Below are positions 1-64,000 of a DNA stretch of 64,000 nucleotides, in pieces. The notes under the pieces are model-generated. The model ran no database searches and was not told the DNA's origin. It saw only the letters and a list, made by a program, of their open reading frames with translations. Within the stretch, counting starts at the first letter, position 1. Every line of letters begins with the position of its first letter. The DNA comes from Actinokineospora sp. NBRC 105648. GTDB taxonomy: Bacteria > Actinomycetota > Actinomycetes > Mycobacteriales > Pseudonocardiaceae. Made by a program: the position numbers and the translations under genes. Location of the stretch: positions 1 to 64,000 of the forward strand of contig NZ_BSTR01000027.1 in assembly GCF_030269645.1 (NCBI RefSeq), written 5' to 3'.

Positions 1-490
1 TCTCGCCGCCCTCGATACCCGGCCGGGCGCTGTTGCGGATGGTCTTGCCGTCCATCGCCACCGCGACCATCGTCCCCGGCACCCGCCTGCCGACGCGACC
101 GGCGACCGCCCTGGTCATCGCTTCGGCGCGAAACCACGCACACACCCGCTCATCGGCGTCGTCGGCATCAACCTCGTGCGCGATCCGACGCATCGTGGCC
201 GCACTGGGCACCACATGTTCACCGGTCGAGGGGTGAACACGACATCCCGCCAACACCAACATCTCCGGCGGGAGATCGGCTGCCCGGTCCGCGATCTCCC
301 GGAAGTTCCGAGCACCGGCCAACACCGCGAGCATCATCACCGCCAACACCGCGCCGATCCGATGCCGCACCCCCCTGGCCTTACGCGGGTCGGCCACCCC
401 ACCGAGCATGCCCACCAGCGAACGAACTCCGGCGACACCCACATCGGGCCGACCGGTGATCAGCGAACACGAATCCGGGGCATGCGACAC
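1..490 (-). CDS. ISAs1-family transposase, N-terminal part (cut by window edge)
   Basis: Reading the minus strand from a GTG at 490 gives about 163 residues that run off the left edge of the window. The order of motifs is that of ISAs1/H-repeat transposases. A helical N-terminal domain carries DPRKARGVRHRIGAVLA followed by VLAGARNFREIA, and the first catalytic strand ends in VAMDGKTIRNS, containing the first Asp of the DDE triad. The rest of the catalytic domain lies outside the window, so intactness cannot be judged. A TTG two codons upstream, nearer an AGAGG, is an alternative start. No terminal inverted repeat could be paired because the other end is missing. Confidence 0.8.
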   Translation of the reverse strand, partial: MSHAPDSCSLITGRPDVGVAGVRSLVGMLGGVADPRKARGVRHRIGAVLAVMMLAVLAGARNFREIADRAADLPPEMLVLAGCRVHPSTGEHVVPSAATMRRIAHEVDADDADERVCAWFRAEAMTRAVAGRVGRRVPGTMVAVAMDGKTIRNSARPGIEGGE

Positions 491-1114
491 TGACAACGGT
501 GGCCTCTTGTCCAGTGATGATCGTGGCGTGAGAACCAACATCATCGCAGGCCAGAGGCCACCCTCTACGTCCGAACACCAGGACCGGCCGGGGTCGGCAA
601 CCGACTTCACACGAAGATCACAAACTTTGAAATTCCCCTGCGCCTCTACCACCACCGAGACGACCACGGCGTGTTTCCTGATGCAAGCCCCAACATCCCG
701 CCGACCTGCGAATGAACCTCCATGCGGATGAGACCGCATTGTTCGGGTGGCCGAACGCCGTGCCGGCCGGGTTCGGTGCGCTTTCGGGTTTGAGGTAGTC
801 GTGGTACTGGCGAGAGTGGTCGCAGCGCCCTGGTTTCCTGTAGTGGCTTGGATCGGGCGGCTGCCCGCTCGTGGAGGTGTCGCCAGCCTGTTGCATCAAT
901 CATGCGCCCGCGATGGTTTCATCCATCAATTGTTCGGTGATTCCGGTGGCAATTGTTCATGACGTTGTGTCATTGCCTGCCACTCGGCCGTGGCTGGATT
1001 CCTTCGGACAGGGAATAGCCTCGGGTGTGCGTGCTCTGAAAAGGTTCCGGTGCCCGTCGCGGAGTGGTTCGGGTATTTCGGATTCTTGTCCCAGCACTTG
1101 TCGGAGGAGAGCAC
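491..1114. other. Gene-free stretch beside the IS
   Basis: About 620 bases with no convincing gene. Near 500-560 an imperfect hairpin has arms GGCCTCT and AGAGGCC, probably part of the IS end. The remainder holds only short overlapping open frames on both strands without ribosome binding sites or family motifs. The stretch just before 1115 should contain the promoter of the following secreted-protein gene; I cannot assign its boxes. Confidence 0.5.
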
Positions 1115-1642
1115 ATGCGCAGGATTCTCGGGTCGGTGGCCGTCCTGGTCACGGCCATGGTCGCCCTGGTGGGCGGTGTCCCCGCGGGCGCCACCGCGGC
1201 GGCGCGGGGGGCGGTGGTCGGTGATCAAGCCCCCTGCACCGAGCAGTACAAGTGGTACAGCCCGGGGTATTGGACCTACGTCAAGGTGCGGGTCTGCCTC
1301 ACCATGGACGACGCCGGGGACGGGCGGGTCCGGGTGGAGACCGCAGACAGCAGCTACAAGGGCGAGGGGCACGGCATCTGGCACGACGCAGACCCGAGCT
1401 ACCCGGCCACCTGGTCCGCCTACGGCACCGTGGCCAACGGCGACGCCGTCTTCGGCTGGTCGATCGACGAGCAGCGGCAGACCAGTCCGGACGGCCAAGC
1501 CGACAGCACCGGGTCGCTGCCCACCCCGGACTGCGGCCAGTACGACATCGAACTGAACTTCCGCCAGACCGGTCCCCGCTGGGACGAGCCGCGCGACGTC
1601 ATCGACCCGGGCACCCAGTACGCGACGGTGGTCGTCTGCTGA
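1115..1642 (+). CDS. Secreted hypothetical protein
   Basis: A 175-residue protein starting at ATG 1115, six bases after GGAGGAG. Residues 1-28 form a Sec signal peptide: MRRILG, a hydrophobic Val/Ala/Leu core, then an Ala-rich cleavage zone near ATAAA. The mature part is polar, rich in Asp, Tyr and Trp, with a few cysteines (CTEQYKWYSPGYW, VRVCLTM, PDCGQY and a C-terminal Cys) that could form disulfides outside the cell. I do not recognise a family. It stands alone between the IS remnant and the next gene, on the same strand. Cargo acquired with the IS is possible, but its codon use is like that of the chromosome. Confidence 0.7.
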   Translation: MRRILGSVAVLVTAMVALVGGVPAGATAAARGAVVGDQAPCTEQYKWYSPGYWTYVKVRVCLTMDDAGDGRVRVETADSSYKGEGHGIWHDADPSYPATWSAYGTVANGDAVFGWSIDEQRQTSPDGQADSTGSLPTPDCGQYDIELNFRQTGPRWDEPRDVIDPGTQYATVVVC

Positions 1643-1974
1643 TCGACGCCGACCGACCGCGGGTGGGCGTCTTCCGGGGCGTCCACCCGTGGATCCGTCC
1701 AGGTCGCGCGGTCGGCAGCGCACCGGCGCGCGGGTCCAGCACGTCCACGTCCGAGCGGATCGACGCCCGACCGCGACGGAGAGCGGCCCCGAGATCACCG
1801 CTCTCATCGCTCGGGAAATCCACCGCTGACCCCTGGGTCACCCGCTACCGTCGCCCCGACGTGAGATGACCCGCGCGCGCGTGTCACAAAAGCCGCGCAC
1901 CCGCGATGGACCAGGTGACCAGCCGAGTCAGGCTTCCGCCGGGGGACTCGGGTGCAGACCCAGGAGGACGAGCC
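1643..1974. other. Intergenic region, no gene seen
   Basis: About 330 bases between the secreted protein and the PGYQQ-rich membrane protein. I see no gene-like reading frame with a ribosome binding site. It should contain the promoter of the downstream gene, which has a strong AGGAGG at 1962-1967. Confidence 0.4.
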
Positions 1975-2598
1975 ATGACGCAGGGCTACGGTGAGGGTTT
2001 CCCTCAGTACCCGGAGCAACAGGGCTACCAGCAGCAGCCCGGCTACCAGCAGCAACCGGGCTACCAGCAGCCCCAGCAGCCGCCGCCCGGCTACGGGCAG
2101 AACCCGTACCCGCAGTCCGGCGGCTTCCCCGCCGCGCCGTACGCGGGGGTGAGCGGCCCGCCGGTGCGCCCCGGGACGGCCACCTCGGCGGCCGTGCTGG
2201 CCTTCGTCCAGGCCGGTATCACCGGGATCATCAGCCTGCTGATGCTGGTCAGCGTGCTCGACTCGGGCAACCGCTCGGTCAGCGGCGAGGGCACCGGGGT
2301 CGGTCTGGTCATCGTCCTGGTCCAGCTGGTCGGCGCCGCGCTGCTGATCGCGGGCGGCACCCAGGTGATCAAGGGCAGCGGTCGCGGCGTGCTGCTCGGC
2401 GGCAACGTGCTCGAGGTCGTGATCGGCCTGGTCTACCTGGCCCTGGTGCTGCTGGTCCCCAGCTACGACATCGACATCGTGCAGAACGCCAAGGCCGTGG
2501 CCGTCGCGGGCATCCTGTTCCTCACCGCGATGCCGGTGATCAGCCTCATCCAGACGGCGGGCTCGGCGACCGCGGCGTGGGTGCGGCGGACCTACTGA
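1975..2598 (+). CDS. Membrane protein with Gln/Pro/Tyr-rich N-terminal tail
   Basis: 207 residues, ATG eight bases after AGGAGG. Residues 1-55 are a low-complexity tail built on repeats of GYQQQP and PGYQQ, ending in PPPGYGQNPYPQ. Four hydrophobic segments follow, roughly at 65-90, 105-130, 140-160 and 175-200, so the protein is a four-helix membrane protein with a disordered, probably cytoplasmic, tail. Such tails occur on many actinobacterial membrane proteins near the septum or cell envelope. The specific function here is unknown. It lies just upstream of the SRP RNA gene, on the same strand. Confidence 0.75.
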   Translation: MTQGYGEGFPQYPEQQGYQQQPGYQQQPGYQQPQQPPPGYGQNPYPQSGGFPAAPYAGVSGPPVRPGTATSAAVLAFVQAGITGIISLLMLVSVLDSGNRSVSGEGTGVGLVIVLVQLVGAALLIAGGTQVIKGSGRGVLLGGNVLEVVIGLVYLALVLLVPSYDIDIVQNAKAVAVAGILFLTAMPVISLIQTAGSATAAWVRRTY

Positions 2599-2621
2599 GC
2601 GGCACCCGCTACACTCGACAG

Positions 2622-2710
2622 CGGACCCCGTGCGGTGTTCACCTCGCGAACCTCCCCAGGGCCGGAAGGCAGCAAGGATAAGCGGGCTCTGACAGGTGCG
2701 CGGGGTCCCC
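2622..2710 (+). ncRNA. ffs: Signal recognition particle RNA, small bacterial type (4.5S)
   Basis: The diagnostic apical loop and internal bulges are present: GGGCCGGAAGGCAGCAAGG followed by ATAAGCGGGCTCTGACAGG. The ends close by pairing GGACCCCG (2623-2630) with CGGGGTCC (2701-2708), and the RNA is followed by CCTTTCTTTT, a typical 3' end. This RNA binds Ffh and targets membrane proteins to the translocon. Its position near dnaX is common in actinobacteria. Confidence 0.93.
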
Positions 2711-2732
2711 TTTCTTTTCCGGGGGCCCCTGC

Positions 2733-3740
2733 TCAGGCCGCCGCGCCCGCGCGCAGGCCCGCGATCTCGGCGACGTGCTCGTAGCTGCGCAGCCGGTCGG
2801 CGTGGTGGAACACGTTCGTGGTGATCATCAACTCCTGCACCCCGGTGGCCGACACCAATTCGGCCAGCCCCTTGCGCACCGTCTCCGGCCCGCCGATCAC
2901 CTGGTTGGCCAACCGCTCCTCGATGAAGAGCCGGTCGAGGTCGGTGTAGGCGAACGCGGCGGTCTCGGCGGGCGTCGGGATCCGACCCGGGTTGCCCTTG
3001 CGCAGCTGCAGGAACTGCAGCGCCGCGGGCTGCGCCAGCTCCCAGGCGGTCGCGTCGTCCTCGGCGCACAGCACACTCGCCGCGATCATCGCGTACGGCT
3101 CGGACAGCACCGCCGACGGCTGGAACCGCTCGCGGTAAAGCGCGAGCGCGGGCAGCGTGTTCTCGGAGCTGAAGTGGTGCGCGAAGGCGAACGGCAGGCC
3201 CAGGTACCCGGCCACCTGCGCGCTGTAGCCGCTGGAGCCCAGCAGCCACAGCGCGGGCTGGTTGCCCAGCGCGGGCACCGCGGTGACCCCGCGCGCGTCG
3301 CGGCCGGTGAAGTAGTTGGCGAGCTCGGTGAGCTGCTGCGGGAAGTCGTCGGCCGACAGCGGGCCCTCGGTGCGCCGCAGCGCCCGCGCGGTCACCTGGT
3401 CGGTGCCCGGCGCGCGGCCGATGCCCAGGTCGACCCGCCCCGGGTGCAGCGCCTCGAGCATCCCGAACTGCTCGGCCACGATCAGCGGCGCGTGGTTGGG
3501 GAGCATCACCCCGCCGCTGCCCACCCGCAGCCGCTCGGTGACCATCGCGATGTGCGCGAGCAGCACCGCGGGCGCCGAGCTGGCGATGCCCGGCATGTTG
3601 TGGTGCTCGGCCACCCAGTACCGGTGGTAGCCCAGCCGCTCGACCGCCCGGGCGAGGTCGAGGCTGTTGCGCAGCGCGGTGGTCTCGGTGGAACCGCTGG
3701 CCACCGGCGCGAGGTCGAGCACTGAGTACGGGATAGGCAC
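2733..3740 (-). CDS. LLM-class flavin-dependent oxidoreductase (luciferase-like)
   Basis: 335 residues from a GTG at 3740 ([13 protein letters not shown]). The bacterial-luciferase TIM-barrel pattern is clear: [26 protein letters not shown] near the N-terminus, then [26 protein letters not shown], the [14 protein letters not shown] flavin-binding segment, and [24 protein letters not shown]. This subgroup (MsnO8/YhbW-like) uses FMN and probably NAD(P)H to oxidise small molecules. The substrate is not predictable. It converges with the SRP RNA and is divergent from dnaX, with only 78 bp between the two starts. Confidence 0.9.
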
Positions 3741-3818
3741 ACCGGTGCCAACGCGGGCGCGGCCGGTCGGATTCCCGGCCGTGTCGGGGCTGTCGTGGGT
3801 GGGCGGTAGTGTCGCGTC

Positions 3819-5933
3819 GTGGCGCTCGCCCTTTACCGCAAGTACCGGCCGGCGACCTTCGCCGAGGTCGTCGGGCAGGAACACGTCACGGTCCCGCTGC
3901 GCACCGCGCTGGCGGCGGGCCGGGTCAACCACGCCTACCTCTTCTCCGGGCCGCGCGGCTGCGGCAAGACCTCCAGCGCGCGCATCCTGGCCCGCTCGCT
4001 CAACTGCGAGCGCGGGCCGACCGACGAGCCGTGCGGCGTCTGCGACTCCTGCGTCGGCTTGGCGCCCAACGGGCCGGGCACCGTCGACGTGGTCGAGCTC
4101 GACGCGGCCAGCCACGGTGGTGTCGACGACGCCCGCGAGCTGCGCGACCGCGCGTTCTACGCGCCCGCCTCCTCGCGCTACCGCGTCTTCATCGTCGACG
4201 AGGCGCACATGGTCACCACGCAGGGCTTCAACGCCCTGCTCAAGATCGTCGAAGAGCCGCCGGAGCACCTGGTCTTCATCTTCGCCACCACCGAGCCCGA
4301 CAAGGTGCTGGCCACGATCCGCTCCCGTACCCACCACTACCCGTTCCGGCTGATCCCGCCGAGTGCGATGCGCGACCTGCTGGAGCGCAACTGCGCCGCC
4401 GAGGACGCCAAGGTCGAACCCGCGGTGTTCCCGCTGGTCATCCGCGCGGGCGGCGGTTCGGCGCGCGACACCCAGTCGGTGCTCGACCAGCTGCTCGCGG
4501 GCGCGGGCCCCGAGGGCGTCACCTACGAGCGCGCGGTCTCGCTGCTCGGGGTCACCGATGTGGCGCTGATCGACGACATGGTCGACGGCCTGGGCGCGGG
4601 CGACGCGTCGGCGGTCTACAGCACCGTCGACCGCCTGGTCGAGGCAGGCCACGACCCGCGCCGGTTCGCCTCCGACCTGCTCGACCGGCTGCGCGACCTG
4701 GTGCTGCTGCGCGCGGTGCCGGACGCGGCCACCCGCGGCCTGGTGAGCGCCCCCGACGACGAGCTGACCCGGATGGTCGGCCAGGCGGAGCGCCTGGGCG
4801 CGGCGACGCTGGCCCGCTACGCGGAGATCGTGCACACCGGCTTGATCGACATGCGCGGCGCCACGGCGCCCAGGCTGCTGCTCGAACTGCTGTGCGCGCG
4901 GATGCTGCTGCCCGGCGCGGTCCCCACCGACGCGGCGGCGGATTCGGCTGTGCTGCAACGGCTCGAGCAGGTCGAACGGCGGATCGCCGTCGGCGGCGTC
5001 GCCGCTGAGGGCCGCCCGCTGGAGACCGCTCGCGTTGCGGCGCAACGGCCGGACGCGGGTGCGGACGCGCCGCCGCCGAACCGTCCGGTGATCACCCGTC
5101 CGTCCCAGCGCGCCGCGCCAGCGGAGTCCCGGCCGACGGCTTCGGCCGATCCGCAGGGTGCGACTGCGTCGCGTCCCCCGGAGTCCACTCCGGCCGAGGC
5201 GCGTTCGCGAGCGGCCGCACCGCCCGCGGGTGGCGATTCTCGCCAGACCCAGCCGCGCGCCGCTGAGCCCGCGCCGCCTGAGCGAGCTACTCCGGTGCAG
5301 GCCGAGTCGGGTGCCGCGGTCGATTCGCGGGTTGAGCCCGTGGTCGAGCAGGCGCCCGCCGCGTCGACGGCCGCCCCCGGCGCCATCGACGCCACCGGTG
5401 TCCGCCGCGTGTGGCCGGAGCTGCTCGGCGCGGTCCGCAAGACCAGCCGCAGCACCGAGGCGATGCTCACCAACGCCACCGTGCAGTCGGTCGAGGGGGA
5501 CGTGGTGGTCATCGCCCACCCCGCCGCCCCCCTCGCCCGCAGGCTCGGCGAGCCGCGCAACGCCGAGGCGATCGCCCAGGCGCTGGTGGCGGTATTGGGC
5601 GGCCACTGGCAGGTCCGCTGCGTGCACGCCGAACCCGGCGCCGCCCCGGCCCGCGCCGCGACCCGCGCGGCCGAGCCCGCCCGCACCTACGAGGCCCCCA
5701 GCCGAGCCGCCGCGACGGCGGCGGCGGTGCCCGCCCGGCCACCGGTCGAGGACGTCCCGCCGCCGGAGCCCCCGGAGCCGGACATCCCGCCGGAGCCGGA
5801 GGACGAGGAGGAGATGCTGGCGCAGGCCGCCCGCAAGCCCGACCCGGGCGAACCGGCCACGCGCCAGCAGGACCCGGAGGAGGCCATGCTCAAACTGCTG
5901 GCCGAGAAGCTGGGCGCCCGCCCGGTCGAGTAG
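3819..5933 (+). CDS. dnaX: DNA polymerase III subunit gamma/tau
   Basis: 704 residues, GTG start. This is the clamp-loader ATPase that opens the beta clamp and tethers the polymerase cores. The N-terminus [19 protein letters not shown] is characteristic. Walker [10 protein letters not shown] lies at 44-52, a zinc-finger cysteine set at about C63, C72, C75 and C78, and Walker B VDEAH at 126-130, followed by the sensor-1 region. After about residue 370 comes a long Ala/Pro-rich linker and a C-terminal tau-like domain ([23 protein letters not shown]). The end is an acidic tail, [15 protein letters not shown]. No slippery A-run for frameshifting to gamma was noticed. Confidence 0.97.
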
Positions 5934-5970
5934 CCGGGTAGGCCGGGTGCTGGGCCGCTTTGGTGGTGGT

Positions 5971-6608
5971 GCTCGGTGATGTGGAATGGTTTTGGTTGGG
6001 GCCCTTGGCCGGCCGCTGCCGAGATGCCCGCAAGTGCCCGAGAAGGCGCGGCGACAAGCAAATGTTCGATGATGTGGAGTGGCTTTGCTAGGCCCCTGGT
6101 CAGCCGCAGCCGAGGCGCCCGCCTGTGCCCGAGAAGTCGCGCGCGACAAGCAATGCTCGATGAGGTCGATGGCTTTGCTTGGGGTCCGTGGCCGGCTGCC
6201 GCCGAGGCGCCTGAATGCGCCCGAGAAGTCATGGGCGGCAAGCAAGTCTTGATGATGTGAAGTGGCTTGCTGGCCCCTTGGCCGGCCGCTGCCGAGGTGC
6301 CCGCCTGTGCCCGAGAAGTCGCGCGCGACAAGCGATGCTCGATGAGGTCGAGGGGCTTTGCATGGGGTCCGTGGCCGGCCGCCGAGGCGCCCGAATGCGC
6401 CCGAGAAGTCATGGGCGGCAAGCAAGTCTTGATGATGCGGAGTGGCGTGCTTGCCTCTTGGCCGGCCGCCGTCGAGGTGCCCGCCTGTGTCCGAGAAGTC
6501 AAGGGCGGCAAGCAGATGCTCGATGAGGTGAAGTAGTTTGCCAGGCACCCTGGCCAGCCGCCGCCGAGGCGCCGCAAGTACCCCGGAAGTCGCCGGCCTC
6601 GACCAACT
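5971..6608 (+). repeat. Tandem array of seven ~91 bp units
   Basis: Unit starts at about 5971, 6064, 6155, 6246, 6337, 6426 and 6518 give periods of 89-93 bp. Each unit opens with a variant of GCTCGATGAGGTGGAGTGG followed by CTTTGC, then a GGCCGGCCGC core, then CCCGAGAAGTC and a GGCAAGCA segment. Units alternate between two subtypes (GCGCGCGACAAGC and ATGGGCGGCAAGC), suggesting expansion by two-unit duplication. The array ends directly in the palindromic element at 6609, whose arms are the same opening motif. There are no unique spacers, so it is not CRISPR. No gene is supported inside it. Confidence 0.9.
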
Positions 6609-6750
6609 GCTCGATGGGGTGGAGTGGCTTTGGTTGGGGAGAAAAGAGGCGCTAGCCTGGCTCCGGCGTGGGTGATCCCTTCCCCACCCGCTTCACCCCG
6701 GCGCCTCTTTTCTTAGGGGCCCCAAGCAAAGCCACTCCACCCCATCGAGC
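6609..6750. repeat. Palindromic mobile-like element, copy A
   Basis: A 142 bp element with perfect 24 bp inverted ends (6609-6632 and 6727-6750; left end begins GCTCGATGGGGTGGAGTGG). Inside lies a second perfect inverted pair, GAAAAGAGGCGC (6641-6652) with GCGCCTCTTTTC (6701-6712). It has no coding capacity. A near-identical copy lies inverted at 34982-35123. Structure and duplication resemble a MITE or REP-type element, but no target duplication was identified. The inner hairpins are AT-flanked and could also act as bidirectional terminators between dnaX and the gene at 6808. Confidence 0.85.
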
Positions 6751-6807
6751 ACCACCGCCAAGCATGCACCACCGAGGCGCCGCCAAGCAGGCGCCAAGCA
6801 GCGGCCG

Positions 6808-7710
6808 CTAGTCGACCGTGATGTCGCGGATCGCGGCGGACTCGGCCTCGACCACCGACAGCGAACCGTCCACAGTGGTCACCGCGACCGAGCGGGAGTC
6901 CGGCGACCACAGGAAACCGTCCTCGGCGACCGCGCCGGACAGGGTGGCCGCGCGCAGGAAGCGGCCGTTCTCGGTCTGGTGGAAGGAGATCCGGTCACCC
7001 TCGACCACGGCCACCCGGCGCCCGTCCGGGGCGACCCAGCCGATCGCGGTGGGCGAGAGGGAGACGACCAGCGGGTGCCAGCTCTCGCTGGTCACCTCGA
7101 AGCGCACGACGCGGGCGGTGTCCGGTTCGTACTCGGTGGCCACCAGCCGGGTGGAGTCGGGCAGCCAGCGCAGGTTGCGCCTGCCGCGCTCGGCGGGCTC
7201 GGCCGAGATCAGCCGGACGTGGTCGTCCTCGGTCAGCGGCATGGTGTCGACCAGGACCAGCTTGCGCGGCAAGCGGATCGCGATGTACCGGCTGTTCGGG
7301 GACACCGCCGCCTCGACCACCGCGCCGCCGCGGTCGTAGACGGCCTGCTCCTCGCCGACCAGCACGTTGCGGATCACGACGGAGAACAGCAGCCGGTGCC
7401 TGCGGTTGGCCCGGTACACGATCCGGCCGGGCAGCACGCCCAGCAGCTCGGTCGCGTGGTCGGGGCCGCCGACCAGCGGCGTGATCTTGCCGCCCACCGG
7501 CAGGAGGGACAGCTGCGCGGGGGTCCCGTGCTGGACGACCACCTTGCGCTCACCCGGCAGGTACTTCGCCGTGGTCACCCCGGTCGCGACGGCCAGTTCT
7601 TTCCGCGCGCCCTTGGCATCGGTCTCGACCAGGCGCACCTGGTCGTCCTCGGCGGCCGCGATCAGCAGCCTGCCGCGCTCGTCGATGTCGAGTACCCGCA
7701 GTCCGGACAT
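6808..7710 (-). CDS. WD40-like/TolB-type beta-propeller protein
   Basis: 300 residues with no signal peptide, starting MSGLRVLDIDERGRLLIAAAEDDQ. Repeating blades show the pattern SPDSRSVAVTTVDG, APDGRRVAVVEGD, SPNSRYIAIRLPR and LPDSTRLVATEY, which are beta-propeller strands of the PD40/TolB or WD40 kind. It is probably a cytoplasmic scaffold or binding protein; no enzymatic motif is visible. The gene is read toward the palindromic element and follows the amidase gene at 7735 on the same strand with a 24 bp gap. It could share that gene's transcript, though the amidase is exported and this protein is not. Confidence 0.7.
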   Translation of the reverse strand: MSGLRVLDIDERGRLLIAAAEDDQVRLVETDAKGARKELAVATGVTTAKYLPGERKVVVQHGTPAQLSLLPVGGKITPLVGGPDHATELLGVLPGRIVYRANRRHRLLFSVVIRNVLVGEEQAVYDRGGAVVEAAVSPNSRYIAIRLPRKLVLVDTMPLTEDDHVRLISAEPAERGRRNLRWLPDSTRLVATEYEPDTARVVRFEVTSESWHPLVVSLSPTAIGWVAPDGRRVAVVEGDRISFHQTENGRFLRAATLSGAVAEDGFLWSPDSRSVAVTTVDGSLSVVEAESAAIRDITVD

Positions 7711-7734
7711 GATCTCCAGCCTGTCACAGCGGTC

Positions 7735-8640
7735 TCAGCCGAGATAGCCGAGGATGCCGTTCGCGATCGCCTCCGCGTACCGCTGCCTGCCCGCCGGGCT
7801 GGACAGCACCGCGGCCTCGGCCGCCTCCCGCATGTTCCCGCACTCCACCAGCACCGTGGGCCGGGTCGACAGGTTCAGCCCACCCAGGTCGTCGCGCGCG
7901 GAGAGCCCCTGCGCGCCGATGTAGGTGGAGGTGGCGAACCCGGCCGAGACCAGCGTGTCGCGCACCGTGCGGGCCAGCCGCAACGACGGCTCACCCTGCG
8001 CGGCGTTGAGCGGCGGCGCGGAGTACGCGATGTGGAAGCCGTGCGCGCCCGCCGCGGTCGAGCCGTCCGCGTGCAGCGACACGACGGCCGCGGCGCCCGA
8101 GTTGTTGCCGGTGTCCGCGCGCTTGTCCACGCACGGGCCGACACCCTTGTCGTCCGGCCGGGTGAGCACGACCGTGACCCCGCGCGCGGCCAGCGCCTCG
8201 CGCACGCGCAGCGCCAAGTCCCAGGTGAACTCGTGCTCGGGGTAGCCCGACCCGGTCGCGGTGCCGGTGGTGTTGCAGGGCTTCATCCGGCCGCGGCCGG
8301 CCGGGACCAGCTGGTTGATCACGCCGGGGTGGGCGGCGTTGCCGCCGTTGTGCCCGGGGTCCAGGACGACGACCTTGCCGCTCGCGGCGGGGGCGGCCGG
8401 AACCGTGGTGGTTGTCGTGGGCGGGGGCGTCGTGGTCGGCGCGATGGTGGTCGTCGGGCTGGTCGTCGGCGCCGCGCTGGTGGTCGACGAGCTGGTCTGT
8501 GTGGTGGTCGTGGAGCTCGGCGGGGCCGCCGGGGTGGCCGTCGGGCCGCCGCACGAGGACAGGATGGCCGCTAGGGCGCAGGCCAGGCTGAGGCCCGCCG
8601 CGCGTCGTGTCAGCACGGCACTCACGATGCCACAGTCCAC
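7735..8640 (-). CDS. N-acetylmuramoyl-L-alanine amidase, lipoprotein (Amidase_3)
   Basis: About 301 residues from GTG 8640; a GTG at 8625 is an equally good start. The lipobox ILSSC predicts a lipid-anchored exported protein. A Thr/Pro/Ser-rich linker (about 31-85) leads to the zinc amidase domain, with [10 protein letters not shown] supplying the first zinc His, a Glu in [11 protein letters not shown], and SLHADGS supplying the second His. The enzyme cleaves the stem peptide from MurNAc in peptidoglycan. The position opposite ybaB-recR matches the amidase Rv3717 in the M. tuberculosis ybaB-recR-amidase-dnaX block. In that family the protein is a secreted amidase; the lipid anchor here is read from the sequence. 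Confidence 0.9.
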
Positions 8641-8688
8641 CGCCCTCTAAGCTGGTGGCGGCACCAACCCAAGACGAGAGGGGCCGCG

Positions 8689-9030
8689 GTGTTTCCCGGA
8701 GGCGGCGCACCCGACATGCAGGCGATCCTGGCGCAGGCGCAGAAGATGCAGGAGCAACTGCTCTCCGCGCAGCAGGAACTGGCCGACGCGGAGGTCACCG
8801 GCACGGCGGGCGGCGGCCTGGTCACCGCGACGGTCTCCGGCGCGGGCGAGCTGAAGGCCCTGGTCATCGACCCGAAGGTGGTCGACCCCGACGACACCGA
8901 GACCCTGGCCGACCTGGTCGTGGCCGCGGTGCGCGACGCGAGCAACAACGCCCAGAAGCTCGCCGAGGAGAAGATGGGCCCGCTCGCGGGCGGTCTCGGC
9001 GGCGGCGGCCTCGGCCTGCCGGGGCTGTGA
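8689..9030 (+). CDS. YbaB/EbfC family nucleoid-associated protein
   Basis: 113 residues, GTG start. It contains the YbaB core: [23 protein letters not shown], then [34 protein letters not shown] and [21 protein letters not shown]. The family forms tweezer-like dimers that bind DNA. A Gly/Leu-rich tail ([17 protein letters not shown]) follows. recR begins 7 bp downstream, the usual ybaB-recR operon, whose products are thought to act together around replication and repair. Confidence 0.95.
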
Positions 9031-9037
9031 GGACGCG

Positions 9038-9634
9038 TTGTACGAGGGCCCGGTCCAAGACCTGATCGACGAGCTCGGGCGGCTGCCCGGCGTCGGCCCC
9101 AAGAGCGCCCAGCGGATCGCCTTCCACCTGCTCAGCGCCGAACCGGCCGATGTCGGCAGGCTCCAGGACGCGCTGCAGAAGGTCAAGGAGGGCGTGGTCT
9201 TCTGCGACATCTGCGGCAATGTCTCCGAGCAGCCGCAGTGCCGCATCTGCCGCGACACCCGCCGAGACCTCTCAGCGGTGTGCGTGGTGGAGGAGCCCAA
9301 GGACGTGCTGGCGATCGAGCGGACCCGCGAGTTCAAGGGCCGCTACCACGTGCTGGGCGGCGCGCTGGACCCGTTGTCCGGCATCGGGCCGGAGCAGCTG
9401 CGGATCCGGCAGCTGCTGTCGCGGATCTCGGCGCAGGAGGTCACCGAGGTCATCCTCGCCATGGACCCCAACACCGAGGGCGAGGCCACGGCCACCTACC
9501 TGGTCCGCATGCTCCGCGACTTCCCCGGCCTGACCGTCACCCGGCTCGCCTCCGGCCTGCCGATGGGCGGCGACCTGGAGTTCGCGGACGAACTGACCCT
9601 GGGCCGCGCCCTGTCCGGCAGGCGCACAGTCTGA
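9038..9634 (+). CDS. recR: Recombination mediator RecR
   Basis: 198 residues, full family length, from a TTG at 9038. Features in order are the helix-hairpin-helix [17 protein letters not shown], the C4 zinc finger [16 protein letters not shown], and the Toprim domain starting [16 protein letters not shown] with [16 protein letters not shown] and the NPNTEGEAT-like segment [14 protein letters not shown]. RecR works with RecO to load RecA on gapped DNA. It is co-transcribed with ybaB; the upstream dnaX is separated from it by two opposite-strand genes and the repeat array. Confidence 0.97.
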
Positions 9635-9874
9635 CCCCGCCACCTCCGGGCATGACGCGGTTCCGACTGACCCGCTTCACGCCGGTGCGGTTCTAGCCAG
9701 CCTGCTTCACCCTGGCGGTGCGGTTTCCGGTGGGTTGCTCCGGCAGGGCGCGGTCCGAACCGGTTGCTCTAGTGCTCTCCCGCGTCGCCACGGCCCGGCC
9801 CCCACTGCCGGGTTTCAGCGCCGCTGCCTGGTTGCCATTGGTTGGCTGATCGACGGGCCCGGCTAGTCGGGTAT

Positions 9875-9986
9875 GGCCTGGCTGTAGATACAGCCCGGCT
9901 GTTGATATGGCCTGGCTACTTGGTGTGGCCCGGCTGCCTTGATAGGGCCTGGCTGTCGATACGGCTTGGCTGGTTGGTGTGGCTCG
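9875..9986 (+). repeat. Degenerate ~17-19 bp tandem repeat
   Basis: Six or so imperfect units of the form GGCCTGGCTGTNGATAN, alternating GGCCTGGCT and GGCCCGGCT starts (for example at 9875, 9911 and 9946). Drift between units is high, so the array is old or under weak constraint. Confidence 0.7.
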
Positions 9987-10207
9987 ACGTGTGAGGCCAT
10001 GAGCCTCGCCCTCCCGCTCGCCACGTGCCCGCTGACTCGTGTCGCCACTACCGGCCTACGTCGCCCGCACACCGGTGTCGACCGGTGTCGACGCCCGGAG
10101 CGCCATACATCCTGCCGTTCCCAACGGCTCTTCGCACCAGGCCCCACCCCAAGCGTCTCGCCCCTGCCCGCTCCTCCCACAGCGCTCCGCCGCAGACGCC
10201 ACCTCAA

Positions 10208-10267
10208 GAGCCTCACCCCCGAGAGCCTCACCCCCGAGAGCCTCACCCCCGAGAGCCCCACCCCCAG
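10208..10267 (+). repeat. 15 bp tandem repeat, about four units
   Basis: GAGCCTCACCCCCGA is repeated three times exactly and followed by a degenerate fourth unit (GAGCCCCACCCCCAG). A 15 bp period would keep reading frames open, which explains overlapping open frames here; none has a ribosome binding site. Confidence 0.85.
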
Positions 10268-10376
10268 GTCCGCTTCCCACAGCGCTTCGCGCCAGATCCC
10301 CCCACCCCGACAACGGCCCACCCATCCCTAGGGGGACCATCCCAGCTCCAGCCTATCCAGGATCGGGGCGAGATCC

Positions 10377-10964
10377 ATGGGCCGTGGGATTCTGTGGATG
10401 GATGGGGGGACTGTGGACGAAGACACCTGGTGGGCCATACAGCGGGCACTCCGAGAAACCCCTGCTCGGCTCGGTGACACCAAGGTCGTCGCCGTGGACG
10501 GGCCGTCGGGGTCCGGGAAAAGTACCTTCGCGGGTGAACTCGTCCGGCGGCTTCCGGGTGCCGCGCTGGTGTCCACTGATGACTTCGCCACTTGGGACGA
10601 TCCCGTCTCCTGGTGGCCGCGGTTGGTCGAGGGGGTCCTCGAACCGCTGGGCCGTGGGGGTTCGGGGTGCTACCGGCGAACACGGTGGGTCAACGGTGTT
10701 CCCCGTCCAGGTGATCTCCGTCGGGTCGATGTCCCCGCCGTTCTCGTGCTCGAGGGCGTCTCGGCAGGCCGTCGGTCCGTCGGGTCGCTGCTCTCCGTGC
10801 TCGTCTGGTGCGAGCTACCGGATCCGGAGGTGCGGCTCGCCCGCGCGGTCGCCAGGGACGGTGTGGGCAGTCGAGCGGAACTCCAGCGGTGGCAGGCTTT
10901 CGAGGCCGGTTGGTACGCCGTGGACGGCACTCGTGACCGTGCGTCTGTGATCCATTCTGTGTGA
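10377..10964 (+). CDS. Small P-loop kinase, uridine-kinase-like
   Basis: 195 residues from ATG 10377, preceded by GGGGCGAG; a GTG at 10413 is an alternative start. Walker A is VVAVDGPSGSGKST, followed by STDDFATWDDPVSWWPRL, the usual substrate-side loop of uridine/nucleoside-kinase-like proteins, and VLVLEGVSAGRR as the Walker B strand. The C-terminal part (LPDPEVRLARAVARDG) matches the lid region. It probably phosphorylates a nucleoside or similar small molecule; the substrate is unknown. It is a monocistronic gene next to the peptide importer operon. Confidence 0.75.
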   Translation: MGRGILWMDGGTVDEDTWWAIQRALRETPARLGDTKVVAVDGPSGSGKSTFAGELVRRLPGAALVSTDDFATWDDPVSWWPRLVEGVLEPLGRGGSGCYRRTRWVNGVPRPGDLRRVDVPAVLVLEGVSAGRRSVGSLLSVLVWCELPDPEVRLARAVARDGVGSRAELQRWQAFEAGWYAVDGTRDRASVIHSV

Positions 10965-11175
10965 CCGGTCAACGACACCGGCTGTCCGCTGTGCGGACAA
11001 ATATTCAGCGAATATCACTCTGCGTGTCAATCCTGTTGCGGAGTGGTGATTCTCTGTATGGCAGTTGGCCGGATCGTGACCTCCCGTAGCTGAGGGACGC
11101 GCATCTGAGCGGCTATGGTCGGCCACCACACGGTGAGATCCCGGAGACAGTGAGACCGGACACGAGGAGTGCGTG

Positions 11176-11280
11176 ATGGCTTACCAGCGATCCGCGCGAC
11201 TTGGTCGACAGGCGGCCCTTCGCGGCCGCCGACGACTTGTCGCGCAGACGCCCGGTGGACGGGGACGGTCGGCGGCATGA
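11176..11280 (+). CDS. Possible 34-residue leader ORF of the peptide-importer operon
   Basis: An ATG at 11176, seven bases after GAGGAG, opens a frame of 34 codons, very Arg-rich (MAYQRSARLGRQAALRGRR). Its stop overlaps the dppC start as ATGA at 11277-11280. This arrangement would couple translation of dppC to the leader. No family is recognised. It may instead be the untranslated leader of a gene whose start lies elsewhere. Confidence 0.35.
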   Translation: MAYQRSARLGRQAALRGRRRLVAQTPGGRGRSAA

Positions 11281-12281
11281 CGGCTCCTCCCGAGGTCACC
11301 GGATCCGCCGCTGAGGCGTCGCCGGAGGCGTCGCTCCAGGGCATGAGCAAGAAGGCGATCCAGGGCCGTTCGCTCGGTCAGATCGCCTGGATGCGCCTCA
11401 AGCGCGACAAGGTCGCCATGGCCGGTGCCGTGGTGATCACGCTGCTGATCCTCGCCGCGATCGCGGCGCTGCTGCTGGACCGCGTGTTCGACGTGGTTCA
11501 CCCGAACGAGTTCCACCAGGACCTCATCGACACCCAGAACGGCACGCTCGCCCCGCTGGGCAGCCTGGGTGGCATGAGCAGTGCCCACCCGCTCGGGGTC
11601 GAGCCGGTCAACGGCCGCGACATCCTCGCCCGGATCTTCGCCGGGTCCTGGATCTCGCTGCTGATCGCCAGCCTGGCCACGGTGCTCTCGGTGCTCATCG
11701 GCACCACCATGGGCATCATCGCGGGCTACTTCGGCGGCTGGGTGGACACCCTGATCAGCCGGGCGATGGACGTGTTCCTGGCGTTCCCGCTGCTGGTCTT
11801 CGCCATGGCCCTGGTGGGCGTGCTGCCGGACAGCGTCTTCGGCCTGCCGTCGGAGACCGTGCGGATCGGCATGCTGACCTTCATCATCGGCTTCTTCAAC
11901 TGGCCCTACATCGGCCGGATCGTGCGCGGCCAGACCCTTTCCCTGCGGGAGCGCGAGTTCGTCGACGCCGCCCGCAGCCTGGGCGCGCGCGGCCCCTACA
12001 TCCTCTTCCGGGAGCTGCTGCCCAACCTGGTGGCCCCGATCCTGGTCTACGCGACGCTGCTGATCCCGACGAACATCCTGTTCGAGTCGGCGCTGTCGTT
12101 CCTCGGAGTCGGCATCAACGCGCCCACCGCGACCTGGGGCGGCATGCTCTCGGACGCGTCGCGCTTCTACACGATGCCGCACTTCATGCTCTGGCCCGGT
12201 CTCGCGATCTTCGTGACCGTGCTCGCGTTCAACCTGTTCGGCGATGGCCTGCGCGACGCGCTCGACCCCCGTGCCCGATAG
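11277..12281 (+). CDS. Peptide ABC importer permease (DppC/OppC type)
   Basis: 334 residues from ATG 11277. A cytoplasmic N-terminus with SLGQIAWMRLKRDKVAM precedes TM1 (about 40-62), as usual in DppC/OppC. An extracytoplasmic loop contains HPLGVEPVNGRDILARIFAGSW. Five more helices follow, with the EAA coupling loop EREFVDAARSLGARGPYILFRELLPNL that docks on the ATPases. It pairs with the permease at 14195 to form the membrane channel for di- or oligopeptides. The gene order (C permease first, then binding protein, B permease and both ATPases) is unusual but all components are present. Confidence 0.93.
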   Translation: MTAPPEVTGSAAEASPEASLQGMSKKAIQGRSLGQIAWMRLKRDKVAMAGAVVITLLILAAIAALLLDRVFDVVHPNEFHQDLIDTQNGTLAPLGSLGGMSSAHPLGVEPVNGRDILARIFAGSWISLLIASLATVLSVLIGTTMGIIAGYFGGWVDTLISRAMDVFLAFPLLVFAMALVGVLPDSVFGLPSETVRIGMLTFIIGFFNWPYIGRIVRGQTLSLREREFVDAARSLGARGPYILFRELLPNLVAPILVYATLLIPTNILFESALSFLGVGINAPTATWGGMLSDASRFYTMPHFMLWPGLAIFVTVLAFNLFGDGLRDALDPRAR

Positions 12282-12341
12282 GTGATCTGTAAGTAACCAA
12301 TGTCGGCAAATTGCTCCTGGAAGAAAGGGTGCAACAGCACT

Positions 12342-14111
12342 ATGAACAGCAAGCGCATGGTTACCGCGGTCGCCGCGGGCGCAGCTGTCGTGATGGGGCT
12401 TTCCGCCTGTGGTGGCGGCACGAGCTCCAACGGCGGCGCCACGAACGGGAACGGCGGGGGCAACACCCCGGCCTTCAACGCGGCACTGAAAAGCACGTTC
12501 AACCCTTCGGACAAGAAGGGGGGAATCGTCAAGATCGCCAACGCGGGTACCTGGGACTCGCTGGACCCGGGTGAGACCTACTACGGCTACTCCTGGAACT
12601 TCCTGCGCCTCTACGGCCGTTCGCTGGTGATGTTCAAGCCCGCCCCCGGCGGCGGCAGCAACGAGCTGGTCCCGGACCTCGCCGAGAAGCTGGGCGAGCC
12701 CAGCGACGGCGGCAAGACCTGGACCTACAAGCTCCGCAAGGGCATCAAGTTCGAGGACGGCACCGCGGTCACCTCGAAGGACGTGAAGTACGCCGTCCTG
12801 CGCTCGACCGACAAGGAGACCTTCCCCAACGGTCCGGCGTACTTCGAGGGCTACCTCAGCCTGCCCGAGGGCTACAAGGGCCCGTACAAGTCCAAGGGCG
12901 TCAACACCGACTCGGCGATCGAGACCCCGGACGACAGCACCATCGTCTTCCACCTCAAGCAGGCCTTCGGCGGCTTCGACTACTTCGCCCAGCTGCCGCA
13001 GACCGCCCCGGTGCCCGAGGCCAAGGACACCGGCGCCAAGTACCGCGAGCACGTGATCTCCACGGGCCCGTACAAGTTCGACAAGAACGAGATCGACAAG
13101 GGCTTCAACCTGGTCCGCAACGACCAGTGGGACGCCTCGACCGACCCGAACCGCAAGGCGCTGCCGGACGGCTACCAGGTCTCGATGAACGTCAACGCCG
13201 ACGACATCGACAACCGGCTGATCTCCGGTGACCTCGACATCGACATCGCGGGCACCGGCGTGCAGCCCGCCTCGCTGAGCCGCGTGCTCGGCGACCCGGC
13301 GCTCAAGGCGAACGCGGACAACCCGACGATCGCGCGCCTGTGGTACACCTCGATCAACCCGACCGTCGCGCCGTTCGACAACAAGGCCTGCCGCGAGGCG
13401 ATCGAGTACGCCGCCGACCGCACCGCCTACCAGACCGCCTACGGCGGCACGTTCTCCGGTGGCGACATCGCCACGACCCTGCTCCCGCCGCAGATCCCGG
13501 GCGCCCAGAAGTTCGACCTGTACCCCGCGGGCGCGGACAGCAAGGGTGACGTCACCAAGGCCAAGGCCAAGCTCACCGAGTGCGGCAAGCCGGACGGCTT
13601 CGAGACCAACATCTCCTACCGCGCCGAGCGCCCGAAGGAGAAGGCCACCGCCGAGGCCCTGCAGCAGTCGCTGCAGCGCGTGGGCATCAAGCTGACCCTG
13701 AAGGCCTTCCCGCAGGGCGACTACTTCTCCCAGTTCGCGGGCAACCCGCCCTACGTCAAGGCGAACAACCTGGGCCTGGCCATCAACGGCTGGGGTGCGG
13801 ACTGGAACGACGGCTTCGGCTTCCTGTCCCAGATCGTCGACAGCCGCGTGATCCGCGAGACCGGTGGCTCCTCGAACACCTCCGTCCGGATCCCGGAGGT
13901 CGACTCCATGCTCGACGCCGCGATCGGCGAGACCGACAAGGGCAAGCGCGAGGGCGACTGGGGCGCGATCGACAAGCGCGTCATGGAGGAGGCGGTCATC
14001 CTCCCGGGTGTGCACGCCAAGAGCCTGCTCGTGCGCAGCAAGCGCCTGTCGAACGTCTTCATCTCCGAGGCCTACGGCATGTACGACTACCTGTCGCTCG
14101 GCATCGCGTAA
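12342..14111 (+). CDS. Peptide ABC importer substrate-binding lipoprotein
   Basis: 589 residues from ATG 12342. The signal peptide ends in a lipobox LSAC at 20-23, so the mature protein is lipid-anchored outside the membrane. A Gly/Asn linker precedes the SBP_bac_5 fold: NAGTWDSLDPGETYYGYSWNFLRLYGRSL, DLAEKLGEPSDGGKTWTYKLRKGIKFEDGTAVTSKDVKYA, STGPYKFDKNEID and NNLGLAINGWGADWND. The length and pattern fit oligopeptide-binding proteins (OppA/DppA). The long distance between its stop and dppB holds a strong hairpin that may set its expression above that of the permease. Confidence 0.95.
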   Translation: MNSKRMVTAVAAGAAVVMGLSACGGGTSSNGGATNGNGGGNTPAFNAALKSTFNPSDKKGGIVKIANAGTWDSLDPGETYYGYSWNFLRLYGRSLVMFKPAPGGGSNELVPDLAEKLGEPSDGGKTWTYKLRKGIKFEDGTAVTSKDVKYAVLRSTDKETFPNGPAYFEGYLSLPEGYKGPYKSKGVNTDSAIETPDDSTIVFHLKQAFGGFDYFAQLPQTAPVPEAKDTGAKYREHVISTGPYKFDKNEIDKGFNLVRNDQWDASTDPNRKALPDGYQVSMNVNADDIDNRLISGDLDIDIAGTGVQPASLSRVLGDPALKANADNPTIARLWYTSINPTVAPFDNKACREAIEYAADRTAYQTAYGGTFSGGDIATTLLPPQIPGAQKFDLYPAGADSKGDVTKAKAKLTECGKPDGFETNISYRAERPKEKATAEALQQSLQRVGIKLTLKAFPQGDYFSQFAGNPPYVKANNLGLAINGWGADWNDGFGFLSQIVDSRVIRETGGSSNTSVRIPEVDSMLDAAIGETDKGKREGDWGAIDKRVMEEAVILPGVHAKSLLVRSKRLSNVFISEAYGMYDYLSLGIA

Positions 14112-14156
14112 ACACCTCCCGGTTTGTGGACTGACGTTAGGTAGGTGAAGGCGACA

Positions 14157-14193
14157 GGCGGCAGGCCCGGGACGACCTCCCGGGCCTGCCGCC
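14157..14193 (+). terminator. Strong intra-operon hairpin between binding protein and permease
   Basis: A perfect 16 bp inverted repeat (14157-14172 and 14178-14193, arms beginning GGCGGCAGGCCC) with a five-base loop CGACC. There is no T run. It ends two bases before the permease start at 14195 and would cover any ribosome binding site. It probably stabilises the upstream message, attenuates transcription, or limits permease translation relative to the binding protein. Confidence 0.8.
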
Positions 14194-14194
14194 G

Positions 14195-15220
14195 GTGCCG
14201 GCCACTGTGATCACATACATCATCAGGCGGCTCGTCGCGGCGATCGTGCTGCTGTTCATCGTCAGCGCGGTGACGTTCTCGATCTTCTTCCTCATGCCCA
14301 AGCTGCTGGGCGCGACGCCGGAGACGTTGGCGACCCGCTACGTCGGCCGCGCCGCCACCGCCGACACCGTCCGCGAGACCGCTGAGCGGCTCGGCTTCTA
14401 CGACCCCATCTACAAGCAGTACGCCGACTGGGTGGGCGGCATCTTCGCCGGTGCCGACTACAGCTACGGCAGCGGTGTCGAACACTGCCCCGCGCCGTGC
14501 CTGGGCTACTCCTTCCGCAACAACCAGCCCGTGTGGCCCGACCTGATCGACCGGCTGCCGGTCACCCTGTCGCTGGCCTCGGGCGCGGCGGTGCTGTGGC
14601 TGCTCGGCGGCGTCGCCGTCGGCACGCTCTCCGCGCTGCGCAAGGGAACCATCTTCGACCGCGCCGCCATGAGCGTGTCGCTGGCGGGTGTGTCCCTGCC
14701 CATCTTCTTCACCGGGCTGCTGTCCCTGTCGATCTTCAGCTACAACCTGGGCTGGACCGCCGTCGGCGGCGCGTACACGCCCTTCCTGGACGACCCGGGG
14801 CAGTGGGCCTACAACCTGCTGCTGCCCTGGATCACCCTGGCCCTGCTCTTCTCCGCGCAGTACGCGCGGCTCACCCGGGCCGGGATGCTGGAGACGATGA
14901 ACGAGGACTTCATCCGGACCGCGCGCGCCAAGGGCCTGCCCGAGCGGACCGTCGTGGTCCGCCACGGCCTGCGCGGCGCGCTGACCCCGATCCTGACGAT
15001 CTTCGGCCTGGACGTCGGCCTGCTGCTCGGTGGCGCGGTGCTCACCGAGAGCGCGTTCTCGTTGCAGGGCCTGGGCAAGTACGCCATCGACGGGATCACC
15101 AACTACGACCTGCCCAAGGTCATGGGGGTGACGATCCTGGCGGCGTTCTTCATCGTGATCGCCAACCTGGTCGTCGACCTCCTGTACGCCGTCGTCGACC
15201 CGAGGGTGCGCGCAAAGTGA
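14195..15220 (+). CDS. Peptide ABC importer permease (DppB/OppB type)
   Basis: 341 residues from GTG 14195. The GTG at 14207 gives the more typical family start (MITYIIRRL), and neither has a visible Shine-Dalgarno. The protein has TM1 at the N-terminus (LVAAIVLLFIVSAVTFSIFFLMP), the long DppB extracytoplasmic loop, five further helices, and the EAA loop MNEDFIRTARAKGLPERTVVVRHGLRGALTP. It forms the transport channel with the DppC-type permease. Its stop overlaps the next gene's start by four bases. Confidence 0.93.
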   Translation: MPATVITYIIRRLVAAIVLLFIVSAVTFSIFFLMPKLLGATPETLATRYVGRAATADTVRETAERLGFYDPIYKQYADWVGGIFAGADYSYGSGVEHCPAPCLGYSFRNNQPVWPDLIDRLPVTLSLASGAAVLWLLGGVAVGTLSALRKGTIFDRAAMSVSLAGVSLPIFFTGLLSLSIFSYNLGWTAVGGAYTPFLDDPGQWAYNLLLPWITLALLFSAQYARLTRAGMLETMNEDFIRTARAKGLPERTVVVRHGLRGALTPILTIFGLDVGLLLGGAVLTESAFSLQGLGKYAIDGITNYDLPKVMGVTILAAFFIVIANLVVDLLYAVVDPRVRAK

Positions 15221-16296
15221 GCCAGAGTTCCGAAGACAGCCTCGACGGCCGCGCCGAGACCCGGCCCGCCGCGAGCGGTGGCCCGTTCCTGCAGGTGCGC
15301 GGGCTGCGGGTGCACTTCCCGACCGACGACGGCGTGGTCAAGTCCGTCGACGACCTGTCCTTCAGCGTCGAGCGCGGCAAGACCCTGGGCATCGTGGGCG
15401 AGTCCGGCTCCGGCAAGAGCGTGACCAGCCTGTCGATCATGGGCCTGCACAAGCCGGGTACCGCCGACATCACCGGCGAGATCCTGCTCGACGGCCAGAA
15501 CCTGGTCGGCATGAACCGGGAGAAGGTCCGCCTGCTGCGCGGCAAGCGGATGGCGATGATCTTCCAGGACCCGCTCTCGGCGATGCACCCGTTCTACACG
15601 GTGGGCACCCAGATCATCGAGGCGTACCGGATCCACAACAAGGTCACCAAGGCGGTGGCCCGCAAGCACGCCATCGACCTGCTCGACCGGGTCGGCATCC
15701 CCAGCCCGAAGTCGCGGGTGGACGACTACCCGCACCAGTTCTCCGGCGGCATGCGGCAGCGCGCGATGATCGCGATGGCGCTGTCCTGCGACCCGGAGCT
15801 GCTGATCGCCGACGAGCCGACCACCGCGCTCGACGTGACCGTGCAGGCGCAGATCCTGGACCTGATCCGCGACCTGCAGCAGGAGTTCAACTCCGCGGTC
15901 GTGATCATCACCCACGACCTGGGCGTGGTCGCCGAGCTGGCCGACGACATCATGGTCATGTACGCGGGCCGCGCGGTGGAGTACAGCACCGCGGCCGACA
16001 TCTTCAACTCCCCGCAGCACCCCTACACCTGGGGCCTGCTCGGCTCGATGCCGCGGCTGGACCGGGAGCGCACGGAGCGGCTGCAGCCGATCAAGGGCAC
16101 CCCGCCCAGCCTGATCAACGTCCCGACGGGTTGCCCGTTCAACCCGCGGTGCGCCTACGCCGGGCTCAACAGTGATCTCAGCTTCACCGTGCGCCCGGAG
16201 TTCCGCGACGTCGGCGGCGGTCACCACATCGCCTGCCACCTCAGCGCGGAGGAGCGCACGCGCATCTGGGACACCGAGATCAAGCCGAAGCTGTGA
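15217..16296 (+). CDS. Peptide ABC importer ATPase (DppD/OppD type)
   Basis: 359 residues, GTG start overlapping the dppB stop (GTGA). ABC motifs are in order: Walker [10 protein letters not shown]-loop [11 protein letters not shown], signature [15 protein letters not shown], Walker [14 protein letters not shown] and the H-loop ITHDLGVV. The C-terminal oligopeptide-transporter extension ([11 protein letters not shown], then IACHL) carries the conserved cysteines typical of this family, some members of which bind an Fe-S cluster. It works as a heterodimer with the ATPase encoded next. Confidence 0.95.
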
Positions 16297-17363
16297 GCGA
16301 GGACGCCGTGAGCACGCAGACAGAGAACCCGACGGCCGACCGCCGCCTCGGCGAGGACCTGCTGGTCGTCGAGGGCCTGCAGAAGTACTTCCCGATCCGC
16401 AAGGGCCTGTTGCAGAAGACGGTCGCCAACGTCCAAGCGGTCGACGGGCTGACCTTCACCGTCAAGCGCGGTGAGACCCTGTCGCTGGTCGGCGAGTCCG
16501 GATGCGGCAAGACCACCACCGGCCGCCTGCTCACCAGGCTGGTCGAGCCGACCGACGGGACGATCACGCTGGAGGGGCGCGACATCTCGCACCTGTCCAA
16601 CAGCGCCATGCGCCCGCTGCGCCGCGACATCCAGATGATCTTCCAGGACCCGTACGGCTCGCTGAACCCGAGGCACACCGTCGGCACGATCGTCGGCGCG
16701 CCGTTCCGGCTGCAGAAGGTCAAGACCCCGAACGGGATCAAGAAGGAGGTCCAGGACCTCCTCGAGCTCGTGGGCCTCAACCCCGAGCACTACAACCGCT
16801 ACCCGCACGAGTTCTCCGGCGGCCAGCGCCAGCGCATCGGCATCGCCAGGACACTGGCGCTCAAGCCGAAGCTGATCGTCGCCGACGAACCCGTCTCCGC
16901 GCTCGACGTGTCCATCCAGGCCCAGGTGGTCAACCTGCTGGAGGACCTGCAGAGCGAGTTCGACCTGACCTACGTCATGATCGCCCACGACCTGTCGGTG
17001 GTCCGGCACGTCTCCGACCGGGTCGCGGTCATGTACCTGGGCAAGATCATGGAGATCGCCGACCGGACCTCGCTCTACGAACGACCGATGCACCCGTACA
17101 CGGTGGCCCTGCTCTCGGCGGTCCCGATCCCGGACACCAACCGCCGGGAGAACCGCGAGCGCATCCGTCTCCAGGGCGACGTCCCGAGCCCGATCAACCC
17201 GCCCAAGGGCTGCCGCTTCCACACCCGCTGCTGGAAGGCCCAGGACGTCTGCAAGACGACCGAACCACCCCTGGCCCAACTGGCCCCGGGCCACGCTGTC
17301 GCCTGCCACTTCCCGGAGAACAAGGACAGCCTCACGATCGATCCGACTGGCGCGGCGGTCTGA
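16293..17363 (+). CDS. Peptide ABC importer ATPase (DppF/OppF type)
   Basis: 356 residues, GTG start overlapping the previous stop by four bases. Walker A is GESGCGKTT, the Q-loop FQDPYGSLNPRHTVG, the signature FSGGQRQRIGIARTL, Walker B LIVADEPVSALDVS and the H-loop IAHDLSVVRHVSD. The C-terminal cysteine segment is GCRFHTRCWKAQDVC. KYFPIRKGLLQKT near the start is the standard OppF opening. It is the last gene of the operon, closed by the UUCG terminator at 17378. Confidence 0.95.
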   Translation: MSEDAVSTQTENPTADRRLGEDLLVVEGLQKYFPIRKGLLQKTVANVQAVDGLTFTVKRGETLSLVGESGCGKTTTGRLLTRLVEPTDGTITLEGRDISHLSNSAMRPLRRDIQMIFQDPYGSLNPRHTVGTIVGAPFRLQKVKTPNGIKKEVQDLLELVGLNPEHYNRYPHEFSGGQRQRIGIARTLALKPKLIVADEPVSALDVSIQAQVVNLLEDLQSEFDLTYVMIAHDLSVVRHVSDRVAVMYLGKIMEIADRTSLYERPMHPYTVALLSAVPIPDTNRRENRERIRLQGDVPSPINPPKGCRFHTRCWKAQDVCKTTEPPLAQLAPGHAVACHFPENKDSLTIDPTGAAV

Positions 17364-17377
17364 GTTTTTCTTGAGGG

Positions 17378-17410
17378 GGGCGGCGGACTTCGGTCCGCCG
17401 CCCCTTTTTG
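17378..17410 (+). terminator. Rho-independent terminator with UUCG tetraloop
   Basis: A perfect 12 bp stem GGGGCGGCGGAC / GTCCGCCGCCCC around TTCG, followed by TTTTT at 17406-17410. The C(UUCG)G loop is exceptionally stable. It ends the peptide-importer operon. Confidence 0.95.
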
Positions 17411-17700
17411 TTTGCGGGGAATCGCGCTGGAGTCGGTCATCCAGACGGAGAAGCCAGCTGTGCCCGACCCGCCAGAACGCCGAACACGGTCAATCCCAAA
17501 TGGACTCTGAGTGTCACCCTGACCCCAGAAACCCAGCCCTGGCAACGACTCGGCCCCTACCCTTCCTCGGAACCGCGCTCGGCCCTGCAAACCCGGCCCC
17601 GGCTATGACCCGGCTCTACACCCCCACCCGGAACCGCACCCGGCGCCCGGAACCCAGCCCGGCAATGACCCGCTCTACACCCCACCCGGAAACCGCACTC

Positions 17701-18065
17701 GGCCCCTGGAACCCAGCCCCGGCAACCACTCCCGCCCCTGCATCCCATACGCAGCCAAAACACGGACTGGTCTTGTCTGTCAAGGCATCTTTCCCGCCTT
17801 GACAGACAAGACCAGTCCGTAGTCATACTTGTGCGTAGGGGAAGCAGGGAACACACGTCCGCGGGTCGCCACCCCCGGCGACCACACGAGGTGGCACGTC
17901 GTTTGGCCGGGTCCCGGCTTCCCTACGCTCAATTGTGACTACGGACTGGGTTGGCGTGTCAAGGCGGGAAAGATGCCTTGACACGCCAACCCAGTCCGTG
18001 TTTTTGCGCTGCGTATGGGATGCAGGGGCGGGAGTGGTTGCCGGGGCTGGGTTTCCGGGGCCGGG
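17701..18065. repeat. Giant inverted repeat containing two covarying hairpins
   Basis: Outer arms of about 50 nt (17711-17760 and 18001-18050) are inverted copies differing by a few bases near their inner ends. Each leads into a perfect 25 bp hairpin with a nine-base loop: 17762-17786/17796-17820 and 17941-17965/17975-17999. The two stems share ACGGACTGG and TGTCAAGGC but differ in the central seven bases (TCTTGTC versus GTTGGCG), with both strands changed so pairing is kept. The loops ATCTTTCCC and GGGAAAGAT are reverse complements. The middle (17821-17940) continues the symmetry with GCGTAGGGGAAGC versus GCTTCCCTACGC. No gene is inside. Confidence 0.9.
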
Positions 18066-18098
18066 CGAGGAATGCCGGGGGCTGGGAGTAGGTGTTGC

Positions 18099-18212
18099 CG
18101 AGCCGAGCCGAGCCGAGCCGAACAGGGCAGGGCAGGGCCGGGTTGAGCCAGGCCGGGCAGAGTGGGGTCAGGCAGGGCGGGGTCAGGCAGGACAGGGTCA
18201 AGCAGGGCCGAG
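18099..18212 (+). repeat. Short low-complexity repeats
   Basis: Four GAGCC/GAGCCGA pentamers are followed by drifting copies of GGTCAGGCAGG and CAGGGCAGGG. This is simple-sequence DNA of the slippage type with no other signal. Confidence 0.8.
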
Positions 18213-18329
18213 GGAGGGGAGGCTGGCCCGGGCGTGCACGGTTGGTGACCAGGGGCGATTCGTCTCGAGACTGCTAGACTCGAGTCACGGGAGCTGGGTT
18301 CGGCCCTGGTGGTTCACAACCACGAGTTC

Positions 18330-18440
18330 CGCAGAGCAGGGAGATCCAGGTTCGGGTCCTGGCGGTGGCCTTGAGGCCATGCGCTGTCGCGCAGCCGTAG
18401 CTCAAGGGCAGAGCCCCCTGTTTTCAACTTCCCAGCCTGC
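18330..18440 (+). pseudogene. Possible tRNA fragments
   Basis: Two pieces look like parts of tRNAs. Around 18348 CCAGGTTCGGGTCCTGG has the stem and loop of a T arm. Around 18392 GCAGCCGTAGCTCAAGGGCAGAGC resembles an acceptor 5' strand plus D arm. Neither can be closed into a full cloverleaf: the matching acceptor strands are missing. They could be relics of a tRNA-carrying mobile element or of an attachment site, or chance. Confidence 0.25.
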
Positions 18441-18673
18441 TCAGCGCTAGTGCGAACTTCGCCTTCGACATCTTGAGCACGTCGTAGTCGCGCCGGGCGA
18501 TGGCGCGCAGCTTGTGTTCCTGTTGCAACCTGTCGGGCACGGCCATGCATATGGGCCGCCATGTTCGCGCCCGCCAGCAGGGCCATCATCGCGTTGCTGG
18601 ATTCGGTGCGCGCCTCCTCGTGCCTTCGGTACGCCAGGAAGCGGACTATGGATTGACTCTTCGCTGTTGCCAA
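18424..18673 (-). pseudogene. Decayed small gene or overlapping pair, unknown function
   Basis: On the minus strand, one frame from 18673 begins MATAKSQSIVRFLAYRRHEE and reads ARTESSNAMMALLAGANMAAHM with normal codon use, then loses coding character. A second frame, ATG 18546 to stop 18424, reads MAVPDRLQQEHKLRAIARRD, then YDVLKMSKAKFALALSRLGS, also coding-like. Together they look like one protein of about 85 residues split by a frameshift near 18545, or two overlapping tiny genes. No family is recognised. Confidence 0.35.
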
Positions 18674-18848
18674 GGCGGTGCGCCTGCTTCTCCTGCCGGG
18701 CGGTGGGTATCGCCGAGGATACGTCTGGCCGTTGGCGGAGTTGGAGCTTGCCTCGGCGTGATCACCTGATGCAGTGGTGGCAACTTCCTTCGGGGACGGG
18801 CGCGAGCAGGATCCACAGTGGAGTCAGGTGTCGTGGCGCGCCGGTACT

Positions 18849-18896
18849 CGCGGGGCCGGTCAGGGTCAGTGCCGCTGGACCCGGACCGACCCCGCG
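18849..18896 (-). terminator. Hairpin at the end of leuA
   Basis: A stem of 13 positions (CGCGGGGCCGGTC at 18849-18861 and GACCGACCCCGCG at 18884-18896) with one imperfect pair, and a further inner pairing around the loop. It lies directly after the leuA stop on the minus strand. There is no clear T run. Confidence 0.6.
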
Positions 18897-18899
18897 CTG

Positions 18900-21241
<2,342 letters not shown>

Positions 21242-21282
21242 GCGCCGTGGCCGCGGACCAGTCGGCGTGCCAGAATCCCCCT

Positions 21283-21621
21283 ATGGCCGCGAACGAGTCC
21301 GATCGCGACACCCACCGCCGCGCCCCCGCCGCAACGCGGGCCGCGGTGGTGGGTGTCGTGGCCACCGTGGTGCGCTGGGCCGGGTTGCTCGTCGCGCTCG
21401 TCCTGGTCGTGCACGTGGTGCTGGTGATGGGCAACGCCAATCCGGACAACCCGATCTCCACCCTGGTGCGCAGGTTCGCCGAGCCGCTCTCGCTCGCCTT
21501 CAAGAACCTGTTCACCCCCGAGGACGCCAAGCTCGGGCTGCTGATCAACTACGGGCTCGCGGCGATCTTCTGGCTCGTGGTGTCCTCTGTGGTCGTCAAG
21601 CTCATCCGCCGTCTGGGCTGA
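21283..21621 (+). CDS. Small two-helix membrane protein, paralogue of the preceding gene
   Basis: 112 residues from ATG 21283, 41 bp after its paralogue. Helix 1 is at about 35-57 (VRWAGLLVALVLVVHVVLVMG) and helix 2 near the C-terminus (LLINYGLAAIFWLVVSSVVVKLIRRLG). The loop holds RRFAEPLSLAFKNLFTPEDAK. A positive C-terminus suggests it faces the cytoplasm. Co-transcription with its paralogue and possible hetero-oligomer formation are inference. It overlaps the 3' end of the convergent nitroreductase gene by 20 bp. Confidence 0.75.
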   Translation: MAANESDRDTHRRAPAATRAAVVGVVATVVRWAGLLVALVLVVHVVLVMGNANPDNPISTLVRRFAEPLSLAFKNLFTPEDAKLGLLINYGLAAIFWLVVSSVVVKLIRRLG

Positions 21622-22183
21622 ACGCCGTGCCCCACTGACCGGTGAACGCCGTCTCGGTCAGCGGCAACCGCTTGCGGGGCGCGGTTTCCCTGGCCCGGCG
21701 GTCTTCCGGCAACAGGCTCGGCGGTCCCAGCACCCCGACGGCGATCGCGGCCAGCGGTCGCACCGTCTCGGGTAGACCGAACTCCCGCGCGACGCCCGGC
21801 GCGTCGAACCCGGCCATCTGGTGGGCCACCAAGCCCTCGGCGACGGCTTGCAGCACGAGGTTCTCCGTCGCCAGCCCGACCCCGTATTCCGCGTACGGCA
21901 CGGCTCCCTTGGCGTTGGCGGTATCCGCGCACGCGACGAGCAACGCGCCCGCTCGGTGCGCCCACGCCTGGTTGCCCATGTTGAGCAACGCCAAGACCCG
22001 GTCGAAGGTGTCGCTCCCGCGCGGCCCCACCAGGTAGCGCCACGGCTGGGTGTTCCCATAGGACGGTGCCCACCGCGCGGCCTCGAGCATGCGCAGCAAC
22101 GATTCCCGGCTCACCACACCCGCCGGGTCGAGCGCGCGCGGACTCCAGCGGGCCCCGATCAACTCGTGCGGCTCAGATGGCAT
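21602..22183 (-). CDS. Nitroreductase-family protein
   Basis: 193 residues from 22183. The FMN-binding nitroreductase pattern is present: LIGARWSPRALDP at the N-terminus, MLEAARWAPSYGNTQPWRYLV, YAEYGVGLATENLVLQAVAEGLVAHQMAGFD, and a C-terminal PEDRRARETAPRKRLPLTETAFTGQWG. Such enzymes reduce nitro groups, quinones or related compounds with NAD(P)H. The physiological substrate is unknown. The start overlaps the end of the upstream mannosyltransferase gene by 11 bp, so the two are likely co-transcribed. Confidence 0.9.
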   Translation of the reverse strand: MPSEPHELIGARWSPRALDPAGVVSRESLLRMLEAARWAPSYGNTQPWRYLVGPRGSDTFDRVLALLNMGNQAWAHRAGALLVACADTANAKGAVPYAEYGVGLATENLVLQAVAEGLVAHQMAGFDAPGVAREFGLPETVRPLAAIAVGVLGPPSLLPEDRRARETAPRKRLPLTETAFTGQWGTAFSPDGG

Positions 22184-23504
22184 AGCCCCACGCCGTCACC
22201 GAGTACGCGCCGAACCACGAGCCCGCGACCGCGACCCCGGCCAGCGCCAGCACCATGGTCGAGGTCTTGCGCTTGGCCAGCGCCACCGCGACCGGCACCA
22301 GCAGCGCGATCGCGGGCACCATCAGCCGCACCTTGGAGTTCATCAGCCCGTTCGAGCACAGGTCCATCACCAGCACGCCCGCGGTGTAGACCACGATCGG
22401 CCACTGGACCCGCTGCCGGACCGCGACCGCCAGCAGCACCAGCGCCACCACGATCATCCCGACGGTGGCCACCTCCAGCACCGACCGGGCGTTGCCGAGC
22501 ACGTCCAGGCTGAACTTCACCGTCGCCGCGCCACCGTCGAAACCGGAGTCCCAGCCGCGCTCCTGCAGGGTGAACCAGCCGTCCCACTCGCCGGTCCGCG
22601 CGCCGACCCAGGCCAGGTACCCGACGAGGCCGACGGGCGCGATCGCCCCGCCCACCCACGGCCGCCAGCCGTCGCGCCGCTTGACGACGGCGACCACGAC
22701 CGCGAGCCCTACCGCCAGCACGAGCGCCGCCGCCGTCGGCCGGACCAGTCCGGCGGCCGCGCAGCACAGCCCGGCCGCGATCCACTGTCGTTCGAGCACG
22801 AACACCAGCGCCCACACCGCGAACGCGCAGAACATGGCCTCCGAGTACGCCATGGACAGCACGATCGACATCGGCGAGGCGGCGAACAGGGCCACCAGCA
22901 CCAGCCCGGCGCGCCAGGAACCGCCGCGCACCAGGGTGCCCAGCCGGGTGAGCCCGTAGGCGCAGACCACGCCGAAGGCGATGGTCACCGCCAGCGCCGA
23001 GGGCACCAGCTTGAACCCCAGGTCGCTGACCCAGCCGACGACCGTCGGGTAGCCGGGGAAGAACGCCAGCGGCGTCTCCGCGCTGCGCCTGCCGAACGCG
23101 TCGACCAGGTTCGTCGGGACCCCGGCGTAGCCGTTGGCCGCGATGGACAGGAACCACTGACCGTCCCAGGAGCGCAGTGCCTCGCTCGCCGAGACACCGT
23201 TGCGCCCGGCCATCCAGCTCAGACCGAGCAGGCCGATCTCCCGGACGCCGAGGAAGACCAGCGCGGGCGCGAACAACCGCAGCACCCGGCCCGAGCTCCA
23301 CCGCCGGACCGGCAGTGCCTCCGGTCGCTCAACCTGGGGCTCCTCGACCGTCACCTCGGCCGCGGAGCGCGTCACGTCCGTCGCGGACACCGCCGATCCT
23401 TCCCCCGACACCTCAGTTGGCAGGGTCACAGTAGCCGCCGGGCCGCCGCAGTGGCGGGTGCCACAAGAGCCGCGAGACTCCGGTGACGGCGCAGGTAGGC
23501 TCAT
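22173..23504 (-). CDS. PIG-V-like mannosyltransferase, polytopic membrane protein
   Basis: About 443 residues from ATG 23504; a GTG at codon 26 is possible. After a soluble N-terminus (to about 85) come some ten hydrophobic segments. Motifs of the PIG-V/GT-C class are seen: [15 protein letters not shown] after TM1 (the acidic W-D of the first luminal loop), [16 protein letters not shown], and [19 protein letters not shown] with the SE pair. GT-C enzymes transfer mannose from polyprenyl phosphate outside the membrane, here probably to lipoglycans or proteins. It is divergent from lysC. Confidence 0.8.
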
Positions 23505-23570
23505 CGCGATGTGCGGCGTCGGGCCGTTCGGAGCCTTCGGCGCGCACTCGCCCGGAGGAGGTTGCACGCA

Positions 23571-24836
23571 GTGGCGCTCGTCGTCCAGAAGTACGGCGGA
23601 TCCTCGCTCGAGAACGCCGACCGGATCAAACGCGTGGCCGAGCGGATCGTGGCCACCCGCAAAGCCGGCAATGACGTGGTGGTCGTCTGCTCCGCGATGG
23701 GCGACACCACAGACGAGCTGCTCGACCTCGCCAAACAGGTCAACCCCGTGCCGCCTGGCCGGGAGATGGACATGCTGCTCACCTCCGGCGAGCGCATCTC
23801 CAACTCGCTGGTGGCGATGGCGATCAGCGCCCTGGGTGCCGAGGCGCGCTCGTTCTCCGGTTCGCAGGCGGGCGTGATCACCACCTCCGCGCACGGCAAG
23901 GCGCGCATCATCGACGTGACCCCGAGCCGGGTGCAGGCCGCCCTGGACCAGGGCCACATCGTGCTGGTGGCCGGGTTCCAGGGCGTCAGCCAGGACACCA
24001 AGGACATCACCACGCTGGGCCGCGGTGGTTCCGACACGACCGCGGTGGCGCTGGCCGCCGCGCTCAACGCCGACGTGTGCGAGATCTACACCGACGTCGA
24101 GGGCATCTACAGCGCCGACCCGCGGATCGTCCCGGACGCCAAGAAGCTCGACCGGGTCACCTACGAGGAGATGCTCGAGATGGCCGCGAGCGGGGCCAAG
24201 GTGCTCATGCTCCGCTGCGTCGAGTACGCGCGCCGCTACGGCGTGCCCATCCATGTCCGTTCGTCGTACAGCACCAAGCCCGGGACCATCGTCTCCGGCT
24301 CAATGGAGGACTTGACCGTGGAACAGGCGATGATCACCGGCGTCGCGCACGACCGGTCCGAGGCCAAGGTGACCGTGGTCGGCGTGCCCGACCACGCCGG
24401 GGTGGCCGCGCGGATCTTCCGCACGGTGGCCGACACCGAGATCGACATCGACATGGTGCTGCAGAACGTCTCCAGCACCGTGTCCGGCAAGACCGACATC
24501 ACCTTCACCCTGTCCAAGAGCAACGGCCCCACCGCGGTCGAGGCGCTGGAGAAGATCCGCGAGGAGCTCGGCTTCACCCAGGTCCTCTACGACGACCACG
24601 TGGGCAAGGTGTCGCTGGTCGGCGCGGGCATGCGCTCGCACCCGGGGGTGACCGCGACCTTCTGCGAGGCGCTGGCCAAGGCCGGGGTCAACATCGAGAT
24701 CATCAACACCTCGGAGATCCGGATCTCGGTGCTCATCCGAGACACCCAGCTCGACGAGGCGGTCCTGGCCATCCACCAGGCCTTCGAACTCGGCGGCGAC
24801 GAGGCCGCCGTGGTGTACGCGGGGAGTGGTCGCTGA
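23571..24836 (+). CDS. lysC: Aspartate kinase
   Basis: 421 residues, GTG 23571. The enzyme phosphorylates aspartate at the head of Lys/Thr/Met and diaminopimelate synthesis. The kinase domain begins [18 protein letters not shown], with [10 protein letters not shown] and [16 protein letters not shown]. Two ACT domains (from about 265) bind the feedback effectors. As in Corynebacterium, an internal start is plausible for a separate beta subunit: ATG 24303 ([10 protein letters not shown]) or GTG 24318 just before [15 protein letters not shown]. asd follows with a TGATG overlap. Confidence 0.97.
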
Positions 24837-25897
24837 TGGCACCGGTACTCGCCCTGGTCGGTGCCACCGGCGCCGTGGGCACCGTGATGATCGACATCCT
24901 GAACGGCCGGTCGGACTGGCCGTGGGGCGAGGTGCGGCTGATCGCCTCGCCGCGCTCGGCGGGCAAGAAGATCACCGTGCGCGGCGCGGAGCTGACCGTG
25001 CTGGCGCTCGCGCCGGAGGTCTTCGACGGCGTCGACGTGGCCATGTTCGACGTGCCCGACGAGGTCTCCGCGCACTGGGCGCCGATCGCCGCCGAGCGCG
25101 GCGCGGTCGCGGTGGACAACTCGGGCGCGTTCCGGATGGACACCGACGTCCCGCTGGTGGTGCCCGAGGTCAACAACGACCAGATCGACTCGCGCCCGCG
25201 CGGCATCATCGCCAACCCGAACTGCACCACGCTGTCCATGATGGCCGCGATCGGTGCCCTGCACCGGGAGTTCGGCCTGCGCGAGCTGGTGGTGGCCTCC
25301 TACCAGGCCGCCTCCGGCGCGGGCCAGGACGGCGTCGACCGGCTGCACGCCGAGTACGCCGCGGTCGCGGGCAAGCAGGTCGGCGTCCGCGCGGGCGACG
25401 TCCGCGAGGCGCTGGCCGCCGCCGGACTGTCCCAAGAGGACTCGCCGTTCCCGGCGCCGCTGGCGCTCAACGTGGTCCCGTGGGCCGGCTCGGTCAAGGC
25501 CGACGGCTGGAACAGCGAGGAGCTCAAGGTCCGCAACGAGGCCCGCAAGATCCTCGGCATCCCGGACCTGAAGGTCTCGGCAACCTGCGTGCGCGTCCCG
25601 GTGGTCACCACGCACTCGCTGGCCGTGCACGCCACCTTCGCCGAGCCGGTCACCGTGGCCCAGGCGCACGAGATCCTGGGCGCCCAGCCCTCGGTGGTGC
25701 TGGTCGACGACCCGGCCAACGGGGTCTTCCCGACCCCGGCCGACGTCGTCGGCGGCGACCCCACCTACGTCGGCCGGGTCCGCCAGGCGCTGGACTTCCC
25801 GAACACGCTCGACTTCTTCGTCTGCGGCGACAACCTGCGCAAGGGCGCCGCGCTGAACACCTACGAGATCGCGGAGTCGCTGGCCGCCCGGCTGTGA
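24836..25897 (+). CDS. asd: Aspartate-semialdehyde dehydrogenase
   Basis: 353 residues from ATG 24836, overlapping the lysC stop by one base. The NADP-binding motif is [12 protein letters not shown], and the catalytic cysteine is C130 in [23 protein letters not shown] and [16 protein letters not shown], with active-site residues, follow. It reduces aspartyl phosphate to the semialdehyde, feeding cell-wall diaminopimelate, lysine, threonine and methionine. The lysC-asd operon is universal in actinobacteria. Confidence 0.97.
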
Positions 25898-25910
25898 CGC
25901 CCTGATCGAC

Positions 25911-25947
25911 CGTCGCCGGGTGGGTGCACGGCACCTGCCCGGCGACG
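25911..25947 (+). terminator. Hairpin after lysC-asd
   Basis: Arms CGTCGCCGGG (25911-25920) and CCCGGCGACG (25938-25947), perfectly complementary, 13 bp after the asd stop. There is no T run. It is probably the end of the lysC-asd message. Confidence 0.6.
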
Positions 25948-26074
25948 GCGTTCACCGCTGTGCCGCGCGGGGACCCGACTCGGACGATTCCGGTGTGGGG
26001 CGACTGCGCCCGGCAGGAGTACGACGGGCCCGACTGCCTGACCGCCACCGGCGAGGCCCACCGACGCGCGGCGA

Positions 26075-27286
26075 CTACGACACGGGGTTCGACGACGTCA
26101 GGCTGGCGCTGTCGGTGCGCTCCACCGGCTGGGCCCGGCCCGCGCCGAGCAGCCGGGCCAGCCCCGCGATGGCCAGGCCGCCGAGCCCGGCCACGGCGAA
26201 ACCCCACGCCGGGGCGGTGTGGTCCACCACGAACCCGACCACCGGCGCGCCGAGTGAGGCGCCCAGGGTGAACGCCGAACTCTGCAACCCGGTCGCCTGA
26301 CCGCGCATCACCGAGGGCGCGAGCCGGGCGACCTGCTCGCCGGTGGCGGCGATCGTCGGCGCGCACAGCGCGGCGCACGGCACCAGCGCGAGCGCCAGCA
26401 GCCACCAGGGGCCCGCGAACAGTCCAACTGGGACGGTCAGCAGCCCGAGCAGGCCCATCAGCGCCACCTGCGGCAGCGACCGCCGGACCGCGCCGTGCAC
26501 CAGCCCGCCGACCGCCGAGGCGGCGCAGGTGATCACGATCAGCAGGCCGGTCCAGTCCAGCTGCCCCGACCCGCGCAGGGCCGCCACGACCGAGACATCG
26601 ATGCCCGCGAGCACGAACACCGCACCGCCGCCGATGGCGAACACGCCGATCAACCGCGGCGTGAGCCACTCCCGACGCGGCAGGCGGGCGGCCCCCTTGG
26701 CCTCCTCGTGCGCCCCGCGCACCGGCGGGTTCACCACCGCCAGCGCGGTGCCCACCACGAGCACGGCCAGACCCAGCGCGGTCGCCGCCGCGCCGGTGGA
26801 CAGCGAGGTCGCCAGCAGCACCGCTACCGCCGGACCGACCATGTAGGTCAGCTCCACCGAGACCGAGTCGACCGAGTACGCCGTGCGCCGCAACCCCTCG
26901 GGCACCAGCGCGGCGATGGCCTGCCTGCCGATCGACATCGCGGGCAGCGCCATCAGCCCGCCGAGGAACGCCGCGCCGAGCAGCACCGGGTAGGACATGA
27001 ACCGGACGCAGACCCAGAACGCCGCCTCGCACACCGTGGCCAGCAGCACCATCGGCCGCAGCCCGTACCGGTCGACCACCATCCCCATCAGCGGCGCGCC
27101 GACCGCGATGCCGATGGTGGCCATGCCGCCGACCAGCCCGGCCTCGCCGTAGCCGCGGCCGAGCCCGACCGCGACCCGCAGGGTGATCACCATCCCGGCC
27201 GCCGAGACCGGGATCCGGGCGAAGAGCATCAGCAGCATCAGCGTCCGCACACCGGGTAGGCCGAGCATTCGGCGGTACTGCTGCAT
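26075..27286 (-). CDS. MFS transporter
   Basis: 403 residues with about 12 hydrophobic segments. The MFS loop 2-3 signature appears as [17 protein letters not shown], and a second, weaker copy at [18 protein letters not shown] in the C-terminal half. [20 protein letters not shown] in TM5 resembles drug/sugar-efflux MFS proteins. The substrate is not predictable. The gene is divergent from the catalase gene, with a 259 bp shared upstream region. Confidence 0.88.
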
Positions 27287-27340
27287 GACCCCGATGGGAC
27301 TCGACCGGGGCCCTCCGGGTCAACCGGTTATCTCCGAGTG

Positions 27341-27363
27341 TTTTCTTGACTCGTTCCAGAAAA
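27341..27363. promoter_or_regulatory. Possible operator in the catalase/MFS divergent region
   Basis: An inverted repeat TTTTCT (27341-27346), 11 bp spacer, AGAAAA (27358-27363), AT-rich against a GC-rich background, with a TTGACT at 27346-27351. Catalase genes of actinobacteria are often controlled by Fur/PerR-like repressors at AT-rich palindromes. No such regulator gene is adjacent here, so the assignment is tentative. Confidence 0.3.
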
Positions 27364-27545
27364 GATGGTTCGGTGGTGGCGATGCACCCGCCGAACACCC
27401 GCACCGCCGCGCTCGACTGGCAGCCGGTCGACCCGCGCGCGACCGTGGGAGCGGGTGCCCGCGGCCGGACCGGTGCCCACCCCCGCCCGGACCGCGGCGC
27501 CACCACCGAACCCGAACCCACCACCGAGAGCACGGGAGGACGAGC

Positions 27546-28994
27546 ATGACCACTGCCCGGCCCACCACGAACAACGTCGGCATCCCCGTCGGCAGCGACA
27601 ACGAGTCGCTGACCGTCGGGGCCAACGGTCCGATCCTGCTTCAGGACCACTACCTGATCGAGAAGAACGCGCAGTTCAACCGCGAGCGGGTCCCGGAGCG
27701 GGTCGTGCACGCCAAGGGCGGCGGCGCGTTCGGCTTCCTCGAGGTCACTGAGGACGTCAGCCAGTTCACCAAGGCCGGGCTCTTCCAGCCGGGCACCCGC
27801 ACCGAGAGCCTGATCCGGTTCTCCTCGGTCGCCGGGGAGAGCGGTTCACCCGACACCTGGCGCGACCCGCGCGGTTTCGCGGTGAAGTTCTACACCGAGC
27901 AGGGCAACTACGACCTGGTCGGCAACAACACGCCGGTGTTCTTCATCCGCGACCCGATCAAGTTCCCGGACTTCATCCGCTCGCAGAAGCGCCGCGCCGA
28001 CAACCACCTGCGCGACGCGAACATGCAGTGGGACTTCTGGACCCTGCGCCCGGAGAGCGCGCACCAGGTCACCTGGCTGATGGGCGACCGCGGCATCCCG
28101 TCGAACTGGCGCCACCAGAACGGCTACGGCTCGCACACCTACCTGTGGGAGAACGCCGGCGGCGAGAAGTTCTGGGTCAAGTACCACTTCAAGACCGACC
28201 AGGGCATCGGCTACCTCACCCAGGCCGAGGCCGACCGGATCGCGGGCGAGGACGCCGACCACTACATCCGCGACCTGTTCAACTCCATCAAGGCGGGCGA
28301 GCACCCGAGCTGGACCCTGCACGTCCAGGTCATGCCCTACACCGACGCCGCGGACTACCGGTTCAACCCGTTCGACCTGACCAAGGTGTGGCCGCACGGC
28401 GACTACCCGCTGATCAAGGTCGGCCGCTACGTGCTGGACCGCAACCCGGAGAACTACTTCGCCCAGATCGAGCAGGCGGCGTTCGAGCCGTCGAACCTGG
28501 TCGCGGGCATCGGCCCGTCGCCGGACAAGATGCTCCAGGGCAGGCTGTTCGCCTACCCCGACGCGCACCGCTACCGGATCGGCGCGAACTACGCGCAGCT
28601 GCCGGTCAACGCCGCCAAGTCCGAGGTCAACTCGTACTCCAAGGACGGCGCGATGCGCTACAACAACCCGGGCGACCCGGTCTACGCGCCCAACTCCTAC
28701 GGCGGCCCGCACGCCGACGCCGCCTACGCGGCCGAGACCGTGTCGACCTACGGCATCGAGGACGAGGTCATCCGCTCGGCCTACCGGCTGCACGCCGAGG
28801 ACGACGACTTCGGCCAGCCGGGCACCCTGGTCCGCGAGGTGCTCGACGACGCCCAGCGCCAGCGGCTGGCGGAGAACATCATCGGGCACGCGTCCAACGA
28901 CGTGTCCCAGCCGGTGCTCGAGCGCGTCTTCGAGTACTGGCGCAACGTCGACAAGGACCTCGGCGACAAGGTCGCCGACGGTTTCCCGAAGTAG
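27546..28994 (+). CDS. katA: Catalase, small-subunit clade (KatA-like)
   Basis: 482 residues from ATG 27546 with GGGAGGA upstream. This is a monofunctional haem catalase: catalytic H55 in [13 protein letters not shown]128 in [11 protein letters not shown], and the haem-ligating Tyr at 337 in [14 protein letters not shown]. The length is that of the small-subunit, NADPH-binding clade. It removes hydrogen peroxide in the cytoplasm. It is monocistronic, ended by the hairpin at 29009. Confidence 0.96.
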
Positions 28995-29008
28995 CCCGCT
29001 GCGCTGTC

Positions 29009-29044
29009 CTGGCCCGGTTCACCCGTCGTGGTGGACCGGGCCAG
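29009..29044 (+). terminator. Hairpin after the catalase gene
   Basis: Arms CTGGCCCGGTTCACC (29009-29023) and GGTGGACCGGGCCAG (29030-29044) pair over 15 positions with one G-T. Located 14 bp past the stop. Confidence 0.7.
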
Positions 29045-29297
29045 TTCCGTCTGAATAGGCACCGATCGTGCTACACCCGCCCGTAAGGCAGGGCACGGTC
29101 GGGTGGGACGCGGGCCGGTGGCGACACCCGGTGATTTCCTCCCGAGCGGCATTCACCCGAAGGTAACCATCAAGCCTCACCGTGCTTGACGCTGCGAATG
29201 GTGCATCGTGAATGGTGATCAGCCCGCATTTCGGATCCGCTTTCTTGGGTATTCACTGAGTTGTCCGCACCTGGACAACCGACAAGGAGAAAACCCG

Positions 29298-30050
29298 ATG
29301 AACAAGATCGCACGATTCGTCGCCGCGGCTGCTACGGGTACAGTTCTTGCCCTCGGTAGTGCCGGAATGGCGCAGGCGGAAACCGCCTCCGTGACGGCCG
29401 CGCAGACCCAGCAGATCGTGAGCGCCGACGCCGCCCTGAAGAAGGCAGTGGACGCCAACGACTACCTGGGTGCGCGCAACGCGATCGACCAGTTGCGTAC
29501 GGCGGCCGCCCAGCTCAAGTCCACGGACCGCTCGGCGGACGCCGCCAAGGCCGAGACCGCGGCGGCCGACCTGCTCAAGGCCCTCCCGATCCCGGGGGGC
29601 CTGCCGATCCCCGGTGGGTTGCCGATCCCCGGCGGTCTGCCCATCCCTGACCTCGGCAGCCTGCTGGCCGTGCTGAACGTGCTGAACAGCCTGCCCGGCG
29701 GCGGCGTGCTGTCCGGCCTGCTCAACACCCTGCAGTCGACCCTGAACAACCTGCTCGGCGGCCTCGGCGGCGGCGGGCTCCCGGGTCTGAGCACCCTGAC
29801 CGGCCTGCTGGGCGGGCTGCCGGTCGTCGGTGGCCTGACCGGTGGTCTCGGTGGGCTGACCGGTGGCCTCGGCGGTCTCGGTGGCCTGACCGGTGGGCTG
29901 GGCGGCCTGACCGGCGGCCTCGGTGGGCTGACCGGCGGCCTGGGTGGCCTGGGCGGCCTGACCGGTGGTCTGCCGGTGGTCGGCGGGCTGACCGGTGGGC
30001 TGGGTGGCCTGACCGGGATCCTGGGTGGCCTCGGCGGCCTGGGTGGCTGA
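29298..30050 (+). CDS. Secreted Gly/Leu-repeat protein
   Basis: 250 residues, ATG 29298 after AAGGAGAAA. Residues 1-28 are a Sec signal ending AGMAQAE. A helical segment (SVTAAQTQQIVSADAALKKAVDANDYLGARNAIDQLRTAA, given here only as its overall character: charged, heptad-like) is followed by IPGGLPIPGGLPIPGG repeats and then a C-terminal half made almost wholly of GGLTGGLGGL-type repeats with two VVGGLTGG interruptions. It could form an amyloid-like or glycine-rich wall-associated filament. That is inference; no family is recognised. The DNA repeats make the copy number prone to change. Confidence 0.75.
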   Translation: MNKIARFVAAAATGTVLALGSAGMAQAETASVTAAQTQQIVSADAALKKAVDANDYLGARNAIDQLRTAAAQLKSTDRSADAAKAETAAADLLKALPIPGGLPIPGGLPIPGGLPIPDLGSLLAVLNVLNSLPGGGVLSGLLNTLQSTLNNLLGGLGGGGLPGLSTLTGLLGGLPVVGGLTGGLGGLTGGLGGLGGLTGGLGGLTGGLGGLTGGLGGLGGLTGGLPVVGGLTGGLGGLTGILGGLGGLGG

Positions 30051-30087
30051 TTTACCCCGTATTTCTCCCGTGTGCTGATATAGCGCG

Positions 30088-30131
30088 GGCCGGTAATCCG
30101 ATCCTTGCCCCGGATCGGATTACCGGCCTTT
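30088..30131 (+). terminator. Rho-independent terminator
   Basis: A perfect 17 bp stem (30088-30104 with 30112-30128, arms starting GGCCGGTAATCC) and a seven-base loop, followed by TTT. It separates the Gly/Leu-repeat gene from the convergent gene at 30170 and may serve both. Confidence 0.9.
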
Positions 30132-30169
30132 CGCCGGGTCGTCGACCCGGGTGGTTTATCGCGGCGGAA

Positions 30170-30793
30170 TCAGGGCGCGGTCGTGTGCCAGTGCGTCGTA
30201 TAGGCCGACGCCTCCGCGGTGAGCCAGGCGTCCAGAGTGGTGATGTTCGTGTTCCGCGGCAGCCGGTATTCCCGGGACCGCCGGAGGTCGACGACCAACG
30301 GCGTCGCACCGGGCAACAAGTCGTCCACGCACACCTCGAGCAACCGCAGCGCCGCATTCGCGCCGTCGCGGGTCAGCGGGGCCTCCTTCAGGTGGAACAG
30401 CACCACCTGCCGGTTTCCTTTGCGGTCGCGGACCGCCAGGTGCGGGGTGACCGACAGGTCCAATTCGCGCACCCGCAGCGTGGTCGCCCAGTGCGGCACC
30501 GCGCTCAGCCGAGAACCGCGCCACCAGGCGAGGAACCCCGCGGCCACCTCCTCGAACGCGCGCGGCTGCCCGGTCAGCTCGGCGGCCGCCACCACCTCGG
30601 CCAGCCCCGCCGCCGGGTCCTGCGACCGCGCGGCCGCGGCGATCGCGGTCAGGATCGGCCGGTAGAACACCCGCCCGTAGTGCTCCGGCACGGCCTCGCG
30701 CTCGTGCGCCGAGGTGACGATCTCGGTCCGCCTCCTGCGGTCCCCGGCGACGTACTCGGCGAAGGACGAAGCAGTGATCACGACGTTCCCCAT
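30170..30793 (-). CDS. Hypothetical cytoplasmic protein
   Basis: 207 residues from ATG 30793 (MGNVVITASSFAEYVAGDRRRRTEIV). It has no signal peptide or membrane segment. The middle has ARDRKGNRQ-like charged strands (TPHLAVRDRKGNRQVVLFHLKEAPLTRDGANAALRLLEVC described only as an alpha/beta region). The pattern is plausible for a globular alpha/beta protein but I do not recognise the family. It stands alone, convergent with the Gly/Leu-repeat gene. Confidence 0.65.
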   Translation of the reverse strand: MGNVVITASSFAEYVAGDRRRRTEIVTSAHEREAVPEHYGRVFYRPILTAIAAAARSQDPAAGLAEVVAAAELTGQPRAFEEVAAGFLAWWRGSRLSAVPHWATTLRVRELDLSVTPHLAVRDRKGNRQVVLFHLKEAPLTRDGANAALRLLEVCVDDLLPGATPLVVDLRRSREYRLPRNTNITTLDAWLTAEASAYTTHWHTTAP

Positions 30794-30892
30794 GGGCGGC
30801 TCCCTCGGTCGTTGTCGATCACCATCGTAGCCCGGGGGTATGACACACATGTTCGAATCAGACGACATTAGTCCAGGTAGAGCAGGGGTTGT

Positions 30893-31108
30893 TCAGTCGG
30901 TGGACAGCTCGCTGTGCAGCTTGAGCACGTGCCCGCCGTCGTCTTGCTCGAGGACGTAGGCGGGGTCGTCCGCGCTGCCGTGCCGGGTCACCTCCGAACC
31001 CTTGAGCGTGCGCGTCACGGTCTCCTCGTGCGCCGAGACGACCTTCGCCGACGCCCAGCCCGTGCCCCACTTCCACTTGACCCCGGTGCCCTTGCGGTAT
31101 TTGTGCAT
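30893..31108 (-). CDS. DUF2945/HVA1-type small Tudor-like protein
   Basis: 71 residues from ATG 31108: MHKYRKGTGVKWKWGTGWASAK opens the domain, and EVTRHGSADDPAYVLEQDDGGHVLKLHSEL completes it. The KGxxVxWxxG...G.V and DPAYxVxxDxG.xxxH motifs are those of the DUF2945 (hypervirulence-associated, Tudor-domain) family. Its biochemical role is not established. It is monocistronic. Confidence 0.85.
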   Translation of the reverse strand: MHKYRKGTGVKWKWGTGWASAKVVSAHEETVTRTLKGSEVTRHGSADDPAYVLEQDDGGHVLKLHSELSTD

Positions 31109-31260
31109 GGCGCCCGGGTACCCGCGATAACCCCAGGTCAAGCGCCCTCGCGCAGTGCGTCGGACGTGGTCTGATGCCCGGCGACCAGGTCGCGCGGCCG
31201 CCCCCGCCCCGCTCGAACAGCGGGCGACGCGGGATCCGGCGGCCTGGCAGGATCGGCGGC

Positions 31261-33120
31261 GTGAGCACACATCCCGTCGCCCAGGTACCGGACCGCCTGT
31301 TCGCCGACGACGAGGCCGAGACCCGCTGGCGGGCGCGCTTCCACGCCGCGCGGGTCTCGTTGCCCGACTGGGCCCTGCACGCGCCCGACCGGACCGTCTA
31401 CGTCTCCAACGCCAGCGGCGTCTGGGAGGTCTACGCCTGGGACCGGGCCACCGACACCCACCGCCAGGTCACCGACCGGCCCAACGGCACCCTGCACGCC
31501 ACCGTGTCCCCCGACGGCGAGCACATCTGGTGGTTCGCCGACACGGACGGCGACGAGTTCGGGACCTGGGTCAGGGAGCCGTTCGGGGGGCGCCCGGCGG
31601 GTGCCGACGCGCCGCCCGCCGTCCCCGGTACCCCCGCCGGCTACCCGGCTGGGCTGGAGATCGGCGACGAGGTGCGGGTGGTCGGCGTGGCCGACGACGA
31701 CGGCACCACGATCTTCCTCGCCCGCGGCGACGCCGAGGCCGAGGTCGTCTACCGGGATGAGCACGACGGCGGTGTCGCCGCGCTCTCCTACGACGAGACG
31801 CTGCTGGCCATCGCGCACTCCGAGCACGGCGACAACCGCCACCCCGCGCTGCGCGTCCTCTCGGTCGCCGACGGGTCCGCCGTGGCGGAGAAGTGGGACG
31901 GCAAGGGCAAGGGGCTCACCGGGATCTCGTTCAGCCCGGTCGAGGGCGACCAGCGGTTGCTGGTCCTGCACGAGCGCCGCGGCCGCGAGGAGCTGCTGAT
32001 CTGGGATGTCGCCGCCGACACCGAGCGGGAGATCGCGCTCGACCTGCCCGGCGAGGTGGCCGCCGACTGGTACACCGACGGCAGCGCGCTGCTGGTCGCG
32101 CACACCCACGAGGCCCGCGACACCCTGCACCGCTACGACATCGCCACCGGTGAACTGACCACTTTGGACACACCGGCGGGCTCCATCGGCTCCGCGCACG
32201 CGCGCCCGGACGACACCGTCGAGTACTCCTGGTCCAGCGCCGCCGAGCCCTCGGCCGTGCGGGCCCGCTTCGCCGACGGCACCGAGCGGGTCCTGCTCAC
32301 CCCGCCGGGCGAGCGGGCCCCGACCAGCGCGCCGCTCACCGACGCGTTCGTCGACACCGAGCACGGTCGGGTGCACGCGCTCGTCGCCCGTCCGGTGGAC
32401 GCCCCGGACGGCCCGCTGCCCACGGTGTTCAGCCTGCACGGCGGCCCGCACGCCGCCGACGAGGACCGCTTCTCCGCCTACCGCGCGCTGTGGGTCGACG
32501 CCGGGTTCGCCGTGGTGCACGTCAACTACCGCGGCTCCACCGGCTACGGCTCGGCCTGGCGCGACGCGATCGAGGGCAGGCCGGGGCTCACCGAACTCGC
32601 CGACGTGCGGGCGGTGCACGCCTGGGCCGTCGAGTCCGGCCTCGCCGACCCGGCCCGCTGCGTGGTCAACGGCGCGTCCTGGGGCGGCTACCTCGCCCTG
32701 CTCGCCCTGGGCACCCAGCCCGACCTGTGGGCCGCGGGCGTCGCGGGTGTCCCGGTCGCGGACTACCACGCCGCCTACGAGGACGAGATGGAACCGCTGC
32801 GCGCGTTCGACCGGGCGCTGTTCGGCGGCTCCCCGGCCGACCTGCCCGACCTGTACACCGAGTGCTCACCAATCACCTATGTCGACCAGGTGCGCGCGCC
32901 GGTGCTGGTGATCGCGGGCGAGAACGACCCGCGCTGCCCGATCCGCCAGATCGACAACTACCTCGACCGGCTCGCCACCCGCGGCCTGCCCTACGAGGTG
33001 TACCGCTACGACGCGGGGCACGGCTCGCTGGTGGTGGCCGAGACGATCAAGCAGTCGCTGATCGAGGTCAGCTTCGCGCTGCGCGCGCTCGACCGAGCCG
33101 GCGCGCTCGACCCGAGCTAG
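31261..33120 (+). CDS. S9-family prolyl oligopeptidase-like serine peptidase
   Basis: 619 residues from GTG 31261. A beta-propeller (about 30-350; blades with SPDGEHIWWFADTDGDEFGTW and SPVEGDQRLLVLHERRG) precedes an alpha/beta hydrolase domain. Catalytic residues are S473 in NGASWGGYLAL, D556 in AGENDPRCP and H587 in DAGHGSLV. It has no signal peptide, so it is cytoplasmic and probably degrades short peptides, complementing the peptide importer elsewhere in the window. Its stop overlaps the convergent reductase gene by four bases. Confidence 0.93.
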   Translation: MSTHPVAQVPDRLFADDEAETRWRARFHAARVSLPDWALHAPDRTVYVSNASGVWEVYAWDRATDTHRQVTDRPNGTLHATVSPDGEHIWWFADTDGDEFGTWVREPFGGRPAGADAPPAVPGTPAGYPAGLEIGDEVRVVGVADDDGTTIFLARGDAEAEVVYRDEHDGGVAALSYDETLLAIAHSEHGDNRHPALRVLSVADGSAVAEKWDGKGKGLTGISFSPVEGDQRLLVLHERRGREELLIWDVAADTEREIALDLPGEVAADWYTDGSALLVAHTHEARDTLHRYDIATGELTTLDTPAGSIGSAHARPDDTVEYSWSSAAEPSAVRARFADGTERVLLTPPGERAPTSAPLTDAFVDTEHGRVHALVARPVDAPDGPLPTVFSLHGGPHAADEDRFSAYRALWVDAGFAVVHVNYRGSTGYGSAWRDAIEGRPGLTELADVRAVHAWAVESGLADPARCVVNGASWGGYLALLALGTQPDLWAAGVAGVPVADYHAAYEDEMEPLRAFDRALFGGSPADLPDLYTECSPITYVDQVRAPVLVIAGENDPRCPIRQIDNYLDRLATRGLPYEVYRYDAGHGSLVVAETIKQSLIEVSFALRALDRAGALDPS

Positions 33121-33677
33121 CGCGCCCGGGCCAGGGCGAACTCGACGACCTGCAGGCCGATGGTCCGCAGCGTCGTCGAGACGCCCGGGTCCGAGCACTC
33201 GCCCGCCTCGTCGAAGGTGGTCCCGATCGAGTTCACCGCCGCACCCAGCGGCGTCGGCCACCCGCGCAGGGCGTGCACGACGGAGCGCAACGCGGTCAAC
33301 GTTCCGACTGCGGCCTGCCAGCCCGCGGCCGTCGAGACGCAGCCGACGGCCCGGCCCTCGAGGTAGACGCGCTCGTCGGTGCGCAGGTCCTCGACGTAGT
33401 CCAGGGCGTTCTTGACCAGGCCGGAGATCGTGCCGTGGTAGCCGGGGGAGACCAGGATCACCCCGTCGGCCTCGCGCAGCTCGTCCACCAGCCTGCGCGC
33501 GGCGTCCGTGCGGTCGGGCACGGCCGGGTCGTAGAACGGGAGCACGATGTCGGCGCCGGTGAGCGCCGTCGTCTTGGCACCGGCCTCGGCCGCGCCCGCC
33601 AGGGCGATCCGCAACGCGCGCTCGGACTGCGAGTCCGCGCGCAGCGACCCGCCGATACCCACCACAGAAACTGTCAC
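33117..33677 (-). CDS. NADPH-dependent FMN reductase-like flavodoxin-fold protein
   Basis: 186 residues. VVGIGGSLRADSQSERALRIALAG is the FMN phosphate-binding loop (GSLRxxS), and READGVILVSPGYHGTISGLVKNALDYV is the SPxYHGxxSGxLKNxLD signature of the SsuE/ChrR/NAD(P)H reductase family. It probably delivers reduced FMN or reduces quinones. It is monocistronic; any functional link to the LLM oxidoreductase at 2733 is only a possibility. Confidence 0.92.
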   Translation of the reverse strand: MTVSVVGIGGSLRADSQSERALRIALAGAAEAGAKTTALTGADIVLPFYDPAVPDRTDAARRLVDELREADGVILVSPGYHGTISGLVKNALDYVEDLRTDERVYLEGRAVGCVSTAAGWQAAVGTLTALRSVVHALRGWPTPLGAAVNSIGTTFDEAGECSDPGVSTTLRTIGLQVVEFALARAR

Positions 33678-33799
33678 CAGACCTATCCTTCCACCGGTTC
33701 GCCGACGGTACGACCTCCATCGCGGTGGAGGTCCAGTCCGAGGTGACCGCCGAGCCTACTAGCGGGTAACCTCAGCTCAGGACGAGCTCAGGAGGCCGC

Positions 33800-34879
33800 A
33801 TGTCAGCGCTGGTGAACCGGGTCCCGATCCGCGTGCAGGCCGCGGCGGCGCAGGCGGTGTTCGCCCTGCCGAGGCAGGTCAAGCGGCTCATCGCGGGCAA
33901 ACCGATCCGCATCGACGGCCAGGAGCTCGCGCTGGACGCCCAACTGCTGCTCGCCCTCGACCGGATGGCCGGGCACTCGTTCGTCGACCGCACCCCCGAA
34001 CGGTCCCGGCTCAACCTGGAGCGTTCCACCCACCTGGTGAACGGCCCCCGCATCGAACCCGTCGCGGTCCGCGCCATCGACGCCAACGGAGTCCCGGCCC
34101 GCCTCTACACCCCGGAGGGCGCGGGCGACCGAGCCCCACTCCTGGTCTTCTACCACGGCGGCGGCTGGGTCCTGGGCACACTCGACAGCCACGACCAGAC
34201 CTGCCGCTTCCTCGCCGTCCACGCCCGAGTCAAGGTCCTCTCCGTCGACTACCGACTGGCCCCCGAACACCCCTTCCCAGCAGCGGCCGACGATGCTCTG
34301 ACGGCGTTCAACTACGCCTCGTCCCACGCTGCGTCCCTGGGTGTGAACCCGGACCTGATCGCCGTCGGCGGCGACTCCGCGGGCGGCAACCTGGCGGCGG
34401 TCACGGCGTACCAGGCCACCCGCGCGGGCGGCCCACGCCCGGCCTTCCAACTGCTGTTCTACCCCGGCACCGACGCCACCGTCCGCCGCCGCTCCCGCGA
34501 CCTATTCGCCGACGGCTTCTTCCTAACCAGTGCGGACATCGACTGGTTCTGCGACCACTACTGCCCAGACTTCACCCAACGCGCCGACCCCCGCTTCTCG
34601 GTACTCCGCGCAACGGACCTATCCGGCCTTCCCCCCGCTTACGTTGCCACGGCTGGGTTCGATCCCTTGCGGGACGAAGGCGAGGCCTACGCCCACGCAC
34701 TCCGCGCCGCAGGAGTGCCGGTGGTCTTGAGCCGCCAGTCCGACCTGATCCACGGCTACGTGAACTTCGTGGGAGTGGGGACCCGATTCCGAGAGGCCCT
34801 GTCCGAAGCCGCAGGCGCCTTGGCCGCCGCCTTGGTACTGACCGCCCCCGCCCCCGCCGACCTGTTCCGCTCCCGCTAA
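33800..34879 (+). CDS. Alpha/beta hydrolase of the hormone-sensitive-lipase family
   Basis: 359 residues from ATG 33800. The HSL/GDXG esterase pattern is present: oxyanion motif FYHGGGWVLG, nucleophile S193 in AVGGDSAGGNLAAV, a C-terminal FDPLRDEGEAYAHAL with the acid, and LIHGYVNF with the histidine. It hydrolyses carboxylic esters of small or medium chain; the natural substrate is unknown. It is the last chromosomal-type gene before the inverted element copy and the island. Confidence 0.93.
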   Translation: MSALVNRVPIRVQAAAAQAVFALPRQVKRLIAGKPIRIDGQELALDAQLLLALDRMAGHSFVDRTPERSRLNLERSTHLVNGPRIEPVAVRAIDANGVPARLYTPEGAGDRAPLLVFYHGGGWVLGTLDSHDQTCRFLAVHARVKVLSVDYRLAPEHPFPAAADDALTAFNYASSHAASLGVNPDLIAVGGDSAGGNLAAVTAYQATRAGGPRPAFQLLFYPGTDATVRRRSRDLFADGFFLTSADIDWFCDHYCPDFTQRADPRFSVLRATDLSGLPPAYVATAGFDPLRDEGEAYAHALRAAGVPVVLSRQSDLIHGYVNFVGVGTRFREALSEAAGALAAALVLTAPAPADLFRSR

Positions 34880-35335
34880 CCCTTCGCTCGCTCCGGCCAT
34901 CGCCGAGTGCTCGGTCCTGCGGTGGGGCCTTGCTCGGGGAGAGCAGTTTCGGCACCCGCAGGGTGCCCGCGCCGTGGTGATGCTCGATGGGGTGGAGCGG
35001 CTTTGCCTGGGGCCCCTAAGAAAAGAGGCGCCGGGGTGAAGCGGGTGGGAAAGGGATCACCCACGCCTCAACCAGGCTAGCGCCTCTTTTCTCCCCAGAC
35101 AAAGCCACTCCACCCCATCGAGCACTTCCTTGCCACACCTGCCTTCTCGGGTCCCATGGCTCACCAAGATGCGGCGCGACAAGCCATCCAGGACGTCGTT
35201 CTCTGGTCGAGTGTCCACTTGAGTCATGCCGACACCGTCAACTCGGCTAGGGCCGAGCGTCCTCTCGCCGACGACACACCACTCCCGCTTGCCAACGCCA
35301 TTCGGGAGCCTGGTGTTACGGCATGAGCAGCCTGC
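34880..35335. other. Gap holding the palindromic element
   Basis: About 455 bases. Apart from the repeat at 34982-35123 I see no gene or clear regulatory signal. Base composition begins to fall to the right of the element, marking the edge of the AT-richer island. Confidence 0.5.
34982..35123. repeat. Palindromic mobile-like element, copy B (inverted relative to copy A)
   Basis: A 142 bp copy of the element at 6609-6750 in opposite orientation. The 24 bp ends (34982-35005 and 35100-35123) differ by one base (GGAGCGG versus GGAGTGG). The inner AAAAGAGGCGCC and GCGCCTCTTTT pair is kept. The two copies, 28 kb apart and inverted, could recombine to invert the intervening DNA. Confidence 0.9.
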
Positions 35336-35650
35336 CTACGTGAGAGAGTTCCTGAACTGTACAGACCTGGTTAGAGCTTCTGCGAGCGCACTTTCGCAGC
35401 CTGCAAGCACATTGAGTCCCTCAGAATCACGGTGAGCTCCTTCTAGAGTGGAGTGCACCGTCAGGCGAGCGCGGAGAGTCGACGCTACTTCACGACCTAT
35501 CGTGCACAGATTCACCACGATCCCCGCGTAGTACTCCGCTTCCTCCGGTGTCAGGTTCTCCGGCCAGTCGCCCGGCCAGGCGAGCTTGGTGAACTCCCGC
35601 AGATGTTCTCGCGCAACAAGCTTCTGATCCACGTCTGGCTGTTCAACCAC
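35336..35650 (-). CDS. Small hypothetical protein of the island
   Basis: 104 residues from GTG 35650, seven bases after GGGAGG. The start is VVEQPDVDQKLVAREHLREF, then TKLAWPGDWPENLTPEEAEYYAGIVVNLC. It is acidic and helical, with no membrane segment and no recognised family. Codon use is less GC-biased than in the flanking chromosome, as for its neighbours to the right, consistent with acquired DNA. Confidence 0.6.
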   Translation of the reverse strand: MVEQPDVDQKLVAREHLREFTKLAWPGDWPENLTPEEAEYYAGIVVNLCTIGREVASTLRARLTVHSTLEGAHRDSEGLNVLAGCESALAEALTRSVQFRNSLT

Positions 35651-36182
35651 TGACAACCTCCCACCTCTACGCGTGCCGATGGGCGGGCAACGCGTGTCCC
35701 ATACGTCCGCTCAGTGTCACAGAACACGAGTCTGCTGACCTGACCCGACGTCAACAGGATGTCACCGCAGTCGTGGGCAGGGACAGGCAAAGGTGGCCAG
35801 CGGCACCTACCTGCGACCTCTTCGCTCGGAAGCCGCAAGTTGGAACGGGGTGTCATCGTGCATTTCAGTCATTTGCTCGACGAACCGAGTGTGACGCCGC
35901 TCGAGATCTTGCACCGGATGGTCTCGGCTAGTTGGCGGATGCGCCACTTGATCCAGTGGTAGAAGACGGAGCGACAGCAATGGACCGAAACTTCCCGAGT
36001 ATAGCAAGCTAATCCGGAGGATAGGTCCTGCTCGCAACCAGTGGGCGGAACCTATCGCTCTTGTTAGTCAGAGTCCTTGTAGAACGCTGACCTCGGCTCG
36101 TTCTAGGGACCTCGCTGGCAGCGCCGCCCCCACTGTTGCAGCTCGCTGATCGTCAACAGCTGTACCAGCTAGGGCTGGCTAC
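35651..36182. other. Intergenic stretch of the island, no gene seen
   Basis: About 530 bases of mixed composition. I find no frame with both a start context and coding-like composition. It may contain decayed sequence. Confidence 0.5.
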
Positions 36183-37365
36183 CTACGCGGTAGATCCGCC
36201 TACGCGTTCCTGCAACAGGGTCAATCTAGCCGTCACCCGCGTTGAGCGAACATCTCGCAGTGCCTGACCTGCTTGCATTGCGAGATCGCTGGCTCGCTCT
36301 CGTTCCCCGGTTGCCGCGTACACCTCGGCAAGGTCGATCATCCGACCGGCGCGGCCTCTAAGGCGGTCGGCGCCTATGCGCGGCAATAAGTCCTCGAACC
36401 GCCTGATCGCCTCGTCGTGTTCACCGGCAGCCGCCAGCGCTTGAGTGATGATCGAGTTGAGGTGGTCTTGAGTCAGGAAACCCGCCCAAACAGGTACGTC
36501 GCCGCCACGAGCTGCCAGCGTTTCCGCCTCACTTATGTGCCGTAAAGCCTGCCTTGGGTCGCCAGACCGAGCGAGGTGTCCCGCCAGGCCCGCGTGCAGG
36601 TTCGCACGCTCAAGGGAACAGACACGGCGGTCATCGAGGGCTCCCCCTCGACCAGCTTCACGGCTGCGGCAGGCAATGCGTCCCCGATCTGCGCCGCTAT
36701 GTTCAGCAGGACATGAGCGCGTAGATCGGCATCGGCATCGGCATCGGCACCTGCGTCAGCAGTCCGGAGTGCCAGGGTCGACAGTTGGCGAGCGGAGTAG
36801 GTCCGATCTGCGTCAAGTGCGTCCACGCCGTGCGGTCCGCAAGCGCCCCCACGGCCCCGCAGAGCGCCACTCGCGTGTCGCCGTCTAGAAGGCCCACAGC
36901 CCATTTGAGGGCACCTGCGGCCAAGTCCGCGGCCACGGCGCCACCGAAGCGGAAGTCCATCGTCGTGTAGACCGCTGTGGCTTGCTGAACGGCCGCAACC
37001 TCCGACCGGCCCACCTGGCCGGGTTGGTCGGCTGTCGTCAAGCCATCCAAGAGTCGAGCGAGTGGGTCCGAGCCTGGGGTGCCCGCGAGGACTGCCGCTG
37101 CTGCTGCAAGAAGTTCCCGTCGATTCACGTCTTCACCCAACCCCTGAACGCCAAGCGTTCGTTCGTAAGCGGCTATCAGGTCCGGCGTAGCTGTGCGCTC
37201 CCCAGTCTCGACCATGCCGAGCGTTGACTTGCTGTAGTGAACGCGGCCGGCGAGCGCTGCCAGGCTCAGCCCCGCACTCAGTCGCGCTGCTCGAAGCACT
37301 CGCCCAGTCTCGTGCACGCGGACCGCTCCCCCTGGTTGTGGACGCCCGAGCCCTACCGATGACAT
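36183..37365 (-). pseudogene. XRE-family regulator with TPR-like repeats, broken by two frameshifts
   Basis: The N-terminal frame (37365 or GTG 37317 downward) has an HTH: RVLRAARLSAGLSLAALAGRVHYSKSTLGMVETGERTATPD. Family-like helical repeat sequence continues, but only by changing frame twice. Near 36820 DRTAWT must pass to LDADRTYSARQLSTLAL, and near 36620 TAVSVP must pass to LERANLHAGLAGHLARSGD. Each is repaired by adding one base. The last frame ends at LLQERVGGSTA. Intact homologues of about 400 residues are common next to antibiotic or conflict genes; the XRE/TPR gene at 40257 has the same plan. Sequencing error is an alternative explanation. Confidence 0.85.
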
Positions 37366-37450
37366 TCCGCGACAGTCACGCTACTCCTGGGGCGCAAGGC
37401 TCCCGGTATAGCTGAAGATCCCAGTGCACAGTGGAAGCAAAGGGGAAGTC

Positions 37451-37930
37451 ATGACGCTCGCTATCGTGCGGAATCCGGCTGACTCGATCTCACAGAGCCT
37501 GCACGGCCGCCTGGTTGGGCAACTGATCCGCGAGCACGCTGGAATGACAGGGGACGAGCCAGTGCGGATCGTCAACGCCACCCTCGCGTTCCTCGCGGTA
37601 TGCGCGGAGAACCCCGGGAGAAACCTCCGCCCGAGCCAGCGGGTGGACCTCGGCTGGCACACGTTCATCCTCAACACCCGCGACTACGCCGAGTTCTGCG
37701 AACACCTGGGGGCCGGGTTCCTCCACCACGTTCCCGACGAGTTCACCCGCCCGTCCACCACCCGGACCGCGATGCGCGCCGCGCTGGCCTCTACGGTGGA
37801 GACATTGACGGCCGCTGGCTTCGAGGTGGACGCCGACCTATGGGCAACGGACGCGGGCAGCTGCTCGCAGTGCCACTCCGGATGCACCAACTGCGGCCAA
37901 GGCGACGGTGACGGCAGCTTCTGCCGCTAG
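37451..37930 (+). CDS. GRDP-like (glycine-rich-domain-protein-type) small protein
   Basis: 159 residues, ATG 37451 after AGGGGAAG. The central segment PSQRVDLGWHTFILNTRDYAEFCEHLGAGFLHHVPDE is the conserved core of GRDP/DUF1399-like proteins (V-D-x-x-W-H-T...F). The C-terminus is Cys-rich (CSQCHSGCTNCGQGDGDGSFC), possibly metal-binding. It is divergent from the broken XRE regulator, which probably once controlled it, and is followed 14 bp later by the phosphotransferase-like gene. The role is unknown. Confidence 0.75.
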   Translation: MTLAIVRNPADSISQSLHGRLVGQLIREHAGMTGDEPVRIVNATLAFLAVCAENPGRNLRPSQRVDLGWHTFILNTRDYAEFCEHLGAGFLHHVPDEFTRPSTTRTAMRAALASTVETLTAAGFEVDADLWATDAGSCSQCHSGCTNCGQGDGDGSFCR

Positions 37931-37944
37931 ATCGAGGGATGTGC

Positions 37945-38811
37945 ATGACGACCCGTCGTGAGTGGGGCGATCTGCCTGAACAGGTGAGGCGTGCGGTTGA
38001 AGATCGGACCGGCCCCATCCTCAAGGCGGAATCCGCGACATCTGGCCGAAACTCGGAACTGGCCAGCACCTTGTGGACGGCAGAGGGACCGCTCTTCTGC
38101 AAGGGTGTCACAACGGCATCGCCTCTTTCCGTCATGCATCACAACGAGATTGGTGTGAGCCCCTTCTTGCCTAGTGATCTCGCACCCCGCCTCTTGTGGC
38201 ATGTCGAAGAAGGGGGGTGGCTGCTGCTCGGGTTCGAGTATGTGCCCGGGCAGCATGCCGACTTCTCGCCAAACTCACCTGACATTCCCTCGGTGACGGC
38301 AGCGATTAGAACCGTGACTTCGCTGCCAGCGCCGCCCAGTTCGGCCGGGCGCCGCGCTATGTCCACTCAGTGGTCTCGCGCGCTGAGTGCCGAGATCGAA
38401 AGTGCCCCCTCTGATGGCTCAACCGGGTGGTCCATCGAGAATGCGGCCACCCTCACCCGATGGGCCTCACGGGCGCCGGAGTACATAGACGGATCAGCCT
38501 TGATCCACACCGACATGAACCCAGCGAACGTTCTAGTGTCGGATTCGGTGCGAGTGATCGACTGGGCATGGTGGCGCACCGGAGCTGCGTGGATAGATCC
38601 CGCCTTCGCCATCATCCGATTCATCGCGGCTGGCCACTCGCCATCACAAGCGGAAGAGTTGGCCGGCGAGATCCCGAGCTTCAGACAAGCAGACGCCGAA
38701 GGTGTTACCGCCTTTTCGGCATCCGTACTCCGTCTGTGGGAACGCAAGTTCGCGGGGACCGCACCCACCATCGCCGCTTGTCAATGGGTGCGGTACCGGC
38801 TGGAAAAGTAG
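37945..38811 (+). CDS. Aminoglycoside-phosphotransferase-fold protein
   Basis: 288 residues from ATG 37945, seven bases after GAGG. It has a kinase-like fold with the APH catalytic loop LIHTDMNPANVLV (HxDxxxxN) and the metal-binding VIDWAWWRTGAAWIDPAF (the IDW Asp). The N-terminal nucleotide lobe is short, and the usual Lys is in PLFCKGV. Related proteins phosphorylate antibiotics, sugars or choline; here the target is unknown. It likely forms an operon with the GRDP-like gene. Confidence 0.8.
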   Translation: MTTRREWGDLPEQVRRAVEDRTGPILKAESATSGRNSELASTLWTAEGPLFCKGVTTASPLSVMHHNEIGVSPFLPSDLAPRLLWHVEEGGWLLLGFEYVPGQHADFSPNSPDIPSVTAAIRTVTSLPAPPSSAGRRAMSTQWSRALSAEIESAPSDGSTGWSIENAATLTRWASRAPEYIDGSALIHTDMNPANVLVSDSVRVIDWAWWRTGAAWIDPAFAIIRFIAAGHSPSQAEELAGEIPSFRQADAEGVTAFSASVLRLWERKFAGTAPTIAACQWVRYRLEK

Positions 38812-39047
38812 TAGGTCGCCCGCTCGCGCGAGCGACTATCCGGCACGGTCTGGAGGCACGATCGCAGCAGCGTCTGGAACGTCGCCCGCGAGATGCCAGC
38901 CCTGCTGGGGCTGGCCAGTGACTCGCGAACCTATCCTGGTGCGCTCACTGGGCGGCCTGTGGAGGCTCTGAGCGCCGTAGTCACTCCAGAGACGAAGTCA
39001 GGCCCTGTCCACACCTAAGTGGACAGGGCCTGACCTGCGTCGACCTC
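38812..39047. other. Boundary region between island and integrative element
   Basis: No gene. It contains the hairpin at 38997-39034 and, just right of it, ACCTGCG then GACCTCTT, which resembles the tRNA-Pro gene at the other end of the element (about 24 of 31 positions over a gapped stretch). This is my best guess for the left junction of the element. Confidence 0.35.
38997..39034. terminator. Perfect 16 bp hairpin
   Basis: Arms GTCAGGCCCTGTCCAC (38997-39012) and GTGGACAGGGCCTGAC (39019-39034), with loop ACCTAA. No T run follows. It could terminate the phosphotransferase operon, or be a structural part of the mobile-element end. Confidence 0.8.
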
Positions 39048-39329
39048 TTGTCCGACTACTTGAACAAGCCGGATTGGCTGGTTGACCTGCGGGAAGCGGT
39101 GCGACAGTTGCACCTAGCACTGGAGCGAGACGACCCGCGCATCAGCGTCAAGGCCACACCGCGCAAGCCTCAACGCCGCTCGGTGCGGCTGCGCCTTACG
39201 GCTGAGCAGATCGGAGAGTTGGTGGCCGCGTTCGAGGGTGGCGAAGCCACACGGTTGCAGCTTGCGGAGCGCTACGGCATCGGGCGTAGCAGCGTGGCTA
39301 AGATTTTGCGGGAAAGTCGTAGAAAGTAG
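39048..39329 (+). CDS. Helix-turn-helix protein resembling a resolvase C-terminal domain
   Basis: 93 residues from TTG 39048 (a TTG at 39060 is also possible; no clear Shine-Dalgarno). The last 45 residues (RLTAEQIGELVAAFEGGEATRLQLAERYGIGRSSVAKILRES summarised as the HTH) match the DNA-binding domain of Hin/resolvase-type recombinases, without any catalytic domain. The N-terminal half is charged (KPDWLVDLREAVRQLHLALERDD). It could be an accessory DNA-binding factor for recombination or a repressor. Confidence 0.7.
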   Translation: MSDYLNKPDWLVDLREAVRQLHLALERDDPRISVKATPRKPQRRSVRLRLTAEQIGELVAAFEGGEATRLQLAERYGIGRSSVAKILRESRRK

Positions 39330-39379
39330 TTCCCGCTTGACCAGTGTTTTAGTGCTTCTTTTCCGCGAATGACTATCGG

Positions 39380-40264
39380 TTACTGCTGACCCCTGCGAGC
39401 CGCCAACCCAGAACCCGCGACGATGGCCAGGAGACCTAATACGGTACTCCAGGAGATGTATTCATCTAGGAGTAGCCAACTAAGTAGGACTGCCACCCCT
39501 GGAGACAAATAAAACGCCAGGGTGGCTCTGGCTGGTCCAGCGTTCTGGATGAGCCAGTAATTCAGGTTCAGGGTAACGCCGGTAAATATAATGCCCAAGG
39601 TCAGAAGTGCGGCAGTGCTAGTAGTGGTGGGTCGGGCTTCGGGGAGGGCTAGGAGTCCGGGAGCCAGGAGCACAGCTGTGGATACCCCCATGGCCACGGT
39701 GGCAATACCCAAGGGTTCAGCAAACGTCAGGCGCTTGTGAATCAGGAGGGCGCCACAGGCGTAGCAGAAAGCCGCAGCTACAAGGAACAGACCACCAAGT
39801 AGTGCGCGGCTGCCGCCGCTGAGGTCAAGGCCAAACAGTAACAGGAGGCCCGCAAGTCCGAGAAACAGCCCTAACAACCCGCGGATTCCTTGCGGCCGTT
39901 CAGCGGGATCGAACTTGAGCGCTAAGACGGCCACAAACAAGGGCTGTGCCCCAATCAGGATGCCCGCCATCGCCGGAGATGAAAGTTCTTGCCCCAGGGT
40001 CAACAATAAGAGTGGCGCGGTGGCTTGCAGGAATACTGTCAATAGCAACCAACCGGGTTGCTGCCGGAGGCCGGAAAGTACCTTTCGCCGTAGCGCGAAC
40101 GGCAACAGGAAGAGAAATGCCAAGGTGGCGCGGCCCAGAACCACCACTACAGGCGGAAAACCTCGGAGCGCCACATCGATGACGAGATAAGCCCCACCCC
40201 ACAACAAGGACAGGAGCACTATGCCGGGAATGACGCCGCGGTGCAGGTGGAAGGTCTTAGCCAA
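39380..40264 (-). CDS. EamA/DMT-family transporter
   Basis: 294 residues with ten hydrophobic helices in two EamA halves. The first is GVIPGIVLLSLLWGGAYLVIDVALRGFPPVVVVLGRATLAF; the second contains LNYWLIQNAGPARATLAFYLSPGVAVLLSWLLLDEYISW, the family's C-terminal signature. It is an exporter of metabolites or drugs of unknown identity. The start overlaps the end of the upstream regulator (40257), so regulator and transporter form an operon, a typical inducible-resistance layout. Confidence 0.9.
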   Translation of the reverse strand: MAKTFHLHRGVIPGIVLLSLLWGGAYLVIDVALRGFPPVVVVLGRATLAFLFLLPFALRRKVLSGLRQQPGWLLLTVFLQATAPLLLLTLGQELSSPAMAGILIGAQPLFVAVLALKFDPAERPQGIRGLLGLFLGLAGLLLLFGLDLSGGSRALLGGLFLVAAAFCYACGALLIHKRLTFAEPLGIATVAMGVSTAVLLAPGLLALPEARPTTTSTAALLTLGIIFTGVTLNLNYWLIQNAGPARATLAFYLSPGVAVLLSWLLLDEYISWSTVLGLLAIVAGSGLAARRGQQ

Positions 40265-41507
40265 TGGAGGCCGTCAATGCCTGGACCTGCCCAAGGTGGG
40301 CGTACGGAGCGAAACTGGGAAGTAGCTCGGTAATGCGCCGTTGGTTGCGACCAGACTGGGTAAGTACTGCCAGCTTCCACGCGTCTCCAGCGATGGAGGC
40401 CGCCGTTTCTGGTTCCGGCGTTTTCGTTACCCGGTTTGCTTCCATGAGGTGTGCTTGAGCCAAATCAATGAGGGTGCCGGAACGTTCCCGAACGTAGTGC
40501 TCAGGGAGCAGTTCGCAGGCGCTCTGCAACGCGGCAATAGCACCCGGTCCGTCTCCGAGACGTACCAGGCAGCGACCTTTCAGGCGAGCCGCATGTTCCG
40601 GGGCGTTAAAGAATCCGAGCCATGCCGGAACGGTGTCAGACTCGACTTGGTCGAAGAGCTGTTCGGCTTGCGCCAAGGCACGGGCACCGGCCGGACGGTC
40701 ACCGGCGAAGGCATACGCCTCACCCATCGCTTCGTAGAGCCAGGAACGCACGGCCGGATTAACGCCTAACCGTGGGGTGTTGGCGATCCGGAGCGCGGCC
40801 TCCAGCAAGCGGAGCGCTTCGTGACCGCGCTGGGCATGGAGGTGGATATAGCTCATGACGCCCAGCACGTAGGCATGGGCGCCAGGATTTTCGCCCTCCT
40901 GGGCACTGGACAGGGCAACGGAGCAAAACTGCCTTGCAGTGGCGTAGTCCTGGCCGTCAATGGCGAGCCAGGCAGCGAGCTGCGCAGTGTCGCCAAGCAG
41001 ATTGACGTAGCGCTGGTAGAGGGTCGAGGGCACCTGGTCAGCCGCAGTCCACAGGCGGTTGAGATGGGAGACGGTGTCGCCGTAGACAGCCTGGGCCCCG
41101 GCCTGGTAGTCGATCTGTCGATAGTGGCTCGTCAGAGCCTCGTACTGACTCAGAAGTTCAGCGTGCATCGGCAGACCTCCTGACCGTGGACTGCTTACCG
41201 CATCGACTGTACGGCCGGTGGACTGACCAAGCGGTGACCTCCACACGGGTACGGATGCCGGACGATGCTGACAGCCCCCCGCTGCATCAGGCGAGCGCTC
41301 TAACGGAGCCAGCAGTTCCCGCAGTTCCGCCTGGTCGATTCCCAGCAACCGCCCCAGCTTTGGCCATAGGTAGGGCTGGGGCTGCGACTTGCCCGTCTCC
41401 CACCGGCTGACCGTGGTGGGGTCCACGTGCAGGGCCTCAGCCAGTCGTTCCTGGGTGAGGCCCTGGGACTTTCGCCTGCGCGCCAGCTCCGTACGTCTGC
41501 CCGTCAT
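40257..41507 (-). CDS. XRE-family regulator with TPR repeats
   Basis: 416 residues from ATG 41507. The HTH is RTELARRRKSQGLTQERLAEALHVDPTTVSRWETGKSQPQ, near the N-terminus. A linker is followed by TPR-like helices (AQLAAWLAIDGQDYATARQFCSVAL, ALRLLEAALRIANTPRLG, PAGARALAQAEQLFDQ, GAIAALQSACELLPEHY). Streptomyces-type regulators of this plan sense peptides or small molecules. It presumably controls itself and the EamA exporter. Confidence 0.88.
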   Translation of the reverse strand: MTGRRTELARRRKSQGLTQERLAEALHVDPTTVSRWETGKSQPQPYLWPKLGRLLGIDQAELRELLAPLERSPDAAGGCQHRPASVPVWRSPLGQSTGRTVDAVSSPRSGGLPMHAELLSQYEALTSHYRQIDYQAGAQAVYGDTVSHLNRLWTAADQVPSTLYQRYVNLLGDTAQLAAWLAIDGQDYATARQFCSVALSSAQEGENPGAHAYVLGVMSYIHLHAQRGHEALRLLEAALRIANTPRLGVNPAVRSWLYEAMGEAYAFAGDRPAGARALAQAEQLFDQVESDTVPAWLGFFNAPEHAARLKGRCLVRLGDGPGAIAALQSACELLPEHYVRERSGTLIDLAQAHLMEANRVTKTPEPETAASIAGDAWKLAVLTQSGRNQRRITELLPSFAPYAHLGQVQALTASIG

Positions 41508-41777
41508 GTGGACAGTCTTGCATGACAGCTCACGGCTTGTGTTCGGGCGGTTGCCGCAGGTCAACAGGCTAAGTGCCAAGTTCCTGCCGGGTTGCCACCA
41601 GGAACTGCCGTGTTCTGGGCGCTCCATGGACAGGACAGTCAAAGTTAAGACACCCGGCACCGGGCAGACCACTACCTACACGTGGGGACGCCAGAGCCGC
41701 GTCCACCCCCGCCGCGTGCAGGGACGGCCCCGGTGCCGGGTGTCGCCACTCTCCGGCGACCGTGGAGCAGGCCAGGC
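41508..41777. other. Divergent control region
   Basis: 270 bases between the XRE/TPR operon (leftward) and the small genes at 41778 (rightward). It holds an inverted pair CACCCGGCACCGGG (41651-41664) and CCCGGTGCCGGGTG (41729-41742), 14 bp arms 64 bp apart, a candidate looping operator. Confidence 0.5.
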
Positions 41778-41981
41778 ATGACCGACGGCAAACAGAAGCG
41801 AGCTAAACAGGTGACATTGACAGTCACCCTCACCATTCCAGAGCTCGCGGCGCTCAGCAGCACCACCGTGGTCGTGACTTCGACCGCCGAACAGGTCGTG
41901 ATCAATAACGCCGATCGAGCGCTTCGCAAGATCCGGGCAGCGGCCTTGCATCATCCCCAGTTGCCACCGGTCGTGCGTTGA
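41778..41981 (+). CDS. Small hypothetical protein
   Basis: 67 residues from ATG 41778 (weak GGAG upstream). Sequence MTDGKQKRAKQVTLTVTLTI then a Ser/Thr/Val-rich strand region ending in a short basic helix (NNADRALRKIRAA). It looks like a small alpha/beta or ribbon-type protein. It is first of three closely spaced genes with the resolvase-like and the 77-residue proteins. Function unknown. Confidence 0.55.
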   Translation: MTDGKQKRAKQVTLTVTLTIPELAALSSTTVVVTSTAEQVVINNADRALRKIRAAALHHPQLPPVVR

Positions 41982-42016
41982 ATCCCCTTCCCCTCAATAT
42001 GATCGGAGGTCCTATC

Positions 42017-42385
42017 GTGCCCGCGCCCTTGGTCTACGGCTACGTCCGGGTTGTTACGGACGACCCACTGTTTGTGCGATCCTGCCGTGAAGCACTGGCA
42101 GCCTGGTGTGCCCGCGAGGGCTGGCATCTAGGGGCAGTCTTCACCGACATTGGTTCGCCGCTAGACGTGGACAATCGCATTGGCTTCCGTGGGCTACTGG
42201 ACGCGGTGATCCTGCCGCGGACTACAGCCGTAGTAATGCTGGACAGCGGGCACCTGTCTTCACGTATAGAGGTAGCGACTGAGCTTGTGCGGCAACTGCG
42301 CCGTGCGGGGGTAGCTGTGCGGGTCCGAGATGGTGACCTGCCACCGGGGGCTGGCAGCACCGAACGCAAGGCAGGTTATCGGTGA
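42017..42385 (+). CDS. Resolvase-fold protein lacking the catalytic serine
   Basis: 122 residues from GTG 42017, seven bases after GGAGG. LVYGYVRVVTDDPLFVRSCREAL aligns with the YxRVSxxxQ start of serine recombinases, but Val-Thr replaces the nucleophile region. GWHLGAVFTDIGSP and NRIGFRGLLDAVILPRTTAVVMLDSGHLSSR follow the recombinase fold. There is no HTH or zinc ribbon. It is probably a catalytically dead relative, perhaps modulating the element's recombinase. Its stop overlaps the next start. Confidence 0.7.
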   Translation: MPAPLVYGYVRVVTDDPLFVRSCREALAAWCAREGWHLGAVFTDIGSPLDVDNRIGFRGLLDAVILPRTTAVVMLDSGHLSSRIEVATELVRQLRRAGVAVRVRDGDLPPGAGSTERKAGYR

Positions 42386-42615
42386 ATCCCGAGGCGGAAC
42401 AAGACGACCGCTCGATTCGACTGGAATCCTGGGTCTACCTTACAGATGACGCCCCGATGTCCTTTGAGCTGGACTTCACGGTGGCCCGCCTGGTTTTTGG
42501 AGCACCGTGGGAGACGCTGCATGTTACGTGTACACTGGGAGCACTGGAGGCACTGGCACGCCTCATTGAGGAGGCACGGTCTGCCCTCGACGTGCCACCG
42601 AGGAATGAGAAATAG
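42382..42615 (+). CDS. Small hypothetical protein
   Basis: 77 residues, GTG 42382, overlapping the preceding stop (GTGA). It is acidic at the N-terminus (NPEAEQDDRSIRLESWVYL) and has a beta-rich middle and a C-terminal helix. No family is recognised. Translational coupling suggests it works with the resolvase-fold protein. Confidence 0.6.
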   Translation: MNPEAEQDDRSIRLESWVYLTDDAPMSFELDFTVARLVFGAPWETLHVTCTLGALEALARLIEEARSALDVPPRNEK

Positions 42616-42752
42616 ACTGGGGTAGGCGATGTTGCAGTGTTCCTCAAAATCGGGATGCTGGAAAGCAAGTCATATACCCGGGAGCAGATCAACCTGCACG
42701 TGACCCGATGAGTGGCGCAGCCCCGCCTTGAGGCTGAAGCTGCTTGATATTC

Positions 42753-44792
42753 TTATGGACCAGGAAGTAGGTTTTTGACCCGGGCAAGCAGGTATGATAT
42801 CTCATCTCTAGTCCGGCTTTCAATGTCCGAATTGAGCCAGTTCTCTGCGAATCGAATAGGAGAAGCAAGCCAGTCCTCCCGTCCCGCGCTCGCTTGCGCT
42901 TGCTCTAGCAGTGCCTTTAGGAAAGTGACCCGGTAGTCTTCGTGTAGGACGAGCCGTATGTCGAGACTTAGTGCCATTTCAACCAAGACACCATAGAGCT
43001 TTACTAATAGGTAAAGCTCTTTCGCCTCTGCTAACTGTATAACGTTGACACTACCGGACAAGATGTCTCTGCGAAATGTCCTACTTGGATAGACTTCGTA
43101 TGAGACAGCATGGAGGTCATCAATCAAAACACCATCAACACTTACGCTACGTCGTAGGGCCAAGAACATGGATTGATCCACAAGGACTATACACTCCCAA
43201 CCGGGAATATGCCCGTATGTCAAAAGGGCCTCGATCTGGAGATACCTAATGGTGTTCCTGGGGCCTAGTTCTCTCTCTACCTCGAAATATTTTGCCTCGT
43301 TTTGGAGCGCCAATAGGAAGTTCATGTCGGTTTTACGGCGCTCCTCACTTCGCAAGTCTCTCATTATCCGCCACGTGAGTGGATGCATAGTGATATTTGC
43401 AAACGGCGACGTGTTACTAGTGTTTCTTCGGATCAATCCATATTCTTCGAGCTTATTGTACGCAAGCTCAATTCTCATTTGATTCTTTTCCTGCGGCAGT
43501 ATCTGCCAAAAGACAAAGATTGCCGTATCTACTGTTGAAATTGCACCCATTCCCATAGAGGACAGCACACTGTCAAGGGCAGCAGTGACAATCTCGTTGA
43601 GTAGAATGTCTTCCAGGATTAGCTCATACAATTGCACTATTCTAGCTTTTTGTGCGGCCAGGGTTTCTATGAAGCTGATTGTTTCGGGTGCATTTTCAAC
43701 AAGTTTTTCTACAAATTGTGCGACACTAGTAATCCATGACTTCTTTAGGAATCTTGCCGCAAGCTCAAGTGCGAGCGGGCGGCGCCCGAGGGTAGATATA
43801 AGAGCCTGCACGTCTGCCTTAGTTATAGCGGGCAACATGCGCCCGATAAGTTTCTCAGCCTCTGACTGCGTAAACTCCATCAGTTCAAGTGCATCGAAGT
43901 TTCCTTGGGGACGCGTTCGGCTCGTGATGAGGATGGGAATTCCCGGATTCTCAGGAAGAAGTGTCGAGAGCTGATCTTCATTGAAAATATCGTCGACTAC
44001 TACCGCGCTCAACATACTGGGTGCTTCAAGCCGTTTGCGAAGGATGGCGGTACGTGTATGGCACTCCCATAAGGCCGGATCTACACCATCAGCAATTAAC
44101 GCACCAATGGTATCTGATTCGAGCGCTTTCCTGCTGGCGGGTCTTAGCTTTGCGGTCGGTCTCCCGTTGCTAATCTTAGCAGCCATGAGATCAGCCAGTG
44201 TTGATTTCCCTGTTCCAGGCTCTCCCCATATCCAGATTATTCTTGCACCTTGATTTACAAAGTCGGTAATTTTGCGAAAGTATTCCTCGCGCGCAACTAA
44301 GTTGTTTGAGTTTTCGGGTTCTATAGCTTGGCCGGATGTAGCAATTGTTTTGCGGTTGGCTAGTAATGCTGTGGATAATTGGTCAACTGCGTGATCAAAG
44401 TCGCGCTGTTGCGTCTTTATCGGGCAAGGGTATTCCGAGCGTTGGCTGAACCATTTGCGTCGCGCTCCAAGTTTCATATGCACTCCTGTGGGAGTATGAA
44501 AATTGAAAGCAACCATCGCAATGTGTACATACTGTATTTTGCGTTGCGCGACCGTAAGCGCCTGCCGTGCAGGCCGCGGTGCCAATTGAGCGATATGCCC
44601 ATTGATGATGTTTCTCAGCGCCCTTCGTACGTCGCGCAGATCACCAGAGGGGTCTACTGCTAAAAGCGCGCAAAGTTCCCCCAGTTCATTATCAAGCAGT
44701 TGCCTAAAGTCTGAGTCTGTACGCATAATGCCTTCATTACGAGCAAGCAGATGCAGTGCTTCGCGTAGTCGTGCGCGTATCTCCGTAGTCAA
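42753..44792 (-). CDS. NB-ARC-type STAND NTPase
   Basis: 679 residues. Walker A is GEPGTGKST at 190-198, Walker B AVVVDDIF near 263-270, sensor 1 ILITSRT at about 288-294, a GLPL-like GRRPLALELAARFL, and MHPLTWRIM in the winged helix in place of the MHD motif. The C-terminal part is helical and without clear repeats. Residues 1-70 form a small helical N-terminal domain of unknown type, possibly an effector-associated adaptor. STAND NTPases act as ligand-triggered switches, in bacteria often in antiphage defence or as regulators. Its AT-rich codon use contrasts strongly with the chromosome. Confidence 0.85.
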   Translation of the reverse strand: MTTEIRARLREALHLLARNEGIMRTDSDFRQLLDNELGELCALLAVDPSGDLRDVRRALRNIINGHIAQLAPRPARQALTVAQRKIQYVHIAMVAFNFHTPTGVHMKLGARRKWFSQRSEYPCPIKTQQRDFDHAVDQLSTALLANRKTIATSGQAIEPENSNNLVAREEYFRKITDFVNQGARIIWIWGEPGTGKSTLADLMAAKISNGRPTAKLRPASRKALESDTIGALIADGVDPALWECHTRTAILRKRLEAPSMLSAVVVDDIFNEDQLSTLLPENPGIPILITSRTRPQGNFDALELMEFTQSEAEKLIGRMLPAITKADVQALISTLGRRPLALELAARFLKKSWITSVAQFVEKLVENAPETISFIETLAAQKARIVQLYELILEDILLNEIVTAALDSVLSSMGMGAISTVDTAIFVFWQILPQEKNQMRIELAYNKLEEYGLIRRNTSNTSPFANITMHPLTWRIMRDLRSEERRKTDMNFLLALQNEAKYFEVERELGPRNTIRYLQIEALLTYGHIPGWECIVLVDQSMFLALRRSVSVDGVLIDDLHAVSYEVYPSRTFRRDILSGSVNVIQLAEAKELYLLVKLYGVLVEMALSLDIRLVLHEDYRVTFLKALLEQAQASAGREDWLASPIRFAENWLNSDIESRTRDEISYLLARVKNLLPGP

Positions 44793-44879
44793 TTGCTTCC
44801 TACCCTTCTGTGTCTCTGATGTATCTTACCTGAAATTAGACTTGACTAGCCACAATATTTGTGTCATTAATAGGTTCTT

Positions 44880-45197
44880 ATGCAAGAAGGTTTTCCTATC
44901 CCACCTGAACGCGATGAAACGCCTGAGCAGACGCATGATGATAGTGTTCCCATAGAAATGAGAAGAGAGCAATTCTCATTATGGGCGGATCTTAAGTTCT
45001 CTGATGAGGATCCGGGAAATTATATGCTGTATTGGGGTGATAGGTTTGAAAACCCTGATGAGCCGGAACTCATTACTCGATATCACGATGAATCCTTAGT
45101 GGAATTCAACGCGCACCACGGTACCGACTACACACTTGAAGAGCTACTTGGCCGCCCCGATCCGCGCACAGAGGCGGACAAACGTTGGTGGACATAG
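44880..45197 (+). CDS. Acidic hypothetical protein, divergent from the STAND gene
   Basis: 105 residues from ATG 44880. It is strongly acidic (PERDETPEQTHDDS, DEDPGNYMLYWGDRFENPDEPEL) with no membrane segment or recognised family. Codon use is as AT-rich as in the STAND gene, 87 bp away head to head, so the two were probably acquired together. Acting as a partner, sensor or effector for the NTPase is inference. Confidence 0.6.
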   Translation: MQEGFPIPPERDETPEQTHDDSVPIEMRREQFSLWADLKFSDEDPGNYMLYWGDRFENPDEPELITRYHDESLVEFNAHHGTDYTLEELLGRPDPRTEADKRWWT

Positions 45198-45360
45198 CCC
45201 TTCTGACCTGTGCATATGGCATGGCCACAACGTGGCCACTAGCCACTAGTTGGGTAATTCCCGACACATCTGTTGTGCTATTTCTGTCATAGCAACAACG
45301 GCAGAAGGCGCGTTGCGATTTACGCACCTCCCGGCGCAGGTCAGGATTGGTGATGCACCT

Positions 45361-45555
45361 ATGCTCCAGACCATCCTCTCTACCTCTGCATTTTTCATGG
45401 CCCTTGGCGTTCTCCTGGGCCATGGCCTGACAACTCACGCTCAGTACAAGCGTGGGCGGCGGCAGGACAAAAAGCAGCGGGACCTAAACGAACAAGAGCG
45501 ACAGGTCGATAACCTGCGGTTCAAGCTCCGCGGTCAGCAGGACAACGACGCGTGA
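45361..45555 (+). CDS. Small single-pass membrane protein
   Basis: 64 residues from ATG 45361. There is one hydrophobic helix (ILSTSAFFMALGVLLGHGL) followed by a very basic, heptad-like tail (YKRGRRQDKKQRDLNEQERQVDNLRFKLRGQ) suited to a coiled coil. No strong Shine-Dalgarno. Function unknown; it may belong to the transfer apparatus of the element. Confidence 0.55.
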   Translation: MLQTILSTSAFFMALGVLLGHGLTTHAQYKRGRRQDKKQRDLNEQERQVDNLRFKLRGQQDNDA

Positions 45556-45635
45556 ACATGTTCTCTGGGTAAGTTGGTTCGGAGGGCCACCACACTCCTC
45601 TCATATCGCAATACCATTCGTAGAAGGGGATCGTT

Positions 45636-45962
45636 ATGTCTTCTCTCCCCGAGCGCCTCTCCGGCGCTTTAAGCAAGTACGGCTACCAAGACGAACTCGG
45701 ATATCGCCCGGTGCCAGCTCGTGTCGTGCGAGCCGTGAACTACGGCGTTGCCGTGGAGCACGGCCGTGCCATTGTGCAGGCAGCTCGTGCACGGGCAGTG
45801 GAGCATGTCGCCGAAGAGGCCATGCAAGCGGCTGGACGGTTGAGCCAGTCGGAGGCGTTTTGGATGCGACACGCGCCGCAGGGAGCGGGCCGCTTCCAAG
45901 CCATTGCTGACCTTGCCGCTATGGCCTTGGCGGATATTGTATCGGAGGCCGGTCGTGATTGA
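45636..45962 (+). CDS. Hypothetical protein, first of a coupled small-gene chain
   Basis: 108 residues, ATG 45636 after AAGGGG. It is Ala-rich, helical and soluble (RAVNYGVAVEHGRAIVQAARARAVEHVAEEAMQ). No family recognised. Its stop lies within the start of the following membrane protein gene (overlap of eight bases), the first of several overlaps that run to 46669. Confidence 0.6.
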   Translation: MSSLPERLSGALSKYGYQDELGYRPVPARVVRAVNYGVAVEHGRAIVQAARARAVEHVAEEAMQAAGRLSQSEAFWMRHAPQGAGRFQAIADLAAMALADIVSEAGRD

Positions 45963-46260
45963 GACTCGGGTGCGGATGGTGCTGCTCGGACTGGCGGGCT
46001 GGCTTGCCATCGGGTTGCTGTTCAGTTGGGTGGCCTCTCTGGCGGTGTTCATGGTCTGGACGCTGCTCAGGTTGGGATTCATGTTGGCGGACGTACGGTT
46101 GTCTGCGGAGCGTGAGCGGCTGGCATTCCAGCGCCAAGCCATCGATGTGGAATGGAAGCAATTGGAGCGGCTCGGACAGGTGCGCTCAGTGTTCCTGCAC
46201 GCGCGGCGGGCTATGCAGGCTGAGGCCCAGCGTGACGAGGTTCAGGACGCTGGGCCGTGA
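45955..46260 (+). CDS. Small membrane protein with cytoplasmic coiled coil
   Basis: 101 residues from GTG 45955, six bases after GGAGG. Two adjacent hydrophobic segments occupy about 8-45 (LLGLAGWLAIGLLFSWVASLAVFMVW), then a charged helix (SAERERLAFQRQAIDVEWKQLERL). Coupled to the genes on both sides by overlapping stop and start codons. Probably a structural component of the element's transfer or maintenance machinery; unknown family. Confidence 0.6.
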   Translation: MIETRVRMVLLGLAGWLAIGLLFSWVASLAVFMVWTLLRLGFMLADVRLSAERERLAFQRQAIDVEWKQLERLGQVRSVFLHARRAMQAEAQRDEVQDAGP

Positions 46261-46466
46261 ACCCTTATCGAGGCAACCGACGGGCACGCACTCTACTACT
46301 GGTCACTGCTCTAGTGGCCGCACCAGTAGTGCTGGCGGCGGGAGCACGGGCAGCCGGACAAGTGCAAGACGCCGTAGCTGATGTTGTCATTGCTGTCCTG
46401 CCCTACCTGGCTGGGATCGGGCTAGTGGCTTGGCTGTGGGTAGCGGTATTCGGACGGCGGTTCTAA
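46257..46466 (+). CDS. Small two-helix membrane protein
   Basis: 69 residues, GTG 46257, overlapping the previous stop as GTGA. Basic N-terminus (NPYRGNRRAR), helix TLLLVTALVAAPVVLAAGA and helix IAVLPYLAGIGLVAWLWVAVFG. The plan is that of small TraC/VirB2-like or holin-like membrane proteins, but no family motif allows a choice. Confidence 0.55.
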   Translation: MNPYRGNRRARTLLLVTALVAAPVVLAAGARAAGQVQDAVADVVIAVLPYLAGIGLVAWLWVAVFGRRF

Positions 46467-46501
46467 TTCTCGATTCATTGCCTTATATAAGGAGGCGCCA
46501 T

Positions 46502-46669
46502 GTGCCACGAAAGTCACGGAAGCAACTGGTTGGGAAAGTCGAAGATCACGAACGCCGGGAGCGGGAGAAGTTGCTAGGCCAACTGGCTGAAACACTACGA
46601 ACAGAACGGTCAACGCGTAGAAGTGTCGGTACTTGCCACAACGAGCACATCCGTCCACCTGCGGCGTAG
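46502..46669 (+). CDS. Small basic protein
   Basis: 55 residues from GTG 46502, six bases after GGAGG. Very charged: MPRKSRKQLVGKVEDHERRE then a Leu-zipper-like REKLLGQLAETL. Possibly DNA- or membrane-associated. It is the last gene before the promoter/operator region at 46692. Confidence 0.5.
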   Translation: MPRKSRKQLVGKVEDHERREREKLLGQLAETLRTERSTRRSVGTCHNEHIRPPAA

Positions 46670-46691
46670 TGTTGTGAAATAGTTGTAGCGC

Positions 46692-46748
46692 TTGATTGTC
46701 TCAACTGTGAGACGTATAACTAATAGTGTACGTCTCACAGTTGAGACA
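46692..46748 (+). promoter_or_regulatory. Transfer-operon promoter with double operator
   Basis: A -35 TTGATT (46692-46697) and -10 TATAAC (46715-46720) are spaced by 17 bp. The spacer is filled by operator GTCTCA-ACTG-TGAGAC (46698-46713). A second copy, GTCTCA-CAGT-TGAGAC, lies just downstream (46732-46747). The two form 20 bp perfect inverted arms (46697-46716 and 46729-46748). The same operator stands before the XRE gene at 50252. Binding would block RNA polymerase. Confidence 0.85.
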
Positions 46749-46780
46749 CTTAACTACCCAGGGAGGCATTTGGACGAAGT

Positions 46781-46945
46781 ATGGCACGACAACAATGGAT
46801 CTTTCGGGTGACAAAAGCGGGACGCCACTTCCCTCAACTTGACCTCCTAGTCGCGGCACTACTTGCCCTTGGCGATCAGTTTGCCGCTGAACAGCAGACT
46901 GCAACTACAACGCAAGGCAGTACGCATAGGGAGGCTCAGAAATGA
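46781..46945 (+). CDS. Small hypothetical protein, first of the transfer operon
   Basis: 54 residues, ATG 46781, preceded by GGAGG at 46762-46766, rather far. Sequence MARQQWIFRVTKAGRHFPQL followed by a hydrophobic helix (DLLVAALLALGDQFAAEQQ). Its stop overlaps the start of the coupling ATPase gene (ATGA at 46942). It begins directly after the double operator, so it is the first gene under that control. Confidence 0.6.
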   Translation: MARQQWIFRVTKAGRHFPQLDLLVAALLALGDQFAAEQQTATTTQGSTHREAQK

Positions 46946-49242
46946 GTGGAACCCTTTTCCTGTTGTTGTGTCTTGGTATGGGGCTGGCTATGCCGTTGTT
47001 GGTGATGGGGGCTCGTGTACTCGAAGCGGACAGTTGGCGACGGAAGCTTGTTGCCTATCAACTCATTCCGCCAGGCTCGCTGACTCATGAGGCTGTGACC
47101 TCCTGGCTGTCTACGGTGGCTGCGGCCACCCATCCCAGTTGGTTTACACTACTGCCGGTTTCACCCGTGGTGTTTGAGGTTATCAGCGATGCCTACGGTA
47201 TTCGGTATTTCATTCTCGTCGCTGGAAGCGACCGGGCTTCCCTGCTATCAGGGATACAAGCTGCCATGCCGGGTAGTCGGTTGACCGAAGCCTCTGATTA
47301 CCTACATAGTGGCAAACGATTTTTGGTAGCAGCAGAACTGACCATGACCAGTCACGTCCGGCCCCTAGCCAGTGATCGAGCTGACCAGGTCAGCACGGCT
47401 TTGCTAGCAAGCTTGCAACCGGTTCCGCCGGGTAGCTCCGTGCGGGTGCAATGGATATTCACCAGCGCAGGCACACCGGAGCCAATGCGCACGGTCCCCA
47501 GTGATATCCACCCGAACGGTTCATGGTTCTGGGAAGACACCCCGCCCGCAGATGCTGAAGCGGTGCGTGCGGCCCGGCTCAAGCATCAGGGTGCACAGCT
47601 CATGGCAGTAGCCCGTATGGGTATTGAGGCCAAGGAATCAGCACAGGCGTATGCCTTGCTGCGACGGACTTGGCATCACTGGCACGGTTTGAACGCCATT
47701 GGAGTAAGGCTACGGCGCCGGCTCCTGCCTTCACGAATAGTGACACGGCGAGTGGCTGAGCGGTCAATGCCGGTGACCCGCTGGCCACTCACGCTGTCGG
47801 TCAGCGAGGCCGCCGGACTACTGGCATTGCCATTAAACGGAGCACGATTGCCCGGTGTGCAGACCGGGGCCGCGCGCCAGCTCCCGCCGCTTGCCTCTTC
47901 TCCACTGCATGGTGCGACAATTGGGCACAGTAATTACCCGGGACTGACGAAAATGCCACTGCGGGTTAGTGCGACCGACCGGCTTCAGCACCTTCACCTT
48001 ATCGGGCAAACTGGTACCGGAAAATCCACCCTTATTGCCAGCCTTGCTTTGCAGGATATCGCAGCAGGGCGCGCTACAATCGTGGTAGACCCCAAAGGTG
48101 ATCTGATCGCTTCCATTGCCGAGCGCATCCCGGACGGTCGCCATGATGACGTTGTCATCATTGATCCCAGTAACGTTAGTGGGCGTATAGTCGGGTTCAA
48201 TCCACTGCAAGTTCCTCGGGGTAGTAATGCTGAACTCGTGGCCGATCGAGTGTTGACTATCCTGCACTCAATTTACCGCGAGTTTTGGGGACCGCGGACC
48301 GATGACCTGTTACGGGCAGCGCTATTTTCGCTGACCCATACCCGGGCGCCGGACGGCTCAGATTTTACATTGATCGAGATCCCTGACCTATTTACTAACC
48401 CCGGGCTGCGGCAATACGTTATGCGGCAGCCTTCTCTACCGCCACACTTGCGGACCTATTGGCAGCAGTTTGACGCGCAAAGTACAGAGGCACGGTTGAA
48501 CGCCATTGCTCCGGTGCTCAACAAGCTGCGGGCGTTCACTATGCGGACACCAATCCGGCTCATGCTCGGACAGAGTGATGGTATCCGCCTTGACGCGCAA
48601 TTCCGTCGCAAGTCAGTCTTGCTGGTGTCCCTCGCTAAAGGAGCGCTCGGTTCCGAATCCGCACACCTGCTTGGCTCCCTATTTGTTGGAGCACTGTGGC
48701 AGGCAACGTTGTCACGGACACAATTTCCCCCCGAGCGCCGCGCACCAGTGTTCGCGTATTTGGACGAGTTCCAGGATATTGTGCGGTTCGGTACTTCCTC
48801 AGATTTGGCTGACATGCTCGCCCAAGCGCGCGGCCTCGGGCTGGGATTGGGACTGGCGCATCAATACCTCAACCAGCTCTCAGCGACCATGCAACAAGCG
48901 GTGCTTGGCACGGTGCGCTCCACGGTGGCCTTTCAGACTGACCACAATGACGCCGTGGCCCTTGCGCGGCGGTTTGCTCCCTTGGTGGCCGCTGACCTTC
49001 AAGGGCTATCTGCCTATGAAATCGTCGCCCGGCTGAGCACCAACGGCGCGACCGGTATGCCGGTAACCGGCGTGACACTGCCGCTGAGCGAGGCAACCGG
49101 GGGTGCGCACGAGCTGGCCACTGCCAGTCAGCAGCGTCACGGTAGAACTCGGGACACGGTCGAAGCAGGCTTAGAAGCTCGATTGGATCTACCCGGCCCG
49201 GTGCGGCCTGGACGGCGCACTTGGCCCGGGGGTGCAGCGTGA
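46942..49242 (+). CDS. VirD4/TraD-like coupling ATPase
   Basis: 766 residues. One N-terminal membrane helix (LFLLLCLGMGLAMPLLVM) and an extended region precede the motor domain. Walker A GQTGTGKST at 355-363 follows HLHLIG, and ATIVVDPKGDLI is the typical T4CP strand. Walker B is VFAYLDEFQDI at about D608-E609, and LGLGLGLAHQYLNQL is the sensor. It belongs to the VirD4/TraG-TraD or DUF87/HerA-like superfamily that drives DNA through a conjugation pore. No relaxase gene is nearby, so DNA substrate recognition must differ or be supplied in trans. Confidence 0.9.
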   Translation: MSGTLFLLLCLGMGLAMPLLVMGARVLEADSWRRKLVAYQLIPPGSLTHEAVTSWLSTVAAATHPSWFTLLPVSPVVFEVISDAYGIRYFILVAGSDRASLLSGIQAAMPGSRLTEASDYLHSGKRFLVAAELTMTSHVRPLASDRADQVSTALLASLQPVPPGSSVRVQWIFTSAGTPEPMRTVPSDIHPNGSWFWEDTPPADAEAVRAARLKHQGAQLMAVARMGIEAKESAQAYALLRRTWHHWHGLNAIGVRLRRRLLPSRIVTRRVAERSMPVTRWPLTLSVSEAAGLLALPLNGARLPGVQTGAARQLPPLASSPLHGATIGHSNYPGLTKMPLRVSATDRLQHLHLIGQTGTGKSTLIASLALQDIAAGRATIVVDPKGDLIASIAERIPDGRHDDVVIIDPSNVSGRIVGFNPLQVPRGSNAELVADRVLTILHSIYREFWGPRTDDLLRAALFSLTHTRAPDGSDFTLIEIPDLFTNPGLRQYVMRQPSLPPHLRTYWQQFDAQSTEARLNAIAPVLNKLRAFTMRTPIRLMLGQSDGIRLDAQFRRKSVLLVSLAKGALGSESAHLLGSLFVGALWQATLSRTQFPPERRAPVFAYLDEFQDIVRFGTSSDLADMLAQARGLGLGLGLAHQYLNQLSATMQQAVLGTVRSTVAFQTDHNDAVALARRFAPLVAADLQGLSAYEIVARLSTNGATGMPVTGVTLPLSEATGGAHELATASQQRHGRTRDTVEAGLEARLDLPGPVRPGRRTWPGGAA

Positions 49243-49376
49243 ACGGTGTTGGGTTCGGTGTTGGTATCGGTGTGGGGGTCGGGAGCGACCTGCACTGGCC
49301 GTTTTCGCTGGTAATCGCACTACGAGCGGCAGTAACGACATGGAAAGTCTGTCCTCCACCAGGAGCATCCTCATGA
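49239..49376 (+). CDS. Tiny coupled ORF between ATPase and replication-relaxation genes
   Basis: 45 residues. GTG 49239 overlaps the ATPase stop (GTGA) and its own stop overlaps the next start (ATGA, 49373-49376). The start is NGVGFGVGIGVGVGSDLHWP, a Gly/Val hydrophobic run, followed by LVIALRAAVTTWKVC. The double overlap is strong evidence of real translation. It may be a small membrane peptide. Confidence 0.55.
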   Translation: MNGVGFGVGIGVGVGSDLHWPFSLVIALRAAVTTWKVCPPPGASS

Positions 49377-50185
49377 CGGGCGGGCATGACGTCAGCCGCG
49401 TGCGACAAGCTCATGTCGACTGGGTAGTCGAACGGCTCACTCCGCGGGACTGGTCCATCCTGACTGATCTTGATCGGTTACGCCTACTGACAGGCTCACA
49501 GCTCGAACGGCTCCACTTCCCTGACCTCCACGACCGTTCGCGCTCGGTGGTGCGTTGGCGGGTACTCAAGCGTTTGACCGACTGGCGGGTCATCTCACCT
49601 CTATCCCGCCGCGTTGGGGGTAGCAAGCGAGGCTCAGCCGGTGCGGCCTACACCCTCGATAGCGTTGGACTACGGCTCATCCAGCTTCAGGATGGCATCG
49701 GAGCACACCAACAGGTGCGTCGGTCAGCGCTGCCAGGTGAACGCTTTTTGGGGCATATTCTGGCCGGTAGCGAGCTGTTCGTGCGACTAGTGGAACAGGC
49801 GCGTACAGGTGCGGGAAAGCTAGCTGACTACCGTGCTGAACCTCGGTCATGGCAGCCGGACGGCCTAGGCGGCTGGCTCAAGCCCGATGCCTATATTCGA
49901 CTGGTAGGCGGCGGCGTAGAAGACAACTACTTTGTAGAGATCGATCGAGCCACTGAGCATATATCAACTATTAGTCGTAAGGTGACTGTCTATCTCGACT
50001 TCTATCGACGTGGGCAGCTCGGTCCCCATGGCATAATGCCCCGAGTACTTTTTGTGGCACCCGACGGCAGTCGCCGCGATGCGCTGAAGCGAATGATCGA
50101 GTCAAACCCTGGACATCTCGATCTCTTCATCGTAGAGACAGAGGCGACCGCAGCGAGGTCCTTATTCATGGAGCTGACGTCATAA
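49373..50185 (+). CDS. Replication-relaxation family protein
   Basis: 270 residues from ATG 49373, seven bases after AGGAG. A winged-helix N-terminal domain (RLTPRDWSILTDLDRLRLLTGSQLERLHF, then RSVVRWRVLKRLTDWRVIS) is followed by the family's nuclease-like core: LKPDAYIRLVGGGVEDNYFVEIDRATEHISTISRKVTVYLDFYR. These proteins were first described from plasmid replication and relaxation regions and are frequent in actinobacterial conjugative elements beside TraD-like ATPases. The D/E-xD...K arrangement resembles PD-(D/E)xK nucleases, so it could supply the missing nicking function; that is inference. Confidence 0.8.
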   Translation: MTGGHDVSRVRQAHVDWVVERLTPRDWSILTDLDRLRLLTGSQLERLHFPDLHDRSRSVVRWRVLKRLTDWRVISPLSRRVGGSKRGSAGAAYTLDSVGLRLIQLQDGIGAHQQVRRSALPGERFLGHILAGSELFVRLVEQARTGAGKLADYRAEPRSWQPDGLGGWLKPDAYIRLVGGGVEDNYFVEIDRATEHISTISRKVTVYLDFYRRGQLGPHGIMPRVLFVAPDGSRRDALKRMIESNPGHLDLFIVETEATAARSLFMELTS

Positions 50186-50202
50186 AGCGTTGCAAAAACT
50201 AC

Positions 50203-50232
50203 GTCTCATCATTGAGACGATCGTGGTAAAAT
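50203..50232 (+). promoter_or_regulatory. Repressor-gene promoter with operator
   Basis: Operator GTCTCA-TCAT-TGAGAC (50203-50218) lies nine bases before an extended -10 TGG-TAAAAT (-10 hexamer 50227-50232). The start codon at 50252 is preceded by AGGAGG at 50239-50244. The same operator occurs twice in the transfer promoter at 46692-46748, implying that the XRE protein encoded here represses itself and the transfer operon. Confidence 0.82.
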
Positions 50233-50251
50233 GGTGTTAGGAGGATAAGTT

Positions 50252-50605
50252 ATGGATCGAAACTCGGTAGACAACTCTTTGCCAACACTGGGCAGTACCA
50301 TCCGCCAAGCGCGACAAGAAGCGGGCTTGTCAATACGACAACTGGCGCCCATGGTTGGCGCTCACCATTCGGTGCTGGCCAAGATTGAGGCTGGCGACGT
50401 GACCCGGCCTACCGGTGTGATGCTGCAAAATATCGCTCGTGCGTTGGAGTTGGACGTGACCGACCTACTGCGGTTTGTGGGTGTGGACGCACCATTGCCA
50501 CCGGCAAAAGTCTACTTTAGGCGAGCCTACAACATGACCGATAAGGAACAAGCGGCGGCGGAAGCCGCGATACAGAAGATATTGGACCAACGAGAGAAAG
50601 AATGA
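50252..50605 (+). CDS. XRE-family repressor (ImmR-like)
   Basis: 117 residues with AGGAGG seven bases upstream. The HTH is STIRQARQEAGLSIRQLAPMVGAHHSVLAKIEAGDVTRPT, and a C-terminal helix (MTDKEQAAAEAAIQKILDQREKE) probably dimerises it. The order repressor, ImmA-type protease, recombinase is like the ImmR-ImmA-Int module of ICEBs1, in which the protease cleaves the repressor to induce excision. Operators in front of this gene and the transfer operon fit that role. Confidence 0.85.
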   Translation: MDRNSVDNSLPTLGSTIRQARQEAGLSIRQLAPMVGAHHSVLAKIEAGDVTRPTGVMLQNIARALELDVTDLLRFVGVDAPLPPAKVYFRRAYNMTDKEQAAAEAAIQKILDQREKE

Positions 50606-50623
50606 TAAGCGAAGGGAGGAAAC

Positions 50624-51259
50624 ATGAGTAGTCCACTAAGCAATGTCGTACGCGAGGTACGGAGTCTGACGCCAGCCTATCCGTTGGCTGATTACCAAGC
50701 ACGGGGTATCGCCGAACGGCAGGCGGCGAAACTACTAGAACTATTAGACATCACTGTCGCGCCAGTTGATATAGGCCGCATTATTGAGCTGCCCCGGCTC
50801 AACGTCATGGTGTGTTCGTCTAAACAAATGGGTGGACTGTCGGGACTATCTGAATGGCACAAAGGGGCATGGCGGATAGCTATTAACAGGGACGACAGCG
50901 CCACACGGCGACGATTCACACTGGCCCACGAGTTGAAGCATGTACTGGACCATCCGTTTATGCGCGTACTCTACACCGACCGTGACGGCCGGACTGACCC
51001 GACGTACGTCGAAAATATCTGCGACTACTTCGCGGCCTGCCTGCTCATGCCGCGTGCATGGGTCAAAGAAGCCTGGTCGACCGGCACACAGGATGTGGAC
51101 AACCTAGCCCGACGATTTCGTGTTTCGCCTGCGGCCATGTCCCGCCGCTTGAGTGACTTAGGACTTGTTGGTCCACATCCGCGACACTTCCCCGATCGTT
51201 CGGTCGTCCGTTACTTCCGTGCCGCTCCTGAATCTGTCACCTATTGCACAGCCGCGTAA
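50624..51259 (+). CDS. ImmA/IrrE-type metallopeptidase
   Basis: 211 residues. The zinc motif HELKH is at 102-106 in RRRFTLAHELKHVLDHP, followed by YVENICDYFAACLLMPRAWVKEAW, the usual second half of the site. A C-terminal HTH-like segment (DVDNLARRFRVSPAAMSRRLSDLGL) is present. Family members cleave their partner XRE repressor on a stress or quorum signal. It lies 18 bp after the repressor and 13 bp before the recombinase gene. Confidence 0.92.
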   Translation: MSSPLSNVVREVRSLTPAYPLADYQARGIAERQAAKLLELLDITVAPVDIGRIIELPRLNVMVCSSKQMGGLSGLSEWHKGAWRIAINRDDSATRRRFTLAHELKHVLDHPFMRVLYTDRDGRTDPTYVENICDYFAACLLMPRAWVKEAWSTGTQDVDNLARRFRVSPAAMSRRLSDLGLVGPHPRHFPDRSVVRYFRAAPESVTYCTAA

Positions 51260-51272
51260 GGAGACTACTACC

Positions 51273-53225
<1,953 letters not shown>

Positions 53226-54115
53226 GGGGAGGTGCCCAGGCCCGCGGACACGTGCAGCCAGGTGTGGGCGCCCCAGCGGGACGAGCCGCGGGCGCGGCCG
53301 CGGTCCAGCTGGCAGTTGGTCACCAGGGCGCCGTAGCCGGGGATGCGGAGCTGGCCGCCGTGGGTGTGGCCTGCCATCACCAGGTCGTAACCGTCCTCGG
53401 CGAAGCGGTCGAGGACGCGGGGCTCGGGGGAGTGCGTCACGCCCAGGCGCAGGGTGGCCTGGCGGTCCGGCTTGCCCGCCACGTCGTCGTACCGGTCCCG
53501 CTTGAGGTGCGGGTCGTCGACGCCCGCCGCGGCGATGGTGCGGCCGTCGACGGTGAACAGGGTGCGGTTGTGGGTCAGGTCGATCCAGCCGCGTTCGACC
53601 ATGGCGGCGCGCAGGTCCTGCCAGGGGAGCGGGATGCCGTGGATGCGCTTGTTCGACGGGAACAGGTACCGCATCGGGTTTTTCGGCTTGGGGGCGTAGT
53701 AGTCGTTGCTGCCGAAGACGAACACGCCCGGGCGGTTGAGCAGCGGGCCGAGCGCGCGGACCACGGCGGGCACAGCCTGCTTGTGCGCGAGGTTGTCGCC
53801 GGTGTTGACCACCAGGTCCGGGTTCAGCTCGTCGAGCGCGGCCACCCAGCGCTGCTTGGACTTCTGGCCGGGGAGCATGTGCAGGTCGGAGATGTGCAGC
53901 ACGCGCAAGGGGCGGGCGCCCTCGGCCAGTACCGGTAGCGTTGCCTGCCGCAAAGTCCAGCGCGTTCGTTCGTACCCCGCCGCGTAGGCGATGGTCGCCG
54001 CGCCGAGCGCGGTCGTGCCGATGGCGATGCGACTGAGGGTCCTCACGGCGTCACTCACGCCCCTGAGCCTACGGGTTCGGCGCGCGGCCACTGAACGGTC
54101 AGTAGGGTTCTCCGC

Positions 54116-54586
54116 ATGGCTGAGCTCAAGAACCGGCTGCGGGCGGATCTCACGACCGCGATGAAGGCCCGGGACAAGACCAAGGTGGCGACCCTGCGGA
54201 TGGCGCTCACCGCGCTGACCAACGCCGAGGTCGCTGGCACCGAGGCCAGGGAGCTCGCCGACGACGAGGTTCTCAAGGTCCTCGCCCGCGAGGTGAAGAA
54301 GCGCAAGGAGGCCGCCGAGGCCTTCGCCGACGCGGGGCGCGCCGAGCAGTCCCAGCTCGAGCTCGACGAGGCGGAGGTGCTCAACGAGTACCTGCCCAAG
54401 CAGCTCGACGACGCCACCCTCGCCGACCTGGTCACCCAGGCCGTCGAGGAGGTCACCGCGGCGCTGGGCGAGGCGCCCGGGCCGCGACAGATGGGCCAGG
54501 TCATGAAGGCCGCCAACGCCAAGGTCGCCGGTCGCGCGGACGGCGGTCGGGTCGCGGCCGCGGTCAAGGCCAAACTAGTCGGCTGA
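54116..54586 (+). CDS. GatB/YqeY domain protein
   Basis: 156 residues, full family length, ATG 54116. It has the helical YqeY pattern: AELKNRLRADLTTAMKARDKTKVATLRMALTAL, LADDEVLKVLAREVKKRKEAAEAFADAGR and EVLNEYLPKQLDDATLADLVTQAVEE, ending GGRVAAAVKAKL. The family resembles the tRNA-binding tail of GatB but acts as a separate protein of uncertain function. A truncated second copy lies 600 bp downstream. Confidence 0.93.
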   Translation: MAELKNRLRADLTTAMKARDKTKVATLRMALTALTNAEVAGTEARELADDEVLKVLAREVKKRKEAAEAFADAGRAEQSQLELDEAEVLNEYLPKQLDDATLADLVTQAVEEVTAALGEAPGPRQMGQVMKAANAKVAGRADGGRVAAAVKAKLVG

Positions 54587-54588
54587 CC

Positions 54589-54999
54589 TCAGCAGTCGGG
54601 GACTTCCCGGCTGCTCACAGTCCACCTGTCGCCCGCCGAAGTTAGCGTGAAGGCGACGCACAACCACAGGTCGACACCGCCGAGGGTCGACCCCGCGGAA
54701 CCCCAGTAGGACGCGCGCGCCTCCGTCGCCCCCGCCGGGTGCGAGATCGTGACCCGCTGCCCACCGTGCTCGGTGACCGCTTGGGCCAGATCGGTGTCGG
54801 AGATGGGTCGGGGCACCGTCCTGAGGTGGTCCTCGGCCCGGTGGACCGACTGCCACAGGTTCTGCACGGCGCTGTCCCTCGCCGCGTCCGAGTCCCGCGC
54901 CTTGGCGATGAACACACCTGCCACCACGACAGCCACCACAACCAGGATGAGGCACCCGTGCGGGCCACGGGATCGGAACCGCACGGGTACCTCGTCCAT
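54589..54999 (-). CDS. Hypothetical single-pass membrane protein
   Basis: 136 residues from ATG 54999. It has one N-terminal helix (CLILVVVAVVVAGVFIA) after a basic start, then an extracytoplasmic domain with VHRAEDHLRTVPRPISDTDLAQAV and WLCVAFTLTSAGDRWTVSSREV. Conserved cysteines could form one disulfide. No family is recognised. It sits between the intact and the truncated yqeY copies. Confidence 0.65.
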   Translation of the reverse strand: MDEVPVRFRSRGPHGCLILVVVAVVVAGVFIAKARDSDAARDSAVQNLWQSVHRAEDHLRTVPRPISDTDLAQAVTEHGGQRVTISHPAGATEARASYWGSAGSTLGGVDLWLCVAFTLTSAGDRWTVSSREVPDC

Positions 55000-55190
55000 A
55001 TCAGTCGAACCTACCTGATCACCGTCGAGATTGAAGACGCCCAGGCGGGCGTCCCGACCGGGTTCGGTTGCAAGGTCTCCCGGCTCAGGCAGGCGTCGCT
55101 CGCCGACTGCCAGATGCAGAACGGCAGCTGGGGTCACCGGCGTGGAAATCGCCGTCGCCGTACGGCCCAACCCCCAGGCCGTTAATCCAC

Positions 55191-55397
55191 GAGGTGCTCA
55201 CCGAGTACCTGCCCAAGCAGTTCGCCGACGACGAGCTCGTCGGCTTGGTCGCCCTGGCCGTGGAGGAGGTCACTGCGGCGCTGGGCTCGGCTTCCTGGGC
55301 AGCGCAGTTGGGGCAGGTCATGAGGGGCGCCAAGGTCGCGAGCCGCGCCGAGGGCGGCCGGGGCGCCGCCGCAGTGAAGGCCGCACTGGCCGACTAG
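55191..55397 (+). pseudogene. Truncated second copy of the YqeY gene
   Basis: From GAG 55191 the frame reads EVLTEYLPKQFADDELVGLVALAVEEVTAALG, then AQLGQVM and RAEGGRGAAAVKAALAD. This parallels residues from about 92 to the end of the intact protein at 54116. The first 90 residues are missing and the upstream frame is unrelated and without a ribosome binding site. It is a 3' fragment from a duplication, diverged in parts, possibly by insertion of the membrane protein gene. Whether it is still translated is unknown. Confidence 0.85.
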
Positions 55398-55409
55398 GTC
55401 GAAGACCAC

Positions 55410-55443
55410 GAGAGGTCGCCGTCCCACGGGACGGCGACCTCTC
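55410..55443. terminator. Bidirectional terminator hairpin
   Basis: Perfect 16 bp arms GAGAGGTCGCCGTCCC (55410-55425) and its complement (55428-55443) around a two-base loop, between the convergent yqeY fragment and the penicillin-binding-protein gene. Little T run on either side. Confidence 0.8.
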
Positions 55444-55464
55444 CTCGTTCGGTGGAGCCGCCGG

Positions 55465-57972
55465 CTACGGCATCGGCGGTTCGATGGTGAACGTCGGCTC
55501 CTCGCCGGGCCTGCCCGGTCCGCCGCCGTTTCCCGGGCCTGGGCCGTTGCCTCCCCCGCCGCCACCGTCCGGTGGTGGGGTCCCCGGGTTCACGGTGGTG
55601 GGCGCGTTCGAGGTCTGCGGCGGCGGTACGTACCCGGTGCTCACGAAGATCGTCACGGTCTCGCCCTGCAGCGCGGAGCCACGGGGGGACTGGCCGACCA
55701 CGGTGCCCCGCTTGTGCCCGTCGCTGCGGTCCTTGGCCACCACCTTGTAGCCCGCCTGCTGCAACCGGTTGGTCGCGTCCTCCTGGCTCAGGTACAGCAC
55801 GTCCGGCACCTTGGCGTCGTCGCCGCCGTCGAGGTAGCGGGGGTCGGTCGGTGGCAGCGGGACCTCGGGCATGCCCGCCATGTACTTCGACATCATCGAG
55901 AACCAGGTCTGGGCCGGGGCCTTGCCGCCGTAGATGTCGCCGTTGGCGCACAGCCGGGGCGGGTCGGACCGGACGCAGATGCCCTGCGGCTTGGGGCTGT
56001 CGTTGAAGGTCAGCACCGCGGCGGAGTACTGCGGGGTGGCGCCGACGAAGCCCGCGGACTTGTGCTCCTGGGTGGTGCCGGTCTTGCCCATCAGCGGCCG
56101 GGTCCAGCCCACCGACGTCGCCGCGGCCCGCGACGTGCCGCCCGAGATCTGGTCGTCCTTGGACAGCCCGGTGACCAGCGTGTTGGCCAGCGGCTCGGCC
56201 ACGGCCTGCTCGCACGGCTGCTCGTTGACGTCGACCTTCTTGCCGTTGCGGTCGAGCACCTCCAGCAGCGGCGACGGCGGGCACCACACGCCGCCGCTCA
56301 TCAGGGTGGCGCCGACGTTGGCCAGCTCCAGGGTGCTCACCGGGCCCGGCCCCAGGGTGAACGACGCCTTGCCCGGGCCGTTGGCAGTGGGCTTGAAGAA
56401 GTCGGACTGGGAGAGCTTGTACTCGTCTCGGGTCGCGGCAGGGTCAGGGTCGGTGCCCACGCTGTTGGCGGCCATGGTCTCGCGCAGGCCGAGCCTGCTG
56501 GCCATGTCGACCACCGGGCCCATCCCGATGCGCTCCTCCAGCGCCACGAAACCGGTGTTCGGCGAGAGCGCCAGCGCGTCCTGCAGCGTCATCTTGGGCT
56601 GGTAGGTGCCCGCGTTGCTCACGCAGTACGAGCGGGTGTCGCCGTCGTTGGGCTTGGACGTGCGCTGGCAGGACTTGCCGCCGCCGACGAACACCTGGGA
56701 GTTGTAGGTGGGCGGGGTGTCGATGATGTTGTTGATGCCGCCGCCCTTCTCCAGGTAGGCGGCCGAGGTGAAGATCTTGAAGATCGAGCCCGCGCCGAAC
56801 TTGTTGGCGATCCGGCTGGGCAGGCCGTAGGTGGTCTGGCCCGCCGCCGGGTCCAGCCCGTAGTCGCGGTTGGCGACCAGGGCGAGCACCTGGTGGCGCT
56901 CCTTGCCCGGGGTCACGATGGCCATCGTGTTGGCGATGCCCGGGGTGGTCTTGGGCACCTCGGCCTCGGCGGCCTGCTTGGCCAGCTCGGTGGCCCGGGC
57001 GTCGAAGCTGGTCTTGATCGTGTAGCCGCCGGTCTTGATCTGGTCCTCGGTGAAGCCCAGCTTCTCCAGGTACTCGAACACGTACTGGCAGTAGAAGCCG
57101 GACTGCGGGCCCGCGCCGACGCAGTTCGCGGCGGGCTTCCTCGGCTTGGGCAGGGTGCCCAGCGGTTCCTTCTTGGCCTCGTCGGCGACGTCGCGGGAGA
57201 GCTTCTGGTTCTCCACCATCTTCTCGATCACGAAGTTGCGCCGCTCCAGCGTCTCCGTGGGCTTGCGCCACGGGTTGTAGAGCACGGGGTTGTTCACCGC
57301 GCCCGCCAGCAGCGCCGCCTGGGCGACGGTCAGCTTGTCCGGCGTCGTGCCGAAGTAGGCGCTCGACGCCGCCCCGATGCCGTAGACCTCGTAGGCGAAC
57401 TCGACCACGTTGAGGTAGCCGGTGAGGATCTCTTCCTTGCTCATCTTCTGCTCGAGCTGGATGGCGATCCGCGCCTCGCGCAGCTTGCGCGCGATGGTCT
57501 GCTCCTGGGCCTTGGACTGCTCGGTCTTGTTGCCCCGGTTCACCACGTTGATCAGGTAGTTCTTCACGTACTGCTGGGTGAGCGTCGAGGCGCCCTGGGT
57601 GTCGCCGCCGCCCTGGTTGGAGATCGCCGCGCGGATGGTGCCCTTCCAGTCCACGCCGTGGTGCTCGTAGAACCGGCGGTCCTCCACCGAGATCAGCGCC
57701 GCCTTCATCGTCGGCGAGATCTGCTCGGGGGTCACCGGGAGCCGGTACTGGTCGAACAGCGAGGCGATCGGGGCGCCCGCGCTGTCGGTGATCGTGGTGA
57801 TCAGCGGTGGCGGGGTCGCCACCAGGTCGGCCGAGACACTGTCGATCGTGTCACTGGCCCGGTTGGACGCCACCCCCAGCGCACCCACGATCGGGAACAG
57901 CATCCCGGCCACGAGAACACCGGCCAGCAGGCACAGTCCGAGTAGTTTCAGCAGGCTGTCTCCCACGCGCAC
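55465..57972 (-). CDS. Class A penicillin-binding protein with PASTA domain (PonA2-like)
   Basis: 835 residues. One N-terminal membrane helix, then the glycosyltransferase domain with catalytic Glu97 in EDRRFYEHHG and QGASTLTQQYVKN. The transpeptidase has S396-x-x-K (SIFK), SPN at 470-472 and KTGTT at 630. A PASTA domain (about 723-783) precedes a Pro/Gly-rich tail. It polymerises and crosslinks peptidoglycan outside the membrane. The neighbourhood (whiB, ArsA-like ATPases, Rv3683-like phosphoesterase) identifies it as the PonA2 orthologue. Confidence 0.95.
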   Translation of the reverse strand: MRVGDSLLKLLGLCLLAGVLVAGMLFPIVGALGVASNRASDTIDSVSADLVATPPPLITTITDSAGAPIASLFDQYRLPVTPEQISPTMKAALISVEDRRFYEHHGVDWKGTIRAAISNQGGGDTQGASTLTQQYVKNYLINVVNRGNKTEQSKAQEQTIARKLREARIAIQLEQKMSKEEILTGYLNVVEFAYEVYGIGAASSAYFGTTPDKLTVAQAALLAGAVNNPVLYNPWRKPTETLERRNFVIEKMVENQKLSRDVADEAKKEPLGTLPKPRKPAANCVGAGPQSGFYCQYVFEYLEKLGFTEDQIKTGGYTIKTSFDARATELAKQAAEAEVPKTTPGIANTMAIVTPGKERHQVLALVANRDYGLDPAAGQTTYGLPSRIANKFGAGSIFKIFTSAAYLEKGGGINNIIDTPPTYNSQVFVGGGKSCQRTSKPNDGDTRSYCVSNAGTYQPKMTLQDALALSPNTGFVALEERIGMGPVVDMASRLGLRETMAANSVGTDPDPAATRDEYKLSQSDFFKPTANGPGKASFTLGPGPVSTLELANVGATLMSGGVWCPPSPLLEVLDRNGKKVDVNEQPCEQAVAEPLANTLVTGLSKDDQISGGTSRAAATSVGWTRPLMGKTGTTQEHKSAGFVGATPQYSAAVLTFNDSPKPQGICVRSDPPRLCANGDIYGGKAPAQTWFSMMSKYMAGMPEVPLPPTDPRYLDGGDDAKVPDVLYLSQEDATNRLQQAGYKVVAKDRSDGHKRGTVVGQSPRGSALQGETVTIFVSTGYVPPPQTSNAPTTVNPGTPPPDGGGGGGNGPGPGNGGGPGRPGEEPTFTIEPPMP

Positions 57973-58234
57973 GGGGCCCAGCCTACGCGCGACCCGGTCG
58001 GACCACTGTCAAGAGCGTCACGCCTCGTGCCTTTCCGACGACACCACCTGGCGTATTGACTTTCCGTAACACCTGCGTCCACCGAGGTACTCGATGGAAC
58101 CTGGACCTACTAACGTTCGTCAACGTCTCACGACAGCGCCGAACAGCTACACCGGTCCACGGGGTGGAGCTGAGAGGCAACCGGTACCGGGGGGTACCGG
58201 GTTCAGGGTCGCGACGACGACAGGGGTGGGGGAT

Positions 58235-58555
58235 ATGCAACTCGAAGCGCAGATGGCCGACTGGCGTGTCCGTGCGACGTGCCGGGACGAGGACCCGGAC
58301 GGCTTGTTCGTACGGGGTGCCGAGCAGCGCAAGGCCAAGATGGTCTGCATCGCGTGCCCGGTCCGGACCGAGTGCCTCGCGGAGGCCTTGGACAACCGGA
58401 TCGAGTTCGGGGTGTGGGGCGGGATGACCGAGCGGGAGCGCCGCGCGCTGCTGCGCCGCAGGCCCGAGGTGGCCTCGTGGCGCGAGCTGCTCGACGACGC
58501 CCGCCGCAGGCACTCCTACGACACCTACGACGACGTGGAAGAACGCGTCGGCTGA
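58235..58555 (+). CDS. WhiB-family regulator (WhiB4/WblA-like)
   Basis: 106 residues from ATG 58235. Four iron-sulfur-binding cysteines are C16, C38, C41 and C47 (ATCRDED, then VCIACPVRTEC), followed by the GVWGGMTERERRALLRR beta-turn and basic DNA-binding tail. The Fe-S cluster senses redox change or NO. Being divergent from ponA2 next to the ATPase pair matches whiB4 (Rv3681c) in Mycobacterium and wblA in Streptomyces, regulators of oxidative stress and development. Confidence 0.95.
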   Translation: MQLEAQMADWRVRATCRDEDPDGLFVRGAEQRKAKMVCIACPVRTECLAEALDNRIEFGVWGGMTERERRALLRRRPEVASWRELLDDARRRHSYDTYDDVEERVG

Positions 58556-58604
58556 CCGACCGCACGGCCGACCCGCGTGGGCGTTGCGACGCGCGGGTGG
58601 GCCG

Positions 58605-59726
58605 TCATGTGCCCGCGAGCCGGTCGCCGATCTCGCGCAGTCCGGCCAGGTCGTGCACGTCGGCGGCCATGGCCGGGACGTGCGCGAGCGCGACGCCCGG
58701 GTGCGCCTTGGTGAACCGGGTGACCAGCCTGCGCTCGCGCTGGGCCAGCGCCACCCGGTCGGCGTGCAGCCGCAGCACGGCCGCGGCCAGCGGTGCCTCG
58801 CCCCCGGTCTCGAGCGCGTCGGCCGCCGCCAGCGCCTTGGCCGCGGGCAGCTTCGCCAGCACCGGGTGCGTGCGGTTGACCACCAGGCCGGACAGCGGCA
58901 TCGACTCGGCGGCCAGCCGCTCGACGAAGTAGCTGGCCTCGCGCAGCGCGTCCGGCTCCGGCGCGGCGACCACGACGAACGCCGTGCCGTCCGAGCGCAG
59001 CAGCTCGTAGGTCTTGCGCGCGCGCTCCCGGAAACCGCCGAACATCCCGTCGAAGGCCTGCACGAACGCCGAGGCGTCGGCCAGCAGCTGCCCGCCCACG
59101 ATCGTCGACACGGCCTTGGCGAACAGGCCGAACCCGGCGCTGACCACCTTGCGCAGCCCCCAGCCGCCCGCCCGGGCGGGCCCGGTCAGCAGCTTGATCA
59201 TCCGGCCGTCGAGCGCGGTGGAGAGCCGCTGCGGGGCGTCGAGGAAGTCCAGCGCCGAGCGCGAGGGCGGGGTGTCCACCACGATCAGGTCCCAGCTGCC
59301 CTCGGCGGCGAGCTGGCCCAGCTTCTCCATCGCCATGTACTCCTGGGTGCCGGAGAACGAGGAGGAGATCGTCCGGTAGAACGGGTTGGCCAGCACCTCC
59401 GCGGCCCGCTTCTCGCCCGCGTGCGCCAGCACCATGTCGTCGAAGGTGCGGCGCATGTCCAGCATCATCGCGCTGAGCGCGCCGCTGGGCTCGAAGCCCT
59501 CGACGCTGACCTGCTTGGGCACGTTGCCCAGCTCGGCCAGCCCCAGCGCCTGGGCCAGCCGCCGCGCCGGGTCGATGGTCAGCACCACGGTCTTGCGGCC
59601 GCGCTCGGCCGCGCGCACCGCTAGCGCCGCCGCGGTGGTGGTCTTGCCGACGCCGCCGGAACCGCAGCAGACGATCACCTGCGTCGCCGGGTCGTCGATC
59701 AGCGCGTCGACGTCGAGCGTGCTCAT
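58605..59726 (-). CDS. ArsA/Get3-like ATPase (Rv3680-like)
   Basis: 373 residues. Deviant Walker [26 protein letters not shown], switch [13 protein letters not shown], and switch [22 protein letters not shown]. It is the larger of the tandem pair homologous to Rv3680 and Rv3679, which in M. tuberculosis form an anion-transporter-like or Get3-like ATPase complex linked to glycerol and nitric-oxide stress. It is cytoplasmic. Its start overlaps the stop of the upstream gene by four bases. Confidence 0.92.
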
Positions 59727-60727
59727 CGGACCCCCTGGTCCACCAGGACCTCGGCCAACTCGTAGAGCGCGCCGGTGTCGACCCCGTCGACCAGGTCGGG
59801 CAGCTCCACCGCGGGCAGGTCGACCTCGGCGAGCTGCACCCGGGCGCGCTGCTCGGCCTGCACCCGGATGGCGTGCTCCACGGTCTCCTCGACCAGCCCG
59901 TCCAGGTCGTCGGCGGCCAGCGCGAGGCCCGCGGCCTCCAGCCCGGCGCGCACCCGGCTGGCGTCGACCCGGCCGTCGGCGGCGGCGGTGACCGAGCGCG
60001 CGGGCAGCCGCGGCGGGCGGACCCGGTTGAGCAGGATCGCCCCGGGGCGCAGGTCGGCCCCGTCGAGCTCCTCGACGGCCTCCACGGTCTCGCGCACCGG
60101 CATCTCCTCGAGCAGCGTCACCAGGTGCACCGCGGTGTCACCGGAGTGCAGCAGCCGCACCACGCCGTCGCTCTGGCCCTTGATCGGGCCCACCTTGGCC
60201 AGGTCGGCCATCGCCTTGGTGACGTCGAGGAACTTCACGATCCGCCCGGTGGGCGGCGCGTCGACCACCACCGCGTCGTAGGCGTGCCGCCCGGAGTCGT
60301 CGGTGCGCGTCACGCACTCCTTGATCTTGCCGGTGAGCAGCACGTCGCGCAGGCCCGGCGCCAGCGTGGTGGCGAACTCGATCGCCCCCATCTTGCGCAG
60401 CGTGCGGCCCGCGAAGCCCAGGTTGTAGAACATCGACAGGTACTCCAGCAGCGCCGCCTCGACGTCGACGTGCAGCGCCCGCACCTCGCCCCCACCGGGC
60501 GCGGAGGCCACCTTCTCCTCGGAGTAGGGCAGCGGCGGGGTGTCGAACAGCTGGGCGATGCCCTGCCTGCCCTCGACCTCGATGAGCAGCACGCGCCTGC
60601 CGCCGTGGGCCAGCGCGAGCGCCAGCGCGCCCGCCACCGTGGACTTGCCGGTTCCGCCCTTGCCGGTCACCACGTGCAGCCGAGCCCGGGCGATCTGCTC
60701 GGTCCAGCCGACGACGGGGGTGGTCAC
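59723..60727 (-). CDS. ArsA/Get3-like ATPase (Rv3679-like)
   Basis: 334 residues from GTG 60727. P-loop is [25 protein letters not shown], followed by [23 protein letters not shown] and [21 protein letters not shown]. First gene of the two-gene ATPase operon and probable heterodimer partner of the protein encoded at 58605. The C-terminal [26 protein letters not shown] is a helical tail. Confidence 0.92.
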
Positions 60728-60773
60728 CGTTTCAGCGTAATTGCCGGGTTGCCCCCGCCGCCGCCCGAGTGGA

Positions 60774-61022
60774 CTAGCCCGCGACCAGCATCACCGTGAC
60801 GGTCGTCCCGGTGACCACCACCGCGCCCCAGGCGAGGGCGGGTGGGAAGACGGTCAGCGTGAGCACGCAGAGCAACAGCAGCAGGGTGAGGGCGATGGCC
60901 CCGGAGACGGCCACCGTGCCGCCGGACCTGGTCCGGTCGCGGACCTTGGCCATCGTGACCAGCACCAGGACCAGGCCCGCCGCGCCGAGCAGCGCGGTGG
61001 CCAGCACCCGCCAGGTCTCCAT
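60774..61022 (-). CDS. Small three-helix membrane protein
   Basis: 82 residues from ATG 61022. Helices are at WRVLATALLGAAGLVLVLVTM, AVSGAIALTLLLLLCVLTLTVF and LAWGAVVVTGTTVTVMLVAG. No charged pocket or family motif. It precedes the ATPase pair on the same strand with a 46 bp gap, but a functional link is not established. Confidence 0.65.
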   Translation of the reverse strand: METWRVLATALLGAAGLVLVLVTMAKVRDRTRSGGTVAVSGAIALTLLLLLCVLTLTVFPPALAWGAVVVTGTTVTVMLVAG

Positions 61023-61071
61023 ATCCGAAACCGTACCCACCGGCCGGGTGCGGCTGTTCTAGGCTGCGCGC

Positions 61072-61230
61072 ATGACGAAGTGGGAGTACGCCACGGTGCC
61101 GCTGCTCATCCATGCGACCAAGCAGATCCTCGACCAGTGGGGCGACGACGGCTGGGAGCTGGTGACGGTCCTGCCGGGCCCGAACAGCGAGAACCTGGTC
61201 GCCTACCTCAAGCGCCCCAAGGGAGCCTGA
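61072..61230 (+). CDS. DUF4177 small protein (Rv3678A-like)
   Basis: 52 residues from ATG 61072: MTKWEYATVPLLIHATKQIL, then DQWGDDGWELVTVLPGPNSENLVAYLKRP. The W-E-Y-x-T-V-P start and the DGWELVTV motif define the DUF4177 family. RidA begins two bases after its stop, as with Rv3678A-Rv3678c in Mycobacterium, so it is the first gene of that operon. Function unknown. Confidence 0.88.
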   Translation: MTKWEYATVPLLIHATKQILDQWGDDGWELVTVLPGPNSENLVAYLKRPKGA

Positions 61231-61232
61231 CC

Positions 61233-61688
61233 ATGAGCTGGCGCGACCGCCTCGCCGAGCTGGGCATCGAGCTGCCGCCCGTGGCCACCCCCGCGGGCTC
61301 CTACGTCCCGGCCGTGCGCACCGGCTCGCTGGTCTACACCGCGGGCCAGGTCCCGGTCGTCAACGGCGTCGTCGCCGCCACCGGCAAGGTCGGCGCCGAG
61401 GTCAGCCCCGAGGAGGGCCAGCGGCTGGCCCGGGTGTGCGCGCTCAACGCGCTCGCCGCGGTCGACGGCCTCGTGGGCATCGACTCGGTCGTCCGGGTGG
61501 TCAAGGTCGTGGGCTTCGTCGCCTCGGCCGAGGGCTTCACCGGGCAGCCCGCGGTGATCAACGGCGCCTCCGACCTGTTCGCCGAGGTGTTCGGCGAGCA
61601 GGGCAAGCACGCCCGATCCGCGGTCGGCGTGGCCGAGCTGCCGCTCGGCGTCCCGGTCGAGGTGGAACTCATCGTGGAGGTCGGGTGA
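61233..61688 (+). CDS. RidA-family protein (YjgF/UK114-like)
   Basis: 151 residues from ATG 61233. It has the RidA fold of the YjgH-like subgroup: YVPAVRTGSLVYTAGQVPVVNG, RVCALNALAAVDGLVGIDSVVRVVKVVGFVAS and ARSAVGVAELPLGVPVEVELIVEV. The R(SA)xVGVAxLPxxxxVE signature is intact. Canonical RidA enzymes hydrolyse reactive enamines/imines from PLP enzymes; the longer 150-residue subgroup may differ. Overlaps the next gene by four bases. Confidence 0.92.
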   Translation: MSWRDRLAELGIELPPVATPAGSYVPAVRTGSLVYTAGQVPVVNGVVAATGKVGAEVSPEEGQRLARVCALNALAAVDGLVGIDSVVRVVKVVGFVASAEGFTGQPAVINGASDLFAEVFGEQGKHARSAVGVAELPLGVPVEVELIVEVG

Positions 61689-62281
61689 GCGCCCACGAGC
61701 TGCTGCTCCGGTTCGCGGGCAGGCTCAGCGACCGGCAGCTCTGGCGGTTCCGCGACTGGCTGGCCGCCGACGCGGTCGACGCCGTCGCGCGGTCGCTGCC
61801 GCTCACCCTGCTCCGCGAGCGGGTGGCCATCACCCCCGAGGAGTACCGGCTCGCCGTCACCGCCCTGATGAGCGCCGGAGCCGACGCCGAACGGCTGAAC
61901 GCGCTGCCGTGGGTAGACGAAATCGGTGAATTGGACTACACCTTCTCCGCAGAGTCGCCCGAATGGGTGAGCATGGGCGACTCGGTGGCGGTGGTGCTCG
62001 GCGCGATCCTGCGCGGTCGCCCCGAGGTCGTCGAGGCGCGGTCGAGCTGGCGGCGCGGCGGCACGGCCGCCGGGGCGGTCGCCCGGGTCGTCCTGGTCAC
62101 CACGACCGGGGACGGCGCGGCCAGGCTGACCGGGGAGCTGCAGCGGGTGCTGCGGGCCCTGGGCACCTACGAGCCCGCGGTCGAGGTGCTGCCGCGGGGC
62201 GTGGAGCTCACCCAGTACCACCGGGCCGCCTTAGCGGCCTCGGAACCACTGGTCGCCGAAGGGCACCTGGTTCCCAGCTAG
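61685..62281 (+). CDS. Hypothetical protein, paralogue of the next gene
   Basis: 198 residues, GTG 61685 overlapping the RidA stop. It starts SAHELLLRFAGRLSDRQLWRFRDWL and contains EYRLAVTALMSAGADAERLNALPWVDEI, GAVARVVLVTTTGDGAARLTGELQRVLRALG, and ends EVLPRGVELTQYHRAALAAS. The next protein has the same blocks (VHDLLLALAGRL, ALRRAGLTASVEVLRDGTEPTDYHHTAMRYA), so the two are ancient duplicates. No known family or catalytic motif. Confidence 0.7.
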   Translation: MSAHELLLRFAGRLSDRQLWRFRDWLAADAVDAVARSLPLTLLRERVAITPEEYRLAVTALMSAGADAERLNALPWVDEIGELDYTFSAESPEWVSMGDSVAVVLGAILRGRPEVVEARSSWRRGGTAAGAVARVVLVTTTGDGAARLTGELQRVLRALGTYEPAVEVLPRGVELTQYHRAALAASEPLVAEGHLVPS

Positions 62282-62307
62282 GCAGGACGAGTGGGAGGGG
62301 ACAGATC

Positions 62308-63237
62308 GTGACGCAGGTCGCCGCAGGCAAGGGGTCGTGGGCCGGGGTGACGGTGCCGGTCCGGGTGCACGACCTCCTGCTCGCCCTCGCGGGCAGGCTG
62401 GACGACGACGCCCTGGCCGACGCGCGGGAGCTGCTGGCCTCCGCCGAGGTCGACCGGGCGCTCGAGCTCATCGCGGGCTGCCTGGTCGCGGGCCCGGTGG
62501 GCATCGGCAAGAAGGAGCGCGAGGAGCTGCTCGCGCTGTTCACCGCCGCCAACGCCGACCCGGCCGTGGTCGAGCGGGTGCGCACCGCCGAGCCCGACCT
62601 GGTCACCCGGCACCGGTTCGCCTCCGGCAAGGTCGACGGCGTCGGCGCCGAGCAGGGCGTGGCCGAGGCCACCAACCGGGTGCTCGACGCCCTCCCCGAC
62701 ATCCGCGCCGTCTGGGCCGTCTGGCGGCTCACCCCCGCGGGCGCGGCCACCGGCGCCGTCCCGCACCGGGTGATCCTCATCGGGGTCGGCCCCACCGGCT
62801 CCGCGGCGGCCACCGCCTACCGCGTCGAGCACGCCCTGCGCCGCGCGGGCCTGACCGCCTCGGTCGAGGTCCTGCGCGACGGCACCGAGCCGACCGACTA
62901 CCACCACACCGCCATGCGCTACGCCACCGAGGTCCAGGTGCCGCGCACGCCGCCGGTCGTGGTCGCCCCCAAGCTGCCCAAAGGGGAACCGGTCGTGGTG
63001 AGCAAGGTCGTCGAGCCGTGGCGCTCCGAGGACAAGGCGACCGACGAGTCGCTCAACGACTCCGAGCTCGGCCTGCTGCGCCAGCTCCAGGAGGAGCTCG
63101 CCCGCCGTGAGCACACCGACCCGGCTCAGCCGGGGTGGCAGGGCGACCTGACCAGCCAGCCGTTCGACTGGCAGGAGGCGAACAGCTCGACCATGGTCAA
63201 CGGCGTCCCGCTGCCGCCACCGGAACAGCGGCCCTGA
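62308..63237 (+). CDS. Hypothetical protein, longer paralogue of the preceding gene
   Basis: 309 residues from GTG 62308 (GGGAGGGG upstream). Helical N-terminus (TVPVRVHDLLLALAGRLDDDALADARELLA), then KKEREELLALFTAANADPAVVERV and an alpha/beta region PHRVILIGVGPTGSAAATAYRVEHALRRAG, ending with the DGTEPTDYHHTAMRYATEV block shared with its neighbour. The C-terminal 90 residues are charged and disordered (DESLNDSELGLLRQLQEELARREH). Function unknown; cytoplasmic. The 3' end overlaps the convergent oxidoreductase gene by 41 bp. Confidence 0.7.
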   Translation: MTQVAAGKGSWAGVTVPVRVHDLLLALAGRLDDDALADARELLASAEVDRALELIAGCLVAGPVGIGKKEREELLALFTAANADPAVVERVRTAEPDLVTRHRFASGKVDGVGAEQGVAEATNRVLDALPDIRAVWAVWRLTPAGAATGAVPHRVILIGVGPTGSAAATAYRVEHALRRAGLTASVEVLRDGTEPTDYHHTAMRYATEVQVPRTPPVVVAPKLPKGEPVVVSKVVEPWRSEDKATDESLNDSELGLLRQLQEELARREHTDPAQPGWQGDLTSQPFDWQEANSSTMVNGVPLPPPEQRP

Positions 63238-64000
63238 GCACCTGGTTCAGCACCCGCTGGACGTGCACCCCGCGCCGCACGTCGACGCGGTGCTCGGTCT
63301 GTCCGGAGTGGACCATCGCGGTGAACTCGTCGAGCAGCACCGCGTAGGAGTCGGCCGCGGGCGTCGCGCGGCCGGTGAGATCGCGGTAGCCGCTGTCGCC
63401 GTAGACGGACACCTCGGTGACGGTCGGGCGCATCGGCAAGCGCATGGACAGCGTGGCCGTGCTCGTCGCGCCGCCGTCGTGGCCGAGCACCAGGTGCCAC
63501 AGGTCCGGTTCGGACTTGTGCGCGGACAGCACGTCGGTGATCGGGCCGAGGGCTGCGTCGAGCAGGTCGAGCACGTGCGGCCCGATGTCGGCCAGCGCAC
63601 CGCCCTCGTGCCGCCAGGCCGATCCGGAGTAGGCGCCGCCCAGCAGCGCGCCTGAGAGCCAGCGGGCGCTGCCCCCGGCCCAGCCGGGGTGCGCGGCGAC
63701 GCCGTCGAGCCAGGCCACGGTCTCCGGGGCGAACCGCCGGATGAACACCACGATCGAGGCCACCCCGGCCCGCTCCACCGCGTCGGCCACCCGCTCGGCG
63801 TCGGCCAACGTGGCCGCCACCGGCTTCTCCAACAGCACGTGCTTCCCCGCAGCGGCCGCCCGCACCGCGAGCTCAGCCTGCACGGCGGGCGGAACAGCGA
63901 ACGCGACCGCGTCCACGCCTGCCAACAACGCGTCGAAGTCCGCGACGACCGGCGCACCCAACTCGGCGGCCGCCTCCGGCCGCCGAGCCCACACAGCGGT
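63197..64000 (-). CDS. Gfo/Idh/MocA-family oxidoreductase, N-terminus outside the window
   Basis: About 268 residues of the C-terminal portion. VDAVAFAVPPAVQAELAVRAAAAGKHVLLEKPVAATLADAERVADAV is the end of the Rossmann domain with the family EKP motif. The dehydrogenase domain has WRHEGGALADIGPHVLDLLDAALG, where G-D-I-G-x-H is the catalytic region. Substrate likely a sugar or inositol-type compound, using NAD(P). The N-terminal nucleotide-binding glycine motif lies beyond base 64000. Confidence 0.9.
   Translation of the reverse strand, partial: TAVWARRPEAAAELGAPVVADFDALLAGVDAVAFAVPPAVQAELAVRAAAAGKHVLLEKPVAATLADAERVADAVERAGVASIVVFIRRFAPETVAWLDGVAAHPGWAGGSARWLSGALLGGAYSGSAWRHEGGALADIGPHVLDLLDAALGPITDVLSAHKSEPDLWHLVLGHDGGATSTATLSMRLPMRPTVTEVSVYGDSGYRDLTGRATPAADSYAVLLDEFTAMVHSGQTEHRVDVRRGVHVQRVLNQVLRAAVPVAAAGRR

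Follow-up and report, generated by a model that had tools for sequence, protein, structure and literature searches.

The sequence of a mobile element in Actinokineospora sp. NBRC 105648 indicates that three copies of a palindrome, GTCTCA-N4-TGAGAC, are probably sites through which an XRE repressor silences both the mobilisation operon of the element and its xre-immA-int genes, a silencing that an ImmA-type protease would relieve. One XRE dimer on operator 1, between the -35 and -10 elements, and another on operator 2 at the start site would turn the mobilisation operon off. A third dimer, on operator 3 over the -35 position, would keep xre-immA repressed, and probably also the serine integrase gene. 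The protease, when activated, would cut within the conserved C-terminal region of the repressor, which carries a conserved LPxxxxYxRxKY motif, such that both operons would switch on together.

The window is the whole stretch of 64,000 nucleotides that was analysed. A pattern scan of the window that tolerated up to two mismatches, for which shuffled sequence gives a mean of 2.28 matches, recovers all three palindromes named in the original prediction, each with zero mismatches.
46698 to 46713, no strand: operator 1, occupying the spacer of the mobilisation promoter (exact pattern match and geometry in relatives).
46732 to 46747, no strand: operator 2, at or just past the transcript start and 34 bp from operator 1 (exact match, inverted arms).
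50203 to 50218, no strand: operator 3, covering the xre promoter at its -35 position (exact match and geometry in relatives).

Copies 1 and 2 are arranged as 20-bp inverted arms, as had been claimed: positions 46697 to 46716 and 46729 to 46748 are exact reverse complements, and a repeat search lengthens the arms to 25 nt at 92%. Operator 3 has a longer 18-base form, CGTCTCA-N4-TGAGACG. A whole-genome search for the motif had also been proposed. Among all 8,428,408 bases, the exact pattern is confined to the three sites and is not frequent, and the reversed control pattern is absent. When one mismatch is allowed, seven sites are found (the three operators and four elsewhere) versus two for the control pattern.

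The first two operators are placed at the start of an operon that comprises the following features.
46692 to 46720, plus strand: mobilisation promoter, with -35 TTGATT (46692 to 46697), a 17-bp spacer and -10 TATAAC (46715 to 46720) (sequence and geometry in relatives).
46781 to 46945, plus strand: 54-aa ORF, first in the mobilisation operon (ORF reading).
46942 to 49242, plus strand: VirD4/TraD-type coupling protein, 766 aa (profile searches).
49232 to 50185, plus strand: PF13814 (Replic_Relax) protein, 317 aa (profile searches).

The original prediction that copy 1 fills the spacer between TTGATT and TATAAC is correct, the spacer being operator 1 plus one G. Copy 2 had been placed where the transcript starts, and it begins 11 bp beyond TATAAC, which by sequence reading is approximately the expected start or just downstream of it. 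The 54-aa ORF has no match in Pfam, NCBIfam or PHROGs, and several relatives carry small ORFs at the same position when read by eye. PF13814 has been filed as a MobC-type relaxase (PMC5357655). The promoter and operon previously described as a transfer operon are retained, but with a VirD4-type coupling protein, a PF13814 relaxase and no mating-pore gene among the scanned ORFs it is a mobilisation operon. A generic sigma-70 scan reports neither this promoter nor that of xre; the former is missed because TATAAC lacks the final T that the scan demands, and the latter because it has no separate -35.

The third operator precedes the genes for the predicted repressor, protease and integrase.
50224 to 50232, plus strand: extended -10 of the xre promoter, TGGTAAAAT (sequence and geometry in relatives).
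50252 to 50605, plus strand: XRE repressor, CapH/ImmR-like, 117 aa (profile searches).
50624 to 51259, plus strand: ImmA/M78 metalloprotease, 211 aa, with the HEXXH motif HELKH at residues 102 to 106 (profile searches).
51273 to 53225, plus strand: large serine integrase, likely starting at ATG 51273 (sequence and profile searches).

The extended -10 element expected beyond copy 3 is present, wherein TAAAAT (50227 to 50232) starts after 8 bp past operator 3, or 7 bp past its 18-base form, and is preceded by the TG (50224 to 50225) that makes it an extended -10. Profile matches confirm the assigned identities of the XRE protein (HTH_3, E 1.6e-11) and of the ImmA-like protease (Peptidase_M78, E 1.2e-22), of which H102, E103 and H106 are invariant among 15 aligned sequences. 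The description "ImmR-like" can stand, but the best named match among the libraries searched is CapH/CapP. The CapH model matches residues 10 to 115 of the repressor (E 1.3e-9), closely followed by HTH_VI (4e-9) and RmrA (3.2e-8), and the CapP model matches the protease (E 2.2e-22; RmrA 8.1e-16), whereas the solved HTH of ICEBs1 ImmR (7t8i) is a weak match to the repressor (E 3.8e-4). Because only 13 bp separate immA from the integrase gene, operator 3 probably governs the integrase as well as xre-immA. The longest integrase ORF opens at 51165, and the reading frame continues across a tRNA-Pro gene.

This tRNA gene contains one of two putative attachment sites, which would enclose an element of approximately 17.2 kb.
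53018 to 53033, no strand: putative att core, inside tRNA-Pro(CGG) at 52996 to 53072 on the minus strand.
35809 to 35824, no strand: putative other att end, repeating the 16 bp of the tRNA-Pro core exactly.

The element carries a VirD4-type coupling protein, a PF13814 relaxase and a serine integrase. No match to VirB4 or another pore protein was found among the scanned ORFs between 35.8 and 53.0 kb, a set that excludes other overlapping or short ORFs, and the element thus fits an integrative and mobilizable element (IME) residing in tRNA-Pro. Its host is a soil actinomycete. Rfam searches at the gathering threshold yield SRP RNA and tRNA only. Plasmids hold no near match to positions 46600 to 51300, and a plasmid protein comparison gives one weak match, in Rhodothermus. 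Seven loci in viral contigs have two close copies of GTCTCA-N4-TGAGAC, but none matched the XRE, ImmA or relaxase profiles, and these loci therefore are not evidence for this element family. Two relaxase relatives in viral contigs likewise lack an XRE or ImmA match.

CapH and CapP, which regulate CBASS and other immune operons, resemble the present pair in joining an XRE repressor to an M78 protease. The protease described here has 211 aa versus 291 in the solved CapP chain and aligns to positions 5 to 153 of the 242 in the CapP profile, with domain content judged by length and coverage alone. The related text of PMC10904395 reports that PprI truncated of its C-terminal GAF-like domain exhibits neither single-stranded DNA binding nor stimulation. 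CapH and CapP accompany a defence operon, whereas the NBRC 105648 pair accompanies mobilisation and integrase genes. ICEBs1 has the gene order immR-immA-int and differs from the NBRC 105648 element in relaxase, integrase and host phylum. In ICEBs1 of Bacillus subtilis, as proposed here, a repressor and an anti-repressor protease control an integrated element (PMC6540685); unlike in ICEBs1, about 3.5 kb separates the two promoters that carry operators here. TnSmu1 of Streptococcus mutans also has an immR-immA pair, and lifting repression activates it, but it is larger, streptococcal and equipped with predicted conjugation genes (PMC10233336). The terms "operator", "palindrom" and "binding site" are absent from the main text of that report. 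Similar in gene content is streptococcal IME_Class_8, two elements that combine VirD4, PF13814/MobC and a serine integrase in a similarly compact order (PMC5357655); the present element is actinobacterial and has XRE-ImmA between relaxase and integrase, and the word "repressor" is absent from the main text on that class. We found little literature on the regulation of actinomycete mobilizable elements, and the text of one review names a single canonical IME from Actinobacteria (PMC5704250). If our reading is correct, elements that lack their own mating pore are also governed by the repressor/protease switch of ICEBs1 and CBASS, and their excision and mobilisation could respond to DNA stress in the host or to an incoming helper.

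For comparison we assembled 28 collinear loci with genes for a coupling protein, PF13814 relaxase, XRE and ImmA, including the NBRC 105648 locus. L153 (= L045), L187 (its contig equal in length to the source of L109) and L198 (without coupling gene) were left out before counting, and L188 was left unjudged because its coupling-gene start is uncertain. The order TraD-Replic_Relax-XRE-ImmA is conserved, with the integrase next in most loci. This arrangement bears on whether xre-immA might be a toxin-antitoxin pair with plain autoregulation, control of the transfer genes being incidental. Operator 3 by itself would give autoregulation, and a database annotates the S. mutans pair of this type as a putative toxin-antitoxin module (PMC10233336). 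However, that TnSmu1 pair did not act as such a module when tested (PMC10233336), two of the three operator copies are at the mobilisation promoter, and in most loci the XRE and ImmA genes are flanked by those for relaxase and integrase, which makes this explanation highly improbable.

Most xre promoters among the 28 loci carry a palindrome whose half-site is private to each. For 23 of these promoters, the end of the palindrome is 7 bp (18 promoters), 8 bp (four) or 10 bp (one) from the -10 element; the hand-picked operator set omits L075, L150 and L155, and this count also omits L035 and L056 (no palindrome or left out). Such near-constant spacing is evidence against the palindromes being transcription terminators or attenuators. 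Read on the minus strand, copy 3 combines a 7-bp stem with a T-rich run behind it and was scored as a possible terminator, but a T run is missing from copies 1 and 2, and terminator-like sites in the region are near the chance level (four versus a mean of 3.7). We regard this reading as barely credible.

A matching copy upstream of the coupling gene was read by eye in 16 of the 22 loci with sequence there, including the NBRC 105648 locus. It lies inside the core mobilisation promoter in 13 of these 16, and ten of the 16 have two copies 34 to 40 bp apart. A TTGA hexamer starts 4 to 5 bp before operator 1 in all 13 mobilisation promoters examined, and the chosen -10 has a 16- to 17-bp spacer in 11 of them. 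No cognate operator was accepted at the mobilisation promoter of the other six loci (L017, L038, L147, L148, L149 and L150). The switch had been called complete, but the word is overstated for a predicted switch and in view of these six loci. In L147, a 10-base word is common with its mobilisation promoter and was left uncounted.

Cognate pairs of xre and mobilisation promoters score a mean of 22.41 versus 19.79 for permuted pairs, and none of 100,000 permutations is as high, at spacer 4 alone and with loci permuted regardless of relatedness. The advantage of own over mismatched pairs is 1.6 to 3.0 points at spacers 0, 2, 4 and 6, which have one common symmetry axis, and at most 0.6 points at odd spacers and spacers above 6. 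Shared exact 9-mers separate the pairs poorly (own 18/32 versus mismatched 271/992). Only three of ten hold-out loci fit the fixed scan and seven do not; for each of the three, a score as high is reached by two or four of the 31 controls, and the three are mutually close. For L189, the top hold-out score of 24 (0/31 controls) comes from a site at -161 relative to xre, which is not within the promoter; it was left uncounted, as were other palindromes with different spacing seen by eye in hold-out loci L194 to L196.

Origins of transfer typically have inverted repeats beside relaxase genes. The 20-bp arms lie directly upstream of the coupling-protein and relaxase genes with another conserved box just upstream, and they might be part or all of an oriT or a relaxase nick-site hairpin, with the likeness to copy 3 secondary. 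A relaxase site would be expected to go with the relaxase rather than with XRE, but the half-site recurs at the xre promoter, varies in step with XRE and keeps fixed distances to the -35 and -10 elements, and we consider this origin very unlikely. Returning to the repressor model, the predicted link between repressor and operators across two promoters is supported by the rarity of the motif in the genome, the layout of the relatives and the tracking of half-site with recognition helix. The candidate repressor, operators and controlled promoters can be named to the base, and those relatives whose half-sites differ can serve directly as controls. Because related elements often keep this layout but use another switch word, the on/off logic is directly testable.

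The conserved box upstream of the arms has a degenerate counterpart.
46671 to 46684, plus strand: second conserved box, GTTGTGAAATAGTT, preceding the mobilisation promoter (enrichment in promoter zones).
50189 to 50202, plus strand: degenerate copy GTTGCAAAAACTAC, upstream of the xre promoter (by eye; fails the strict pattern).

The pattern GTTGTNNAA, picked after viewing these promoters, has 19 occurrences across the promoter zones of the 28 loci (12,160 bp) and another 19 across the remaining 406,587 bp, a post hoc enrichment of about 33-fold in the two zones. The word is constant among elements with differing operators, as might be expected if the main control were exerted by another regulator, or by an element- or host-encoded activator at this box, and XRE merely tuned expression. 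The six loci lacking a clear mobilisation operator also fit this possibility. We nevertheless judge it unlikely, given the cognate palindromes at the mobilisation promoter in the majority of loci and their position inside the core promoter.

With operators chosen by hand for both distance and residue-base tests, operator distance correlates with distance between XRE recognition helices (r=0.44; 0/20,000 permutations as high). It also correlates with distance in the XRE C-terminal part (r=0.278; 55/20,000), and shared ancestry therefore contributes. At XRE residue 38, Asp accompanies G at half-site position 5 in 11/11 cases and Asn accompanies T in 3/3; at residue 40, Ser accompanies C at position 6 in 13/15 and Ala accompanies A in 6/7. 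A search over all residue-base pairs is family-wise non-significant, as 24/300 permutations reach the top score. It is quite possible, though we would stop short of calling it probable, that these elements form a widespread, mostly actinobacterial IME family with one switch design and many private specificities, much of which a code of residue 38 with base 5 and residue 40 with base 6 would explain. With the C-terminal part and protease constant and the HTH and operators changing in concert, the elements would form immunity groups, as temperate phages do. The CapH model matches 18/19 aligned XRE proteins and the CapP model 15/15 aligned proteases, the NBRC 105648 pair included. The XRE proteins of L017 and L021 share 44/50 C-terminal columns and 21/55 HTH columns, and their operators differ.

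As originally noted, perfect copies of GTCTCA-N4-TGAGAC lie at 46698-46713, 46732-46747 and 50203-50218 (operators 1, 2 and 3). The exact word occurs at only these three places in the 8,428,408 bases of the genome, where a reversed control pattern has no exact copy; allowing one mismatch adds four further sites elsewhere. Operators 1 and 2 sit in exact 20-bp inverted arms (46697-46716 and 46729-46748), and a repeat search also detected a wider repeat around these arms.

Features of the mobilisation operon and repressor region
46692-46697 and 46715-46720: −35 (TTGATT) and −10 (TATAAC) of the mobilisation promoter, from sequence
46781-46945: 54-aa ORF, overlapping the start of the coupling-protein gene
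46942-49242: VirD4/TraD-type coupling protein, from profile matches
49232-50185: PF13814 Replic_Relax protein (relaxase), from profile matches
50252-50605: XRE gene, from profile matches
50624-51259: M78 protease gene (ImmA), next after the XRE gene
51273 (likely ATG) to 53225: large serine integrase, after the M78 protease gene
52996-53072, minus strand: tRNA-Pro(CGG), into which the integrase frame extends

Operator 1 had been described as exactly filling the 17-base spacer between TTGATT and TATAAC; it does lie inside this spacer, covering 16 of its 17 bases. Operator 3 precedes an extended −10 (TAAAAT, 50227-50232, with TG upstream), as expected, with a gap of 8 bases, or 7 for the 18-base form CGTCTCA-N4-TGAGACG used in the comparison with relatives. 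The ImmA-like protease proposed to neighbor the XRE gene is encoded directly downstream of it. A generic promoter scan of the sequence listed neither the mobilisation nor the xre promoter, and the calling of both rests on the comparison with relatives.

Searches with XRE, relaxase and DNA gave 28 distinct loci, including the window, in which coupling protein, relaxase, XRE and ImmA are collinear. The named relatives are mainly actinobacterial; L100 comes from a Bacteroidetes-labelled bin. More than 300 bases are available upstream of the coupling gene in 22 of the 28 loci. At each locus, 7-4-7 palindromes from −170 to +20 of xre were paired with those from −600 to +10 of the coupling gene, and the best pair was scored, weighing palindrome quality and common half-sites. 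Own pairs, wherein both palindromes come from the same locus, had a mean score of 22.41 versus 19.79 for permuted pairs, and none of 100,000 permutations, which ignore relatedness, reached the own mean. When we counted the coupling-gene regions whose score equalled or exceeded that of the own region, itself included, the own region was the sole top in 8 of 22 loci and among the top three in 14; the count for the window was 2. By our reading of the scan, promoter and residue-base results, a matching palindrome is present at the mobilisation promoter in 16 of 22 loci (the window, L018, L019, L020, L032, L053, L065, L068, L071, L109, L152, L154, L156, L157, L158 and L168), with a weak copy in L032 (count 8) and a moderate one in L109 (count 5). 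No accepted matching copy was found at this promoter in six (L017, L038, L147, L148, L149 and L150), and two copies spaced 34-40 bp occur there in 10 of the 22. Viral contigs L010-L016 also carry at least two close copies of GTCTCA-N4-TGAGAC, and the XRE, ImmA and relaxase profiles had no match in them; unrelated regulators may use this same word.

Promoter geometry was likewise compared. For 23 xre promoters from the 28 loci, we looked for the best −10 hexamer between 0 and 15 bp past the operator. It starts 7 bp past the operator in 18, 8 bp in four and 10 bp in one, a gap short enough that the operator covers the −35 place. Among the mobilisation promoters, 13 of 16 were measured (L018, L053 and L068, where the cognate copy is downstream of the spacer, were excluded); a TTGA hexamer starts 4-5 bp upstream of operator 1 in all 13, and the chosen −10 gives a 16- or 17-bp spacer in 11. 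Thus, both overlays, spacer-filling and −35-covering, recur despite differing operator words.

A later search in another family yielded 12 hold-out loci, of which 10 were kept after removal of a repeat of L109 and a locus without a coupling gene. The fixed scan placed a cognate pair at the expected positions in three (L190, L191 and L192), with 2, 2 and 4 of 31 control regions, respectively, scoring as high; their xre operators are nearly identical, and the ImmA profile had no match in these three loci, the L191 contig ending there. On visual inspection, L197 and L194 also fit. Given these results, the fixed 7-4-7 form is not general. By eye, the L194-L196 mobilisation promoters hold longer-spaced palindromes of CGGGTCA- or CGGGGCA-type at the same spacer position.

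Operators for 26 XRE proteins (those of L021 and of 25 collinear loci among the 28) were hand-picked from promoter sequences without regard to the proteins. Operator distance correlates with distance in the HTH (r=0.385), in residues 35-48, the helix (r=0.440), and in the HTH without this helix (r=0.266), with 0 of 20,000 permutations as high in each case, and with the C-terminal part of XRE (r=0.278; 55 of 20,000). The partial r for the helix, with the rest of the HTH constant, is 0.39, and that for the rest given the helix is 0.15. The strongest residue-base pairings link residue 40 to half-site base 6 (Ser40 with C, 13/15; Ala40 with A, 6/7) and residue 38 to base 5 (Asp38 with G, 11/11; Asn38 with T, 3/3); the search over all residues, which ignores shared descent, was not significant family-wise (24/300). 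Beyond residue 70, the XRE proteins of L017 and L021 agree in 44 of 50 columns, compared with 21 of 55 within the HTH. Their operators differ, and ImmA of L017 shares 193 of 216 columns with that in L029, a separate contig of the same genome as L021. This looks like an exchange of the DNA-reading half alone, but in neither L017 nor L021 was a copy of the respective operator seen at the coupling gene.

A second box is conserved near these operators.

46671-46684: GTTGTNNAA(T), upstream of the mobilisation promoter
50189-50202: degenerate copy, upstream of the xre promoter

The pattern GTTGTNNAA, chosen after inspecting these promoters, has 19 matches in 12,160 bp of both promoter zones versus 19 in the remaining 406,587 bp of the 28 loci (~33-fold enrichment), and 18 of the 19 promoter matches are on the transcribed-direction strand. 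Most start ~21-27 bp before the start of operator 1 or ~14-21 bp before that of the xre operator. Many elements carry GTTGTNNAA(T) upstream of one or both promoters, and the word is constant among elements with differing operators; it is a possible activator site. Of 64 other loci with a coupling gene, 9 have the pattern upstream of that gene, 6 of them within 300 bp.

Among the models searched, XRE and ImmA most resemble CapH and CapP, XRE along almost its entire length, with RmrA models next for both; 18 of 19 aligned XREs match CapH and 15 of 15 aligned proteases CapP. Solved relatives of XRE include 8bny ('Immunity repressor protein') and 7t5u, listed as a helix-turn-helix protein, which we take to be of CapH type; ICEBs1 ImmR (7t8i) is a weak match. 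Those of ImmA include IrrE (3dte) and CapP (7t5t).

Most likely, the XRE repressor would hold the mobilisation and xre promoters off or low, and its removal by ImmA would turn on relaxase and coupling protein together, and probably the integrase. The sites, their geometry and the comparison were observed, and XRE binding, repression and ImmA cleavage are predicted. Single-stranded DNA activates CapP (PMC13373217) and PprI (PMC10904395), and PprI lacking its C-terminal domain shows neither ssDNA binding nor stimulation (PMC10904395). As ImmA has 211 residues, its trigger may differ. Among titles and abstract openings of mostly open-access papers (ImmR/ImmA in actinobacteria and Streptomyces, ImmR operators, Replic_Relax, CapH/CapP, repressor-metalloprotease-ICE and actinobacterial IMEs), none describes such an XRE/ImmA switch in an actinobacterial IME. 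The main text of a study of XRE palindromes contains neither GTCTCA nor TGAGAC (PMC12565409).

The sequence at 35809-35824 repeats 16 bp of the tRNA-Pro gene exactly, and GC content drops there from 0.71 to 0.61; this points to an element length of about 17.2 kb. The integrase frame extends beyond the putative attR and through the tRNA-Pro gene in antisense, and its C-terminal end as read therefore depends on integration. No mating-pore gene was found among the element ORFs scanned. The make-up of VirD4 coupling protein, PF13814/MobC relaxase and serine integrase is that described for IME_Class_8 of streptococci (PMC5357655). The 54-aa ORF had no family match in Pfam, NCBIfam or PHROGs; by eye, ORFs of ~54 aa occupy the equivalent place in relatives, e.g. 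L018, L020 and L032.

The left half includes an APH-type phosphotransferase gene (37939-38811, plus strand), a 135-aa ORF with a resolvase N-terminal domain (41978-42385, plus) and an NsdA-family regulator gene (40257-41672, minus). A survey of actinobacterial AICEs describes such regulators in Frankia too: of 16 Frankia AICEs, 11 have XRE regulators, the small ones near pra and the larger ones NsdA-like (PMC3218068). An AT-rich gene (42753-44792, minus; mostly 47-49% GC) encodes a 679-aa NTPase with weak matches to AAA/NACHT/STAND and FxSxx-TPR, possibly cargo and perhaps with a defence role.
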